64,000 nucleotides of DNA, taken from assembly GCA_900635465.1 (NCBI GenBank), contig LR134135.1, positions 3,534,001 through 3,598,000 of the forward strand, in the 5' to 3' direction. Below, one piece after another: positions 1-64,000 of this stretch. The stretch's first letter is position 1. Each line of letters starts with the position of its first letter. The notes under the pieces were generated by a model that ran no database searches, was not told the origin of the DNA, and saw only the letters and a program-made list of their open reading frames with translations. The DNA comes from Lelliottia amnigena (GTDB lineage: Bacteria > Pseudomonadota > Gammaproteobacteria > Enterobacterales > Enterobacteriaceae). The position numbers were made by a program, and so were the translations under genes.

Positions 1-375
1 GCGGCAAACAGCGCACAGTTTATTCCGCAGGCTACCAATATTCAGGCACTCGGCGGCATCAGCTTTAAAAAAGGCTGTTACACCGGTCAGGAGATGGTGG
101 CCCGGGCAAAATTCCGCGGGGCCAATAAACGCGCGCTGTGGTATCTGGCAGGAAACGCCAGTCGCGTTCCAGAAGCCGGTGAAGATCTCGAGCTGAAAAT
201 GGGTGAAAACTGGCGTCGCACAGGTACTGTGTTGGCTGCTGTTCAGCTGGACGATGGCCGAGTTCTGGTGCAGGTGGTGATGAACAATGACATGGAAGCT
301 GACAGCGTGTTCCGCGTGCGTGACGATGCCAATACATTAAGCATCCAGCCGCTGCCGTATTCATTAGAAGAGTAA
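1..375 (+). CDS. ygfZ: YgfZ, folate-binding Fe-S cluster maintenance protein (3' part only)
   Basis: The reading frame is open from the first base, so the gene begins upstream of the window; 124 residues of the C-terminal part are visible. The frame contains the family signature K-G-C-Y-T-G-Q-E (residues about 25-32 of the visible part), whose cysteine is the conserved YgfZ residue. YgfZ is a tetrahydrofolate-binding paralogue of GcvT that supports assembly or repair of some iron-sulfur enzymes such as MiaB. The remaining C-terminal beta-barrel sequence is collinear with E. coli YgfZ and ends normally in TAA. Identification is firm, but only the C-terminal part can be judged here. Confidence 0.95.
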
Positions 376-381
376 TACTTT

Positions 382-407
382 GCCCGGCAGTGGATTCATT
401 GCCGGGC
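382..407. terminator. stem-loop between ygfZ and trhA
   Basis: GCCCGGCA and TGCCGGGC form a perfect 8-bp stem around a 10-base loop, just after the ygfZ stop. The two genes converge, so the stem could stop both transcripts. T-rich sequence is modest on either side. Confidence 0.6.
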
Positions 408-417
408 GTTCAAAACG

Positions 418-1074
418 TTAAGCCTGCGCCACGTATAAATATATCGCCAGGAAATGGCACACGCTGCCGCCCAGCACGAAGCCATGCCAGATAGCGTGGT
501 TGTACGGAATACGTTTACAGACGTAAAAAATCACCCCGAGTGAATAGATGATCCCCCCCGCCGCAAGCAGCGTCACCCCACCCGCGTCCAGCTTTGTCGC
601 CAGTTGATATACCACGATCAGCGACAGCCAACCCATCGTCAAATATGTCACCAGCGACAGCACTTTAAACCGGTGCGCAATCGTGAGCTTAAACAAGATA
701 CCGAGCAGTGCCAGTCCCCAAATGACGATCATCAGGCCGCGTGATAAGGGCGAGTTCAATCCCACCAGCAAAAATGGCGTATAGGTTCCGGCAATCAGGA
801 GATAGATAGCGCAGTGATCAAATTTCTTAAGCCAAATTTTGGCACGCTGATGCGGAATGGCGTGGTAAAGCGTTGAGGCGAGAAAGAGGAGAATCATACT
901 CCCGCCATACAGGCTATAGCTGGTAATAGCCAGCGCATTGGCGTTCGCATCAAACGCCTGCACCAGCAGAAGTACCAAACCGACAATACCAAAAACGAGG
1001 CCAATCCCGTGACTAATGCTGTTGGCTATTTCCTCAGCCAGTGAATATCCCTGTGCAACGATTGGTTTGCTCAC
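418..1074 (-). CDS. trhA: TrhA/YqfA, hemolysin III family (PAQR) membrane protein
   Basis: A 218-residue integral membrane protein of the hemolysin III / PAQR-like family, collinear with E. coli YqfA (219 residues). Seven hydrophobic segments are visible. Conserved family motifs include S-x-x-x-H near residue 22 (N-S-I-S-H-G), the S-T-L-Y-H-A motif near residue 70, and H-A-I-W-H-G followed by H-F-L near the end, whose histidines are the predicted metal-binding set. In E. coli the protein (TrhA) has been linked to membrane energetics and fluidity. The start codon is GTG with a GGAG nine bases upstream. It converges with ygfZ. Confidence 0.93.
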
Positions 1075-1240
1075 TATAGGAAACTCCAGGAAAACAGAAG
1101 ATAAAAATGTATCACCAAACTATGCTAACTGAGAACGATTCCAGTGAACACATGTTAGCTAAAATAAATACCTATTCCAGAATAATCCATTAAAATCATT
1201 ACATTGAGGTTAAAATTCACCTAACACTCGTTCACTTTTA

Positions 1241-1552
1241 TTAAAGGCATTTAAATTCAATCACATAAAACTGGGACTGGTTAGGGTAAATCTCGGCGAT
1301 AACCGCTTTGAGTGCTTCCAGTGACATGTTTTCCTGCTGCGCATGTTTTTCGGTTAACGCATCCAGCGTCACCGTCGACGTGCGGATGACTTCAACGGTG
1401 CAAAAGTACCCCTCATCCTCATAGCGCCCAACGCGCAGAATATCGCCTGCTTTAAAATGTGATTCTGATTCGTCGCGGATAGTGATGGTTTTACGCCCGG
1501 CCAGAATGTCTTCCTGAAAGCGCTGAAAAAAAGTAATGTCGTTTGGCTGCAT
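1241..1552 (-). CDS. yqfB: YqfB, N4-acetylcytidine amidohydrolase (ASCH domain)
   Basis: A 103-residue ASCH-domain protein, the same length as E. coli YqfB, which hydrolyses N4-acetylcytidine to cytidine and acetate. The characteristic K-T-I-T-I-R-D-E stretch lies at residues 21-28 and the protein ends V-I-E-F-K-C-L as in E. coli. The chosen ATG gives the E. coli N terminus (M-Q-P-N-D); an upstream in-frame extension of 29 residues has no family similarity and overlaps the divergent regulator gene. The gene is divergent from the RpiR-type regulator. Confidence 0.92.
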
Positions 1553-1604
1553 GGTATTATTCCCTGAAGATAAAGTCTGATAAGTGAGTTTAGCCAGCGT
1601 GAGC

Positions 1605-2336
1605 ATGTTCTCCCATTCTGCTATTGCCAGTCTCAACAATCTTGAGATGATGGTTTACAACTATGCTATCAAAAACCGCGACAAGGTCACGTACATGACC
1701 ATCCGCGAACTGGCGGACGCGGCGGGAGTCTCCACCACCACCGTGCTGCGCTTTTGCCGCAAGCTCAACTGCGAAGGCTATTCTGAATTCCGTGTGCGGT
1801 TTAAATTGTATTTAGAGAATAATGAACCGCAGCAGGCTAATTTCGGTGCCAGTGAAATTATCAGTTTCTTCCGCAGTGTTAATAACGAAGAATTCGATTC
1901 GTTATTAGCGCACGCTGTCGATATTATATTATCGTCAGAGCGTATTATTTTTGTTGGCGCTGGCACCTCTGGTTCGCTGGCAAAATATGGCGCGCGGTTC
2001 TTTTCAAATATTGGAAAATTCAGCAATCATATCGACGATCCTTATTTTCCGGTCACCAACGACATGGCAAAAAATGCGCTGGCGATTGTGCTTTCTGTTT
2101 CCGGTGAAACCGAAGAGATCCTGCGCTTCGCCAGCCAGTTCAGCCTGCACAACTGTAAAGTGCTCTCCATCACCAGCCATGAACACTCTCGACTGGCAAA
2201 ACTTGCCGACTTTAATCTCTCATGGCATGTACCTCAAACCCGCATTGGCGGCGTCTACGATATAACCACTCAAATCCCGGTTATTTATATTCTTGAATCG
2301 TTAGGTCGGAAACTGGCGAAGAAACTGGCGGAATAA
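1605..2336 (+). CDS. MurR/RpiR family transcriptional regulator, probable regulator of bglA
   Basis: A protein of about 243 residues with the RpiR architecture. An N-terminal helix-turn-helix ([23 protein letters not shown], about residues 30-55) is followed by a SIS sugar-phosphate-binding domain ([10 protein letters not shown] at about residue 108, and S-V-S-G-E-T-E near 160). RpiR proteins typically sense phosphosugars and control the adjacent catabolic gene. It lies 115 bp upstream of bglA on the same strand, so control by a 6-phospho-beta-glucoside is a reasonable inference. The start is uncertain: ATG 1605 or in-frame GTG 1584, neither with a strong ribosome-binding site. E. coli K-12 has no regulator at this position. 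Confidence 0.85.
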
Positions 2337-2352
2337 AACAGGCTGTTTTTTT

Positions 2353-2389
2353 GATGTAACAAATCACATAAACCGCCATTTGTTATATC
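2353..2389. promoter_or_regulatory. imperfect inverted repeat upstream of bglA, candidate operator
   Basis: Two 12-base arms, GAT-g-TAACAAAT and ATTTGTTA-t-ATC, are separated by 13 bases. They form a long inverted repeat with one mismatch in the bglA promoter region, about 60-100 bp before the bglA start. An RpiR-type dimer could bind here. This is inferred from symmetry and position only. Confidence 0.5.
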
Positions 2390-2400
2390 GTGACATTTAA

Positions 2401-3885
<1,485 letters not shown>

Positions 3886-4001
3886 CCACCCCAGCCCTTT
3901 CCCCTGCGGGCGAGATCGAAAAGATCGCACCGACTCCCCCTCTCCGCAAAGGATGAGGGGGAAAACTGCACCGCGTATTCCTCTCCCCTGCGCGAGAGGA
4001 A
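3886..4001. repeat. degenerate GGGAGAGGG-type palindromic repeats between bglA and ygfF
   Basis: The gap between two convergent genes contains imperfect inverted repeats built on CCCCTCTCC / GGATGAGGGG and CCTCTCCCC / GCGAGAGG. They are decayed relatives of the palindrome seen intact at 18779, 25200, 47350 and 52195. They could also fold as a terminator. Confidence 0.55.
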
Positions 4002-4745
4002 TTATTTCCCGCCCGCTAATTCAAGAAAACTTCCCGTCACGTAAGACGCCTTTTCGCTCAGCAGCCAGACAATCGCCTGCGCCACCTCTTCGGGCTGGCC
4101 GCCGCGCTGCATCGGCAACAGAGACTTCACCCGATCTACACGCCCCGGCTCACCGCCAGAAGCATGAATGTCGGTATAAATTAGCCCTGGACGCACGCAG
4201 TTCACGCGAATGCCCTGCGCCGCCACCTCCAGCGATAATCCGATGGTCAACGAATCTACCGCACCTTTCGAGGCGGCATAATCGACATACTCACCGGGAG
4301 CCCCAAGACGCGACGCCGCAGACGACACATTCACTATCGCCCCGCCTTTGCCGCCGTGTTGATGAGACATGCGTTTCACCGCTTCACGACAGCAGAGGAA
4401 ATAGCCCGTCACGTTAGTGGTTAATACGCGATTGATGCGCTCGGCGGTCAGATTTTCAATCGTGCTTTGCTCAAACAAAATGCCGGCGTTGTTGACCAGC
4501 GCGGCCAGCGGTTCGCCTTCACGGTCCAGGCTTTCGAACATCGCCATCACCTGCGTTTCGTCGCTGATATCAGCGCGTAACGCAAAAGCCTTGCCGCCGG
4601 AGTCGGTAATTTGATTCACCACATCCGTCGCGGCTTTGATGTTGTGGTGATAATTCACCGCCGCCGTGTAGCCTTCACGCGCCAGTTGCAGCGCGGTCGC
4701 TTTACCAATTCCGCGGCTTGCGCCGGTTACAAGAGCAATAGCCAA
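4002..4745 (-). CDS. ygfF: YgfF, short-chain dehydrogenase/reductase
   Basis: A classical SDR oxidoreductase, 247 residues, the length of E. coli YgfF. The NAD(P)-binding motif T-G-A-S-R-G-I-G (residues about 7-14), N-N-A-G-I near residue 86 and the catalytic Y-x-x-x-K (Y-A-A-S-K) with an upstream serine are all present. The physiological substrate is unknown. The start is taken as TTG at 4745, because GGAGG lies eight bases upstream and the predicted N terminus then matches E. coli. A more distal TTG would place the ribosome-binding site inside the gene. It lies downstream of gcvP on the same strand but is separated from it by a terminator. Confidence 0.88.
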   Translation of the reverse strand: MAIALVTGASRGIGKATALQLAREGYTAAVNYHHNIKAATDVVNQITDSGGKAFALRADISDETQVMAMFESLDREGEPLAALVNNAGILFEQSTIENLTAERINRVLTTNVTGYFLCCREAVKRMSHQHGGKGGAIVNVSSAASRLGAPGEYVDYAASKGAVDSLTIGLSLEVAAQGIRVNCVRPGLIYTDIHASGGEPGRVDRVKSLLPMQRGGQPEEVAQAIVWLLSEKASYVTGSFLELAGGK

Positions 4746-4765
4746 GAGACGTCCCTCCAAAATAA

Positions 4766-4793
4766 AAAAAGCCGGGCATCACTCGCCCGGCTT
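4766..4793 (-). terminator. rho-independent terminator of the gcvTHP operon
   Basis: On the minus strand an AGCCGGGC / GCCCGGCT stem with a short loop is followed by a run of seven T. It lies directly after the gcvP stop, which makes it a clear intrinsic terminator for gcvTHP. Confidence 0.85.
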
Positions 4794-4811
4794 AAGCAGT
4801 CACGTTAAGTA

Positions 4812-7685
4812 TTACTGATATTCGCTCATTGGCACGCAGGAGCAGAACAAATTGCGGTCGCCATAAACGTCATCAAGACGTTTCACCGTTGGCCAGTATT
4901 TGTTTGCCACGCCCGCCGGGAAGACCGCCACTTCGCGGGTGTAGCCGTGATGCCACTCCGCTACCAGCTCGTTTTGCGTGTGCGGCGCATTGACCAGCGG
5001 GTTATCTTCCAGCGTCCATTCGCCCTGCTTCACGCGGGTGATTTCATTGCGAATCGCCAGCATCGCCTCGATAAAGCGATCCAGTTCAACTTTGCTTTCT
5101 GACTCGGTCGGCTCAACCATCAGCGTGCCCGCTACCGGGAACGACATGGTCGGTGCGTGGAATCCGTAGTCAATCAGGCGCTTGGCGATATCCAGTTCGC
5201 TGATCCCGGTTTCGTCTTTCAGCGGACGAATATCCAGAATACATTCGTGCGCCACGCGGCCATCACGACCGGTATAGAGCACTGGATAGGCGTCTTTCAG
5301 ACGTGTGGCAATGTAGTTGGCGTTCAGGATCGCTACCTGACTTGCCTGTTTCAGCCCTTCTGCGCCCATCATACGGATGTACATCCAGCTGATTGGCAGA
5401 ATGGATGCGCTGCCAAACGGTGCCGCGGATACCGCGCCCTGACGGGTCAACATACCTTCAATCTGCACCACACTGTGGCCTGGAACAAACGGTGCCAGGT
5501 GCGCTTTTACGCCAATCGGTCCCATACCCGGGCCGCCGCCGCCGTGCGGGATACAGAAGGTCTTATGCAGATTCAGGTGCGAAACATCCGCGCCGATAAA
5601 GCCCGGAGAGGTGATGCCCACCTGCGCGTTCATGTTCGCGCCATCAAGATACACCTGGCCGCCGAACTGATGCACAATCTCGCACACTTCACGGATGGTT
5701 TCTTCGTACACACCGTGCGTGGACGGATACGTGACCATAATGCAGGAGAGTTTTTCGCCCGCATGTTCTGCTTTGGCACGCAGATCGGTCAGGTCGATGT
5801 TCCCGTTTTTGTCGCATGCGACGACAACGACTTCCATTCCCGCCATCTGCGCGGATGCCGGGTTGGTGCCGTGTGCGGAGCTTGGGATCAGGCAGATATC
5901 GCGATGACCTTCGTTGCGGCTTTCGTGGTAATGACGAATCGCCAGCAGGCCGGCGTACTCGCCCTGTGCGCCGGAGTTTGGCTGCATGCAGAGTGCGTCA
6001 TAACCGGTCAGCTTCACCAGCCAGTCGGAGAGCTGGTTGATCATCTGATGATACCCTTCCGCCTGTTCTGCCGGGCAGAACGGGTGCAGCTCAGAGAACT
6101 CAGGCCAGGTAATCGGAATCATTTCTGCGGCGGCGTTCAGCTTCATGGTGCAGGAACCCAGCGGGATCATCGCCTGATTCAGCGCCAGATCTTTGCGCTC
6201 CAGAGAGTGCATATACCGCATCATCTCGGTTTCGCTGTGATAGCGATTGAATACCGGGTGAGTCAGAATCGCATCATCGCGCAGCATGCTTTCCTGAATA
6301 GAGCGGCTATCGTGCGCCACTTCTTTATCCAAGGCATCGACGTCAAGTCCGTGTGCATCGCCCAGCAGGACGTTAAACAGATTTTGCACGTCCTCGCGGG
6401 TGGTGGTCTCATCCAGCGTGATACCGACGGCGTTGAGAATATCGCTGCGCAGGTTGATCTCTGCGGCTTCTGCGCGCGCCAGCACACCGGCTTTATCCGC
6501 AACTTCAACACACAGCGTGTCAAAGTAATGGGCATGGCGCAGCTTCAGGCCTTTTTGCTGTAAACCGGTAGCCAGAATATCCGCAAAGCGATGAATGCGG
6601 GTCGCGATGCGCTTCAGGCCCACTGGACCGTGGAACACCGCGTACAGGCTGGCAATATTCGCCAGCAGTACCTGAGAGGTACAGATATTGGAGTTCGCTT
6701 TTTCGCGACGAATGTGTTGCTCACGCGTCTGCATCGCCATACGCAGCGCGGTATTGCCCGCGGCATCTTTCGACACACCGATAATGCGGCCAGGCATAGA
6801 GCGTTTGAATTCGTCTTTTCCGGCGAAGAATGCCGCGTGCGGGCCACCGTAGCCCATCGGCACGCCAAAGCGCTGCGCGGAACCGAAAACAATATCCGCG
6901 CCCTGTTTGCCCGGTGCCGTTAACAGCACCAGCGTCATAAAATCGGCCGCCACGCTGACAACAATTTTGCGGAATTTCAGCTCGGCAATCAGCGCACTGT
7001 AGTCGTGTACTTCACCGGTGGTGCCGACTTGCTGCAACAGCACGCCGAAGACATCCTGATGATCCAGCACTTTATCTGCATCATCGACAATCACGTCAAA
7101 ACCAAAGGTTTCGGCACGCGTACGCACAACGTCCAGCGTTTGCGGATGCACGTCAGCCGCGACGAAGAAGCGGTTGGCGTTTTTCAGCTTGCTCACGCGT
7201 TTTGCCATCGCCATCGCTTCGGCGGCGGCAGTTGCTTCGTCCAGCAAAGAAGCAGAGGCGATGTCCAATCCGGTCAGATCCAGCGTGACCTGCTGGAAGT
7301 TCAGCAACGCTTCCAGACGGCCCTGAGACACTTCCGGCTGATAAGGCGTATAGGCGGTGTACCAGCCCGGGTTTTCCAGCATGTTACGCAGAATAACCGG
7401 CGGCAACTGCACTGGGGTGTAACCCATGCCAATGTAAGACTTAAAGCGCTTGTTGAGACCGGCAATGGCCTTCAGTTCCGCCAGCGCAGCAAATTCCGTT
7501 GTCGCCTCACCCACTTGCGGCGGCGTGGCGAGCTGAATGTCTTTCGGCACGATCTGGCCGATCAGTGCGTTTAACGAATCCGCGCCAACTGTCTTCAGCA
7601 TCTCCTGCTGTTGCTGAGCATCCGGCCCAATGTGACGTTCAATGAAGGCGCCACGGTTTTCAAGCTGGCTTAAAGTCTGTGTCAT
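4812..7685 (-). CDS. gcvP: GcvP, glycine dehydrogenase (decarboxylating), P protein
   Basis: A 957-residue protein identical in length to E. coli GcvP. It is the pyridoxal-phosphate enzyme of the glycine cleavage system: it decarboxylates glycine and transfers the aminomethyl group to the lipoyl arm of GcvH. The PLP lysine lies in N-L-H-K-T-F near residue 706, followed by a glycine-rich H-G-G-G-G-P-G loop. It is the last gene of gcvT-gcvH-gcvP. The gcvH-gcvP gap of 184 bp is occupied mostly by an ERIC element, which will be in the transcript. Confidence 0.98.
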
Positions 7686-7746
7686 GAGCGATGGTTCCTG
7701 AAACGTGCGGTGAATCGATGTAGAAATCGTGATTGTCTTGCCTTGA

Positions 7747-7868
7747 TACGCTTAATCATTCGCGTTGCAGGAAGGCAGCGACGCTGCGAATCCTCAGGAG
7801 CTTACATGAGTAAGTGACTGAGATGAGCGAGGACGCCTACGCACCTGCAACGTGAAGGATGACGCGTA
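7747..7868. repeat. ERIC element between gcvH and gcvP
   Basis: A 122-bp imperfect palindrome matching the enterobacterial repetitive intergenic consensus. It contains recognisable forms of the two conserved core segments, AGGAGCTTACAT and GTAAGTGACTG, and the flanking GTTGCAGGAAGGC and CTGCAACGTGAAG arms. One edge abuts the gcvH stop codon. ERICs are non-autonomous elements found in transcribed intergenic regions of enterobacteria and can form long stem-loops that alter mRNA stability. Confidence 0.9.
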
Positions 7869-7869
7869 T

Positions 7870-8259
7870 TTACTCGTTTTCTAGCAGAGCGGCATACGCC
7901 GTCGCATCCAGAAGCGCTTCCACTTCTGCTTCGTCAGCCGCGCGGATTTTGAAAATCCAGCCGTCGGTGTACGGGTCACTGTTCACCAGCTCCGGAGAGT
8001 CGCTCAGCGCATCGTTGACCGCAACGATTTCGCCGCTCACGGGTGCGTAGATGTCGGATGCGGCTTTAACTGATTCCGCTACCGCGCAGTCGTCGCCCGC
8101 ACTGACGGTCGTGCCGACGTCCGGCAGGTCGACAAACACCATGTCACCCAGCAGCTCTTGCGCATGCTCGGTGATCCCTACGGTGTACGTGCCGTCGGCC
8201 TCTTTGCGCAGCCATTCGTGTTCTTTACTGTATTTCAGTTCTGCTGGCACATTGCTCAT
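7870..8259 (-). CDS. gcvH: GcvH, glycine cleavage system H protein
   Basis: A 129-residue lipoyl-carrier protein, the E. coli length. Lysine 65 in A-E-S-V-K-A-A-S is the lipoylation site that shuttles the aminomethyl group between GcvP and GcvT. It lies 24 bp after gcvT and before gcvP in the same operon. No anomalies are visible. Confidence 0.98.
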
Positions 8260-8283
8260 TGGAATTCTCCTGATAAAAAATGA

Positions 8284-9378
8284 TTAGGCGACCGGCTTAC
8301 CGGCGCGAACAAAAATCGGTTTAGTCACTTTGACCGGCATTTCACGATTACGGATCTGCACAATGGCGGTTTCGCCAATGCCAGCCGGAACGCGCGCCAG
8401 CGCAATGCTGTAGCCCAGCGTCGGCGAGAAGGTACCGCTGGTGATCATGCCTTCACGCTGATTGCCGAGCTCATCGGTAAATCGCACAGGCAGCTCGTTA
8501 CGCAGCACGCCTTTTTCAGTCATCACCAGGCCGACCAGCTGATCGGTGCCTTTTTCGCGCTGCATCTCAAGCGCTTCGCGGCCAATAAATTCACGATCGG
8601 CAGGTTCCCACGCGATGGTCCAACCCATGTTGGCGGCCAGCGGAGAGACGGTTTCATCCATTTCCTGACTGTACAAATTCATGCCAGCTTCCAGACGCAG
8701 CGTATCACGCGCGCCAAGACCAGCAGGTTTGACACCGGCTTCCACCAGCGCATGCCAGAATTCGGCAGCTTTCTCGTTCGGCATCGCAATTTCGTAACCC
8801 GCTTCACCGGTGTAACCGGTGGTGGCGATAAACAAATCGCCCGCCTGCACGCCGAAGAATGGCTTCATGCCCTCAGTCGCGTGACGCTGCTCATCCGTGA
8901 ATAACGTGGCGGCTTTCGCCTGCGCGTTAGGACCCTGAACGGCGATCAGCGACAGATCGTCACGAACGGTAATTTCGACGGCGTACTTTTCAGCGTGTTG
9001 GGAAATCCAGGAGAGGTCTTTTTCGCGGGTGGCGGAGTTAACAACGAGGCGGAAGAAATCTTCAGTGAAGTAATAAACAATCAGGTCGTCTATGACGCCG
9101 CCGGAGGCATTTAACATGCCGGAATAGAGCGCCTTGCCTGGGGTCTTGAGCTTAGCGACGTCGTTTGCCAGCAGATAACGCAAAAACTCCCGGGTGCGGC
9201 TCCCGCGCAGATCGACAATGGTCATGTGCGACACATCAAACATACCGGCGTCGGTGCGCACGGCATGATGCTCATCGATTTGTGAGCCGTAATGCAGCGG
9301 CATCATCCAGCCATGGAAATCCACCATGCGTGCACCGCATAACGTGTGTTGTTCGTATAAAGGAGTTTGTTGAGCCAT
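8284..9378 (-). CDS. gcvT: GcvT, aminomethyltransferase, T protein
   Basis: A 364-residue tetrahydrofolate-dependent aminomethyltransferase, the E. coli length. It takes the methylene group from aminomethyl-GcvH, releases ammonia and makes 5,10-methylenetetrahydrofolate. The N-terminal L-Y-E-Q-H...[11 protein letters not shown] motif and the T-T-G-Y-T-G-E-x-G-Y-E folate-domain motif (around residue 190) are present. It is the first gene of gcvTHP, and a PurR site lies about 90-105 bp upstream, as in E. coli. Confidence 0.98.
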
Positions 9379-9466
9379 CTTGTCCTCGTTGAATAAGCAG
9401 GGCTATCTTGTGTTTCGCATAAAAATCCATCACGAAACCCGGCGTTGGCATCACGCCTGGACGCCG

Positions 9467-9482
9467 ACGCAAACGTTCTCTT
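9467..9482 (-). promoter_or_regulatory. PurR operator of gcvTHP
   Basis: ACGCAAACGTTCTCTT closely matches the PurR consensus ACGCAAACGTTTNCNT. It lies 89-104 bp upstream of the gcvT start, where E. coli has its transcription start and a PurR site, so purine repression of glycine cleavage is probably conserved. Confidence 0.8.
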
Positions 9483-9804
9483 TTACCTGAACTTACCACC
9501 GAAACCAGGGATTAACCATAAGGTAAAACGGGTCATCACATTAGCTTATGACTAAAAAACACCAAAACGACAACAGAACGATTCACTGGATAAATGCAAT
9601 TAACGCCGAGTAAACGCAATGTAATGGCCGAGTTATTTAGATAAGAGTGATATTTAATGCGGAAAAAGATGGCGATTTCCCATCATGAAAAAAACGCGAG
9701 ATTAGATAATCTAATGCGAATTAGGGTGTGAAATTAGAATATTTCAAATGAGAGAAATGTCCCGGCTCAGAAGCCGGGAAATGAAAGTGTGATGGGGGTC
9801 TAAC
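9483..9804. other. AT-rich region between ubiI and gcvT, promoter and activator region
   Basis: No gene is visible. The stretch is AT-rich with several A/T tracts. In E. coli the equivalent region holds the Lrp and GcvA sites that activate gcvTHP; I cannot place individual sites here with confidence. It should also act as the spacer after ubiI, but no strong terminator is seen. Confidence 0.5.
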
Positions 9805-11007
9805 TTAGCGCAGCCAGTCTGGCAGATCGTTCAACCCCATCGCCTGACGAAGCAGTTGGGGTTTTACACCTGGAAGAGTATCGGCCATTTTCAGACCCAG
9901 ATCGCGAAGCAGTTTTTTGGCGGGGTTATCGCCTGCAAATAGCTCGCGGAATCCCTGCATACCCGCCAGCATCATCGCGGCACTGTGCTTGCGGCTGCGC
10001 TCGTAGCGGCGCAGATAAAGGTGCTGACCAATGTCCTTCCCTTCACGATGTAAACGACGCAGCTCTTCGATGAGCTCAGCGGCATCCATAAAGCCCAGGT
10101 TAACGCCCTGTCCCGCTAAGGGATGGATGGTATGCGCAGCATCACCCACCAGCGCCAGACGGTGCGCCGCAAACTGGCGCGCATATCGGCCAGTCAATGG
10201 GAACACCTGGCGCTCGCTTTCAAGCGCACACAGACCCAGGCGGTTATCAAACGCCATGCACAGCGCCTGGCTGAATTCTTCCAGCGTCGCGTCCTGCATC
10301 TGCTGGGCTTTCTCCGGGATCAACGACCAGACAATTGAACACAGATGCGGATCGCTCAGCGGCAGAAACGCCAGAATGCCGTCATTATGGAAGATCTGAC
10401 GCGCTATGCCACCGTGCGGCTCAGCGGTACGAATCGTCGCGACCATCGCGTGATGACGGTAATCCCAAAACGTCAGTGGGATATCCGCTTTATTTCGCAG
10501 CCAGGAGTTCGCACCATCTGCGCCAACAACCAGACGCGCCGTTAGCATCTCGCCACTCTGCAACGTAATGAAGGCTTCGTTCTCACCCCAGGCGACTTGC
10601 TGCACCTGTGCAGGCGCTAACAGCGTAATATCTGCGCTGTGCTGCGCTTTTTGCCATAGAGCATGATGAATGACCGCATTTTCGACGATGTGACCCAGAT
10701 GGCTGTAGCCCATGCTTTCGTCATCAAACGCAATGTGACCAAAGCTGTCTTTGTCCCACACTTCCATCCCGTGATAACAGCTTGCGCGAAACGCCGTGAT
10801 ATCTGACCAGACGCCAAGACGCGTCAGCAGCTTTTCGCTGGCGGCGTTGATGGCCGATACGCGAAGTTCAGGCGGTGCGTCCGGGGCTACGGGCTGCGGT
10901 GGCGTGCTTTCAAGAACGGCAACGCGCAGGCCGCTTCCCTGCAAACCGCAGGCTAAAGCCAGCCCAACCATTCCGCCGCCAACAATGGCAACATCAACAT
11001 TCTGCAC
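9805..11007 (-). CDS. ubiI: UbiI, 2-octaprenylphenol C5-hydroxylase
   Basis: A 400-residue FAD monooxygenase of the UbiH/COQ6 family, matching E. coli UbiI (VisC). It adds the C5 hydroxyl group in aerobic ubiquinone synthesis. The N-terminal FAD motif V-G-G-G-M-V-G starts at residue 9, the middle D-G motif is V-G-A-D-G-A-N-S, and the C-terminal G-D-A-A-H-T-I-H-P-L-A-G-Q-G signature lies near residue 295. It is the last gene of ygfB-pepP-ubiH-ubiI, 12 bp after ubiH. Confidence 0.96.
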   Translation of the reverse strand: MQNVDVAIVGGGMVGLALACGLQGSGLRVAVLESTPPQPVAPDAPPELRVSAINAASEKLLTRLGVWSDITAFRASCYHGMEVWDKDSFGHIAFDDESMGYSHLGHIVENAVIHHALWQKAQHSADITLLAPAQVQQVAWGENEAFITLQSGEMLTARLVVGADGANSWLRNKADIPLTFWDYRHHAMVATIRTAEPHGGIARQIFHNDGILAFLPLSDPHLCSIVWSLIPEKAQQMQDATLEEFSQALCMAFDNRLGLCALESERQVFPLTGRYARQFAAHRLALVGDAAHTIHPLAGQGVNLGFMDAAELIEELRRLHREGKDIGQHLYLRRYERSRKHSAAMMLAGMQGFRELFAGDNPAKKLLRDLGLKMADTLPGVKPQLLRQAMGLNDLPDWLR

Positions 11008-11019
11008 TGAGTTAACTCC

Positions 11020-12198
11020 TTAACGCGCGACCCAACCAAGAGTCCGCTGCGCCAGCACGTTACGTGCCGGAATGAATAGTTCCATCGCCATCAGCCCCGC
11101 ATTGCGCCCGGCAACCAGCGGTGCCCAACGGTTTGCGAAAAGATGCACCAGGCCATCGGTGACGCCAATAGTGGCCTCTTTGTCTGTCTGGCGACGCTTC
11201 TGATAGTGGCTGAGTATGGCATAGGCACCGTAATCATTGTGATCTCGCCACGCCTGTGCCAGCGTCTCTGCCAGGCTCATCACGTCGCGTAAACCCAGGT
11301 TAAATCCCTGTCCTGCAATTGGATGCAGCGTTTGCGCGGCATTGCCGACTAAGGCGACGCGATGGGAAATGGATTGCGATGCAGTGGTCAGCGCCAGGGG
11401 GTATGCGGAACGCTGTCCCGCATGGGTGATACGACCAAGCCGCCAGCCAAATGCTTTTTGCAGCTCGTCGCAAAAACGGGCGTCAGACCAGGTCATCACC
11501 TCGTCAATACGGTCCAGCGCGTGACACCAGACCAGCGAACTGCGTCCGTCCGACATCGGCAGCATCGCGAGGGGGCCGAACTCAGTAAAACGTTCGAACG
11601 CACGCCCCTGATGGGCGACAGCGGTAGAAACATTCGCAATCACCGCCGCCTGACCGTAAGGCTGCTGATGCCATTCAACGCCACACTGGGTGGCCAGCGC
11701 GGAGCGAGAACCATCAGCAGCGACCAGCAGTTGCCCTTCGAGCGTGTCGCCATTATCAAGCGTAACGCTGACGCTATCCTGGCTACGGGTAAAACTGGCC
11801 ACCCGCGCTGGGCAGTGCAGCGTGACGCCAGGCGCATCCTGCAATAAGCGGAATAAACGCAGGCCAACGTCATGCAGCTCAACGACATGCCCCAGCGCGT
11901 CAATGCGGTAATCCTGCGCATCCAGCGTCACGAAACCAGCATGGCCCCGGTCGCTGACATGAACGGTGTTGATTGCGGTTGCACGGTCGGCGATGGCTTG
12001 CCAGATCCCCACGCGTGCGAGTTGCTGGCAGGTGCCTTGCGCCAGCGCAATCGCTCGGGCGTCAAAACCCGGGTGCTCAGAAACCTGCGGGGCAACCGCT
12101 TCGACAAGATGCACGGGCAATTGCCCCTCGGTGAGCTTAGAAATCACCAATGCCAGCGTCGCGCCAGTCATGCCACCACCCACAATGATGACACTCAT
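11020..12198 (-). CDS. ubiH: UbiH, 2-octaprenyl-6-methoxyphenol 4-hydroxylase
   Basis: A 392-residue FAD monooxygenase paralogous to UbiI and collinear with E. coli UbiH. It has I-V-G-G-G-M-T-G at residues 4-11, V-A-A-D-G-S-R-S in the middle and G-N-A-A-Q-T-L-H-P-I-A-G-Q-G-F-N near residue 285. It performs the C1 (formerly C4) hydroxylation in ubiquinone synthesis. Its ATG overlaps the pepP stop by four bases (ATGA), indicating translational coupling. Confidence 0.96.
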   Translation of the reverse strand: MSVIIVGGGMTGATLALVISKLTEGQLPVHLVEAVAPQVSEHPGFDARAIALAQGTCQQLARVGIWQAIADRATAINTVHVSDRGHAGFVTLDAQDYRIDALGHVVELHDVGLRLFRLLQDAPGVTLHCPARVASFTRSQDSVSVTLDNGDTLEGQLLVAADGSRSALATQCGVEWHQQPYGQAAVIANVSTAVAHQGRAFERFTEFGPLAMLPMSDGRSSLVWCHALDRIDEVMTWSDARFCDELQKAFGWRLGRITHAGQRSAYPLALTTASQSISHRVALVGNAAQTLHPIAGQGFNLGLRDVMSLAETLAQAWRDHNDYGAYAILSHYQKRRQTDKEATIGVTDGLVHLFANRWAPLVAGRNAGLMAMELFIPARNVLAQRTLGWVAR

Positions 12199-13508
12199 GC
12201 GCGTGCCGCCGCCATCAGCGCTTCGATATCGTCTGCCTTTTTCACCACTTGCGCAGTCATATTTTCGTTACCGGTTTCGGTAATGACGATGTCGTCTTCG
12301 ATACGGATGCCGATGCCGCGATACTCGGCAGGCACGTCAGCATCCGGGGCGATGTAGAGTCCCGGTTCGACGGTGAGCACCATGCCCGGCTCAAGCGTCC
12401 GCGAGCGGTCAGGCCCGTAGCCGCCGACATCATGCACATCCAGCCCCAGCCAGTGGCTCAGGCCGTGCATAAAGAATGCGCGGTGCGCGTTATCCGCAAT
12501 GAGCTCATCAATGTCGCCGTTGAGAACACCGAGATTCACCAGGCCTGTGACCATAATGCGCACGACTGCGCCCGTCACCTCCTGAATCGACGTGCCGGGG
12601 CGGAACAGCGTTAATGCAGTTTCGAGTGATTCCAGAACGATGTCGTAAACGGCTCGCTGCGCAGGGGTAAATGTGCCGTTCACCGGGAAGGTACGGGTGA
12701 TATCACCGGCATAGCCTTTGTATTCGCATCCTGCATCGATCAGCACTAAATCGCCGTCGCGCAACGCACTTTCATTTTCCGTGTAATGCAGAATGCAGCC
12801 ATTTTCACCGCCGCCCACAATGGTGTTATAGGACGCAAAGCGCGCGCCGTGGCGGGAAAACTCGTGAAGGATTTCGCCTTCAAGCTGATATTCGAACATG
12901 CCCGGACGACATTTTTCCATCGCGCGGGTGTGGGCCAGCGCGCTGATTTCGCCCGCACGACGCATGGCCTGTAACTCTTCTGACGATTTAAACAGGCGCA
13001 TTTCATGAACTATAGGACGCCAGTCGGTGAGCGATGCGGGCGCAGATAAATTCTGACGCGACCCTTTGCGGAGTTTATCCAACGCAGTGAAAACGATATC
13101 GTCCGCGTATGCGTACTCACCCTGCGCGTGGTACACCACATCCAGACCGTTGAGCAACTGATAAAGCTGTTCGTTGATTTCGCTAAAGGCCAGCGCGCGC
13201 TCTACGCCGAGTTTTTCGGGAGCGGCATCCTGACCTAAGCGACGACCAAACCAGATTTCTGCAGTGAGATCGCGAACACGATTGAACAAAACGCTGTGGT
13301 TATGGGTGTCATCGCTTTTTATCAGCACCAGGACCGCTTCCGGCTCGTTAAAACCGGTGAAGTACCAGAAATCGCTGCTTTGGCGATACGGATACTCGCT
13401 GTCGTTGCTGCGCGTCGCTTCCGGTGCGGCAAAAATCAGCGCCGCGCTTCCAGGCTGCATTTTTGCCAACAGCGCCCGGCGGCGGCGAAGATACTCCTGC
13501 TGAGTCAT
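12195..13508 (-). CDS. pepP: PepP, Xaa-Pro aminopeptidase
   Basis: A 437-residue aminopeptidase P of the M24B metalloprotease family (E. coli 441). It removes N-terminal residues that precede proline. The dimanganese ligands are recognisable: two aspartates in L-I-D-A-G-C and Y-A-G-D-I-T-R-T-F, the histidine in H-G-L-S-H-W-L-G, and glutamates in V-E-P-G-L-Y and I-R-I-E-D-D. The start at 13508 has an excellent CAGGAGGGTG ribosome-binding site. A longer frame reaching into ygfB is not supported. Confidence 0.96.
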   Translation of the reverse strand: MTQQEYLRRRRALLAKMQPGSAALIFAAPEATRSNDSEYPYRQSSDFWYFTGFNEPEAVLVLIKSDDTHNHSVLFNRVRDLTAEIWFGRRLGQDAAPEKLGVERALAFSEINEQLYQLLNGLDVVYHAQGEYAYADDIVFTALDKLRKGSRQNLSAPASLTDWRPIVHEMRLFKSSEELQAMRRAGEISALAHTRAMEKCRPGMFEYQLEGEILHEFSRHGARFASYNTIVGGGENGCILHYTENESALRDGDLVLIDAGCEYKGYAGDITRTFPVNGTFTPAQRAVYDIVLESLETALTLFRPGTSIQEVTGAVVRIMVTGLVNLGVLNGDIDELIADNAHRAFFMHGLSHWLGLDVHDVGGYGPDRSRTLEPGMVLTVEPGLYIAPDADVPAEYRGIGIRIEDDIVITETGNENMTAQVVKKADDIEALMAAARA

Positions 13509-13533
13509 GACACCCTCCTGTGCGTTCTTATTC

Positions 13534-14112
13534 TTAATGTAATGTCGGTTTGCGGACTTCCGGTGCGGTTGGCTGCGAGCGCGTAAAAGTATCGTGGCAC
13601 AGCAGCGCGGCAACGCGCACATACTCAATAATCTCTTCGACAGACATTTCCAGCTCTTCCTGGTCTTCGTCTTCATCGTAGCCAAGCTGGGCAATGTTAC
13701 GCAGATCGTCGATAGCTTCACCCGCTTCGCCAGTGACTTTATCAAGCTTAGGCTGCGTCACGCCCAGACCTAACAGATAGTGGTTTACCCACCCCGCCAA
13801 CGCATCGGCGCGATCAAACACGCTAACGTCATCGCCATCAGGCAGATAAAGCTGAAAAAGGAAGCCGTCATCTTCCAGCGAGTCGCTGGTGGCCGAGTGC
13901 ATTTTACGCAGCGTTTCCGCCAGCTCGTGACCAAACGCCAGACCTTCGTTTGTCAGGTCGTGAAGCAGCGGCTGCCATGAGCTGTCGCTGTTTCCGCCGC
14001 ACAGCATGCCACTGATCAGACCGTGCATTTCAGCAGGGGTCAAACCCACGCCCTGCTGGTTAAGTAACTGGCTTACTTCGTTGTAACCAGGCATTTCGTT
14101 CTGTATAGACAT
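13534..14112 (-). CDS. ygfB: YgfB, UPF0149 family protein
   Basis: A 192-residue acidic protein, identical in length to E. coli YgfB. It has the family's S-G-M-L-C-G-G segment near residue 34, L-P-D-G-D-D near residue 92 and the [10 protein letters not shown] acidic run near residue 145. Its function is not firmly established in E. coli; homologues have been tied to regulation. The start M-S-I-Q-N-E matches E. coli. It is the first gene of the ygfB-pepP-ubiH-ubiI operon and is divergent from zapA. Confidence 0.93.
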
Positions 14113-14131
14113 GCGCATTCGTCATCGTTAG

Positions 14132-14608
<477 letters not shown>

Positions 14609-14649
14609 CACTTCGCAGTTGACTATGGTAGAGTGACTGTGAAGAAAAA

Positions 14650-14833
14650 ATTTCTCTGAGATGTTCGCAAGCGGGCCAGTCCCCTGAGCCGATATTTCAT
14701 ACCACAAGAATGTGGCGCTCCATGGTCGGTGAGCATGCTCGGTTCGTCCGAGAAGCCTTAAGACTATGACGACATATTCACCTTGAACCAAGGGTTCAAG
14801 GGTTACAGCCTGCGGCGGCATCTCGGAGATTCC
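14650..14833 (+). ncRNA. ssrS: 6S RNA
   Basis: A 184-base match to E. coli 6S RNA in length and sequence, beginning ATTTCTCTGAGATG and ending TCTCGGAGATTCC. These ends pair to form the closing stem, and the central region has the open bubble that mimics a promoter. 6S RNA binds sigma-70 RNA polymerase in stationary phase. It is co-transcribed with the downstream gene fau. Upstream sequence at 14611-14649 supplies the short gap after zapA. Confidence 0.96.
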
Positions 14834-14860
14834 CACTCTTCTTACTACCTAGCTTCTACC

Positions 14861-15457
14861 ATGACGCAACTTCCTGAAGTTCCTGCATCTCGACAAGAAA
14901 TCCGTCAGTTTATCCGCAAACAACGTCGTGCGCTGTCCCCCGATCAACAAGCTCACTTTGCCCAACAAGCCTCGGCACGTATGATGGCCTATTCGCCCGT
15001 TGTGATGGCGCATACGGTGGCGCTGTTTTTATCGTTTGATGGTGAACTGGATACCCAACCGCTGATCGAACAACTGTGGCGCGCCGGAAAGAAAGTCTAT
15101 CTGCCCGTTTTACATCCCTTCAGCCCGGGTAATTTGCTGTTCCTGCATTATCATCCGCACAGCGAACTGGTCGTAAATCGTCTGAAAATCACTGAACCCA
15201 AACTGGATGTGCGCGATGTTTTACCGCTCAATGAACTGGATGTGCTGATTACGCCGCTGGTGGCATTCGACAGGTATGGTCAACGCCTGGGAATGGGCGG
15301 TGGATTCTACGATCGCACACTACAGAACTGGCAGCAGCATGGCCTACAGCCGGTAGGATATGCGCATGATTGTCAGGGCGTAGACAGACTTCCGGTAGAG
15401 AAATGGGATATCCCGCTGCCCGCCGTGGTCACGCCATCAAAAGTATGGGAGTGGTGA
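14861..15457 (+). CDS. fau: 5-formyltetrahydrofolate cyclo-ligase
   Basis: A 198-residue 5-formyl-THF cyclo-ligase (YgfA). It converts 5-formyltetrahydrofolate to 5,10-methenyltetrahydrofolate using ATP. The family motif G-M-G-G-G-F-Y-D-R-T is present near residue 148. The ATG at 14861 gives M-T-Q-L-P-E, 28 bp after the end of 6S RNA; a shorter start further in, nearer the E. coli annotation, is possible. It lies in the 6S RNA transcript, and its folate role parallels nearby gcvT. Confidence 0.94.
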   Translation: MTQLPEVPASRQEIRQFIRKQRRALSPDQQAHFAQQASARMMAYSPVVMAHTVALFLSFDGELDTQPLIEQLWRAGKKVYLPVLHPFSPGNLLFLHYHPHSELVVNRLKITEPKLDVRDVLPLNELDVLITPLVAFDRYGQRLGMGGGFYDRTLQNWQQHGLQPVGYAHDCQGVDRLPVEKWDIPLPAVVTPSKVWEW

Positions 15458-15460
15458 TAA

Positions 15461-15488
15461 AAAAACGGTAACGCCAGTTACCGTTTTT
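15461..15488. terminator. bidirectional terminator between fau and serA
   Basis: A perfect 12-bp stem (AAAAACGGTAAC / GTTACCGTTTTT) closes on a GCCA loop, with T-runs on both strands, between convergent genes. It shares its stem and flanking sequence with the element at 25162. Confidence 0.85.
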
Positions 15489-15534
15489 ACTGTTTGCGTC
15501 CTCTTCCGACGCAGAGAAATCAGTGTGCGGCAGA

Positions 15535-16767
15535 TCAGTACAGCAGGCGCGCGCGAATCGTTCCTGGAATCGCCTTCATGCTCAACAGCGCTTTCTCAGC
15601 AACATCGTCTTCAGCCTCAATGTCGATAACCACGTAGCCCATCTGTGCGTTGGTCTGCAGATACTGCGCGGCAATGTTGACACCCTGCTCGGCAAAAATC
15701 TGGTTAATCGCTGTCAGCACACCAGGGCGATTCTCGTGGATGTGCAGCAAACGACGCCCGCCGTGCAGCGGCAGAGACACTTCCGGGAAGTTCACTGCAG
15801 AAAGCGTGGAACCGTTGTCGGAATATTTGCTCAGTTTACCCGCCACTTCCAGACCGATATTTTCCTGCGCTTCCTGCGTCGAACCACCAATGTGTGGCGT
15901 CAGGATCACGTTGTCGAACTCTAACAGCGGAGTGGTAAACGGATCGCTGTTGGTTGCCGGCTCCGTTGGGAAGACGTCGATTGCCGCGCCCGCCAGGTGC
16001 TTACGCCTGAGCGCGTCACACAAAGCTGGAATATCCACAACCGTGCCGCGAGCGGCATTAATCAGCAGCGAGCCCGGCTTCATCAGCGCGATCTCTTCTG
16101 CGCCCATCATATTCCTGGTAGAGGCATTTTCCGGCACATGCAGACTCACCACATCGCTCATATTCAGCAAGTCAGAAAGATGTTGAACCTGAGTGGCGTT
16201 GCCCAGCGGCAGTTTGCTTTCGATATCATAGAAGAACACATTCATACCCAGGGATTCGGCAAGAATGCCGAGCTGCGTACCGATATGGCCGTAACCAATA
16301 ATCCCGAGCTTTTTGCCACGCGCTTCATAAGAGCCTGAAGCCAGTTTGTTCCAGATGCCGCGGTGCGCTTTGGCATTCGCTTCCGGAATACCGCGCAGAA
16401 GCAACAGCAGCTCACCGATCACTAATTCCGCGACCGAACGGGTGTTGGAGAACGGTGCGTTAAAGACCGGCACGCCGCGTCGCGCTGCTGCATTCAAATC
16501 GACCTGATTGGTACCAATACAGAAACAACCGATGGCCACCAGCTTTTCAGCACACGCAATAACGTCTTCAGTTAGATGCGTACGGGATCGCAGGCCAATG
16601 AAGTGGGCATCACGGATGGATTCTTTCAGCTGCTCTGTATCCAGCGCACCTTTGTGGAATTCGATGTTGGTGTAACCTGCTGCGCGAAGATTATCGAGTG
16701 CTTTCTGATGCACCCCTTCGACGAGCAGAAACTTAATCTTGTCTTTTTCCAGTGATACCTTTGCCAT
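15535..16767 (-). CDS. serA: SerA, D-3-phosphoglycerate dehydrogenase
   Basis: A 410-residue enzyme, the E. coli length. It performs the first step of serine synthesis, oxidising 3-phosphoglycerate with NAD. The NAD-binding motif G-Y-G-H-I-G lies near residue 158, N-A-A-R-G-T near residue 236 holds the catalytic arginine, and the H-I-G-G-S-T-Q-E-A catalytic histidine lies near residue 292. The C-terminal ACT domain (about 338-410) binds serine for feedback inhibition. It is followed by the bidirectional terminator shared with fau. Serine feeds the glycine cleavage genes upstream in the window. Confidence 0.97.
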   Translation of the reverse strand: MAKVSLEKDKIKFLLVEGVHQKALDNLRAAGYTNIEFHKGALDTEQLKESIRDAHFIGLRSRTHLTEDVIACAEKLVAIGCFCIGTNQVDLNAAARRGVPVFNAPFSNTRSVAELVIGELLLLLRGIPEANAKAHRGIWNKLASGSYEARGKKLGIIGYGHIGTQLGILAESLGMNVFFYDIESKLPLGNATQVQHLSDLLNMSDVVSLHVPENASTRNMMGAEEIALMKPGSLLINAARGTVVDIPALCDALRRKHLAGAAIDVFPTEPATNSDPFTTPLLEFDNVILTPHIGGSTQEAQENIGLEVAGKLSKYSDNGSTLSAVNFPEVSLPLHGGRRLLHIHENRPGVLTAINQIFAEQGVNIAAQYLQTNAQMGYVVIDIEAEDDVAEKALLSMKAIPGTIRARLLY

Positions 16768-16993
16768 TTACCCGACCCTGTTTGTCTGAACTGTTGTTGT
16801 GCTGGATTTAAATCCGCTCCCGCCAACATATCAAAAAAAACTATTGCAGCAATATGAACGTTTGCGTCGGCACTCTGAAGAAAAGTCATCCAGAGCAAAA
16901 TGACAGCATAAAATGCTGCGGTAATTTTGAAAGGCGGAAGGATCGTCAGGAGAGGTCAAAAAACGTGATACAAGTCACCGAATTTGGCTTTTG

Positions 16994-17026
16994 AAAAATA
17001 TTTAACGGGGAGAGGACTCCCCCCGT
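16994..17026 (-). terminator. terminator after rpiA
   Basis: On the minus strand an ACGGGG / CCCCGT stem with a ten-base loop is followed by TAAATATTTTT, immediately after the rpiA stop. Confidence 0.65.
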
Positions 17027-17030
17027 CAGA

Positions 17031-17690
17031 TCATTTTACGATGGTTTTCACGCCGTCAGCGGTGCCGATCAGCGCCACATCCGCGCCACGATTGGCGAAT
17101 AGCCCTACAGTCACTACGCCCGGAATCGCATTGATGGCATTTTCCATCGCCACGGCGTCCAGAATTTCCAGATTGTAAACGTCCAGAATCACGTTACCGT
17201 TGTCAGTGACCACACCCTGGCGATATTCCGGGCGACCACCCAGCTTCACCAGTTGACGAGCAACCGCGCTGCGCGCCATCGGAATGACTTCGACCGGCAG
17301 AGGAAAAGTCCCCAGGATATCGACCTGCTTGGAGGCATCGGCGATACAAATGAACTTATCAGCAACGGAAGCGATAATTTTCTCACGCGTCAGCGCCGCG
17401 CCGCCGCCTTTGATCATCTGCATGTGGCCGTTGATTTCGTCGGCACCATCCACGTAAATGCCCAGACGATCCACTTCGTTCAAATCGAACACGGTAATGC
17501 CCAGACTTTTCAGTTTTTCCGTTGAAGCATCAGAGCTGGAAACTGCACCCTCGATCTGCCCTTTCATCGTTCCAAGCGCATCAATAAAGTGTGCTGCGGT
17601 CGAGCCAGTACCCACACCGACAATAGTGCCCGGTTGTACGTACTGGAGTGCGGCCCATCCTACTGCTTTTTTCAGTTCATCCTGCGTCAT
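17031..17690 (-). CDS. rpiA: RpiA, ribose-5-phosphate isomerase A
   Basis: A 219-residue enzyme, the E. coli length. It interconverts ribose-5-phosphate and ribulose-5-phosphate in the pentose phosphate pathway. Signature motifs are G-V-G-T-G-S-T near residue 24, D-G-A-D-E-I near residue 81 and [11 protein letters not shown] near residue 94, which hold the catalytic aspartate, lysine and glutamate. The start M-T-Q-D-E-L matches E. coli. It is divergent from argP; in E. coli the ArgP (IciA) regulator is adjacent in the same way. Confidence 0.97.
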
Positions 17691-17877
17691 GATCGTTTGC
17701 CTGTGGTGTGAAAACTCAGGGCGCATTATAGAACACGGACACCCCGAATGTCCCTGTGACCGGTATCACATTAACGCGTAAAGACACGACTGCTCCGACG
17801 TGGTCAGAATTCGTCAGTCACAAAGAGGAATTTGTGTCATAGTGCAGAATAAGCAAACTCAGGAGTACTGCCTCGCA

Positions 17878-18771
17878 ATGAAACGTCCGGACTACAGAAC
17901 ACTACAGGCGCTTGATGCCGTTATTCGTGAACGAGGTTTTGAGCGCGCAGCGCAAAAGCTGTGCATCACTCAATCCGCCGTATCACAGCGAATCAAACAG
18001 CTGGAGAATATGTTCGGACAACCGCTGCTGGTGCGTACCGTGCCGCCGCGCCCGACAGAGCAAGGGCAGAAACTCCTTGCCCTGCTACGTCAGGTGGAAT
18101 TGCTGGAAGAAGAGTGGTTGGGTGATGAGCAAACCGGCTCCACGCCGCTGCTGTTATCGCTGGCGGTGAACGCCGACAGTCTGGCAACCTGGCTGCTGCC
18201 CGCGCTTTCAGCCGTTCTTGCGGACTCACCGATTCGCCTTAATTTGCAGGTGGAAGATGAAACCCGAACGCAGGAACGTCTGCGTCGCGGCGAAGTTGTG
18301 GGGGCAGTGAGTATTCAACCGCAGGCGCTGCCGAGCTGTCTTGTCGATCAGCTGGGTGCTCTCGACTACCTGTTTGTTGGCTCGAAAGCCTTTGCCGATC
18401 GCTATTTCCCCAACGGCGTGACGCGCGCCGCACTGCTGAAAGCACCCGCGGTCGCATTCGATCATCTCGACGACATGCACCAGGCGTTTTTGCAGCAGAA
18501 TTTCGATCTCCCGCCGGGCAGCGTGCCGTGCCATATCGTCAATTCATCAGAAGCGTTTGTGCAGCTGGCTCGCCAGGGCACGACCTGCTGTATGATCCCG
18601 CATTTGCAGATTGAAAAAGAGTTGAAGAGCGGTGAGCTTATCGACTTAACGCCAGGTTTGTATCAGCGCCGGATGCTGTACTGGCACCGATTTGCGCCAG
18701 AAAGCCGCATGATGCGCAACGTCACGGACGCGCTGCTGGCCTATGGGCATAAAGTATTGAGACAGGATTAA
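17878..18771 (+). CDS. argP: ArgP (IciA), LysR-type regulator
   Basis: A 297-residue LysR-family regulator, the E. coli length. The helix-turn-helix lies at about residues 18-40 ([17 protein letters not shown]). The remainder is the effector-binding domain that senses arginine and lysine. ArgP activates argO, the arginine exporter gene found 0.9 kb downstream on the other strand. The chosen ATG gives the E. coli N terminus (M-K-R-P-D-Y), with AGGAG about 14 bases upstream. Identification is secure. Confidence 0.96.
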
Positions 18772-18778
18772 CGAAAGA

Positions 18779-18804
18779 AACCCCTCTCCCGCGGGAGAGG
18801 GGTT
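18779..18804. repeat. perfect 26-bp GGGAGAGGG palindrome
   Basis: Positions 18779-18804 form an uninterrupted 26-base palindrome whose centre is CCCGCGGG, between the converging argP and yggE genes. It is an intact copy of the repeat family found throughout the window and may double as a bidirectional transcription stop. Confidence 0.75.
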
Positions 18805-18811
18805 ATGCTCA

Positions 18812-19555
18812 TTACTGCGATTTTGTTGCCGGTTCTGTTTGCTGAGCCTGTGCAGGCTCAAGCTGGAACACCACGTCGACCTGATCATCAAACTGAATCG
18901 TCGGCTGCTCGTAGGTTTCTTCCGCTGAAACAGGCGCTGCATCAGCCTTCATCATGCGAACCATCGGGCTTGGCTGATAGTTTGAGACGTGATAGCGCAC
19001 ACTGTACACAGGACCCAGCTTGGTTTTAAAGCCTGAAGCCAGTTCTTGCGCCTGACGCACGGCATCATCAATAGCCGCTTTACGGGCTTCGTCTTTATAC
19101 TTCTCAGGTTGCGCAACGCCCAGTGACACGGAACGAATTTCGTTCAGTCCCGCCTTCAGCGCGCCGTCAAGCAGTGAATTCAGCTTGTCGAGCTGACGTA
19201 CCGTGACTTCCACAGTACGCACAGCGCGATAGCCTTTCAGAACGCTTTTGCCATTCTGATAATCATAATCCGGCTGAGTCCGCAGATTGGCGGAGTTGAT
19301 ATCCTTTTTCCCAACGCCATTTTGCTCAAGGAAGGAGAGATATTGCGCAACACGATCGTCTGCCTGCTTTTTAGCAGAAGCGGCGTCTTTCGATGCCACG
19401 TTCACTTCAATTGCAAGCGTTGCAACATCCGGAACGGCATCAACGCTCGCTGTGCCAGAGGTGACAATGTGCGGACCATCAGGCAATTCGTTTGCCTGTA
19501 CCGACATTGCGCCAAAACTTACTAATGCCGCCAGGGCCATCACTTTACACTTCAC
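18812..19555 (-). CDS. yggE: YggE, periplasmic SIMPL-domain protein
   Basis: A 247-residue protein (E. coli 246) with an N-terminal signal peptide (hydrophobic A-L-A-A-L-V-S-F-G-A-M, cleavage after V-Q-A near residue 21) and a SIMPL/DUF541 domain. In E. coli it is linked to oxidative-stress tolerance; its molecular activity is unknown. The start is taken as GTG at 19555 because GGAGG sits seven bases upstream and the protein then aligns with E. coli. An ATG two codons earlier directly abuts the ribosome-binding site. It lies between argP and argO, as in E. coli. Confidence 0.9.
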   Translation of the reverse strand: MKCKVMALAALVSFGAMSVQANELPDGPHIVTSGTASVDAVPDVATLAIEVNVASKDAASAKKQADDRVAQYLSFLEQNGVGKKDINSANLRTQPDYDYQNGKSVLKGYRAVRTVEVTVRQLDKLNSLLDGALKAGLNEIRSVSLGVAQPEKYKDEARKAAIDDAVRQAQELASGFKTKLGPVYSVRYHVSNYQPSPMVRMMKADAAPVSAEETYEQPTIQFDDQVDVVFQLEPAQAQQTEPATKSQ

Positions 19556-19646
19556 TGTCATTCCTCCATGTTGCGAAGAGAGCCCTTGAACAGGGCGCAT
19601 GCCAGCAAGCTTAGCGGGTCTGCTTCAGTTGTCCATAAGAGAACGC

Positions 19647-20282
19647 TTAGTTGAGCAATCCCTGAATATGATGAACTCCCTCTTTCGCGAGCTGGAAAGC
19701 AATAAACCACATCACTACGCCAACCAGGGTATTAATGACGCGCTGCGCTTTCGCCGTGCGTAGACGCGGTGCCAGCCATGCTGCCAGCAGTGCCAGGCCA
19801 AAGAACCACAGGAACGAGGCGCTGACGGTACCGAGCGCAAACCAGCGTCTCGGCTCCACATCCAGCTGTCCGCCCAGACTGCCAAGGACCACAAACGTAT
19901 CCAGATAAACATGCGGATTAAGCCAGGTCACGGCCAGCATAGTAGCGATGATCTTCCAGCGCCCTTGCTTCATGACCTCCGCGCTTGCGAGTTCCAGATT
20001 ACTGCTCATCGCCGTTTTTAGCGCACCAAAACCGTACCACAGCAAAAATGCGACGCCACCCCAGGTCACCAACGCCAGTAGCCACGGCGACTGCATCAGC
20101 AACGCACTGCCCCCAAAAATCCCGGCGCAAATCAGCAGCAGATCGCTCACCGCGCACAGCATCGCAATCATCAAATGATATTGACGGCGAATGCCCTGAT
20201 TCATCACGAACGCGTTTTGCGGACCGAGGGGAAGAATCATCGCCGCGCCGAGCACAAGCCCTTGAAAATAATAAGATAACAT
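19647..20282 (-). CDS. argO: ArgO, arginine exporter
   Basis: A 211-residue inner-membrane protein of the LysE family, with about six hydrophobic segments and the N-terminal signature [16 protein letters not shown]. It exports arginine (and canavanine) and is activated by ArgP, whose gene is nearby. The length equals that of E. coli ArgO. No anomalies are visible. Confidence 0.95.
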
Positions 20283-20384
20283 GAGTTCAATCTCGAAAAG
20301 ATGTCTTTAGGTGCAGACTATACTTCGGGATTGTTATTAGAGGAAATTGATAATATTAATTGGCAATTAGCATAGCTAATATAA

Positions 20385-20412
20385 AGCCCGGACGCATTTG
20401 CGCTACCGGGCT
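20385..20412 (-). terminator. stem-loop after mscS
   Basis: AGCCCGG / CCGGGCT forms a 7-bp stem with a 14-base loop, 12 bp after the mscS stop; on the minus strand it is followed by TTTATATTA. Probable terminator. Confidence 0.6.
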
Positions 20413-20424
20413 AAAAGAGAAAAA

Positions 20425-21279
20425 TTATTCTGCTTCTTTTACACGCTTGAAATTCACATCCATCTGCGGATACGGGAAGCTAATACCATTAGCGTCAAAT
20501 TCGCGCTTAATACGCTCCAGCACATCCCAGTATACGTTTTGCAGATCGCCGCTGTTGCTCCAGATACGCACCACAAAGTTGATGGAAGAAGCGCCGAGCT
20601 CGTTCAGTCGAACGGTTCTTTCGCGATCTTTCAGGATACGTTCGTCAGATTCGATAATGTTTTTGATGAGTGATTTCACCTTATCAATATCCGAATCGTA
20701 AGAGACGCTAATAATCAGTTCGTTACGGCGTACCGGCTCGCGGGAAAAGTTAATGATGTTGCCCGCAATAATCTTACCGTTGGGGATAACCACGATACGC
20801 CCATCGACGGTGCGCATGGTGGTGGAGAAAATCTGCACCTGCAGCACGGTCCCCGCGACGCCGCCTAAGTCGACATATTCTCCTGAGCGGAAAGGACGGA
20901 AAGTGACCAGCAGCACGCCTGCAGCAAGGTTAGACAGAGAGCCTTGCAGCGCCAAACCAATGGCTAAACCTGCCGCACCGAGCACCGCGATGACGGATGC
21001 GGTCTGGACGCCCACTCGGCCCAACGCAGCAATCAGTGTGAAAGCGATAACTCCGTAGCGCACCAGTGCAGACAGAAAATCCGCGACCGTTGCATCAATA
21101 TGACGCGCGCGCATGACGCGATTAAGCGCATTGGAGACAATACGCGCCACGATCATACCCACGATAATAATCGCGATTGCCGCCACGATATTGACCGCGT
21201 AACTCAACAGCAGCGCCTGGTTGCGCACCAGCCAGGTTCCCGCATTGTTTATGCCATCGACTACACCGAGATCTTCCAT
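20425..21279 (-). CDS. mscS: MscS, small-conductance mechanosensitive channel
   Basis: A 284-residue inner-membrane channel (E. coli 286). Three transmembrane segments are visible. TM3 (about residues 93-128) carries the alanine/glycine-rich packing pattern [15 protein letters not shown] that lines the pore. The beta-domain motif [14 protein letters not shown] follows, then a C-terminal alpha/beta cage. It opens under hypo-osmotic shock. It lies upstream of argO on the same strand, with a stem-loop between them. Confidence 0.96.
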
Positions 21280-21419
21280 TTATCTGTCCTTTTGCTAAAT
21301 CAAAACACCAAACATCCGTCCCACCAGGAGACAGGCAAGTGAGTTAAGGGTAAACAAAAAGTCAGGAATATGCCAAACAGATCACAAAATGCAGTGTTGC
21401 AGGGTGTTGAAAAACCATA

Positions 21420-21445
21420 AAAAAAGGCCCGCATATGCGGACCTT
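21420..21445 (-). terminator. terminator of the epd-pgk-fbaA operon
   Basis: On the minus strand the stem GGTCCGC / GCGGGCC is followed by a run of seven T, about 25 bp after the expected fbaA stop. Strong intrinsic terminator. Confidence 0.85.
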
Positions 21446-21463
21446 TCTGACGCTTTTAGCAGC

Positions 21464-22549
21464 TCAAATTACAGAACGTCTACCGCGTTCAGCTCTTTGA
21501 ATGCCTGCTCCAGACGGGTGATCATGGAAGTCTGAGCAGCACGCAGCCATACGCGTGGATCGTAGTATTTTTTGTTCGGCTGGTCGGCGCCTTTCGGGTT
21601 GCCCCAGCTGGCCTTGCAGGTAAGCTTCGTTGGTTTTGTAGTACTGCAGGATGCCGTCCCAGGTTGCCCATTGGGTATCGGTATCGATGTTCATTTTGAT
21701 AACGCCGTAGCTTACGGAGTCTTTGATTTCCTGAGCAGAAGAACCGGAACCGCCGTGGAAGACGAAGTTCAGGCTATTGTGCGGCAGGTTATGTTTCTTA
21801 GAAACATAGTCCTGGGAATCACGCAGGATAGTTGGCGTCAGCACAACGTTGCCTGGTTTGTAAACGCCGTGCACGTTACCGAAAGAGGCCGCGATGGTGA
21901 AACGTGGGCTGATTTTGCTCAGTTCAGTGTACGCGTAATCCACGTCTTCTGGCTGGGTGTACAGTGCAGAAGCGTCCATGTGGCTGTTGTCCACGCCGTC
22001 TTCTTCACCGCCGGTGCAACCCAGTTCGATTTCCAGGGTCATATCCATTTTGGACATGCGCGCCAGGTATTTGGAACAAATTTCGATGTTTTCTTCCAGG
22101 GACTCTTCGGACAGGTCGATCATGTGAGAAGAGAACAGTGGCTTACCGGTTGCTGCGAAGTGTTTTTCACCCGCGTCCAGCAGACCGTCGATCCACGGCA
22201 GCAGTTTCTTCGCGCAGTGGTCGGTGTGCAGGATAACCGGAACACCGTAGTGCTCAGCCATCTGGTGAACGTGGTGCGCACCAGAGATTGCGCCCAGGAT
22301 TGCCGCGCCCTGAGGAACGTCAGTTTTCACGCCTTTACCCGCGATGAACGCAGCGCCACCGTTGGAGAACTGAACGATTACCGGAGCTTTAACTTTTGCA
22401 GCGGTTTCCAGCACGGCGTTGATGGAGTCGGTACCCACGCAGTTCACCGCTGGCAGTGCAAAGTTGTTTTCTTTAGCTACCTGGAACACTTTCTGAACGT
22501 CATCACCAGTGATCACGCCAGGTTTTACGAAATCAAAAATTTTAGACAT
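21464..22549 (-). CDS. fbaA: FbaA, class II fructose-bisphosphate aldolase, frameshifted near the 3' end
   Basis: A zinc-dependent aldolase that splits fructose-1,6-bisphosphate in glycolysis. Residues 1 to about 314 match E. coli FbaA, including catalytic D110 and zinc ligand H111 in H-T-D-H, the glycine-rich H-G-G-S-G-S phosphate-binding loop and N-I-D-T-D-T. As read, the last 45 or so residues are nonsense. One extra base in the run of four C at 21602-21605 shifts the frame, and without it the protein continues to a TAA at 21469-21471 and is 359 residues long, exactly as in E. coli. fbaA is essential in E. coli, so a sequencing error is the likely cause. It is the last gene of epd-pgk-fbaA. 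Confidence 0.9.
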   Translation of the reverse strand: MSKIFDFVKPGVITGDDVQKVFQVAKENNFALPAVNCVGTDSINAVLETAAKVKAPVIVQFSNGGAAFIAGKGVKTDVPQGAAILGAISGAHHVHQMAEHYGVPVILHTDHCAKKLLPWIDGLLDAGEKHFAATGKPLFSSHMIDLSEESLEENIEICSKYLARMSKMDMTLEIELGCTGGEEDGVDNSHMDASALYTQPEDVDYAYTELSKISPRFTIAASFGNVHGVYKPGNVVLTPTILRDSQDYVSKKHNLPHNSLNFVFHGGSGSSAQEIKDSVSYGVIKMNIDTDTQWATWDGILQYYKTNEAYLQGQLGQPERRRPAEQKILRSTRMAACCSDFHDHPSGAGIQRAERGRRSVI

Positions 22550-22639
22550 GTTACGAGTCCTGTATCTTCGGCCGTTAGAAAAGGTGCGAGCTCAAAAAGC
22601 GCGCTGAAATTTGGGCAGGTTTCCCTGCCCTTGAATGGC

Positions 22640-23803
22640 TTACTTCTTAGCGCGCTCTTCGAGCATTGCTACTGCTGGCAGAACTTTGCCTTCCACGAAC
22701 TCGAGGAATGCACCGCCACCAGTGGAGATGTAGGAGATCTTGTCAGAAATACCGAACAGGTCGATTGCTGCCAGCGTATCACCGCCGCCTGCGATGGAGA
22801 ACGCGTCGCTGTCAGCGATAGCGTTAGCCACGATTTCAGTCCCTTTACGGAAGTTAGGGAATTCGAACACGCCAACCGGACCATTCCACAGAATGGTTTT
22901 CGCGTTTTTCAGGATATCAGCCAGTTTCTGTGCAGACACATCGCCCAGGTCCAGTATCTGCTCTTCATCTTTGATGTCGTTAACAGATTTCAGGGTTGCG
23001 GTCGCGGTTTCAGAGAACTCAGTCGCGACGCGAACATCCGTTGGGACTGGAATATCACACGTGGTCAGCAGACGTTTAGCTTCTTCAACCAGGTCCGCTT
23101 CGTACAGGGATTTACCCACGTTATGACCTTGCGCAGCAACGAAGGTATTTGCGATACCGCCGCCAACAATCAGCTGATCAGCGATTTTAGACAGGGAATC
23201 CAGAACGGTCAGCTTGGTAGAGACTTTAGAACCACCCACGATCGCAACCATTGGACGAGCAGGTTCTTTCAGTGCTTTACCCAGTGCGTCCAGCTCTTCA
23301 GCCAGCAGTGGACCTGCACAAGCGACGTCAGCAAATTTACCGATACCGTGAGTAGAAGCCTGAGCACGGTGAGCAGTACCGAATGCATCCATTACGAACA
23401 CGTCGCACAGTGCCGCGTATTTTTTGGAGAGGGCTTCGTCGTCTTTCTTCTCGCCTTTGTTGAAGCGAACGTTTTCCAGAACAACCAGCTCGCCTTCAGC
23501 CACTTCAACGCCGTCCAGGTAGTCTTTAACCAGACGTACCGGGCTGGACAATTTGTCTTTCAGGTAATTAACAACCGGCAACAGAGAGAATTCTTCGTTG
23601 TACTCGCCTTCGGTCGGACGACCCAGGTGAGAGGTTACCATCACTTTAGCGCCTTGTTTCAGGGCCAGTTCGATGGTTGGCAGAGATGCACGGATACGCG
23701 CGTCGCTGGTCACTTTGCCATCTTTAACGGGTACGTTCAGATCGGCACGGATGAAAACGCGTTTACCTGCCAGATCCAAATCGGTCATCTTAATTACAGA
23801 CAT
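22640..23803 (-). CDS. pgk: Pgk, phosphoglycerate kinase
   Basis: A 387-residue enzyme, the E. coli length. It transfers phosphate from 1,3-bisphosphoglycerate to ADP in glycolysis. The N-terminal R-A-D-L-N-V-P signature lies at residues 19-25, S-H-L-G-R-P near residue 58 binds substrate, and the C-terminal G-G-G-D-T nucleotide motif lies near residue 339. It lies in the epd-pgk-fbaA operon, 49 bp after epd. Confidence 0.98.
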
Positions 23804-23852
23804 GGTGAATCCTCTCGTTGATTCTTAAAGTTTTGCAAGCGCACTTTGCGCC

Positions 23853-24872
23853 CTACCTGAAACCTTGCGCGGCCATGGCTAACGTGGTGTCGAGCATCCT
23901 GTTAGCAAAGCCCCATTCGTTATCACACCACACCAGCGTTTTGATGAGGTGGGCACCGCTGACCCGCGTCTGTGTACCATCAACAATGGCACTGTGGGGG
24001 TCATGGTTAAAATCTACTGAGACCAACGGTAATTCCGTATAGTCAACTATACCATGAAATGAACCCTGTGCTGCTTTTTGCAGTAACAGGTTGACTTCAC
24101 TTGATTTTACCGGTTTTTTCACCGTCACACTGAGATCAATTGCGGTGACATTTATGGTCGGAACACGCACCGCAATCGCTTCAAAACGATCGTTAAACTG
24201 CGGAAAAATACGGGTAATTCCTGCCGCCAGTTTGGTGTCCACCGGAATGATTGACTGACTCGCGGCGCGCGTGCGGCGCAAATCCGGATGGTACGCGTCA
24301 ATCACCTGCTGATCGTGCATGGCAGAGTGGATCGTCGTTACAGTCCCTGACTCAATGCCATAAGCATCGTCTAACAGTTTAATGACCGGAATAATGCAGT
24401 TTGTCGTGCAGGAGGCGTTGGAGACAATACGGTGTTCGGCTTGCAGTTCATGGTGATTCACGCCGTAGACAACCGTCGCGTCAAGATCGTGACCACCGGG
24501 ATGGGAAAACAGGACTTTTTTAGCGCCTGCCGCAAGGTGTGCTTCTCCGTGTTCACGGTTACCGTATACGCCGGTGCAGTCGAGAACCACATCCACGCCC
24601 AATTCACGCCACGGCAGCGTTTCAATACTCTGCTCATGCAACACGCGAATGGCATCGTCGCCCACGAATAACTGCTCTCTTTCCTGGCGAACATCCCAGG
24701 CAAAGCGCCCGTGGCTGGTGTCATATTTCAATAAATGCGCCATGCCCACGGCGTCAGCCAATTCATTGATGGCCACCACGGTGATTTCCGCACGACGCCC
24801 GGATTCATATAAGGCACGAATCACATTGCGTCCGATGCGACCAAACCCATTTATCGCTACGCGTACGGTCAT
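23853..24872 (-). CDS. epd: Epd, erythrose-4-phosphate dehydrogenase
   Basis: A 339-residue GAPDH-family enzyme, the E. coli length. It oxidises erythrose-4-phosphate to 4-phosphoerythronate on the route to pyridoxal 5'-phosphate. The NAD-binding G-F-G-R-I-G-R lies at residues 9-15, and catalytic C155 lies in S-N-A-S-C-T-T-N. It is the first gene of epd-pgk-fbaA. The start M-T-V-R-V-A-I-N-G has GGAG just upstream; a 35-residue upstream extension has no family similarity. PLP made downstream of this step is the cofactor of GcvP, SpeA and YggS elsewhere in the window. Confidence 0.96.
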
Positions 24873-25068
24873 AGGTCTCCTGCAAGGCTTTCCCTGAGTT
24901 TGAGGTGGCTGAAAGAGTAATCCAGCAACGCCCGGAGGGGAATCCTCGCCTGTCACAAACTGCGACTGATTGGTCAATTGTCAAACAGATTAACAACTGA
25001 AACGCTTCAGCAAGAATAAGCGAAACAGAGAATAAAAGGAACGTTCGGGCAAGCCAATAAGACAGCTA

Positions 25069-25084
25069 TATGACTTGCGTCACA
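25069..25084. promoter_or_regulatory. candidate CRP site upstream of epd
   Basis: TATGACTTGCGTCACA matches the CRP consensus TGTGA-N6-TCACA at nine of ten core bases. It lies about 200 bp upstream of epd, where E. coli has a CRP-dependent distal promoter for this operon. Apart from this and the elements at 25162 and 25200, nothing is seen in the 391-bp epd-tktA gap. Confidence 0.55.
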
Positions 25085-25161
25085 TTTTAAATGGAATAAT
25101 TCACAACGTTTTCACACGATGGTGGAATAGCAGACACAAAAAAGCCGGCGGGGGTGAAAGT

Positions 25162-25190
25162 AAAACGGTAACCCAAAGGTTACCGTTTTT
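25162..25190. terminator. strong hairpin terminator downstream of tktA
   Basis: A perfect 12-bp stem (AAAACGGTAACC / GGTTACCGTTTT) with a four-base loop and T-runs on both strands. It lies about 75 bp after the tktA stop, beyond a palindromic repeat. Its stem is nearly the same as that at 15461. Confidence 0.8.
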
Positions 25191-25199
25191 AGTGTTTGC

Positions 25200-25238
25200 A
25201 CCCTCTCCCGTGGGAGAGGGTTGGGGTGAGGGCATCAG
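25200..25238. repeat. GGGAGAGGG palindromic repeat with TGAGGGCATCA tail
   Basis: The palindrome CCCTCTCCC-GT-GGGAGAGGG is followed by TTGGGGTGAGGGCATCA. It is nearly identical to the unit at 52195 and to the reverse complement of the unit at 47350, so it is a dispersed repeat family of about 38 bp. Confidence 0.8.
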
Positions 25239-25263
25239 TCCGCACACACCCTGTAAACCGCGA

Positions 25264-27255
25264 TTACAGCAGTTCTTTGGCTTTCGCGACAACGTTTTCA
25301 ACGGTGAAGCCGAACTCTTCAAACAGCAGCTCAGCCGGTGCAGATTCACCGAAGGTGGTCATCCCGACGATAGCGCCGTTCAGACCAACATATTTGAACC
25401 AGTAGTCAGCGATACCGGCTTCAACTGCGACGCGAGCAGTAACCGCTTTCGGCAGCACGGATTCGCGATAAGCAGCTTCCTGCTTGTCGAACGCATCGGT
25501 AGACGGCATGGAAACCACGCGCGCTTTAACGCCTTCGGCAGACAGATTTTCCCATGCAGCAACAGCCAGCTCAACTTCAGAACCGGTCGCGATGAAGATC
25601 AGCTCTGGCTGGCCAGCGCAGTCTTTCAGCACGTAACCACCGCGAGCGATGTTTGCCAGCTGCTGTTCGGTACGATCTTGCTGGGCCAGGTTCTGACGAG
25701 AAAGAATCAGCGCGGTTGGGCCGTCCTGACGCTCAACGCCATATTTCCACGCCACGGCAGATTCAACCTGATCGCATGGACGCCATGTGGACATGTTAGG
25801 CGTCACACGCAGAGAAGCCACCTGCTCAACCGGCTGGTGAGTTGGGCCATCTTCGCCCAGACCGATGGAATCATGGGTGTAAACCATCACCTGACGCTGC
25901 TTCATCAGCGCAGCCATACGCACAGCGTTACGGGCGTATTCGACGAACATCAGGAAGGTAGACGTATAAGGCAGGAAACCGCCGTGCAGGGCGATACCGT
26001 TAGCAATCGCCGTCATACCGAATTCGCGTACACCGTAATGGATGTAGTTACCGGCAGTGTCTTCGTTGATTGCTTTAGAGCCAGACCAGATCGTCAGGTT
26101 AGACGGAGCCAGGTCAGCGGAACCGCCCAGGAACTCTGGCAGCCACGGACCAAATGCTTCGATCGCATTCTGAGACGCTTTACGGCTGGCGATTTTGGAC
26201 GGATTAGCTTGCAGATTCGCGATGAATTCGTTTGCTTTGGCGTCGAAATCAGCCGGCATGTCGCCTTTCATACGGCGAGTGAATTCAGCCGCTTCCTGTG
26301 GGAAGGCTTTCGCGTAAGCAGCGAATTTCTCATTCCATGCGGACTCTTTCGCCTGGCCTGCTTCTTTAGCATCCCACTGCGCATAGATTTCTGACGGAAT
26401 TTCAAACGGAGCGTGTTTCCAGCCCAGTTTTTCACGGGTCAGCGCGATTTCAGCGTCGCCCAGCGGGGCACCATGAGAATCGTGCGTACCTTCTTTGTTT
26501 GGCGAACCGAAACCGATGATGGTTTTGCACATCAGCAGGGATGGTTTGTCAGTGACTGCGCGCGCTTCTTCTACTGCACGTTTAATGCTGTCGGCGTTAT
26601 GGCCATCAACACCACGTACCACGTGCCAGCCGTAGGCTTCGAAACGTTTAGCCGTATCGTCAGTAAACCAGCCTTCAACGTGACCATCGATAGAAATACC
26701 GTTGTCATCATAGAACGCAACCAGTTTACCCAGCTTAAGGGTACCAGCCAGAGAGCACACTTCGTGAGAGATACCTTCCATCATGCAGCCATCGCCCATG
26801 AAGGTGTAGGTAAAGTGGTCAACGATGTCGTGGCCCGGACGGTTAAACTGTGCCGCCAGCGTTTTCTCAGCAATCGCCATACCTACCGCATTCGCCACGC
26901 CCTGACCCAGTGGGCCAGTGGTGGTTTCAACGCCAGCGGTGTAACCCACTTCTGGGTGACCAGGCGTTTTAGAGTGCAGTTGACGGAAGTTTTTCAGCTC
27001 TTCAATTGGCAGCGCATAGCCAGTGAGGTGCAGCAAGCTGTAGATCAGCATAGAGCCGTGGCCGTTAGACAGCACAAAGCGGTCGCGGTCAGCCCATGAT
27101 GGGTTTTGCGGGTTGTGATTCAGGAAATCACGCCACAGGACTTCGGCAATGTCAGCCATACCCATAGGGGCGCCCGGGTGACCGGATTTGGCTTTCTGTA
27201 CTGCATCCATGCTCAGCGCACGAATAGCATTAGCAAGCTCTTTACGTGAGGACAT
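25264..27255 (-). CDS. tktA: TktA, transketolase 1
   Basis: A 663-residue thiamine-diphosphate enzyme, the E. coli length. It moves two-carbon units between sugar phosphates in the pentose phosphate pathway. The ThDP/magnesium motif G-D-G-C-M-M-E-G lies near residue 154, with the matching asparagine in Y-D-D-N-G-I-S about 30 residues later. A histidine-rich N-terminal G-H-P-G-A-P-M-G motif lies near residue 26. It sits beside epd, as in E. coli, and with rpiA gives two pentose-phosphate enzymes in the window. Confidence 0.98.
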
Positions 27256-27526
27256 TTTAACTCCAGATCGGACTGTTAAAGGCTATGCCCTTGACGACAG
27301 CGCGTTTTGGGCTATGCCAGAAAAAAGTGCCAACAATGTAACCCAAGCGACAAAGCATGTACATGGAGCATTCTTTTGCCGTTTAAGAAATCTCTGGATC
27401 ATGCTCGCATGTTGCGCAATCTACTCGCCCGCCCCTGTAGATATTCCTTATACTTAGCTTCACGACCGCTTCGCTGTCGGAAAATTTTCGGATTTTATTC
27501 AGATCAACGGGTACGGAAGCAACATC

Positions 27527-28285
27527 ATGAAAATGCGTGCAATAGTGCTGGCCTTGGGTACAACGTTCCTGCTCGGCGGCTGCCAAAATATGGATTCAAA
27601 CGGTCTGATGAGCTCCGGTGCAGAGGCTTTTCAGGCCTACTCACTGAGCGATGCACAGGTTAAAGAGCTGAGCGATCAGGCCTGCAAAGAGATGGATGCG
27701 AAAGCAACCATTGCGCCCGCCAACAGCACATACGCGCAGCGTCTGAACAAGATTGCTTCCGCGCTCGGTGACAACATCAATGGCCAACCGGTGAACTATA
27801 AGGTTTACGTCGCAAAAGACGTCAACGCGTTTGCCATGGCTAACGGCTGCATTCGTGTTTACAGCGGTCTGATGGACATGATGACGGATAATGAAGTTGA
27901 AGCGGTCATTGGCCATGAGATGGGCCACGTCGCCTTGGGCCATGTGAAGAAAGGTATGCAGGTGGCGTTAGGCACCAACGCGGTTCGTGCAGCAGCGGCG
28001 TCTGCGGGCGGGATTGTCGGCAGCTTATCGCAGTCTCAGCTTGGTGATGTGGGCGAAAAACTGGTGAACTCTCAGTTCTCCCAACGTCAGGAATCCGAAG
28101 CGGATGATTACTCTTACGATCTGTTGCGCAAACGCGGCATCAATCCATCGGGCTTAGCCACCAGCTTTGAGAAGCTGGCTAAACTGGAAGAAGGTCGTCA
28201 AAGCTCAATGTTTGATGACCACCCGGCGTCCGTTGAGCGCGCCCAGCATATCCGCGATCGCATGAAAGCTGACGGAATTAAGTAA
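27527..28285 (+). CDS. loiP: LoiP (YggG), outer-membrane M48 metalloprotease lipoprotein
   Basis: A 252-residue zinc metalloprotease, the E. coli length. A lipoprotein signal peptide ends in L-L-G-G-C with the lipidated cysteine at 19. The zinc motif H-E-M-G-H lies at residues 130-134, and the downstream third ligand is in the E-S-E-A-D-D stretch near residue 190. LoiP is an outer-membrane protease induced by low osmolarity that interacts with Era in early reports. It is divergent from tktA and converges with speB. Confidence 0.95.
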   Translation: MKMRAIVLALGTTFLLGGCQNMDSNGLMSSGAEAFQAYSLSDAQVKELSDQACKEMDAKATIAPANSTYAQRLNKIASALGDNINGQPVNYKVYVAKDVNAFAMANGCIRVYSGLMDMMTDNEVEAVIGHEMGHVALGHVKKGMQVALGTNAVRAAAASAGGIVGSLSQSQLGDVGEKLVNSQFSQRQESEADDYSYDLLRKRGINPSGLATSFEKLAKLEEGRQSSMFDDHPASVERAQHIRDRMKADGIK

Positions 28286-28291
28286 TTCCGT

Positions 28292-28320
28292 GGGCCGGGT
28301 TGCATCACGCTTCCCGGCCC
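28292..28320. terminator. stem-loop between loiP and speB
   Basis: GGGCCGGG / CCCGGCCC stem with a 13-base loop between two convergent genes. The stem is strong, but no clear T-run follows on either strand. Confidence 0.6.
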
Positions 28321-28330
28321 ATTAACGCTT

Positions 28331-29251
28331 TTACTCGCCTTTCTTCGCAGCCTGGATATACAGCATTTCCAGCGCCAGCGTCGCGGCCGCCAGTGCGGTG
28401 ATTTCTGACTGGTCGTAGGCCGGAGCGACTTCCACCACATCCATCCCCACGATATTCAGATCTTTCAGACCACGAACCAGTTTAATCGCGCGATCGGACG
28501 TCAGGCCACCGATTACCGGCGTGCCCGTACCCGGTGCAAAGGCCGGATCCAGACAGTCGATGTCGAACGTCAGATACACAGGCATGTCACCCACGATCTG
28601 CTTCACCTGAGCGATGATATCGTCTACGCCACGATCATTCACCTGACCGGCATCCAGAACGGTAAAGCCGTTGTCTTTATCAAACTCGGTGCGAATACCA
28701 ATCTGTACAGAATGGTTTGGATCGATCAGACCTTCGTTTGGCGCGGTATAGAACATGGTGCCATGGTCAAATTCGCAGCCGTTCGCATAGGTGTCGGTAT
28801 GGGCATCGAAATGCACCAGCGCCATTTTACCGAAATGCTTGGCATGCGCGCGCAGCAGAGGCAGGGTCACAAAATGATCGCCACCGAAAGAGAGCATACG
28901 TTTACCGGCAGCCAGCAGCTTCTCGGCATGCGCCTGCAGTTTTTCGCTCATCTCACGCGCATCACCGAAGGCATAAACCAGATCGCCACAGTCCACCACG
29001 TTCAGACGCTCGCGCATGTCGAAATTCCACGGGAAGCGATTATGCTCCCAGGCCAGGTTCGTCGACACCTGACGGATGGCCGCCGGGCCATGACGACCAC
29101 CGGCACGGCCTGATGTCGCCATATCAAACGGAACGCCGGTGATCACCCAGTCAGCGTCGCTATCGTACGGCTGGAAGTTCATCGGAAGACGTAAAAAACC
29201 AAACGCGTTAGATACCAGAGAGTTGTCGTACTGATGACCTAAAGTGCTCAT
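28331..29251 (-). CDS. speB: SpeB, agmatinase
   Basis: A 306-residue ureohydrolase, the E. coli length. It hydrolyses agmatine to putrescine and urea. All manganese-binding motifs are visible: G-G-D-H near residue 124, H-F-D-A-H-T-D near residue 149 and the D-I-D-C-L-D-P signature near residue 230. It lies downstream of speA, with which it forms the arginine-to-putrescine route, but a strong terminator between them suggests at least partly separate transcription. Confidence 0.97.
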
Positions 29252-29289
29252 ATCCTGACCTCTTATAGAGTCGATACGTTAAAAGAGAT

Positions 29290-29336
29290 GAAAAAAAATC
29301 CCCTCCGCGTCGTTAAACCCGACGAGGAAGGGATTG
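29290..29336 (-). terminator. terminator of speA
   Basis: On the minus strand a long imperfect stem (AATCCCTTCCTCGTCG pairing with CGACGCGGAGGGGATT) is followed by a run of T. It sits between the speA stop and the speB start. Confidence 0.75.
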
Positions 29337-29451
29337 ATTCGTTTATTGCTTAATGGCGCGAATTATCGCCGTTAATTCATACAGGTTCAAGTGAGTATAA
29401 GGCATTGTTCAGTCCGATGCCCTTTACGCTGCCCCTCTCGGGAACGCGTAT

Positions 29452-31429
29452 TTACTCATCTTCCAGGTATGTATAACCGTACAGACCCGCTTCAAACTCT
29501 TCCAGGAACTGCTGCTGCAAAGCGGCGTCCAGATCGGTGTTTTTCACCTGATCGCGGAACTGCGTCAGCAGTTTTTTCGGATCCAACTGCACGTATTCCA
29601 GCATGTCCGCAACGGTGTCGCCCTCATCAGAAAGCTCCACTTCAACGTTGCCGTCAGGGAAGACAAACACATCCACCGCTTCGGTATCGCCGAACAGGTT
29701 GTGCATATTGCCCAAAATTTCCTGATACGCCCCGACCATGAAGAAGCCCAGCATTGGCGGGTTCTCCGGATCGTACTCCGGCATTGGCATCGTTGTGGCG
29801 ATACCGTCGCCATCAACGTAGTGATCAATTGCGCCATCGGAATCACAGGTGATATCCAGCAAGACAGCACGGCGTTCCGGCGCATGATTCAGCCCTTCAA
29901 GCGGCATCACCGGGAACAGCTGATCGATACCCCATGCATCCGGCATTGACTGGAACAGCGAGAAGTTGACGTAGATTTTGTCCGCCATACGCTCTTGCAG
30001 TTCGTCGATAATCGGACGATGCGCACGGTTACTCGGGGTCCAACTGCTTCTGAACTTCATGACACATGTTCAGATAAAGCTGCTCTGCCCACGCGCGTTC
30101 TTGCAGGCTATATGTCCCTGAAGAATAACCGGTATGAATGTCATGCAGATCCATCTGGCTGTCGTGCAACCACTCGCGCAGCGAGCGACGCGTGCCCGGC
30201 TCATGCATTTCTTGCCAGGTTTCCCACATGCTTTGCAGCGCGCGCGGCGCATTTTCCTGCGGCGGTGTCGCTTCGGTGTTTTCGCTACGCTCAACGCCGA
30301 TGATGTTAGACACCAGCACGGTATGGTGCGCGGTGACCGCGCGGCCAGACTCGGTAATGACCGTCGGATGCGGCAGGTTATTTTCTTCGCAAGCATCACC
30401 GATCGCCCAAATGATGTTGTTCGCATACTCGTTCAGCCCGTAGTTAACGGAACAATCCGACTGAGAGCGCGTCCCTTCGTAGTCCACGCCCAGACCGCCG
30501 CCCACATCGAAGCACTGAATGTTCACGCCGAGCTTGTGCAGTTCCACATAGAAACGCGCCGATTCACGCACGCCGGTCGCGATATCACGGATATTCGCCA
30601 TTTGCGAACCGAGGTGGAAGTGCAGCAACTGGATGCTGTCCAGACGACCGCACTCACGCAGGATTTCTACTAACTCCAGAACCTGAGTGGCTGCCAGACC
30701 GAATTTAGATTTTTCACCGCCAGAAGACTGCCATTTGCCGGAACCCTGTGAGGCCAGACGCGCACGTACGCCAAGGCGCGGAACCACGTTCAGACGTTCG
30801 GCTTCTTCCAGCACGATCGCGATTTCGGACATCTTTTCGATGACCAGATAGACTTTGTGGCCCATCTTCTCGCCGATCAGCGCCAGACGAATGTATTCAC
30901 GGTCTTTATAACCATTACACACAATCACTGAGCGGGTCATTCCGGCATGTGCCAGTACGGCCATCAGTTCAGCTTTTGAACCGGCTTCCAGACCCAGCGG
31001 TTCGCCGGAATGGATCAGTGATTCAATTACGCGGCGGTGCTGGTTGACCTTGATCGGGTAAACCAGGAAGTAATCGCCTTTGTATCCATAGGATTCACGC
31101 GCGCGCTTGAACGCCTGGTTGATGGAACGCAAACGGTGTTGCAGGATCTGCGGGAAGCAGAACAGCGCAGGTAGACGTTGCCCCTGTGCTTCGCGTGCTT
31201 TAACCAGTTTAGCAAGATCGACACGCGCTTCCGGAACGTCAGGATCGGGGCAGACGCTGATGTGGCCCAGTTCGTTAACGTCGTAATAGTTATTGCCCCA
31301 CCAGGCAATATTGTATGTGCGCAGCATCTTGCTGGCTTCCTGCGAGCTCATCGCAACCTCCTGCATGGAACGTAGTACACCCTGTTCGCCTGCTGACGAA
31401 GGGGAAAGCGAAGACATGTCGTCAGACAT
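29452..31429 (-). CDS. speA: SpeA, biosynthetic arginine decarboxylase, frameshifted
   Basis: A PLP-dependent decarboxylase that makes agmatine from arginine. The PLP lysine is K127 in Y-P-I-K-V-N, and the Y-L-E-D-E C terminus matches E. coli. The sequence is broken after Q-K-Q-L-D-P by one extra base in the run of four G at 30035-30038, which creates an early TAA. Removing it gives a continuous 658-residue protein, exactly the E. coli length, joining L-D-P to S-N-R-A-H-R-P. This is probably a sequencing error. The start M-S-D-D-M matches E. coli. It is immediately preceded by yqgB. Confidence 0.92.
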
Positions 31430-31437
31430 AGCGAACC

Positions 31438-31569
31438 TCAACTTGTTGTAATAAGTGTAAAACAGTTGACTACTATCGCAGTCTCAAACGGCGATAACAA
31501 CCCATATACGGCCCGATCATCCAGCACATCATGCTGAACGCGAGGCCATGCGACCGGTTTCATATTCAT
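31438..31569 (-). CDS. yqgB: YqgB, small protein upstream of speA
   Basis: A 43-codon frame ending eight bases before the speA start. Its residues align with E. coli YqgB (also 43 residues): K-P-V-A near the N terminus, then V-Y-G-L-L-S-P-F and A-I-V-V-N-C-F-T-L near the C terminus, with the last residues different. The start is ATG at 31569 (M-N-M-K-P); ATG 31563 is an alternative, and no strong ribosome-binding site is seen for either. YqgB is a little-studied acid-associated small protein. Its position as the upstream frame of the speA transcript suggests co-expression or a leader role, which is inference. Confidence 0.8.
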
Positions 31570-31925
31570 ATATTGTAAAACACGTATCCGAACTCTGTAT
31601 GACAAGGTCCGGCGAAACCACGAGAAAACTCTTGGATTAACAAGAGCGCCCTTGTTCAGTTATCACAAAGCGTAACCGGCCCTGGAATCCTGAGAAGCGC
31701 CGAAATGGGTATAACATCGGCAGGTTTGCAGATTAGAAATGCGGGTAGTGGGGAACAAACGCACGCCAGAATGGCGTAACTGAGTTAGCGGAAAACGACG
31801 GTTCATTATCTCGTATCACCTCCACGGCAGCCCCAAGCGGAGCGAACCAACAAGTCAAAGCGAATAGTTCAACTGCTCAACCCGGCTGGAAGTGGCAACA
31901 CAATGAATTCATCGTGTGCTTTGAG
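31570..31925. other. non-coding stretch upstream of yqgB
   Basis: I see no convincing gene here. A small perfect hairpin, CTCTTG-N6-CAAGAG, lies at 31629-31646 in the probable yqgB-speA leader. E. coli annotations place the doubtful genes yqgC and yqgD near metK, but I found no convincing equivalents. Confidence 0.4.
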
Positions 31926-31988
31926 ATATCCTCAATAATTCGAGTTTCAGGAAGCCAACGTACATGAAACGTGAAGTATGACGGATAT
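31926..31988. repeat. 63-bp shortened ERIC-like element
   Basis: The left end (ATATCC, then AATAATTCGAGTTTCAGGAAG) and the right end (GAAACGTGAAGTATGACGGATAT) correspond to the two ERIC termini and are imperfect inverted repeats of each other. The usual core with AGGAGCTTAC and GTAAGTGACTG is missing. It looks like an internal-deletion ERIC, about 300 bp upstream of metK. Confidence 0.7.
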
Positions 31989-32147
31989 GAGCCGCGCGCC
32001 GCGTTTTATACCGAGAAGAGACTCAAAAAGCAAAGCATTAATGAATACGTTGCCGGCCCTGTCAGGAAAAATTTCCAGCAGCGATTTCAAGGTAATGCGA
32101 GCGATATCAAAAAAAGCTGGAATTTGGGCCAGAAAGTGACCTAAAAT

Positions 32148-32171
32148 GGACGTCCAGATGTTAATCCATCT
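32148..32171 (+). promoter_or_regulatory. candidate MetJ boxes and metK promoter
   Basis: Three tandem 8-mers, GGACGTCC, AGATGTTA and ATCCATCT, resemble the met-box consensus AGACGTCT (about 6, 5 and 5 of 8). They are followed directly by TATACT, a plausible -10 element. metK is a known MetJ target. Confidence 0.55.
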
Positions 32172-32291
32172 ATACTGATTAACACTCAGACTGCCAGTGT
32201 CATTTACCTGCAGGCCTTGGTAGAATCATCTTCTTTGGCTATTCCGCATAGCAGTTTGAGCTAACAAAATTCTCCTTAGGTGAAATAAAAC

Positions 32292-33446
32292 ATGGCAAAA
32301 CACCTGTTTACGTCCGAGTCTGTCTCTGAAGGGCATCCTGACAAAATCGCTGACCAAATCTCTGATGCGGTGCTGGATGCAATCCTCGAACAGGATCCAA
32401 AAGCACGCGTGGCGTGTGAAACCTACGTCAAGACCGGCATGGTTCTGGTTGGCGGTGAAATCACTACCAGCGCATGGGTTGATATCGAAGAGATCACCCG
32501 TAATACCGTGCGCGAGATTGGCTATGTGCATTCTGATATGGGCTTTGATGCCAACTCTTGCGCCGTATTGAGCGCAATCGGCAAACAGTCTCCCGACATC
32601 AACCAGGGTGTTGACCGTGCCGATCCACTGGAACAAGGCGCTGGCGACCAGGGCCTGATGTTTGGCTACGCGACAAACGAAACTGACGTACTGATGCCTG
32701 CACCAATCACCTACGCACACCGTCTGGTGCAGCGTCAGGCTGAAGTGCGTAAAAACGGCTCGCTGCCATGGCTGCGTCCGGATGCGAAAAGCCAGGTCAC
32801 TTTCCAGTACGATGACGGCAAAATTGTCGGTATCGACGCCGTGGTTCTGTCCACTCAGCATTCTGAAGACATCGATCAGAAATCGCTGCAAGAAGCCGTA
32901 ATGGAAGAGATCATCAAGCCTGTTCTGCCGACCGAATGGCTGAACGCGTCGACCAAATTCTTCATTAACCCAACAGGCCGTTTTGTTATCGGTGGCCCTA
33001 TGGGCGACTGCGGTCTGACGGGGCGTAAAATTATCGTTGATACCTACGGCGGCATGGCTCGTCACGGCGGCGGTGCGTTCTCCGGTAAAGATCCGTCTAA
33101 AGTGGACCGTTCTGCTGCGTACGCCGCACGTTATGTGGCGAAAAACATCGTTGCCGCAGGACTTGCGGACCGCTGTGAGATTCAGGTTTCCTACGCTATC
33201 GGCGTAGCAGAACCGACCTCCATCATGGTTGAAACCTTTGGTACTGAAAAAGTGCCTACTGAGCAACTGACCCTGCTGGTGCGCGAGTTCTTCGACCTGC
33301 GTCCATACGGCCTGATCCAGATGCTGGATCTGCTGCACCCGATCTACAAAGAAACCGCTGCATACGGTCACTTTGGTCGTGAACATTTCCCATGGGAAAA
33401 AACCGACAAAGCCGCTGTGCTGCGTGACGCTGCCGGTCTGAAATAA
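32292..33446 (+). CDS. metK: MetK, S-adenosylmethionine synthase
   Basis: A 384-residue enzyme, the E. coli length. It makes SAM from ATP and methionine. The N-terminal [11 protein letters not shown] motif, [11 protein letters not shown] near residue 116 and the phosphate-binding G-G-G-A-F-S-G-K-D near residue 258 are all present. It has its own promoter region with candidate MetJ boxes and a strong terminator. SAM is the methyl donor for RsmE and TrmB elsewhere in the window and the radical cofactor bound by HemW. Confidence 0.98.
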
Positions 33447-33462
33447 TCGACTGACAGGTTTT

Positions 33463-33493
33463 AAAAAAAGGCCAGCCACGAGCTGGCCTTTTG
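33463..33493 (+). terminator. terminator of metK
   Basis: AAAAGGCCAGC / GCTGGCCTTTT forms an 11-bp stem with a short loop, with A-run before and T-run after, about 20 bp after the metK stop. Confidence 0.9.
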
Positions 33494-33736
33494 CATTTCT
33501 GCCGTTCCTTCGCTCAACCAGCCCCTTTCAATGATCTCGCCAAAAGCACACCCAATGAAAGCGATTACATTAGGCATTCAGCCATACGTTTTCAGATTAA
33601 TCTCTTTGCATGTTCTGACTTCATCTGCTGTTACATTCCGCTTCAGTTAAGTCTGAAATTCATTCTATTGGGATGCGCATCAACCCTTTTGCCTCTATAT
33701 TTTCAAAGCTTTAATAAAGATTACAAGTTTTAGGAA
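33494..33736. other. region between the metK terminator and the galP operator
   Basis: AT-rich, no convincing gene. An 80-codon frame spans most of it but has no family resemblance and no ribosome-binding site, so I treat it as non-coding spacer and upstream promoter sequence of galP. Confidence 0.5.
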
Positions 33737-33752
33737 GTGTAACCGATTACAC
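33737..33752 (+). promoter_or_regulatory. GalR/GalS operator of galP
   Basis: GTGTAACCGATTACAC fits the gal operator consensus GTGKAANCGNTTNCAC at every position. It lies about 85-100 bp upstream of galP, next to a CRP site. Confidence 0.88.
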
Positions 33753-33755
33753 CAA

Positions 33756-33771
33756 TGTGATTTATCTCACA
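33756..33771 (+). promoter_or_regulatory. CRP site of galP
   Basis: TGTGATTTATCTCACA is a perfect CRP core (TGTGA-N6-TCACA), three bases from the gal operator. It predicts cAMP-CRP activation combined with GalR/GalS repression. Confidence 0.88.
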
Positions 33772-33836
33772 TATTTTTACGGCGCACTCCCCTACCCTTT
33801 TCATCAATAAAACTGATAACCCAACTGGAGGGCATG

Positions 33837-35234
33837 ATGCCTGACAATAAAAAACAGGGGCGTACGTCCAACAAGGCAATGACTTTTTTTGTCTGCTTCC
33901 TCGCCGCCCTGGCAGGACTTCTTTTCGGCCTGGATATTGGCGTGATTGCCGGTGCGTTACCCTTTATCACTGATGAATTCCAGATCAGCCCTCACACTCA
34001 GGAATGGGTGGTGAGCTCCATGATGTTCGGTGCCGCGGTGGGTGCCGTCGGCAGCGGCTGGCTCTCGTATCGTCTGGGACGCAAAAAGAGCCTGATGATT
34101 GGTGCCATCCTCTTTGTCGTCGGTTCGCTCTGCTCTGCTGCCGCACCAAACGTCGAAGTGCTGATTATCTCCCGCGTATTGCTTGGTCTGGCCGTCGGTG
34201 TCGCGTCTTATACCGCCCCGCTGTATCTTTCGGAAATCGCCCCGGAGAAAATTCGCGGCAGCATGATCTCGATGTATCAGCTGATGATCACCATCGGTAT
34301 CCTGGGTGCGTATCTTTCCGATACGGCGTTTAGCTATAGCGGCGCATGGCGCTGGATGCTCGGCGTGATCATCATTCCCGCGATTCTATTGCTGATCGGT
34401 GTCTTCTTCCTGCCTGACAGCCCACGCTGGTATGCGGCTAAACGACGTTTCAACGATGCCGAGCGCGTCCTGCTGCGTCTGCGTGATACCAGTGCCGAAG
34501 CCAAAAACGAGCTGGATGAAATTCGTGAAAGCCTGAAGGTCAAACAGTCCGGTTGGGCGCTGTTTAAAGACAACAGCAACTTCCGTCGCGCGGTGTTCCT
34601 GGGTGTGCTATTGCAAGTCATGCAGCAGTTCACCGGGATGAACGTCATCATGTACTACGCGCCAAAAATCTTTGAGCTGGCGGGCTACACCAATACCACA
34701 GAGCAGATGTGGGGCACCGTAATCGTCGGTTTAACTAACGTGCTGGCGACCTTTATTGCTATCGGGCTTGTTGACCGCTGGGGCCGTAAACCGACCCTGA
34801 CGCTGGGCTTCCTGGTGATGGCAGTCGGTATGGGCGTGTTAGGCACGATGATGCATGTCGGAATTGACTCTCCAACCGCTCAGTACTTTGCTGTCGGCAT
34901 GCTGCTGATGTTTATCGTTGGTTTTGCGATGAGCGCGGGTCCGCTGATTTGGGTCCTGTGTTCTGAAATCCAGCCGCTGAAAGGCCGTGACTTCGGTATC
35001 ACCTGCTCGACGGCAACCAACTGGATCGCCAACATGATTGTCGGCGCAACGTTCCTGACCATGCTGAACACGCTCGGCAACGCCAATACCTTCTGGGTGT
35101 ATGGCGCGCTGAACCTGTTCTTCATTGTTCTGACGGTCTGGCTGGTTCCTGAAACCAAACACGTTTCTCTGGAACATATCGAACGTAACCTGATGAAAGG
35201 TCGTAAGCTTCGCGAAATCGGCGCGCACGACTGA
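33837..35234 (+). CDS. galP: GalP, galactose:H+ symporter
   Basis: A 465-residue MFS sugar porter (E. coli 464) with 12 predicted membrane segments. Family motifs are L-G-R-K-K after segment 2, P-D-S-P-R-W after segment 6, D-R-W-G-R-K after segment 8 and P-E-T-K near the end. It imports galactose and glucose with protons. ATG 33837 is preferred over the adjacent ATG 33834 because GGAGG is then correctly spaced and the N terminus M-P-D matches E. coli. GalR/GalS and CRP sites lie upstream. Confidence 0.97.
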
Positions 35235-35240
35235 TCGTCC

Positions 35241-35266
35241 GGCTTCCTCCCGACAGGGAGGAAGCC
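35241..35266 (+). terminator. stem-loop after galP
   Basis: GGCTTCCTCCC / GGGAGGAAGCC perfect 11-bp stem with a four-base loop, seven bases after the galP stop; only a weak T-tract follows. Confidence 0.7.
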
Positions 35267-35305
35267 TCTTGCACCGCCCCGCCTCACGTTTTATCCTCTG
35301 CCCCT

Positions 35306-35803
35306 ATGAAAACACCCCGTCTTCCCATTGCCCTTCAGCAAGCCGTCATGCGCTGCCTGCGGGAAAAACTCGCCCAGGCCAACCTGAAGCTGGGGCGTAA
35401 TTATCCTGAACCCAAACTGGTCTATCAGCAGCGCGGCACTTCCGCCGGTACCGCCTGGCTTGAATCGTACGAGATCCGCCTGAATCCGGTCCTGATGATG
35501 GAAAACCAGCAGGCGTTTGTTGACGAAGTGGTGCCGCATGAGTTGGCGCATCTGCTGGTGTGGAAGCATTTTGGCCGCGTGGCTCCCCACGGCAAAGAGT
35601 GGAAATGGATGATGGAAGCTGTGCTCGGCGTTCCCGCACGGCGCACGCATCAATTCGAGCTAGAATCCGTCCGTCGCAATACCTTTCCCTATCGCTGCCA
35701 GTGCCAGCAGCACCAGTTGACCGTTCGCCGTCATAACCGTGTCGTGCGCGGAGAAGCAACCTACCGCTGTGTAAAATGCGGTGAACCGCTCGTCGCGGAA
35801 TAG
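35306..35803 (+). CDS. sprT: SprT family zinc metalloprotease-like protein
   Basis: A 165-residue SprT protein, the usual length. The zinc motif H-E-L-A-H lies at residues 78-82. A C-terminal zinc ribbon (C-Q-C, then C-V-K-C near the end) matches the bacterial SprT domain related to human SPRTN. Its function in bacteria is not established. It lies between galP and endA as in E. coli. Confidence 0.93.
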
Positions 35804-35897
35804 TTATCTGAACATTCAAGAACTTTCCTGATCTGACTGATTGCATACAAGAACAACTTTCGTTACGTTGCGGGCTCGTTTTGACACGGAGTTCATG

Positions 35898-36605
35898 ATG
35901 TCCCGTAATTTTTCTTTCGCTGTCGCGTTTCTGGCGACGGTGCTTTCAGGTCCAGTGCTGGCCGACGGTATCAATAATTTTTCTCAAGCTAAAGCCGCAG
36001 GCGTGAAGGTTAATGCCGATGTCCCGGGTGATTTTTACTGCGGTTGCAAAATTAACTGGCAGGGAAAAAAAGGGGTCGTCGATCTTGAATCGTGCGGTTA
36101 TAAAGTGCGTAAAAATGAAAACCGCGCCAGCCGTATCGAATGGGAACATGTCGTCCCGGCCTGGCAGTTCGGCCATCAGCGCCAGTGCTGGCAGGACGGG
36201 GGACGTAAAAACTGCGCCAAAGACCCGGTCTATCGCCAGATTGAAAGCGATATGCACAATCTCCAGCCCGCGGTTGGCGAAGTCAACGGCGACCGTGCCA
36301 ACTTTATGTACAGTCAGTGGAACGGGGGCGACGGCCAATATGGCCAATGCGCGATGAAAGTCGACTTCAAAGAGAAACTCGCCGAGCCGCCCGTTCGCGC
36401 CCGCGGCAGCATTGCTCGCACCTACTTCTATATGCGCGACCGTTATGCGCTGAATTTATCCCGCCAGCAAACCCAGCTTTTTAACGCCTGGGATAAGCAG
36501 TATCCGGTCACTGACTGGGAGTGCGAGCGCGACAACCGCATTGCAAAAGTTCAGGGGAACCATAACCCATACGTGCAGCGGGCTTGCCAGGCGCAAAAGA
36601 GCTAA
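35898..36605 (+). CDS. endA: EndA, periplasmic DNA-specific endonuclease I
   Basis: A 235-residue secreted endonuclease, the E. coli length. It has a signal peptide ending at about V-L-A (residue 22) and the nuclease motifs E-W-E-H-V-V-P-A and D-M-H-N-L-Q-P. Several cysteine pairs fit disulfide formation in the periplasm. It makes double-strand cuts in DNA and is inhibited by tRNA. ATG 35898 is chosen because GGAG is correctly placed and the N terminus matches the family. Confidence 0.95.
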
Positions 36606-36641
36606 CCTACACTAGCGGCAATTGTCTATTTTGCGTCGATC

Positions 36642-36677
36642 CCTCATTCCGCCCAATCCTTAAAAGGCGGAATGAGG
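36642..36677. terminator. 12-bp hairpin between endA and rsmE
   Basis: CCTCATTCCGCC / GGCGGAATGAGG perfect 12-bp stem with a 12-base loop. It lies after endA and about 30 bp before rsmE; no T-run, so it may attenuate or stabilise rather than fully terminate. Confidence 0.5.
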
Positions 36678-36708
36678 CGTCATCCGCACCCTTCATGGAA
36701 TTCACAGT

Positions 36709-37440
36709 ATGCGCATCCCTCGCATTTATCACCCAGAACTGATTACCGCAGGCAGTGAAATTGCCCTGTCTGATGATGCCGCCAATCATGTAGGCCGCGT
36801 TCTGCGCATGGGCGTCGGCCAGGCGGTACAACTGTTCGACGGTAGCAATCAGGTCTTCGACGCTGAAATCACCCGCGCAGACAAGAAAAGCGTGCAGGTG
36901 AGTATTCTGCGCGGTGAGGTCGACGACCGCGAATCACCGCTGCATATTCACCTGGGCCAGGTGATGTCGCGCGGCGAAAAAATGGAATTCACTATCCAGA
37001 AATCGATCGAACTGGGTGTAAGCCTCATTACGCCACTTTTTTCTGAACGCTGTGGCGTTAAACTGGATGCTGAACGACTGAACAAAAAGATCCAGCAGTG
37101 GCAGAAAATCGCGATTGCGGCGTGTGAACAGTGCGGTCGCAACCGTATTCCGGAAATTCGCCCACCGATGAATTTAGAAGCGTGGTGTGCCGAAGAAGAG
37201 AGCGGTCTTAAGCTCAATCTTCATCCGCGCGCCAGCGCCAGCATCAACACGCTGCCGCTGCCCGTTGAGCGTGTACGCCTGCTGATCGGCCCAGAAGGCG
37301 GTCTGTCAGCGGACGAAATTGCAATGACGGCGCGTTATCAATTTACTGATATTCTGTTGGGACCTCGCGTTCTGCGTACTGAGACTACTGCACTCACGGC
37401 CATCACCGCGCTACAGGTGCGTTTTGGCGATCTGGGTTAA
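36709..37440 (+). CDS. rsmE: RsmE, 16S rRNA m3U1498 methyltransferase
   Basis: A 243-residue SPOUT-class methyltransferase, the E. coli length. An N-terminal PUA-like domain is followed by the knotted SAM-binding domain with G-P-E-G-G-L-S near residue 200 and [12 protein letters not shown] near residue 225. It methylates U1498 of 16S rRNA. gshB follows within 20 bp, so the two are probably co-transcribed. Confidence 0.96.
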
Positions 37441-37459
37441 CGCATTAATGGAGAAGAAG

Positions 37460-38407
37460 ATGATCAAGCTCGGCATCGTGATGGATCCCATCGCAAGCAT
37501 TAACATCAAAAAAGATTCCAGCTTCGCTATGCTGCTGGAAGCGCAACGTCGCGGCTATCAGCTCCATTACATGGAAATGGCCGATCTTTATCTGAACAAC
37601 GGTGAAGCCCGCGCGCGCACCCGCATCGTTAACGTCGAGCAAAATTACGATAAATGGTACGAGTTTGGTTCCGAGCAGGATCTGCCGCTGGCCGAACTTG
37701 ACGTGATCCTGATGCGTAAAGATCCTCCGTTCGATACCGAATTTATCTACTGCACCTATATCCTTGAACGCGCAGAAGAAAAAGGCACGCTGATCGTCAA
37801 CAAACCGCAGAGCCTGCGCGATTGTAACGAGAAACTGTACACCGCCTGGTTCTCCGATCTGACGCCTGACACGCTCGTCACCCGTAACAAAGCGCAGTTA
37901 AAAGCCTTCTGGCAGAAGCATGGCGATATCATTCTGAAACCCCTGGATGGCATGGGCGGCGCGTCGATTTTCCGCGTGAAAGAAGGCGATCCTAACCTGG
38001 GTGTGATTGCCGAAACGCTGACTGAACATGGGACGCGCTACTGCATGGCGCAGAATTATATTCCTGCCATTGTTGATGGTGACAAACGCGTATTAGTGGT
38101 CGACGGCGAACCCGTTCCTTACTGCCTGGCACGCATTCCACAGGGCGGCGAAACCCGTGGTAATCTGGCAGCTGGTGGCCGTGGAGAACCGCGCCCGTTG
38201 ACCGATAGTGACTGGGAAATCGCCCGCCGCGTCGGCCCAATGCTGAAAGCCAAAGGACTGATTTTCGTGGGTCTCGATATCATCGGCGATCGCCTGACGG
38301 AAGTGAACGTCACCAGCCCAACCTGTATCCGCGAAATCGAAGCCGAGTTCCCGGTGTCCATTACCGGCATGCTGATGGACGCGATTGAAAAACGTCTGAA
38401 GCAGTAA
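37460..38407 (+). CDS. gshB: GshB, glutathione synthetase
   Basis: A 315-residue ATP-grasp ligase, the E. coli length (316 or fewer). It joins glycine to gamma-glutamylcysteine in the last step of glutathione synthesis. Motifs include D-P-P-F-D near residue 88, [10 protein letters not shown] near residue 160 and N-V-T-S-P-T-C near residue 283. The start M-I-K-L-G has GAGAAGAAG upstream. It is followed by yqgE and yqgF. Confidence 0.96.
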
Positions 38408-38544
38408 CTCGCCACACCCCTCGTCCGCTTCACCCTCGATTTCGCGCCAGGGCGATGCAGGGTGAAGTGTCTAGTGACAGCGCTTTTAATTGTCTCCATA
38501 CTGAGCGCTGTTGCTTTTTAAACCAGGAAACAGAACCTCTGACA

Positions 38545-39105
38545 ATGAATTTACAGCATCACTTTCTTATTGCCATGCCTGCTCTCCAGGACCCCATTTT
38601 TCGTCGTTCCGTAGTTTATATCTGCGAATACAGTGAAGACGGCGCGATGGGGATTATCATCAATAAACCGCTCGAAAACCTGCAAATCGAAGGCATTCTG
38701 GAAAAACTTAAGATCACCCCCGAGGAGCGCGCGCCAGAGATCCGTCTTGATAAACCGGTGATGTTAGGCGGCCCGCTGGCCGAAGATCGTGGTTTTATTC
38801 TGCATACCCCACCAGGGTTTTCTTCCAGCATTCGCGTTTCTGACAACACGGTTATCACCACGTCACGCGATGTCCTGGAAACATTAGGCACGCACGGTCA
38901 ACCTTCCGAAGTGCTGGTGGCGCTGGGCTATTCCTCATGGGAGAAAGGCCAGCTGGAACAGGAAATTCTTGATAATGCGTGGCTCACTGCCCCGGCGGAT
39001 CTGAACATTCTGTTTAAAACCCCCATTGCCGATCGCTGGCGCGATGCCGCGAAACTGATTGGGATCGACATTCAAACCATGCCTGGTGTGGCAGGACACG
39101 CATAA
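38545..39105 (+). CDS. yqgE: YqgE, UPF0301 family protein
   Basis: A 186-residue DUF179/UPF0301 protein matching E. coli YqgE. Conserved segments are [24 protein letters not shown] and G-G-P-L. The function is unknown. Its stop codon shares one base with the yqgF start (TAATG), so the two are translationally coupled. The ATG chosen gives the E. coli N terminus. Confidence 0.94.
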
Positions 39106-39521
39106 TGAGCGGAACGCTTCTGGCTTTTGATTTTGGAACGAAAAGTATTGGCGTGGCTATTGGTCAACGCATCACTGGCACTGCGCGCCCGCTTACGGCG
39201 ATTAAAGCGCAGGACGGAACACCTGACTGGACGCTGATCGAGCGTCTGCTCAAAGAGTGGCAACCCGAAGCCGTGATCGTTGGATTGCCGCTGAACATGG
39301 ACGGCACCGAGCAACCGCTGACGGCGCGAGCACGTAAGTTTGCCAATAAGATCCATGGCCGCTTTGGGACTGTCGTTAAACTGCACGATGAGCGTCTCAG
39401 CACTGTTGAAGCCCGCGCCGGTTTGTTTGAACATGGCGGTTTCCGTGCCCTGAATAAAGGCAGCGTAGACTCTGCTTCCGCAGTCATCATCCTCGAAAGT
39501 TTCTTCGAACAGGGTTTCTAA
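39105..39521 (+). CDS. yqgF: YqgF/RuvX, pre-16S rRNA nuclease
   Basis: A 138-residue RNase H-like protein, the E. coli length. The first catalytic aspartate lies in F-D-F-G-T-K-S near residue 9, and E/D residues occur in V-G-L-P-L-N and D-S-A-S-A near the C terminus. It processes the 5' end of 16S rRNA precursor. It is the end of the rsmE-gshB-yqgE-yqgF run, with a terminator following. Confidence 0.95.
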
Positions 39522-39531
39522 CCCCGTCATA

Positions 39532-39557
39532 TTTGCCCGCACTGCCGGGCAAAATCT
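39532..39557 (+). terminator. terminator of yqgF
   Basis: TTTGCCCG / CGGGCAAA 8-bp stem with a six-base loop followed by ATCTTCTT, ten bases after the yqgF stop. It marks the border before the accessory gene pair. Confidence 0.7.
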
Positions 39558-39639
39558 TCTTATCTCTCGATCCCGTTCACATTTCACCCTACTGCTTTTT
39601 GCATTATCAGCAGTGTTTCTATAAAAGAAACATATGCAG

Positions 39640-40343
39640 TTATGATTTTTCCAGCAGCCTAGCATTGAGTAATGAGAGTTCAGTGAGGCGCGCCTGAATT
39701 GTGTCGTCATCGGGGTGCCACATGCCCGCAAAAGCAAGTGCAGCCTGATGAACGCCGACGGGCTGCGCGATAGATACTTCACCGTCGTCATGCTGCCAGA
39801 TGACGTGTCCGCGCTCACGCTGTTGCGCAATATGCGGCGCGAGATGACTCCACTGTGTCGCCGTGAAGCGCGTCATCAGCTGTTCATCGCTTTCAGCGGC
39901 CAGCAGCGTCATGCCGATAACGGATTGCCACGCCGGGAGCATGTGAAACCGGCCAGCGCCTGGCTGGTCGGACTGCCGGGAACAGAGTGCCAGATGTAAA
40001 TCACCTGGTCTTCCCATAAAACGCCCAGGGCGACAACGATATCGCGCGGCGCGAGGCGCTCCAGCATGGGTAATGCGCGGGAAAAAAGCTCGGAACCGCG
40101 AATGGCTTGGGCAGCCAGCGCGTGGATCCCAGGCCCTGGCAGATAACGACGCTGATCGTCCTGCATCGTCAGGCCGATAGACGCCATGGTCATCAGCAAA
40201 CGGTTTACGCGCGTGGTATTGATGCCCATCAGGCGTGAGAGTTCGCGGCACCCGATCGCACGGTCGCTGGAAACCAGATATTGCAAACAGCGAATGCCGT
40301 CGATCAAGCTTTGATTCGGTTGTGATGACATAGCAACGCTCAT
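39640..40343 (-). CDS. IclR-family transcriptional regulator, frameshifted
   Basis: An IclR-like regulator broken by a one-base deletion at the run of A at 39946-39948. Restoring a base joins ...L-A-G-F to H-M-L-P-A-W and gives a 234-residue protein. The N-terminal winged helix-turn-helix (C-R-E-L-S-R-L-M-G-I-N-T-T-R-V-N-R-L-L) lies at about residues 32-50, followed by an IclR effector domain. The start is taken at ATG 40343; a longer frame overlaps the divergent FAD enzyme. It probably regulates that enzyme. E. coli K-12 has no gene here, so the pair looks accessory. Confidence 0.8.
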
Positions 40344-40398
40344 TCTTTTAAGAAGTGTATGACTCGATTCTACCGCCAGTTCAAAAGGATACAAGGTC

Positions 40399-42657
40399 AT
40401 GAAAATCTATCCTCCAAATGATGCCAGAACCTTTCCCGTCTCGGCGCTTGAAGCCGATCTGCTGGTCGCAGGTGGTGGGCTTGCCGGATTGTGTGCGGCC
40501 CTGGCAGCGGCGCGCGATGGTCTGAATGTCGTCCTGATTCAGGACCGCCCTGTATTGGGAGGAAATGCCTCCAGCGAAGTGCGCCTCTGGGCCAATGGCG
40601 CGACGTCGCACATGGGCAATAATAATCGCTGGGCACGCGAGGGTGGCATCATGGGGGAGATCCTTGAGGAGAATCTCTGGCGCAATAAAGAGGGGAATCC
40701 GGTGATGTTCGACCTGGTTCTGCTTGATCTTGCGAGAAGCCAACCAGGGCTGACGCTGCTGCTGAACACCGCTGTTTATGATGTGGAGAAAACCGGCTCG
40801 CGCATCACTGCCGTCAGCGCATTTAATGCCATCAACGAAACCTTTTACACGGTGCGCGCCGCGCAGTTTTGCGATGCGACAGGGGACGGCGTGCTCGGTT
40901 TTCTGGCTGGGGCGGAGTATCGCGAAGGGGCAGAAGAGATTGATGAACTGGGTGAGAAAATGGCTCCCGGCGATCACTTCGGGCATAAGCTTGGCCACTC
41001 CATCTATTTCTACACCAAACGTACCGCCGAGCCGGTGAACTTTGTTGCCCCCTCGTTTGCGCTCAAAGACATCACAGAGATCCCCCGCTATAAACGTTTG
41101 ACCTCGACGCTTAACGGCTGCGATCTGTGGTGGCTGGAGTGGGGAGGACGTCTTGATACCGTCCACCAGAGTGAGGAGATCAAATGGGAGTTGTGGAAAA
41201 TCGTCTGGGGCGTCTGGGATTATATTAAAAACTCCGGCGAGTTCCCGGATGCAGAAAATCTGACGATTGAGTGGGTCGGTGCCATCCCCGGGAAACGAGA
41301 AAGCCGTCGCTTTATCGGCGATCATATTCTTTGCCAGCAGGACATCATCGAGCAGCGCGATCACTATGACGCGGTTGCGTACGGCGGCTGGTCGATTGAC
41401 CTGCACCCGGCGGACGGTGTTTACAGCACCCACGACGGCTGCCGACAGTTTCATAGCAAAGGCACGTACACCATCCCGTTTCGCTCGCTGTATAGCCGCT
41501 CGCTGGATAATCTGTTCCTGACAGGCAGACTGATTTCTGCTTCGCACGTTGCCTTCGGCAGCGCCCGCGTGATGTGTACCTGCGGGCTGCTCGGTGAAGT
41601 CGTTGGTCGCGCCGCTGCGCTGTGCCATACGCATAACCTGACGCCTCAGAGGCTCGCTAACCGCGATCGTATTCGTGACCTTCAACAGCATTTGCAGGAA
41701 ACCGGATGTTATATCCCCCGTCAGTGGCTCGACAATCCGGCACTCGGCGCGACGGTCTCGACCAGTAGTGAGTACGTGCTGACCTCGCTTGAACCCAACG
41801 GCGAATGGCTGCCGCTTGCGGCGCGGATGGCGATACTGATGCCCATAAAACGCGACGAGACGCTGCCTGCCATGACGTTTCGTCTGCGTGCCGGCATGCC
41901 ACGGCACCTCACAATTTCGCTGTTCGGTAGCGAAAAGGCAGGCAACTTCACGCCTGAATGCCATTACGACGCAACGACAATCGACGTCCATGGCGAACAG
42001 GAATACCGCTGCACATTTGACTGGACCAGCGATCGCGACCAATACATTTTTGTCATCTTCGATGCCTGCAACGAGATTGATATTGCACTCACAGAAACCC
42101 GTTTGCCCGGCCTGATGACCGTGTTTAACAGCCTGAATAAACGCGTGGCAAAACAGACCCGTCAGGTTTCTGATGGTGATTACGGCGTGGAAGAGTTTGA
42201 TTTCTGGCTGCCGCGCCGCCATCCGCATCAAATCTTCCCGGCCATGCAGCTGGATGCGCCGCTTCACTGCTATGTGCCTGATAACCTGCTTAATGGCCGT
42301 CTGCGCCCTGAGCAGCAAACCAACGCGTGGATCCCCGCCGACAATGACCCTGCCCCACGGGTCGTCTGGACATGGGAAACCCCACAACGTATCCAGTCTC
42401 TGACACTTATCCAGGATAATGACTTCGACAATGCGATGGAGACGGTGCAGATGGGCCATCACCAGGCCATCACCCCGCATTGCATTACGCAGTATCGGCT
42501 GTGGGCTGATGGCAATCTGATTGCCTACGTTGAACATAATCATCACGCCGTCTGTGAACATCGCTTCATCACCCCTCTTACCGCAAAAACGATCACCCTG
42601 GAGATCCTTGGCACTGCGGGCGCACGCCCCGCCGTCTATGCGCTCAACGTGCGCTAG
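40399..42657 (+). CDS. FAD-dependent oxidoreductase (FAD_oxidored family) with C-terminal carbohydrate-binding-like domain
   Basis: A 752-residue protein. The N-terminal Rossmann FAD motif G-G-G-L-A-G lies at residues 25-30, followed by the family-typical P-V-L-G-G-N-A-S-S-E at 51-60. A second FAD contact, R-V-M-C-T-C-G-L-L-G, lies near residue 390. The last 110 or so residues (N-A-W-I-P-A-D-N, then aromatic beta-strand-like sequence) resemble a discoidin/galactose-binding module. There is no signal peptide, so it is cytoplasmic. The substrate is unknown; a sugar or organic acid is a guess. It has a good ribosome-binding site, a divergent IclR regulator, and its stop overlaps the yggR stop. 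Confidence 0.82.
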   Translation: MKIYPPNDARTFPVSALEADLLVAGGGLAGLCAALAAARDGLNVVLIQDRPVLGGNASSEVRLWANGATSHMGNNNRWAREGGIMGEILEENLWRNKEGNPVMFDLVLLDLARSQPGLTLLLNTAVYDVEKTGSRITAVSAFNAINETFYTVRAAQFCDATGDGVLGFLAGAEYREGAEEIDELGEKMAPGDHFGHKLGHSIYFYTKRTAEPVNFVAPSFALKDITEIPRYKRLTSTLNGCDLWWLEWGGRLDTVHQSEEIKWELWKIVWGVWDYIKNSGEFPDAENLTIEWVGAIPGKRESRRFIGDHILCQQDIIEQRDHYDAVAYGGWSIDLHPADGVYSTHDGCRQFHSKGTYTIPFRSLYSRSLDNLFLTGRLISASHVAFGSARVMCTCGLLGEVVGRAAALCHTHNLTPQRLANRDRIRDLQQHLQETGCYIPRQWLDNPALGATVSTSSEYVLTSLEPNGEWLPLAARMAILMPIKRDETLPAMTFRLRAGMPRHLTISLFGSEKAGNFTPECHYDATTIDVHGEQEYRCTFDWTSDRDQYIFVIFDACNEIDIALTETRLPGLMTVFNSLNKRVAKQTRQVSDGDYGVEEFDFWLPRRHPHQIFPAMQLDAPLHCYVPDNLLNGRLRPEQQTNAWIPADNDPAPRVVWTWETPQRIQSLTLIQDNDFDNAMETVQMGHHQAITPHCITQYRLWADGNLIAYVEHNHHAVCEHRFITPLTAKTITLEILGTAGARPAVYALNVR

Positions 42658-43633
42658 AGCCGTCCCTGCGCCTTGCGTTCGGCCAGGCTTTGGTCAAAGT
42701 TTTGCATCCCTGCCTGCTGCCCGGTTTGAATGATGCCGGGCAGTTGCCAGGTTTTCCCCTCACGAATGAGATTCGCGGATGCAGGCGTGTTCACCAGCAT
42801 TTCGAAAAGCGCCACTCGCCCGCCCTGCGCATCGCGCTCAAGCTTTTGCGCCAGTACCGCGCGCAAGCTCCCCGCCAGCTGGTTTCTTACAGGATCTTTT
42901 TCCTCGGCAGGAAAAGTATCCACCAGCCGTTCGATGGCCTGAGACGCACCTCGGGTATGCAGCGTCGCCAATACCAGATGCCCGGTTTCTGCGGCCGTTA
43001 GCGCGAGGCGGATCGTTTCGCTATCCCGCAACTCGCCCAGCAAAATGACGTCGGGATCTTCACGTAATGCCGCACGTAGCGCCTGAGAAAAGGAGGGACA
43101 GTGCAGGCCAATTTCTCGCTGTTGAATCAGACAGCGATTGCTTTGATAAATAAACTCCACCGGATCTTCAAGAGTAAGAATATGACCCTCGCAATGGCTA
43201 TTGAGATGATCCACCATCGCCGCCAGCGTGGTGGATTTTCCGCTGCCTGTGGCGCCGGTGACCAGAATCAACCCGTTGTCACTGGAAAGTAGATCGGGGA
43301 TGACTTTAGGCGCCGTAAGCTCTGACAGCGTTGGACAGGTCACTGGCAACAATCTGAGCGTTATCGAGGTGCCATGAATATGGTTAAACGCGCTGGCGCG
43401 CAAGCGTTGCCCGCTGTTCATCGATACGGCGAAATCCACCTGCCCATTCGCCCACCATGCCCCCTCCTGCTCGTCGTTGAGCCAGGCTTTAAGGAGCAGC
43501 TGAACATCCGGGGCGGGAAAGGTGCAGATTCAAGATGACCCAAACGACGCCAGCGCGGTGGTGAATTGCTGCACAGGTGTAGATCCGAGACATTATGCTT
43601 TACACTAAGGGCCACAATTTCTTCCATATCCAT
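42654..43633 (-). CDS. yggR: YggR, PilT/PilU-like ATPase, frameshifted
   Basis: A type II/IV secretion ATPase of the PilT family. Walker A (G-A-T-G-S-G-K-S-T-T), the aspartate box L-T-L-E-D-P and the Walker B-like L-L-G-E-L-R-D are intact. One base is missing in the run around 43518-43524 (GGGAAAGG), breaking the frame after A-P-F-P. Restoring it gives 326 residues, exactly the E. coli length. The start M-D-M-E-E-I is 17 bp from the divergent yggS. Without pilus genes nearby, its function is unclear, as in E. coli. Confidence 0.88.
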
Positions 43634-43650
43634 ACGACACTCCCCGGAAA

Positions 43651-44352
43651 ATGAACGACATTGCGCATAACCTGGCACAGGTCAGGGAGAAAATCTCAGC
43701 CGCAGCAACACGTTGCGGCCGTGCTTCAGAAGAAGTTTCGCTGCTTGCAGTCAGTAAAACCAAGCCTGCGAGCGCCATCGCAGAAGCTATTGCCGCAGGG
43801 CAACGTGAGTTTGGTGAAAACTACGTTCAGGAGGGTGTGGACAAAATTCGTCATTTTCAGGAAACAGGAATGACGGGTCTACAATGGCACTTTATTGGTC
43901 CCTTGCAGTCGAACAAAAGTCGTCTGGTGGCAGAGCATTTTGACTGGTGCCATACCGTCGATCGTCTGCGTATCGCCACGCGTTTAAGTGAACAGCGTCC
44001 GGCTGGCAAAGCGCCACTGAACGTATTGATTCAAATAAATATTAGTGACGAAAACAGCAAGTCAGGCATTACGCTTGCTGAGCTTGACGCGCTGGCCGCC
44101 CAGGTCGCGGAACTCCCGGGTCTACGCCTGCGGGGACTGATGGCGATCCCCGCCCCAGAAACAGAGTATGAAAGGCAGTTTGCCGTGGCACAGCAAATGG
44201 CTGTAGCATTTGAAGCGCTTAAAGCACGCTACGTTACCGTAGACACGCTTTCACTGGGCATGTCGGACGATATGGAGGCCGCAATCGCGGCTGGCAGCAC
44301 GATGGTGCGCATCGGCACAGCAATTTTCGGTGCGCGCGATTACACCCAATAA
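43651..44352 (+). CDS. yggS: YggS, PLP homeostasis protein
   Basis: A 233-residue PLP-binding protein (PLPHP/COG0325) collinear with E. coli YggS. The PLP lysine is K36 in A-V-S-K-T-K. The protein balances free pyridoxal phosphate and affects amino-acid pools. It starts a rightward run yggS-yggT-yggU-rdgB-hemW with very short gaps or overlaps. Confidence 0.95.
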   Translation: MNDIAHNLAQVREKISAAATRCGRASEEVSLLAVSKTKPASAIAEAIAAGQREFGENYVQEGVDKIRHFQETGMTGLQWHFIGPLQSNKSRLVAEHFDWCHTVDRLRIATRLSEQRPAGKAPLNVLIQINISDENSKSGITLAELDALAAQVAELPGLRLRGLMAIPAPETEYERQFAVAQQMAVAFEALKARYVTVDTLSLGMSDDMEAAIAAGSTMVRIGTAIFGARDYTQ

Positions 44353-44373
44353 TAAGGAAACCTGAGGAACGCC

Positions 44374-44940
44374 ATGAAGACGTTGACTTTCCTGCTCTCA
44401 ACGGTCATTGAACTGTACACGATGGCGCTGCTGTTACGCGTCTGGATGCAGTGGGCCCGTTGTGATTTTTACAATCCATTCTCGCAGTTTGTGGTGAAAA
44501 TTACGCAACCTGTCATTGGCCCGCTGCGTCGTATCATCCCACCGATGGGGCCAATTGATAGCGCCTCAATGCTGGTGGCGTTTATTCTCAGCGTCATCAA
44601 AGCCATTGTGCTGTTTATGGTGATCACGTTCCAGCCCATCATCTGGATCGCAGCGGTGCTCATTCTGGTGAAAACCATTGGTCTGCTGATCTTCTGGGTG
44701 CTGCTGGTGATGGCCGTCATGAGTTGGGTAAGCCGTGGTCGCAGCCCGGTTGAATACGCGATGATTCAGTTGACCGAACCGTTGCTGCGTCCGATCCGTA
44801 ATTTATTGCCTTCTATGGGCGGTATCGATTTTTCACCGATGATCCTGGTGCTGCTGCTTTATGTGCTGAACATGGGTATCGCTGAGCTGTTACAGTCAAC
44901 AGGCAATATGCTGCTGCCGGGGCTGTGGATGGCGCTATGA
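44374..44940 (+). CDS. yggT: YggT family membrane protein
   Basis: A 188-residue inner-membrane protein with two YGGT repeats, each with R-x-(W/F), N-P-F/S-P and P-L-L-R-P-I/P-L-R-R-I-I-P motifs, and four to five hydrophobic segments. E. coli YggT has been implicated in osmotic adaptation and K+ handling; the exact role is unknown. It overlaps yggU by four bases (ATGA). Confidence 0.94.
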
Positions 44941-45227
44941 GTGCTGTGAGCACTTGTCCCGATGGGCTGGTTTTACGGCTGTATATTCAGCCTAAAGCCA
45001 GCCGTGACAGTATTGTTGGATTGCATGGCGACGAGCTAAAAGTCGCCATTACCGCCCCACCCGTTGACGGTCAGGCTAACGCGCATTTAACCAAATATCT
45101 GGCTAAACAGTTTCGCGTCGCCAAAAGTCAGGTCATTATTGAAAAGGGTGAGCTGGGACGCCATAAACAGGTAAAAATCCTTAATCCGCAAAACATCCCG
45201 ACGGAAGTCGCGGCACTGACAGAGTAG
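44937..45227 (+). CDS. yggU: YggU, UPF0235 (DUF167) protein
   Basis: A 96-residue DUF167 protein, the E. coli length. The [15 protein letters not shown] segment and [12 protein letters not shown] motif are characteristic. The function is unknown. The start is the ATG overlapping the yggT stop, which yields M-S-A-V as in E. coli. Confidence 0.94.
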
Positions 45228-45235
45228 GAAACACC

Positions 45236-45829
45236 ATGCAGAAAGTTGTTCTCGCTACCGGTAACGCCGGTAAAGTGCGCGAGCTGGCCTCGCTATTAAA
45301 TGATTTTGGCCTGGACGTCGTGGCGCAAACCGAGTTGGGCGTGGATTCCGCGGAAGAGACCGGTCTGACCTTTATCGAAAATGCGATTCTGAAAGCACGC
45401 CATGCCGCGCAGGTGACGGGCCTGCCCGCTATCGCCGATGACTCTGGTCTGGCGGTTGATGCCCTGGGCGGCGCACCGGGTATTTATTCCGCACGCTATT
45501 CCGGCGTTGATGCGACTGACCAGCAGAATCTGGAAAAACTGCTCGAAACGCTAAAAGATGTACCGGATGCGCAGCGTCAGGCGCAGTTTCACTGTGTGCT
45601 GGTGTATATGCGTCATGCCGAAGACCCAACACCGATTGTCTGCCACGGAAGCTGGCCGGGCGTGATTGCTCGCGAGTCTGCTGGCAGCGGCGGCTTTGGC
45701 TATGACCCCATTTTCTTTGTCCCGTCTGAGGACAAAACCGCGGCGGAACTAACCCGCGAAGAAAAAAGTGCGATTTCCCACCGGGGTCGCGCGTTAAAAC
45801 TGTTACTGGAAGCATTACGTAATGGCTAA
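45236..45829 (+). CDS. rdgB: RdgB, dITP/XTP pyrophosphatase
   Basis: A 197-residue house-cleaning nucleotidase of the Ham1 family, the E. coli length. It hydrolyses dITP, ITP and XTP to keep deaminated purines out of DNA. Motifs are T-G-N-A-G-K at residues 7-12, D-D-S-G-L near residue 68 and G-F-G-Y-D-P-I-F near residue 153. It overlaps hemW by eight bases. Confidence 0.97.
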
Positions 45830-46964
45830 TTTGCCACCTCTGAGTCTGTATATTCATATCCCCTGGTGCGTGCAGAAATGCCCGTACTGCGATTTCAATT
45901 CACACGCGCTGAAAGGCGAAGTGCCGCATGACGACTACGTTCAGCATCTGTTAAGCGATCTGGATGCCGACGTATCTTACGCACAGGGACGTGAAGTTAA
46001 GACCATTTTCATTGGTGGCGGGACGCCGAGCCTGCTTTCTGGCCCGGCGATGCAGACACTGCTGGATGGCGTGCGTGCGCGTCTGAATCTGGCAGCAGAT
46101 GCAGAAATTACCATGGAAGCGAATCCTGGCACCGTTGAGGCCGATCGTTTTGTCGATTACCAACGTGCCGGGGTCAACCGTATTTCCATCGGTGTGCAGA
46201 GCTTTAGCGAGCCAAAACTTAAACGTCTGGGCCGCATTCACGGGTCAGCTGAAGCGAAGCGGGCAGCGCATCTGGCAACCGGTCTTGGGCTGCGGAGCTT
46301 TAATCTTGATTTGATGCACGGCCTGCCGGATCAGTCGCTGGAAGAGGCGCTTGACGATTTGCGCCAGGCGATTGAGCTGAATCCGCCGCATCTCTCCTGG
46401 TATCAGCTCACCATTGAGCCTAATACGCTGTTTGGCTCACGTCCGCCGAAACTGCCTGATGACGATGCGCTGTGGGATATTTTCGAACAAGGGCATCAGA
46501 TTCTGACGGCGGCGGGGTATCAGCAGTACGAAACATCGGCCTATGCAAAACCAGGTTATCAGTGCCAGCATAATCTCAACTACTGGCGCTTTGGCGACTA
46601 TTTGGGGATTGGCTGTGGCGCACACGGTAAAATCACCTTCCCGGACGGACGCATTTTGCGCACCGCCAAAACGCGCCATCCGCGCGGATATATGGAAGGC
46701 CGTTACCTTGAACGCCAGCATGATGTGGAAGTGGAAGACAAACCGTTTGAGTTCTTTATGAACCGTTTCCGTTTGCTGGAACCGGCACCGCGTGCAGAGT
46801 TTGCGCGTTACACGGGCCTGCCTGAATCCGTTATTCGTCCGCAGATTGATGAGGCGCTGGCGAAAGGGTATCTGACCGAGTGCGACACGTACTGGCAGAT
46901 TACTGAACACGGGAAACTGTTCTTAAACTCCCTTCTTGAGCTGTTCCTCGCCGACGATTCCTGA
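45822..46964 (+). CDS. hemW: HemW, heme chaperone, radical SAM family
   Basis: A 380-residue HemN-like protein (E. coli 378). The radical SAM cysteines are C16, C20 and C23 in W-C-V-Q-K-C-P-Y-C, with G-G-G-T-P-S near residue 66 in the SAM-binding region. HemW lacks coproporphyrinogen oxidase activity and delivers heme to membrane targets. It is the last gene of the yggS run. Confidence 0.95.
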
Positions 46965-47027
46965 AGACAGATTCAGGATTTTGCATCCCGCTCTGCTGGC
47001 TGACCGAAAGGCTGGCAGAGTGTGGGG

Positions 47028-47366
47028 ATGGAAAAATTAAAACAACTCCGCATTGAAATGACACCTGAGGAATCACGCCTCTGGTATTTGCTCAGAGATC
47101 GCCACTTCTTTGGCTATACGTTTCGCCGCCAAATGCCGATTGGGGCATATATCGTGGATTTCGCCTGTTTTAAAGCGCGCCTGATAGTGGAACTGGATGG
47201 GGGTCAGCATCAGGATGACGTTGCGTATGATCAACGCAGATCGGCATTTTTGAATGACAATGGCTGGAAAGTGATTCGGTTCTGGAATAACGAGTTCAGA
47301 TCGAATGAAGAGGGTGTGCTAAGCGTTATTCTTGAGCACCTTCAATGCCTGATGCCCTCACCCTAA
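47028..47366 (+). CDS. DUF559 domain protein, putative Vsr/PD-(D/E)xK-type endonuclease
   Basis: A 112-residue protein with the DUF559 core: M-T-P-E-E-S-R-L-W near the start, then I-V-D-F-A-C-F and I-V-E-L-D-G-G-Q-H-Q, ending with W-x-V-I-R-F-W-N-N-E. The D, E and Q-H residues resemble the Vsr-like nuclease site. The biological role is unknown. The start is ATG 47028, with in-frame GTG 47022 as an alternative. Its last residues and stop lie inside a dispersed palindromic repeat, and three repeat copies follow. In E. coli this position holds yggM and ansB. Confidence 0.82.
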   Translation: MEKLKQLRIEMTPEESRLWYLLRDRHFFGYTFRRQMPIGAYIVDFACFKARLIVELDGGQHQDDVAYDQRRSAFLNDNGWKVIRFWNNEFRSNEEGVLSVILEHLQCLMPSP

Positions 47367-47535
47367 CCCTCTCCCACAGGGAGAGGGAACGATTTCGTCC
47401 TATCCCTGTGGGAGAGAGGGAACGCTTTCGTCATCTCTTCTGCTGGAAGGTGGGAACGCATTCACCCACTCTTTCGCGTAGAAGTGGTAAACTTTTCTCC
47501 CTCTCCATTGGGGAGAGGGCCGGGGTGAGGGGCCA
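47350..47535. repeat. cluster of three GGGAGAGGG palindromic repeats downstream of the DUF559 gene
   Basis: Three palindromes are seen: a canonical unit at 47350-47387 (TGATGCCCTCACCCTAACCC then CTCTCCCACAGGGAGAGGG), a partial one at 47399-47423 and an inverted one at 47499-47535. The canonical unit matches those at 25200 and 52195. The DUF559 stop codon TAA is supplied by the CCCTAACCC part of the first unit. Confidence 0.8.
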
Positions 47536-47549
47536 CGCGCGCAGAAATC

Positions 47550-48269
47550 TTACTTCAGCGATCCCACCAGCGCCTTCCGGCTATCTTCAAGTGTTACCAC
47601 GCGCTTACACACGTCTTTGCCAAACTTTTGGAAATCGGCTTCCTGATTTTTCCACTCATTTTGAATGGAGGTTTGCAGACCACCAAGGCTACCTAAAACG
47701 CCCTGCAGCGGGTTACCACCGCCTTTCAGAACGGCTTTCGCCCCCATCTCATTGATGCTGTCCTGCAGGATACCGCCCATCGCCTGATTTACCAGGTTTT
47801 GTCCGTCGGCACGCACCTGATCGATAGCCTTGTAGTGGAACGTCAGGCCATCGGTACGATGCTCAAGAATGCGGTTCATCTGTTCTTTCAGCTGCGCGTC
47901 CAGCTTGGTCAGGCGAGAGCGCATATTGCTATTCTCCCCCACTTCTTTCGCGATGATCTTATCCAGCGCCACGCGCCCTTTCTCTACACGGGTAAGCGCA
48001 CCTTCGTCAATCCACGGAAGCGCGGCGCGGAGATCGGCCTGATAATCTTTTGCCTGCTCGCGCTGTGCCGCGCTCAGGGTATATTGTTTGCCGTTAAACA
48101 TCACATTGCCATCAGGCGTGATGACCAGATTGCCGTTTTCGCCTTTCACCTGGACGGTTTGCGGATTCAGGATCACATCGTCGCGCGGTGTGACTTCACA
48201 TTTGTATTCCGCATGCGCCGTCAACGCGGTTGTCATCAGTGCCACAGCCAGCAGCGTTTTGTGCATCAT
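47550..48269 (-). CDS. yggN: YggN, DUF2884 periplasmic protein
   Basis: A 239-residue protein, the E. coli length, with an N-terminal signal peptide (M-M-H-K-T-L-L-A-V-A-L-M-T-T-A-L-T-A-H-A) and the DUF2884 domain. Conserved stretches are C-x-V-T-P-R-D-D-V-I and V-Q-V-K-G-E-N-G-N-L. The function is unknown. It is probably transcribed from its own promoter, since the trmB-yggL unit ends in a terminator just upstream. Confidence 0.93.
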   Translation of the reverse strand: MMHKTLLAVALMTTALTAHAEYKCEVTPRDDVILNPQTVQVKGENGNLVITPDGNVMFNGKQYTLSAAQREQAKDYQADLRAALPWIDEGALTRVEKGRVALDKIIAKEVGENSNMRSRLTKLDAQLKEQMNRILEHRTDGLTFHYKAIDQVRADGQNLVNQAMGGILQDSINEMGAKAVLKGGGNPLQGVLGSLGGLQTSIQNEWKNQEADFQKFGKDVCKRVVTLEDSRKALVGSLK

Positions 48270-48284
48270 ATCAATCCCTCAAGA

Positions 48285-48310
48285 CAAAACGGGCCGGCAT
48301 GTGCCGGCCC
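48285..48310 (-). terminator. terminator of trmB-yggL
   Basis: On the minus strand GGGCCGGCAC / ATGCCGGCCC forms a strong stem followed by GTTTTGTC, just after the yggL stop. Confidence 0.75.
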
Positions 48311-48318
48311 TTTGCTAG

Positions 48319-48642
48319 TTAGTCCCACCAAATATCGAAAAGTTCGCTGACGCGTACCTCTTCGAATTTGCGGTCTTCCAGCCATTTACGTACAAGTGCC
48401 TGCTGCTCTTCGGTGCATTTACCGATTTCTTGCTTGCAGATCAGTCCTTCCCACGACAGGTAGCCACTGCCATCAAACGCCAGTTTATTTGGCTCGATGA
48501 CTTCATCGATAAAGGCGTCAACTTCCTTATCAATCGTTTCTACACTGGTGCCTTCCGGGAAACGCCACGCGACAGAAAAGCCAACTTCCTGGAATTCTTC
48601 GATGTGCATCTTTTTACGCAGACGACGGCTACGGTTTGCCAT
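48319..48642 (-). CDS. yggL: YggL, DUF469 family protein
   Basis: A 107-residue protein matching E. coli YggL (108). The basic N terminus (R-S-R-R-L-R-K-K-M-H-I) is followed by V-A-W-R-F-P-E-G and ends D-I-W-W-D. It has been reported as ribosome-associated; the function is not settled. Its ATG shares bases with the trmB stop (TAATG). Confidence 0.94.
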   Translation of the reverse strand: MANRSRRLRKKMHIEEFQEVGFSVAWRFPEGTSVETIDKEVDAFIDEVIEPNKLAFDGSGYLSWEGLICKQEIGKCTEEQQALVRKWLEDRKFEEVRVSELFDIWWD

Positions 48643-49361
48643 TATTTCACCCTCTCGAACATTAAGTCCCATACACCGTGACCAAGACGATGGCCACGCT
48701 GTTCAAATTTTGTCACCGGACGTGAATCCGGGCGCGGTACATAATCGTTATTCTCAGACAGGTTTTTGTACCCATCCAGAGACGACATAACTTCCAGCAT
48801 ATGTTCCGCATACGGCTCCCAGTCGGTCGCCATGTGAAAGACGCCGCCGAGTTTTAGCTTACTTTTCACAAGCTCAGCAAATTCTGCCTGAACGATGCGG
48901 CGTTTATTATGACGTGCTTTGTGCCATGGGTCAGGGAAAAAGAGCTGAACCATGTTCAAAGAATTGTCAGGAATCATTTTGTGCAGCACTTCGACCGCGT
49001 CGTGGCACATCACGCGCAGGTTCTCGATGCCCTCTTCATGCGCCGTTGCCAGGCACGCACCCACGCCCGGGGAGTGAACCTCAATACCCAGGAAGTTTTG
49101 CTCCGGACGCGCTTTCGCCATGGTCACCAGCGACGTGCCCATGCCAAAACCAATCTCCAGGGTAATCGGTCCGTTGCGACCAAACAGCTCGGCGAAGTCG
49201 ACAGGCTGTTCGCTGAACTCAACGCCCATCACCGGCCAGTAGTTATCCAGCGCGTGTTGCTGCCCTTTTGTCAGGCGCCCCTGGCGGCGGACAAAGCTGC
49301 GAATACGGCGCAGCGGGCGACCGTTTTCATCAAATTCCGGTGAAATGACGTCGTTTTTCAT
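48642..49361 (-). CDS. trmB: TrmB, tRNA (m7G46) methyltransferase
   Basis: A 239-residue SAM-dependent methyltransferase, the E. coli length. The SAM motif E-I-G-F-G-M-G lies near residue 69, and the family signature [14 protein letters not shown] near residue 145 holds the catalytic aspartate. It methylates G46 in tRNA. The start M-K-N-D-V-I matches E. coli. It is divergent from mutY. Confidence 0.96.
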
Positions 49362-49499
49362 AAAAGAGTAGTCTGCTTGTGAGAGTGTTCGGGAAACGGG
49401 CATTATCCAAAGTTAAGCCTTGTATGCAAGCATGGGAAAGATCCGGTTTACAGTCGAAGGGCGCTGTGCTGCAATCTGCGTCCCAAATAAGGTGAATCA

Positions 49500-50558
49500 A
49501 TGACCATGCATGCCTCTCAATTTTCAGCCCAGGTGCTGGACTGGTACGACAAATACGGGCGTAAAACCCTGCCCTGGCAAATTGAAAAAACGCCGTACAA
49601 AGTATGGCTCTCTGAGGTGATGTTGCAACAAACGCAGGTCGCGACGGTTATCCCCTATTTTGAGCGCTTTATGACGCGCTTCCCGACAATCACCGATCTC
49701 GCCAATGCCCCCTTAGACGAAGTGCTGCACCTGTGGACGGGGCTTGGCTATTACGCCCGCGCGCGCAATCTGCACAAAGCCGCGCAACAGGTGGCAACGA
49801 CGCATCAGGGTAAATTTCCTGAAACGTTTGAAGACGTGGCAGCGCTGCCCGGCGTTGGGCGATCCACGGCTGGCGCTGTGCTGTCCCTTGCACTCGGCAA
49901 ACATTTTCCGATTCTCGACGGCAACGTGAAACGCGTGCTGGCTCGCTGTTATGCGGTGGATGGCTGGCCGGGTAAAAAAGAGGTCGAAAAGCGTTTATGG
50001 GAAATCAGCGAAGCCGTCACCCCGGCGAAAGGGGTTGAGCGTTTTAACCAGGCGATGATGGATTTGGGCGCTATCGTGTGCACGCGCTCAAAACCGAAGT
50101 GCGAGCTTTGTCCGGTTAATAATCTCTGCGTGGCCTATGCGAATCATTCATGGGCACAATATCCGGGTAAAAAACCCAAGCAGATCCTTCCTGAGCGCAC
50201 CGGGTATATGTTGCTGATGCAGCATAATGATGATGCCTATCTGGCCCAGCGTCCGCCGAGCGGTTTGTGGGGCGGATTATTCTGTTTCCCACAGTTCGAA
50301 ACCGAAGAAGGGCTGCGTCGTTGGCTGGCAGAACGTGGCATTAGCGCCGATAATCTCACGCAACTTAACGCATTTCGCCACACCTTTAGCCATTTTCATT
50401 TAGATATTGTGCCAATGTGGCTTCCCGTGTCCTCATTCGCCTCATGCATGGATGAAGGAACGGGTCTCTGGTATAACTTAGCGCAACCGCCATCGGTCGG
50501 GCTGGCCGCTCCGGTGGAGCGCCTGTTACAACAATTACGTGCCGGAGCAGTGGTTTAG
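49500..50558 (+). CDS. mutY: MutY, adenine DNA glycosylase
   Basis: A 352-residue enzyme (E. coli 350) that removes adenine opposite 8-oxoguanine. Catalytic E39 lies in S-E-V-M-L-Q-Q-T-Q. The helix-hairpin-helix L-P-G-V-G-R-S-T-A is followed by the catalytic aspartate in P-I-L-D-G-N-V. The four-cysteine cluster motif C-x6-C-x2-C-x5-C lies near residues 194-210. The C-terminal NUDIX-like domain recognises 8-oxoG. ATG 49500 has GGTG upstream; ATG 49506 would match the E. coli N terminus. Confidence 0.97.
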
Positions 50559-50584
50559 CTTTGGAAACATCAAGAGGAATGAGT

Positions 50585-51990
<1,406 letters not shown>

Positions 51991-51997
51991 TCCTGTC

Positions 51998-52236
51998 ACC
52001 CAACCCTCTCGCACGCGGAGAGGGTTGCCCAGATGCCCTCCCCCTGCGCGAGAAACGGGGGTCCGATTCCCCCTCCTTGGGCGAGAAACGGGGTCCGATC
52101 CCCCTCCTTGGGCGTGAAACGGGGTCCGATTCCCCCTCCTTGGGCGAGAAACGGGGTCCGATTCCCTCTCCCTGGGCGAGAAACGGGGGTCCGATTCCCT
52201 CTCCCTGTGGGAGAGGGTTAGGGTGAGGGCATCAAA
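51998..52236. repeat. tandem array of about 32-bp repeats ending in a canonical palindromic repeat
   Basis: Between mltC and nupG, five tandem units share GCGAGAAACGGGGTCCGAT (one with GCGTGAAAC), with spacings of 33, 31, 32 and 32 bp. The array begins with a degenerate palindrome (CCCTCTCGCACGCGGAGAGGG at 52004) and ends with a canonical one (CCCTCTCCCTGTGGGAGAGGG then TTAGGGTGAGGGCATCA). The unit looks like an expanded half of the dispersed palindrome. No spacers differ, so it is not CRISPR. Confidence 0.85.
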
Positions 52237-52260
52237 CCGCACACGCCATCCATACGAAAA

Positions 52261-52276
52261 TGTTATTTGCATCACA
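52261..52276 (+). promoter_or_regulatory. candidate CRP site of nupG
   Basis: TGTTATTTGCATCACA matches nine of ten core bases of the CRP consensus, about 145 bp upstream of nupG. E. coli nupG is controlled by CRP, CytR and DeoR. I do not see a clear DeoR palindrome in the remaining upstream sequence. Confidence 0.5.
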
Positions 52277-52420
52277 ATCCAAACTGCAAATTAATGTGGA
52301 TTGCATTTTTTTGCGGGAGGTAACAAAACATATTGTTCCCTGCTGGTAGAATTGCATCAAATTAAACCCCTGAATGTTTACAAAACAACATATCTCCCGC
52401 TCAATTGTGAGGAAAGTAAC

Positions 52421-53677
52421 ATGAACCTTAAGCTGCAGCTTAAAATCTTGTCGTTTCTGCAGTTCTGTCTGTGGGGGAGCTGGCTAACCACGCTTGGCTC
52501 CTACATGTTTGTGACGCTGAAGTTTGATGGTGCGTCTATTGGCGCGGTATACAGCTCGCTCGGTATTGCGGCGGTATTTATGCCAACGCTGTTGGGCATC
52601 GTGGCGGATAAATGGATCAGCGCCAAATGGCTTTATGCGATTTGCCACCTGGTCGGTGCAGGTACGCTGTTTATGGCGGCCGGCGTCACCACGCCTGGCG
52701 CGATGTTTATGGTTATCTTGCTCAACTCGCTGGCCTACATGCCAACGCTTGGCTTGATCAACACCATCTCCTACCACCGCATCAAATCTGCGGGCATGGA
52801 TATCGTGACGGATTTCCCACCAATCCGTATCTGGGGCACTATCGGCTTTATCATGGCGATGTGGGGCGTGAGCTTCGCAGGCTTTGAACTGAGCCATATG
52901 CAGCTTTACATCGGTGCTGCGCTGTCTGTGGTGCTGGCGCTGTTTACCCTGACGCTGCCGCACGTGCCGGTCTCGAACCAGCAGAAACAGCAGAGCTGGA
53001 GCTCAATGCTCGGTCTGGACGCGTTCGCGCTGTTCAAAAACAAACGCATGGCGGTCTTCTTTATCTTCTCCATGCTGCTGGGCGCAGAGCTGCAAATCAC
53101 CAACATGTTCGGCAACACCTTCCTGCACAGCTTCGATAACAATCCGCTGTTCTCAGGCAGCTTTATCGTTGAACACGCTTCGGTGATGATGTCGATTTCG
53201 CAGATTTCTGAAACCCTGTTTATCCTGACCATTCCGTTCTTCCTGAGCCGTTACGGCATCAAAAACGTTATGCTGATCAGTATCTTCGCGTGGATGCTGC
53301 GCTTCGGTCTGTTCGCCTATGGCGATCCAAGCGCATTCGGTACCGTGCTGCTGGTTCTGTCGATGATTGTTTACGGTTGCGCCTTCGACTTCTTCAACAT
53401 CTCGGGTTCGGTGTTTGTCGAAAAAGAAGTGAAGCCTGAAATCCGCGCCAGTGCTCAGGGTATGTTCCTGATGATGACCAACGGTTTCGGCTGTATTCTT
53501 GGCGGCGTGGTGAGCGGAAAAGTGGTTGAAGCCTACACCACTAACGGTATCACCGACTGGCAGCCAGTGTGGCTGATCTTCGCGGGTTACTCGCTGGTGC
53601 TGTTCTTTGCCTTCATTGCCTTGTTCAAGTACAAACACGTTCGCGTTCCGACGGGTGCACAGCCTATCGCGCACTAA
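52421..53677 (+). CDS. nupG: NupG, nucleoside:H+ symporter
   Basis: A 418-residue MFS nucleoside transporter, the E. coli length, with 12 predicted membrane segments. The N terminus (M-N-L-K-L-Q-L-K-I-L-S-F-L-Q-F) and P-P-I-R-I-W-G-T-I-G motif are family-typical. It imports purine and pyrimidine nucleosides with protons. The ATG is preceded by GAGGAAAG. In E. coli speC comes next; here the citrate locus replaces it. Confidence 0.96.
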   Translation: MNLKLQLKILSFLQFCLWGSWLTTLGSYMFVTLKFDGASIGAVYSSLGIAAVFMPTLLGIVADKWISAKWLYAICHLVGAGTLFMAAGVTTPGAMFMVILLNSLAYMPTLGLINTISYHRIKSAGMDIVTDFPPIRIWGTIGFIMAMWGVSFAGFELSHMQLYIGAALSVVLALFTLTLPHVPVSNQQKQQSWSSMLGLDAFALFKNKRMAVFFIFSMLLGAELQITNMFGNTFLHSFDNNPLFSGSFIVEHASVMMSISQISETLFILTIPFFLSRYGIKNVMLISIFAWMLRFGLFAYGDPSAFGTVLLVLSMIVYGCAFDFFNISGSVFVEKEVKPEIRASAQGMFLMMTNGFGCILGGVVSGKVVEAYTTNGITDWQPVWLIFAGYSLVLFFAFIALFKYKHVRVPTGAQPIAH

Positions 53678-53685
53678 ACGTGCTC

Positions 53686-53712
53686 AAATCCCTCTCCTTA
53701 ACGGGAGAGGGA
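53686..53712. repeat. GGGAGAGGG palindrome between nupG and citG
   Basis: CCCTCTCC-TTAAC-GGGAGAGGG forms an 8-9-bp stem between the convergent nupG and citG. It is a repeat family member that probably also serves as a terminator; it runs into the citG stop. Confidence 0.65.
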
Positions 53713-54513
53713 CATTGCTCCTAACACCCATCCCACTGACAGCAAATCCGCACTGCCACCTGGACTTAAATTCCGCGTAATGAACGCCTGATCCATCTCG
53801 ATCAACGCCTCGCTATCCCAACCGTGAGTCAGTAAATTCCGTGCATAATTCTGCACATAGCGCAGCCCGTCCATTCCGCCGCGCGACACCAGATTGCTAT
53901 CCTGATTAACCGCCATCAGACGCAGAAGCAGCTCGTGAAGCGAGCCGTCCTGCCACTGCGTCAGTACGTTGCGCACCGTCGCGAACCCGCTCTCCGCTTC
54001 GCCGCGTGCGCCGGTCAGACCAAACTGCTGATATTGCCGCTCGCCTGCCGTCGACATACCGCTGCGGCCTGCAAGTTCACGCTCAACCAGCCCACGACAA
54101 ATGTTACCGATCTCACAACACAGCGTGTCGGCCGTCGCATTTCGCACGCGTCCGGCAGTGAAACAGAGCAAACCCAGCGAGAAAATCCCGCCTTTATGCG
54201 TATTTACCCCGCCCGTTGCGGCATACATCGCCTGCTCGCACGCGATGCCCATTGGGCGAATCAGACGTAGCTGCTCTGCTGCAGCTTTCTCCGCATGTTC
54301 GCTCCCCAGTTCGGCAAAACGTACAAACCAGGGGGCAATCGCCTTGATGCTGCGGACAAACAGCGCGTGATCCATATCGCGATGCGCGCCGCTATTGAGC
54401 TTATCCACCAGCCCCGGCTTGGGCGTTAATTCAAGTTCGTGCCAGAGCGCCTCTTCAGCCAGCTCCGGCACGCTGACGCAGCGCGGTTTAGTCGCGAGCA
54501 AACCAGTCATCAA
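53698..54513 (-). CDS. citG: CitG, triphosphoribosyl-dephospho-CoA synthase
   Basis: A 271-residue enzyme of the CitG/MdcB family. It makes 2'-(5''-triphosphoribosyl)-3'-dephospho-CoA from dephospho-CoA and ATP, the precursor of the citrate lyase prosthetic group. Motifs are T-P-K-P-G-L-V-D near residue 30, G-V-N-T-H-K-G-G-I-F-S-L-G-L-L near residue 102, G-L-T-G-A-R-G-E-A and R-N-L-S-P-G-G-S-A-D-L-L near the end. It overlaps citX by 26 bp and is the last gene of the citrate operon. Confidence 0.93.
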   Translation of the reverse strand: MMTGLLATKPRCVSVPELAEEALWHELELTPKPGLVDKLNSGAHRDMDHALFVRSIKAIAPWFVRFAELGSEHAEKAAAEQLRLIRPMGIACEQAMYAATGGVNTHKGGIFSLGLLCFTAGRVRNATADTLCCEIGNICRGLVERELAGRSGMSTAGERQYQQFGLTGARGEAESGFATVRNVLTQWQDGSLHELLLRLMAVNQDSNLVSRGGMDGLRYVQNYARNLLTHGWDSEALIEMDQAFITRNLSPGGSADLLSVGWVLGAMSLSR

Positions 54514-55026
54514 TCATCTTCTCCACGCGAGCCACGACCTGTTCAACCGGATGCTGACGCGAACGTGAGCAGGCGTGCGCCGGTTCATCGCAGATCAGGC
54601 AGCGACGCATATGTGAACCCAGCGATTGCCGCCCGACATGCCCGTCCGTCGGGCAAATCACATCGATATCCAGAGTCGGCCGAGCGGGTGACTCTGCTCC
54701 AGCTGTGCGCAGTGGGCTTTGATTTCCGGTGCCTGATGGGCCACGCACCACAGCGCTTCTGGCCCGGTAGGCAGCCACAGCACCTGGCGGTCGAGGACCT
54801 GCCAGCGGTGTTCCCACAGCAGCTGATCGCACATCTGCAACGCCACGCCCATACTGTTGCGATAGCGCAGGCTGTCTTTCACTTCCCCCGGCGTAACTAA
54901 CGTGAGGGAAATGACCGGTTGTTGGTAGTGCGTGAGCCAGTCAGCCTGTCGCGCCGCGCGGTTTTCTTTTGCCGCCAGCAGCGCGTCGAGGCTGACACCC
55001 GCACGCACGGGTGTCGCTATCGTCAT
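54488..55026 (-). CDS. citX: CitX, apo-citrate lyase holo-ACP synthase, frameshifted
   Basis: Transfers the prosthetic group from CitG product to CitD. The family motif S-H-P-L-G-R-L-W is present, but the frame then breaks because one G is missing in the two-base run at 54670-54671 (minus-strand GG where GGG is expected). Restoring it continues D-I-D-V-I-C-P and R-R-C-L-I-C-D-E, giving a 179-residue protein, close to the usual 180-183. Probable sequencing error. It lies four bases after citF and overlaps citG. Confidence 0.88.
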
Positions 55027-55030
55027 GATG

Positions 55031-56546
55031 TTACTCCTTCACCTGTCGGACGGTGTCGATCACGCTGCCGTCACGGTAGCGGATCACGCCGACGATTTTA
55101 TCGGTAAATTCGATAGGTTTCGGCTCGCCGGTCAACGAAATCGCCCGTGCGTAGAGCGCTTCGATATCAACGATTTTTAACCCTGCGGCTTCGAGCCGTT
55201 CGCGGATTTCCGGGCGCGCCGGATTCACCGCGATGCCGTGGTCAGTCACCAGCACATCAATGCTCTCGCCCGGCGTTAAGCGCGTGGTGACGCGTTTGAC
55301 GACCGTTGGAATGCGGCTGCGTAAAAGCGGCGCAACAACAATCGTGAGATTTGCGGCAGCGGCCACGTCACAGTGGCCGCCAGACGCCCCACGCATGACA
55401 CCGTCTGAACCGGTAATCACGTTCACGTTGAAATCCGTGTCGATTTCGAGCGCGCTTAAAATCACCACGTCGAGCTGATCGCAGCTTGCCGCTTTGCTGC
55501 CGGGATTAGCATAAACGTTTGTCGAAATCTCAACGTGATTTGGATTACACGCCAGCGAAGCCGCCGCCTGACCGTCAAAGCACTGGGTATCGAGCAGCTT
55601 TTCAATTAACCCTTTTTCATGCAGATCGACCAGGCTGCCGGTAATGCCGCCCAGCGCAAACGCGCGGTCACGCCGCAGCGTTCCATTTTCTCGCCCATAA
55701 AGCGCGTGCAGGCGGTCGCCGCTGCGCCCGAACCGGTCTGCATCGAGAAGCCGGGTTTGAAATAACCCGAGTGTTCAATCACGTCCGCCGCAAAGCGGGC
55801 GATCATCAGCTCGCGCGGGTTGCTGGTGACGCGCGCCGCGCCGACGCTGATTTTCGCCGGATCGCCGACGCTGTCGACCTGCACGATATAGTCCACCCGA
55901 TCCTGCACGATGCTGGCGGGCATATTCGGGAACGGCACGATCTCTTCGGTGAGCAGCACCACTTTACGGGCAAACTGCGCATCAACCATCGCATAGCCCA
56001 GCGATCCGCAGCTGGATTTCCCGTGTGTCCCATTGGCATTGCCAAACTCATCGCTACACGGCACGCCAAGAAATGCCACGTCGATGTTCAGCTCACCGTC
56101 CTGCAGCAGCTTCACGCGCCCGCCGTGAGAGTGAATTTGCACCGGCTCGTCCATCAGACCGTGAGAAATGGCATCCGCCAGTTTGCCGCGCATCCCGGAG
56201 GTATAAATACGAGTAATCACGCCGCTTTCGATGTGCTCGATCAGCGCGTCGTTGCAGGTCATCAAGGAGCTGGAAGCCAACGTGAGATTTTTAAAACCCA
56301 TTTTTGCCAGCAGCGCGACCACGCTATTGATCACCCGATCGCCTTCGCGAAACGCATGATGGAACGAAATCGTCATCCGTCCTGCAATCCGCAGCGTTTC
56401 ACCGCGTCCTCTACGGAATCGCACAGCTTACGCTGATGCTTTGCTTCGACGTCAGCCAGCCAGGGCGTTGCGCTGTGGGCCTTATCAAACGGTGTTAAGC
56501 CCCTGAGATGGGGGAAATTCACATGGAGAAGTTCAGTCTGATTCAT
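55031..56546 (-). CDS. citF: CitF, citrate lyase alpha subunit (citrate CoA-transferase), two frameshifts
   Basis: The alpha subunit exchanges citrate for acetate on the thioester-bound CitD. Matching segments include S-F-H-H-A-F-R, S-S-L, H-S-H-G-G-R-V, S-M-Q-T-G-S-G and D-G-S-V-I-D-T-V at the end. Two one-base deletions break it: at CC 56377-56378 (before M-T-I-S-F-H-H) and at AAA 55658-55660 (after G-V-T-A-R). With both restored the protein is 505 residues, near the 510 of E. coli. The start is ATG 56546 (M-N-Q-T-E). It lies ten bases after citE. Confidence 0.9.
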
Positions 56547-56555
56547 TTGTCATCC

Positions 56556-57431
56556 TTAGCGACGCACGCCGGAGGCCGCTGCACGTTCCAGCACTCTCTG
56601 GGCATGGTCAATAATCGGGGCATCCACCATTTTGCCGTTGAGCGACACGACGCCCAGGCCGTTGCGCGCGCCCTCTTCTGCCGCTTCGATCACCCGCATA
56701 GCGTGATCCACTTCCTGCTGGGTTGGTGCGTAAGCGTTATGCAGCAGATCGATCTGGCGCGGGTTGATCAGTGATTTGCCGTTAAAGCCCATCTTGCGGA
56801 TCAGTTCGACTTCGCGCAGGAATCCCGCTTCGTCGTTGACGTCTGACCACACCACGTCAAACGCGTCGATGCCCGCCGCGCGTGCGGCATGCAGCACGGC
56901 GCAGCGAGCGTAAAAGAGCTCGGTACCGTCGCCGCGTTCGGTTTGCATATCCATCACATAATCAAAACCCGCCAGCGCGATGCCGATCAGACGCGGCGTG
57001 CTGCGGGCAATTGCCACGGCGTTGATAACGCCAATCGCCGATTCAATGGCTGCCATCACGCGGGTTGTGCCCACCTCGCGACCGCACTCGCGTTCGATGC
57101 GCTCCAGATGGCCTTCCAGTTCATGGATATCTTCCGGCGTATCGGTTTTTGGCAGACGTATCACATCCGCGCCACCCTGGACGGCGGCTTCAAGATCCAG
57201 CAGACCAAACGGCGTGCTCAGAGGGTTAATGCGTACCACGGTTTCGATATCCCGATACATCGGATGCTGCAGAGCGTGGAACACCAGCAGACGCGCGGTA
57301 TCTTTCTCGCGCAGCGCGACGGCGTCTTCGAGGTCAAACATGATGGAGTCAGGACGATAGATAAATGCGGTCGAAAGCATGGCGGCGTTCGCGCCAGGCA
57401 GGAACAGCATACTGCGACGGAGTTTGTTCAT
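56556..57431 (-). CDS. citE: CitE, citrate lyase beta subunit (citryl-ACP lyase)
   Basis: A 291-residue protein of the CitE family. It cleaves citryl-CitD to acetyl-CitD and oxaloacetate. [12 protein letters not shown] begins the protein, F-D-L-E-D-A-V near residue 33 and the I-E-S-A-I-G region near residue 130 supply the magnesium-binding acids. The gene is intact and overlaps citD by four bases (ATGA). Confidence 0.96.
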
Positions 57432-57721
57432 GACATTTTGCTCCAGTCGATAGGCTGTGCTTCAGCCGCGCGCAGAACCGCGCTTTGCAGGCGGGCGCGG
57501 ATCACACAGTCGAGCGCCCCTTTATCTTCAACGATGATCAAACCCTGACGCACCTCCAGCGCGTGCAGCGTTTCATTGACCACCTGGCGAATCTGATCGC
57601 CAAACTGCTTAATCACTTCACTGTGGATGACAATCTCCAGCTCGCCGTCGGCGGGGGCGATTTTCACCATCAGGTCGCTGGACTCCTGCGTTCCGGCCAG
57701 CGCCTCCCTTACAATTTTCAT
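57428..57721 (-). CDS. citD: CitD, citrate lyase acyl carrier protein (gamma subunit)
   Basis: A 97-residue acyl carrier. Serine 14 in G-T-Q-E-S-S-D is the attachment site of the phosphoribosyl-dephospho-CoA group; the [12 protein letters not shown] segment is also conserved. The ATG gives M-K-I-V-R-E, with AGGAATT nearby; a longer in-frame upstream reading overlaps citC and has no support. Confidence 0.95.
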
Positions 57722-57737
57722 GATAAATTCCTGATAG

Positions 57738-58762
57738 TTATGCGACTTCCGCACGTGCGCTGTAGTGCGCTTCGAGATGCGCGAAAGTGGACTCCGGGAC
57801 AATCTCCCGAATGCGGTAAAACTGCTGTGTCTTGAGTAAACGGCGCACTTCCGATGCCGAAATAGCATTTCCGGTGGCCTTAATGCGCGGCATTTCCACC
57901 ACTTCAATCTGCGGAGTGAGCAGCTGATGCAGCGTCTGGTTGTACTGGCGAGTGATATCGCAAAACGGTTCTGATCCGATAAACCGATGGGTAATCCCCA
58001 GCGCGGGCGCGATAAAATCACGGAAAATCAGCACGTCGATTTCACTCCACGCCTGCTGCACTTTGCCGCTCTCTTTGAGGAAATAGGCCGGGAAAGTGGC
58101 GCGCGAGATGATGTATTGCGATCCTTCATGAACGGATACGTTCGACAGATGGGCCACTCCTGCGCGCACCATCTTCAGACGATCGCGAAACGAGAAGAAT
58201 GACGCGTCTTCGCGTACCACAAACAGATGCAGCCAGTCGCACTGCTGAGCCGCCTGCTCCACCAGATGACGATGCCCGAGGGTGAAGGGGTTGGCGTTCA
58301 TCACAATCGCGCCAATCTTCTCACCCCGTTTCTGCAGGCCACGCAGCGAGCGGCAGTAGCGCTCAATCCCCTGCGGGGTATTTTCCAGCAGGACCGCGTT
58401 ATTTCCGCTTTGAGCAATCGGCCAAAAACCACTCCGGGCAAAGCGCTCTTTGTTGCACGGACGCGTACACAGAAAGAGGTGGAAATGGCCGCGCGCGAGC
58501 GCGGCATTCTCCACTTCAGCCAGCAGGCGCGCGCTCAAATTCGCGCCACGCAGCTGCTCATCGACGGCCACGCATTTGATGACGTTTGCGGCGAGACCCG
58601 CACATCCCACCAGTTGCGTACCGGACCACGCCTCCACAAACAGGCTGATGTCGTTGTCCAGCCCAGGCCGCTGTCCGCCAGCAGATAGCGAATCTGGCTT
58701 AAGCGTTCCGGATGTTGCGCCACGTCGGTCAGGCGGAAATCGATGGCGGAGTGTCTGTCCAT
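57738..58762 (-). CDS. citC: CitC, [citrate (pro-3S)-lyase] ligase, frameshifted
   Basis: Acetylates the prosthetic group of CitD with acetate and ATP, activating citrate lyase. An N-terminal GNAT-like segment (C-V-A-V-D-E-Q-L-R-G) is followed by a nucleotidyltransferase domain with N-P-F-T-L-G-H and I-S-A-S-E-V-R-R-L-L. One base is missing in the CCC run at 58662-58664; restoring it joins S-G-L-G to L-D-N-D and gives 341 residues, a normal length. It starts at ATG 58762 (M-D-R-H-S), ten bases after the FAH gene. Confidence 0.9.
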
Positions 58763-58772
58763 GGCGTCTTAC

Positions 58773-59636
58773 CTAGTGCGCAGCCGTCAGCAACTGTGCT
58801 GGCGCTTCCATGATCACATTGCTCAGATGACCGATATTTTCGATCTCCACTTCAATGCGATCGCCCTCTTGCATGAACAGCGGCGGATTGCGTTTTTTAC
58901 CCACGCCGCCAGGCGATCCGGTGATGATCACATCGCCCGGACTTAAGCGCGTAAACGTGCTGATGTATTCGATCAACTCCGCGACTTTGTGGATCATGCT
59001 GCTGGTGTTGTCTTCCTGCACCATGCGGCCATTCAGCCAGGTACGAATCGCAAGCGTGTGCGGATCGGGGATTTCATCAGCGGTCGCCATCCACGGACCA
59101 AACGCGCCGGTTTGTCGCCAGTTTTTGCCTGCGGTAAACCAGGTATGCTGCCAGTCACGCGCTGAGCCATCCATGTAACAGCTGTAACCCGCCACATGGC
59201 GCAGAGCGTCTTCCCGGCTGATGTTTTCCCCGCCTTTACCGATGATCACCGCCAGTTCGCCTTCGTAATCGAATTCACTGGAGTGACGCGGTTTCAGCAC
59301 CGGGGAGTTGTGTCCGGTCTGAGAGTCCGGGAAGCGGACAAACAAAGTTGGGGCCGGATTATGCTGATCGAACTCCTGGCGTTTTTCGGCGTAGTTCATG
59401 CCTACGCAGAGGATTTTTTCTGGATGCTCGATCACCGGTAAAAAGGTGATCGCATCCATCGGTACGTCAACGGCATCGTTGAGATAACGCGTGGCTTCTG
59501 CCATGCCGTTGCCCTGTAACAGCGCTTTAAGGTCGCTGTAGCGGTCACCCAAACGGCGACCTAAATTCACCACACCCTCGGCCTTCACGATGCCGTAGCT
59601 GCGTTGACCTTTATAAATAAAGCTTGCGAGTTTCAT
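58773..59636 (-). CDS. Fumarylacetoacetate hydrolase (FAH) superfamily enzyme in the citrate operon
   Basis: A 287-residue FAH-family protein. Metal ligands are E125 and E127 in D-Y-E-G-E-L and D156 in M-D-G-S-A-R-D, followed by G-K-N-W near 170 and T-G-S-P-G-G-V-G near 239. The FAH superfamily includes beta-diketone hydrolases, oxaloacetate decarboxylases such as FAHD1, and oxaloacetate tautomerases. Its place between the transporter and citC, and the absence of oadGAB, suggest it acts on oxaloacetate from citrate lyase; that is inference. It starts 17 bp after the transporter gene. Confidence 0.88.
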   Translation of the reverse strand: MKLASFIYKGQRSYGIVKAEGVVNLGRRLGDRYSDLKALLQGNGMAEATRYLNDAVDVPMDAITFLPVIEHPEKILCVGMNYAEKRQEFDQHNPAPTLFVRFPDSQTGHNSPVLKPRHSSEFDYEGELAVIIGKGGENISREDALRHVAGYSCYMDGSARDWQHTWFTAGKNWRQTGAFGPWMATADEIPDPHTLAIRTWLNGRMVQEDNTSSMIHKVAELIEYISTFTRLSPGDVIITGSPGGVGKKRNPPLFMQEGDRIEVEIENIGHLSNVIMEAPAQLLTAAH

Positions 59637-59653
59637 TGTTCTTTCCTGAAAAC

Positions 59654-61015
59654 TTAAACGAGGAAGTTGCCCAGAATCAGCAGCGAGATAGAGACGTTGA
59701 TTGCCCCGCCAATACGCGTCGCAATCTGAGCGAATGGCATCAGGCTCATGCGGTTACCTGCGGTCAGGATCGCCACGTCGCCGGTTCCGCCCTGTCCGCT
59801 CTGACAGCAAGAGACGATGGCGACATCAATCGGGTGCATCCCGATCTTTTTACCGACGAAGAATCCGGTTGCCACCAGTGCAGAGACGGTGCTGATAATC
59901 ACCAGCAGGTTGCTGACGGTGAACGCATTGACCAGTTCCTGCCACGGCGTAATCGCCACGCCAACGGCGAACAGAATCGGATAGGTGACGGAGGTCTGGA
60001 AGAATTTGTAAACCACCTGCGAACCTTCGAGCAGACGGGGAGAAGCGCCGTTGCACAGTTTGACCAGCACGGCCACAAACAGCATGCCGACCGGTGCTGG
60101 CAGGCCAATCAGCTTGTGACCAAGCATACCCAGCATGTAGAGCAGCACGGCCAGCAACGCGCCGGAGGCAATGGTGGTCACGTCCGCTTTACCGGAGAAC
60201 GCCGGTTGGGAAGCCGTGGTATCAGCATTAGCACGGTTTGGCATCAGCTGGCCTTCGCCGGTCAGATGCGGGTAGCGTTTGCCGAGCTGGTTCAGGCAGC
60301 CGGAGATGATGATGGCGGTTAAGCCTCCGAGCATGACCATCGGCAGCACGCGACCGAGCGCAACGCCCTGATCCATATGCAGCAACGTGGCATATCCGAT
60401 AGAGAGCGGAATAGCGCCCTCACCAACGCCACCGGCCATAATCGGCAGAATGATAAAGAAGAAGATCTGGAAGGGTTCAAGACCGAGCGCCATGCCCACG
60501 CCCATTCCGACAATCATGCCGACGATTTCGCCGCACAGCATCGGGAAGAAAATGCGCAGGAAGCCCTGAATCAGCACCGTGCGATTCATACTCATGATGC
60601 TGCCGACAATAATGCAGCAGATATACAGATAGAGGATGTTGGTAGATTTGTAGAACTTGGTGGTGGACTCCACGACCACGTCAGGCAGCAGGCCGTAGTA
60701 AACCATCGCTGACGGGATGAAGGTGGCGCAAATCGCCGCCGCGCCGAGCTTGCCAACAATCGGCAGACGCTTACCGAACTCGCCACAGGCGAAGCCGAAG
60801 AAGGCCAGCGTCGCCACCATCACCACAATGTCGCTTGGCAGCTTGCCGCCCAGGCAGTCGATAGCAATCAACGCGCCGGCTAATACAAAAAGCGGCAGCG
60901 GGATAATCCCCACTTTCCAGGTATCCATAATGTGCCACCAGCGCTCTTTAAGCGTCGGCCGCTGAGTATCTATCGGATCGTGCGTTACAGAGAAAGAATC
61001 GTCAGTAGTGCTCAT
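59654..61015 (-). CDS. 2-hydroxycarboxylate transporter family citrate carrier
   Basis: A 453-residue membrane protein of the 2HCT family with about 11 hydrophobic segments. The two family re-entrant loop motifs are G-G-V-G-E-G-A-I-P-L-S near residue 192 and G-Q-G-G-T-G-D near residue 411. The G-G-V-G-E-G-A form resembles CitP/CitW-type exchangers more than the sodium-coupled CitS, so citrate/acetate exchange is plausible but not proven. It is the first gene of the leftward operon, divergent from the sensor kinase. Confidence 0.9.
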   Translation of the reverse strand: MSTTDDSFSVTHDPIDTQRPTLKERWWHIMDTWKVGIIPLPLFVLAGALIAIDCLGGKLPSDIVVMVATLAFFGFACGEFGKRLPIVGKLGAAAICATFIPSAMVYYGLLPDVVVESTTKFYKSTNILYLYICCIIVGSIMSMNRTVLIQGFLRIFFPMLCGEIVGMIVGMGVGMALGLEPFQIFFFIILPIMAGGVGEGAIPLSIGYATLLHMDQGVALGRVLPMVMLGGLTAIIISGCLNQLGKRYPHLTGEGQLMPNRANADTTASQPAFSGKADVTTIASGALLAVLLYMLGMLGHKLIGLPAPVGMLFVAVLVKLCNGASPRLLEGSQVVYKFFQTSVTYPILFAVGVAITPWQELVNAFTVSNLLVIISTVSALVATGFFVGKKIGMHPIDVAIVSCCQSGQGGTGDVAILTAGNRMSLMPFAQIATRIGGAINVSISLLILGNFLV

Positions 61016-61362
61016 CTCATTAAGCCTCTTGGTTATTTGTGCATTAAGCTTAAAGTTGTCAACGCGGGCTTTATGTGAGGAACGGCATATTAAAACCGAA
61101 GTTTTAATGGCCTCTATGGTTTTAATGGTTTCTTTTATTGAATGTGATTAACCACTTATTTATTGCCGTGGTTTTAATGGTTTCTTTTCCAGAATGAACA
61201 AACGAATAACATTTATTTGTTTTATATTAAACGATCGTCTAATTCTTAAAATGCTTTTGTAAATGGCGCTGTGCAAGGGATCACAAGTTTTAGGCAAAGG
61301 CGACCCCTGGCAAAAAAAAGATGATATATTCACTGAATCCGTTAATACCTTGCGTGATAGTT
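61016..61362. promoter_or_regulatory. divergent citrate promoter region with GTTTTAATGG direct repeats
   Basis: An AT-rich gap of about 350 bp between the transporter and sensor genes. GTTTTAATGG occurs three times (61101, 61119, 61171), and the last two are part of a 20-base perfect direct repeat (61117-61136 and 61169-61188). A TGTGA half-site lies at 61144. These are candidate binding sites for the adjacent CitB-type response regulator. No gene is seen. Confidence 0.6.
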
Positions 61363-63000
61363 ATGAAGGTTTCGTTTCAGATTAAGTTATTTATTTCGCT
61401 GGTGGCTTTCTTTTCAGTGCTATTTGCATTACTGGGTGGATATTATTATGTCGACGTCAGTCGGCAACTTTATCAAGAAATGAGCACCCGAGCCAAAATA
61501 CAAGCAGAAGAAATTGCGCTTATTCCTACGCTGCGTAAAGAGGTCGAAGAAAAAGACATCAAAGCAATTCATGCTTTTATGCGTCAAATAGCGGATCACA
61601 GCGACGCCAGTTTTATAGTGATTGGGGATAATAACGGTCGGCACCTGTTTCATTCAGCCTTTGAAGATCGTGTGGGGACCACCCTGGTCGGCGGCGACAA
61701 CGCTGAAGTGTTGCAGGGCAAAAATATCACCACTATCCGTAAAGGCGGTTTGGGGATTTCGCTTCGCAGCAAAGCGCCTGTTTTCAACGATGCCGGACAG
61801 GTGGTGGGCATCGTCTCCGTGGGCTATCTCACCAGCTATCTCGATACCATTACCGTCAGCAAGGTGGTGAATATCCTGATCGCAGCCGTGTTGCTGCTTA
61901 TCGCCCTGTTTATCTTCTCGTGGTATTTCACCCGCAGTATCAAAAAGCAGATCTTCTCCCTTGAACCGCGCGAAATTGGCCTGCTGGTGCGCCAGCAAAA
62001 AGCGATGATGGAGTCGATCTATGAAGGGGTGATCGCTATCGACGCGCATTTGCGGATCGAAGTGATCAACCAGGCCGCGCGGCAATTGCTGGGCTTACCG
62101 CAACCGGCGCGTGAACTGCGCGGGCAATTGATCGGCGACGTTATCAGTCCGGTGTCATTCTTCACACCGCAAACCATGCTGGCGAAAGACACGCACGATG
62201 AGATCTGCCGCTTTAACGATCTCACGGTGATCGCCAGTCGGGTGCGGATCATGCTGGAGGATTCACTCCAGGGCTGGGTGATCACCTTTCGCGATCGCAA
62301 CGAAATTGACTCGCTCAGCGCCCAATTGAGTCAGGTAAAACGTTATGTCGACAACCTGCGCATCATGCGCCATGAGCAGTTGAATCGCATGACAACCCTT
62401 TCAGGCATGTTGCATATGGGTCGCTACGAAGAGGCGATCGGCTTTATTCAGGCGCAATCGGAACACGCACAGGAGCTGCTGGACTTTATCTCATCACGGT
62501 TTAGCTCACCCACGCTGTGCGGTCTGCTGCTCGGGAAATCCGCGCGGGCGCGTGAGAAAGGCGTTGAACTGAATTTCGATCCCGCCTGTCGGATGGAGAA
62601 ACCTTTCGCCCCGCTTCACGAAGCCGAACTGATCTCCATTATTGGTAATTTACTGGATAACGCTATCGAAGCCACACAGCGCGCCCCGCTCCCGCATGAG
62701 CCGGTAGAAGTGCTGATAAAACTCAATGAGCGCGAGCTGATTATTGAGGTAGCGGATCAGGGGGTGGGCATTAAACCGGAAATCCGCGAACGCATATTTG
62801 AACGCGGTATTACCACCAAAACGCGTGGCGATCACGGTATTGGCCTGTACCTGATCGAGAGTTATGTTACCCAGGCTGGCGGCGCCATTGAAATTGCCGA
62901 TAACTCGCCTCGGGGCGCTATTTTCTCACTCTTTATTCCCGCCACGGGAATCGCTAGACGCCCCGCTCAGGAACTGGAAGATACTGACTATGCAACATGA
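61363..63000 (+). CDS. CitA/DpiB-type sensor histidine kinase
   Basis: A 545-residue kinase. It has two membrane segments (about residues 5-28 and 167-189) flanking a periplasmic PAS-like domain containing I-G-D-N-N-G-R and ending V-S-V-G-Y-L, as in citrate and C4-dicarboxylate sensors. A cytoplasmic PAS (about 215-315), phosphoacceptor H337 in M-R-H-E-Q-L-N and an ATPase domain (N-L-L-D-N-A-I-E-A, D-Q-G-V-G-I, G-D-H-G-I-G-L-Y) follow. ATG 61363 is preferred as it begins just before the first membrane segment; ATG 61321 is possible. It overlaps the regulator gene. Confidence 0.9.
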   Translation: MKVSFQIKLFISLVAFFSVLFALLGGYYYVDVSRQLYQEMSTRAKIQAEEIALIPTLRKEVEEKDIKAIHAFMRQIADHSDASFIVIGDNNGRHLFHSAFEDRVGTTLVGGDNAEVLQGKNITTIRKGGLGISLRSKAPVFNDAGQVVGIVSVGYLTSYLDTITVSKVVNILIAAVLLLIALFIFSWYFTRSIKKQIFSLEPREIGLLVRQQKAMMESIYEGVIAIDAHLRIEVINQAARQLLGLPQPARELRGQLIGDVISPVSFFTPQTMLAKDTHDEICRFNDLTVIASRVRIMLEDSLQGWVITFRDRNEIDSLSAQLSQVKRYVDNLRIMRHEQLNRMTTLSGMLHMGRYEEAIGFIQAQSEHAQELLDFISSRFSSPTLCGLLLGKSARAREKGVELNFDPACRMEKPFAPLHEAELISIIGNLLDNAIEATQRAPLPHEPVEVLIKLNERELIIEVADQGVGIKPEIRERIFERGITTKTRGDHGIGLYLIESYVTQAGGAIEIADNSPRGAIFSLFIPATGIARRPAQELEDTDYAT

Positions 63001-63682
63001 ACATATCGATGTATTGATTGTTGAAGATGAGAACGAACTGGCGCAGCTTCATGCCGAGCTGATCGGCAAACATCCGCGCCTGCGGCTGGTGGGCATTGCC
63101 TCGTCACTCGCCGACGCTCAGGCCAAACTCACCCGCTTGCAGCCGCAACTGGTTCTGCTGGATAACTATTTGCCGGACGGTAAGGGCATTACGTTAATCA
63201 GCAACCCTCTGCTGATGCCTGCTAATTGCTCCATCATTTTCATCACCGCCGCCAGCGATATGGATACCTGTAGTCTGGCGATTCGCAACGGTGCATTCGA
63301 TTACATTCTGAAACCCGTTTCCTGGAAACGGCTCAGCCAGTCGCTCGAACGCTTTGTGCAATTTGCCGAGCAACAGCGCGTATGGAAGATTGTTGATCAG
63401 CAAAATGTCGATTCGCTGTACCAGCTTCAGGCCAAAAATTACCGTCAGGATAACGGCAGCAAAGGGATTGAGGAGAATACGTTGGCGCGAGTGCAGACGC
63501 TGTTTAATGACCAGGCCGAGCAGTGCTTTTCGGTGGACGACGTGGTGAGCGAAACGGGCTTGAGCAAAACCACCACGCGGCGCTATCTGGAGCACTGCGT
63601 CGAGGCGGGCTTTCTGAAGGTGGAGATGCTTTACGGAAAGATTGGGCATCCGCGCAGAATGTATAAGCGCGCAGCGGCGTGA
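62990..63682 (+). CDS. CitB/DpiA-type response regulator
   Basis: A 230-residue regulator of the CitB family. The receiver domain has acidic residues E12-D13, phosphoacceptor D58 in L-L-D-N-Y-L-P-D-G and lysine in L-K-P-V-S-W. The C-terminal helix-turn-helix (V-V-S-E-T-G-L-S-K-T-T-T-R-R-Y-L) lies near residue 190. Its start overlaps the kinase gene by 11 bp. Presumed target: the divergent citrate operon, through the repeats at 61101-61188. Confidence 0.9.
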   Translation: MQHEHIDVLIVEDENELAQLHAELIGKHPRLRLVGIASSLADAQAKLTRLQPQLVLLDNYLPDGKGITLISNPLLMPANCSIIFITAASDMDTCSLAIRNGAFDYILKPVSWKRLSQSLERFVQFAEQQRVWKIVDQQNVDSLYQLQAKNYRQDNGSKGIEENTLARVQTLFNDQAEQCFSVDDVVSETGLSKTTTRRYLEHCVEAGFLKVEMLYGKIGHPRRMYKRAAA

Positions 63683-63699
63683 GGGTGCTGTGTGATGGT

Positions 63700-64000
63700 G
63701 CGGCGTGATCCCCTCATCCTAACCTTCTCCCATGAGGAGAAGGAACCGTCTGGAGCTGTCTTTTTCCCCTCATCCCGGCCCTCTCCCAAAGGGAGAGGGT
63801 GATAGCAGAGTGAAGGACATAATCATCTCCTCTCACAGAGGAAGAGGGGGAAAACAGAGTGAAGGAGCAAACCGTCCCCTCTCACTGAGGGTGAAGGGGA
63901 AAACAGAGTGAAGGAGCAAACCACCCCCTCTCACTGAGGGTGAAGGGGAAAACAGAGTGAAGGAGCAAACCATCCCCTCTCACAGAGGGTGAAGGGAAAA
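63700..64000. repeat. palindromic repeats followed by a 49-bp tandem array, cut by the window end
   Basis: Two palindromes (63709-63745 and 63769-63799, related to GGGAGAGGG) are followed by at least four tandem units of about 49 bp. The marker AAAACAGAGTGAAGGAGCAA starts at 63851, 63900 and 63949, and a degenerate first unit starts near 63801. Each unit has a CCCTCTCAC-TGAGGGTGAAGGGG palindrome. No gene is seen in this 300-bp stretch. Confidence 0.85.

Follow-up and report, generated by a model that had tools for sequence, protein, structure and literature searches.

A DUF559 nuclease gene of Lelliottia amnigena ends in an intrastrand-triplex repeat, and DUF559 genes are associated and covary with such repeats across bacteria

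The window analysed here is the whole stretch of 64,000 nucleotides from Lelliottia amnigena. Its open reading frame (ORF) at 47022–47366 on the plus strand, which starts with GTG at 47022 or ATG at 47028 and encodes 112–114 aa ending in ..LQCLMPSP*, was identified by profile search as a DUF559 gene (PF04480, E 2.4e-40; PF18741, REase_MTES_1575, E 6e-11). It is flanked by an ORF at 45822–46964, which we take to be hemW, and by a convergent ORF at 47550–48269, presumably a yggM-like gene. In the loci read from the home genus, the DUF559 gene lies between hemW and yggM and appears to be vertically inherited, and it is under purifying selection, with a median dN/dS of 0.11 over 204 within-type pairs that are mutually non-independent. 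The hemW–yggM gaps of G005 (L021), G019 (L182) and G031 (L188) contain foreign DNA, ending similarly in each case (..CCGGGGACATGGT.. or nearly so), that breaks either the repeat or the end of the gene; the place looks like the target of an insertion sequence. An Rfam scan of the window returned, at gathering score, the 6S RNA (SsrS, RF00013; 14650–14833, 138.5 bits) alone.

The last codons and the stop of the DUF559 gene lie inside a 38-bp repeat unit (unit 1, type A; 47350–47387, minus strand), the TAA at 47364–47366 falling between the third-strand part (47355–47363) and the hairpin (47367–47387). Read on the minus strand, unit 1 consists of the hairpin CCCTCTCCC-TGT-GGGAGAGGG with a 9-bp stem, then TTA, then the third strand GGGTGAGGG, whose end is turned toward the gene. 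It is followed by a degenerate second hairpin (TCCTATCCCTGTGGGAGAGAG, 47398–47418) and by unit 3 (type B; 47499–47532, plus strand), composed of CCCTCTCC-ATTGG-GGAGAGGG plus CCGGGGTGAGGGG, which is oriented opposite to unit 1 with its third-strand end away from the gene. The sequence-only reading had described a stop within a 38-bp unit with two more copies next to it, and this is the arrangement that we find.

Further copies are dispersed over the window. Relative to a reference unit at about 25199–25250, unit 1 is 95% alike over 39 bp and a copy at 52197–52247 (plus strand) is 90% identical over 51 bp, in agreement with the near-identical units proposed earlier at 25200 and 52195. The copies proposed at 3886, 18779, 53686 and 63700 stand only in part. 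A copy at 3887–3914 is 79% alike to the reference over 28 bp, and copies at 63698–63801 are 80–86% alike, in a cluster of degenerate copies (63713–63846) that merges into a 49-bp tandem array. The other two are only hairpins: that at 53688–53715 (CCCTCTCC-TTAAC-GGGAGAGGG) has no clear third strand, and that at 18781–18802 (CCCCTCTCCCGCGGGAGAGGGG) has no tail and may be an ordinary terminator. The reference unit itself belongs to a gene-less dispersed unit of about 92 bp (25153–25244, plus strand), made of a GGTTACC hairpin, the triplex repeat and a ATCAGNCCGCAC end. The palindrome ahead of the repeat in this composite (AAAACGGTAACC..GGTTACCGTTTTT, 25153–25200) is also seen beside a degraded copy at 15453–15516; it may be a terminator or belong to the mobile unit. 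Two tandem arrays adjoin the repeats. The 49-bp array (63779–64000; 4.6 copies) is based on a degenerate repeat hairpin and reaches the window end, and an array at 52048–52204, about 4.9 copies of a degenerate 32-bp unit (GCGAGAAACGGGGTCCGATTCCCCCTCCTTGG), abuts the canonical repeat at 52197–52247 and looks like a local amplification of repeat halves. The window copies of the repeat fold as hairpins. With up to three mismatches, CCCTCTCCCNNNGGGAGAGGG has 11 matches in the window against 0.03 expected, and the window genome (G000, one contig of 4.47 Mb) contains 92 exact hairpins of the form CCCTCTCCCN{2,8}GGGAGAGGG and none of the reversed control pattern; the repeat is therefore not a product of chance.

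The repeat is not itself new. Unit 1 agrees with the TM_ECO consensus, CCCTCNCCC-N3-6-GGGNGAGGG-N3-GGGNGAGGG, so that the window repeat is the described PIT/TM_ECO intrastrand-triplex motif. Holder et al. (2015, PMC4666352) describe TM_ECO as a G/C-rich motif present in more than 260 genomes, widespread among bacteria, with 23 copies in E. coli K-12, types A (TTA) and B (CCG), inverted A/B pairs and triplex formation in vitro. Their account of the TM_ECO sites gives no association with transposons, phages or plasmids and no transposase or integrase remnants around them; they report no mobility gene, and DUF559 is linked to the repeat here. A text search of that paper and of the Enterobacter sp. 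638 genome paper (PMC2869309) found no mention of DUF559, and no paper linking DUF559 or ycjD to these repeats was found in the open-access PMC literature. The element had been proposed as a new kind; as far as our searches reach, the novelty lies in the DUF559 link only.

A purine-motif triplex has a third strand that mirrors the purine arm, each A being faced by either A or T. We compared tails with stems in 235 of 317 hairpins, of which 129 have G-rich tails; mirror-symmetric arms, short tails and non-G-rich tails were dropped. The mirror of the arm fitted the tail better than the direct arm in 139 of the 235 asymmetric-arm hairpins, worse in 21 and equally in 75 (85, 7 and 37 for the G-rich tails). 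Shuffled tails never equalled the mirror fit (0.928 vs 0.812, 0/1000), and the preference remained with one count per distinct arm (26 vs 3, 7 equal; p 1.5e-5). The tail is thus a mirror repeat of the stem and the triplex potential is conserved, and the mirror tails extend the published triplex motif beyond CCCTCTCCC. In some repeat families a small extra hairpin, seen by eye, lies between the stem and the third strand. These observations suggest that the enzyme recognises the folded form.

The association of DUF559 with this repeat extends far beyond the window. Profile searches found PF04480 matches in 112 of 299 Pseudomonadota genomes. Weak matches in ORFs of about 1850–1990 codons (G006, G007, G050, G052, G057 and others) belong to a different DUF559-like domain class. 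From 74 genomes with a full-length match at E <1e-20 we took the best locus each, with up to 9.8 kb per side; of the 83 genomes at this threshold, nine were omitted: two of the home genus (G000, G017), one with a partial gene (G060), one with an internal stop (G227) and five beyond the matches listed (G172, G194, G209, G246, G252). Under a strict rule (perfect stem of at least 8, loop of 2–8, one pyrimidine-rich arm), 69/74 loci have a pyrimidine–purine hairpin no more than 300 bp from the DUF559 domain (53 upstream, 55 downstream, 39 on both sides), compared with 15/296 randomly positioned pseudo-domains of the same stretches. In the first 100 bp on either side of the domain, hairpin density reaches 5.95 per kb upstream and 6.62 per kb downstream; beyond 1 kb it falls to 0.06–0.16 per kb. 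Gaps adjoining DUF559 hold a hairpin in 69/117 cases, the remaining gaps of the same stretches in 50/917 (p 3e-43). ParE control loci gave 1/30 under the strict rule, that one with a different repeat kind; these loci came from 120 genomes that partly overlap the 74, some at contig ends, and the within-stretch controls are therefore weightier. When 51 paralogue stretches, taken from among the matches listed, were included under a relaxed rule, the figures were 124/126 loci against 30/296 pseudo-domains.

A separate scan, with motifs derived from DUF559 proteins resembling that of the window, yielded 80 named loci, which take in Nitrospira, Dehalococcoidia, Gastranaerophilales, Desulfobacterales, Marinimicrobia and Binatia records. 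A hairpin is present in 73/80 (62 upstream, 62 downstream, 51 on both sides), or 71/80 once L230 and L272, which have another hairpin kind, are removed. Among the seven misses, L246, L252, L279 and L292 carry a mismatched repeat of the same kind by eye, L214 and L217 meet a contig edge (in L214 inside the repeat), and L253 has none close by. No hairpin was found at L099 and L132 even under the relaxed rule, and none of this kind near L230, L253 and L272. Among the matches listed, many loci are syntenic within genera, and the count by family, made by hand, is therefore safer: the repeat association is found in 22/24. Phages contributed only three DUF559 records, all distant. The expectation that the repeat lies at the end or on the flanks of DUF559 genes more often than chance is thus borne out.

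The arrangement is frequently that of a cassette. Where hairpins lie on both sides of the gene, the nearest ones are inverted in 30/39 and direct in 9/39. The third-strand tail faces the gene in 47 vs 5 upstream (45 uncalled) and 45 vs 1 downstream (49 uncalled), and among the named loci in 31 vs 6 (23 uncalled) and 37 vs 4 (24 uncalled); a stricter tail call gave 19 inward, 0 outward, 5 direct and 14 uncalled. Gene-less far pairs displayed no orientation preference (9 inward, 10 outward, 5 direct, 11 with the partner uncalled). The stop codon lies within or past the start of the downstream hairpin at 58/95 loci and 37/65 named loci, and the fusion of gene and repeat seen in the window is therefore a general trait. 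In two Deinococcus records, DUF559 forms a compact element between 56-nt inverted repeats that contain the hairpin (98% and 95% complementary), one of which sits between paaD and paaZ. The tails of these cassettes point outward, and together with the 9/39 direct pairs this means that the geometry is not universal. A gonococcal DUF559 gene, which we take to be NGO0050 of Neisseria gonorrhoeae (3hrl), lies between direct, not inverted, repeat copies. The terminal inverted repeats of the two Deinococcus elements are like those of an insertion sequence, whereas many other loci have only inverted hairpins, and a role of the gene in mobility is presumed. The loci compared show neither a target-site duplication nor a site from which a whole cassette is cleanly absent. 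The Deinococcus terminal repeat, used as a query against the plasmid collection, disclosed no large gene-less set (2 records, 4 places), and an all-against-all locus comparison, in which 140 of 558 matches are listed, gave no recent whole-cassette transposition, the long matches inspected being syntenic places.

Enzyme and repeat also vary together. Paralogues of one genome often have different repeats, and related DUF559 proteins have related repeats. Shuffling among paralogues within genomes gave a correlation of 0.125 +- 0.071, compared with 0.368 observed (0/2000 reached it); this test kept 123/126 loci, two being without a hairpin and one having a short domain. For cross-genome loci without synteny detectable by blastn of the flanks, repeat similarity is 0.39–0.42 below 50% protein identity, 0.72 at 60–70% (n=43) and 0.86 at 70–80% (n=12). 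DUF559-adjacent repeats are closer to the dispersed repeats of their own stretch than to those of other genomes (own higher in 31/42; 0/2000 shuffles). In the home genus, repeats with a 10-bp stem make up a share of 0.17 with DUF559 allele type A (18 genomes) and 0.49 with type B (22 genomes; p 0.0013, phylogenetic regression p 0.001–0.002), with exceptions both ways; 20/60 genomes were dropped from this test, 7 untyped and 13 without an ORF by the rule used, the intact G009 among these 13.

The number of repeats tracks the gene, as had been anticipated. The repeat is present in 60/60 genomes of the home genus, with more than 100 copies in 45/60. The 46 genomes with an intact gene have a median of 139 repeats (range 42–238); in the four that lack a DUF559 match the number is about 7-fold lower (10, 11, 24 and 39). 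Remnant-only genomes have 14, 65, 126, 142, 183 and 190 repeats, and those with a partial or frameshifted gene 33, 55, 134 and 168; we infer that the repeat-rich remnant genomes represent recent gene losses. On a hemW+yggM tree the gene-less genomes are scattered, mostly beside repeat-rich sisters, and several hemW–yggM gaps show internal deletions that left the repeat behind. Phylogenetic regression of repeat count gave x0.15 for genomes with no match vs the rest (p 2e-10) and x0.43 (lambda 1) for not intact vs intact (p 3e-7). Across the phylum, at least five CCCTCTCCC hairpins occur in 54/83 DUF559 genomes (E <1e-20) vs 12/216 others, a count that covers one arm type and ignores relatedness. 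At family level, relatedness again ignored, the figures are 16/19 genomes with DUF559 vs 10/130 others, or 10/74 others by hand count when 56 genomes below 3 Mb, all copy-free, are left out. In three DUF559 genomes with 0–1 pattern copies, DUF559 is flanked by other palindromes; G113 and G232 have 57 and 32 copies without a strong DUF559 match. Association, covariation and co-loss are thus strongly supported.

The gene-less units are dispersed with sharp ends. Among 16 dispersed loci that were read, the 92-bp composite was found at about nine distinct places with nearly constant ends, and relatives carry it elsewhere. At the site orthologous to window 25080–25320, beside a gene that is presumably fbaA, relatives have either the composite or other classical-looking REP or terminator sequences. 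This is a pattern of dispersal and of presence and absence, which does not by itself name the agent. At the same site, classical-looking REPs replace the triplex repeat of the window in L316–L319 and L321–L323, and in L314, L315 and L320 the triplex repeat directly follows half of a classical REP pair, which may point to insertion of one repeat family into the other.

E. coli K-12 has a DUF559 gene of its own, ycjD (b1289, 1351407–1351760), which we reached through a protein-level plasmid search; a DNA-level search with the window gene gave no match in E. coli genomes, and the PF04480 profile gave none in one E. coli control genome. Like the window gene, ycjD has its stop codon inside a repeat hairpin, here degraded, and TM_ECO no. 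9 lies farther downstream in the ycjD–fabI gap; the repeats of K-12 are few, 23 by the count of Holder et al. (PMC4666352). YcjD is treated as a PD-(D/E)XK member in PMC1189080. Of the complete E. coli genomes, 3364/5426 contain a match over at least 80% of the 751-base stretch around ycjD. Between sapF and fabI (L401, L409–L412), either ycjD with repeats or the eefRABCD efflux operon appears, and in three eef records the efflux genes adjoin sapF.

The structure of DUF559 has a Vsr/homing-endonuclease-like fold, and its acidic residues are invariant. By its profile match, its fold and its conserved acidic motif, the protein belongs with the Vsr-like PD-(D/E)XK nucleases, as the sequence-only reading had it. 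The second-closest solved fold is the catalytic domain of the homing endonuclease I-Bth0305I (3r3p), intron-borne by its PDB name 'mobile intron protein', which has a single homing site, whereas DUF559 has dispersed repeats. VSP repair by Vsr is tied to a cytosine methyltransferase; none is found among the ORFs listed around the window gene. Both the Vsr endonuclease (1vsr, 1cw0) and Caulobacter VsrA, for which a T:G mismatch role was proposed (PMC12907096), are fold-related systems for comparison. The likeness to REP-RAYT that had been noticed holds for the arrangement: as in REP-RAYT/REPIN systems (PMC3733652), there are short palindromic interspersed repeats, inverted pairs, many gene-less copies and a gene flanked by its cognate palindromes. 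It does not hold for the components. The enzyme of REP-RAYT is a Y1/HUH transposase (PF01797), here it is PF04480 with a Vsr-like PD-(D/E)XK fold; REPs have a GTAG tag by the hairpin, which the 38-bp unit lacks, and the mirror third strand is a feature of the present repeat. By-eye comparison of the window unit with the CGTC REPs of PMC3733652 likewise revealed neither the CGTC tag nor the CCA tail.

Given that the gene usually lies beside or between copies of the repeat and that both change together, the DUF559 enzyme probably maintains or spreads the repeats. We consider it somewhat better than an even chance that they form a REP-like mobile-repeat system with a dedicated PD-(D/E)XK nuclease of this DUF559 clade; binding, cleavage and cleavage-driven spread by DUF559 are what we infer from the comparisons. 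In such a system, each member of the repeat family, a hairpin with a purine third strand, would be able to form an intrastrand triplex. When the repeat is single-stranded or extruded, DUF559 would recognise its cognate hairpin or triplex and cut beside it, and repair or strand transfer would then copy the repeat to a new, mostly intergenic place. Sometimes the entire repeat–DUF559–repeat cassette may be copied. The cassette would be the autonomous form, and the gene-less single repeats and inverted pairs would be the non-autonomous ones. In the home genus, the gene would be a fixed, vertically inherited locus that still sustains the repeat population. Its apparent vertical descent between hemW and yggM in the loci read means that the gene itself does not move there. 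A fixed gene sustaining a repeat population is also the RAYT pattern, and RAYTs are mostly single-copy and vertically inherited.

Several observations speak against a mobile-repeat system. Sequence analysis disclosed no cutting, binding or movement event and no target-site duplication; four of the six remnant genomes are repeat-rich (126, 142, 183 and 190) and two intact ones are low (42 and 54); and most TM_ECO loci were assigned in all 56 E. coli genomes of Holder et al. (PMC4666352), although some lineages have eefRABCD where others have ycjD (PMC12817139). On the same side count the gene that stays in place in the home genus, the loci lacking a hairpin, the direct pairs and outward tails, the gene-less pairs with their random orientation, and the copy-rich genomes G113 and G232. 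The main rival is a guardian enzyme that resolves or repairs the hairpins or triplexes of the repeats (or T:G mismatches), so that many repeats are tolerated only with DUF559 while spreading by other means. The Vsr-like fold and the lower repeat numbers after gene loss would fit such a protective enzyme too, yet it leaves unexplained why the gene lies between inverted cognate repeats at different places, and why 56-nt terminal inverted repeats surround it inside an operon, and we regard it as unlikely. Homing, in which DUF559 would cut cassette-free sites and repair would copy the cassette in, leaving repeats as landing-site debris, draws on the kinship with I-Bth0305I and on the compact cassette of gene plus ends. 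However, for every copy of the gene the genus has tens to hundreds of gene-less repeats, and the sharp ends of these repeats fit a mobilised unit, not debris, which makes homing distinctly improbable.

If the repeats were simply terminators or intergenic filler, a small gene in a gap would often adjoin one. The window copies do fold as hairpins, and the Enterobacter sp. 638 genome paper, which counts 100 such palindromes, noted them at gene 3' ends and suggested termination (PMC2869309). Such passive co-location is contradicted by the gap, pseudo-domain and ParE controls. Upstream copies are, moreover, as common as downstream ones, enzyme and repeat covary, and earlier work cited by Holder et al. 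(PMC4666352) saw neither promoter nor terminator activity of the motif, so that we give this explanation very little credence. Slightly less still is given to the remaining one, that RAYT/TnpA_REP enzymes, the hypothesised mobilisers of GTAG REPs (PMC3733652), move these repeats and that DUF559 is a bystander: the unit lacks GTAG, and RAYT is rejected as the mobiliser in the home genus, where PF01797 matches only 8/60 genomes (52/60 have none) and every genome has the repeat.

With DUF559, the repeats gain a candidate enzyme whose family already has a profile and includes a protein of E. coli K-12, and for which a related structure (3hrl) has been solved. As ycjD and TM_ECO occur together in K-12, the idea is directly testable in laboratory strains. 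In our judgement the chances are evenly balanced that DUF559/YcjD enzymes are the missing mobilisers of intrastrand-triplex repeats across bacteria, E. coli K-12 included, with a Vsr-like nuclease that reads the triplex and a lock-and-key co-evolution of the two. If true, this interspersed-repeat system would rely on a PD-(D/E)XK nuclease instead of an HUH transposase, and it might be a natural example of an intramolecular DNA triplex that is read by a protein. It would also offer a function for a large family that is still named as a domain of unknown function.
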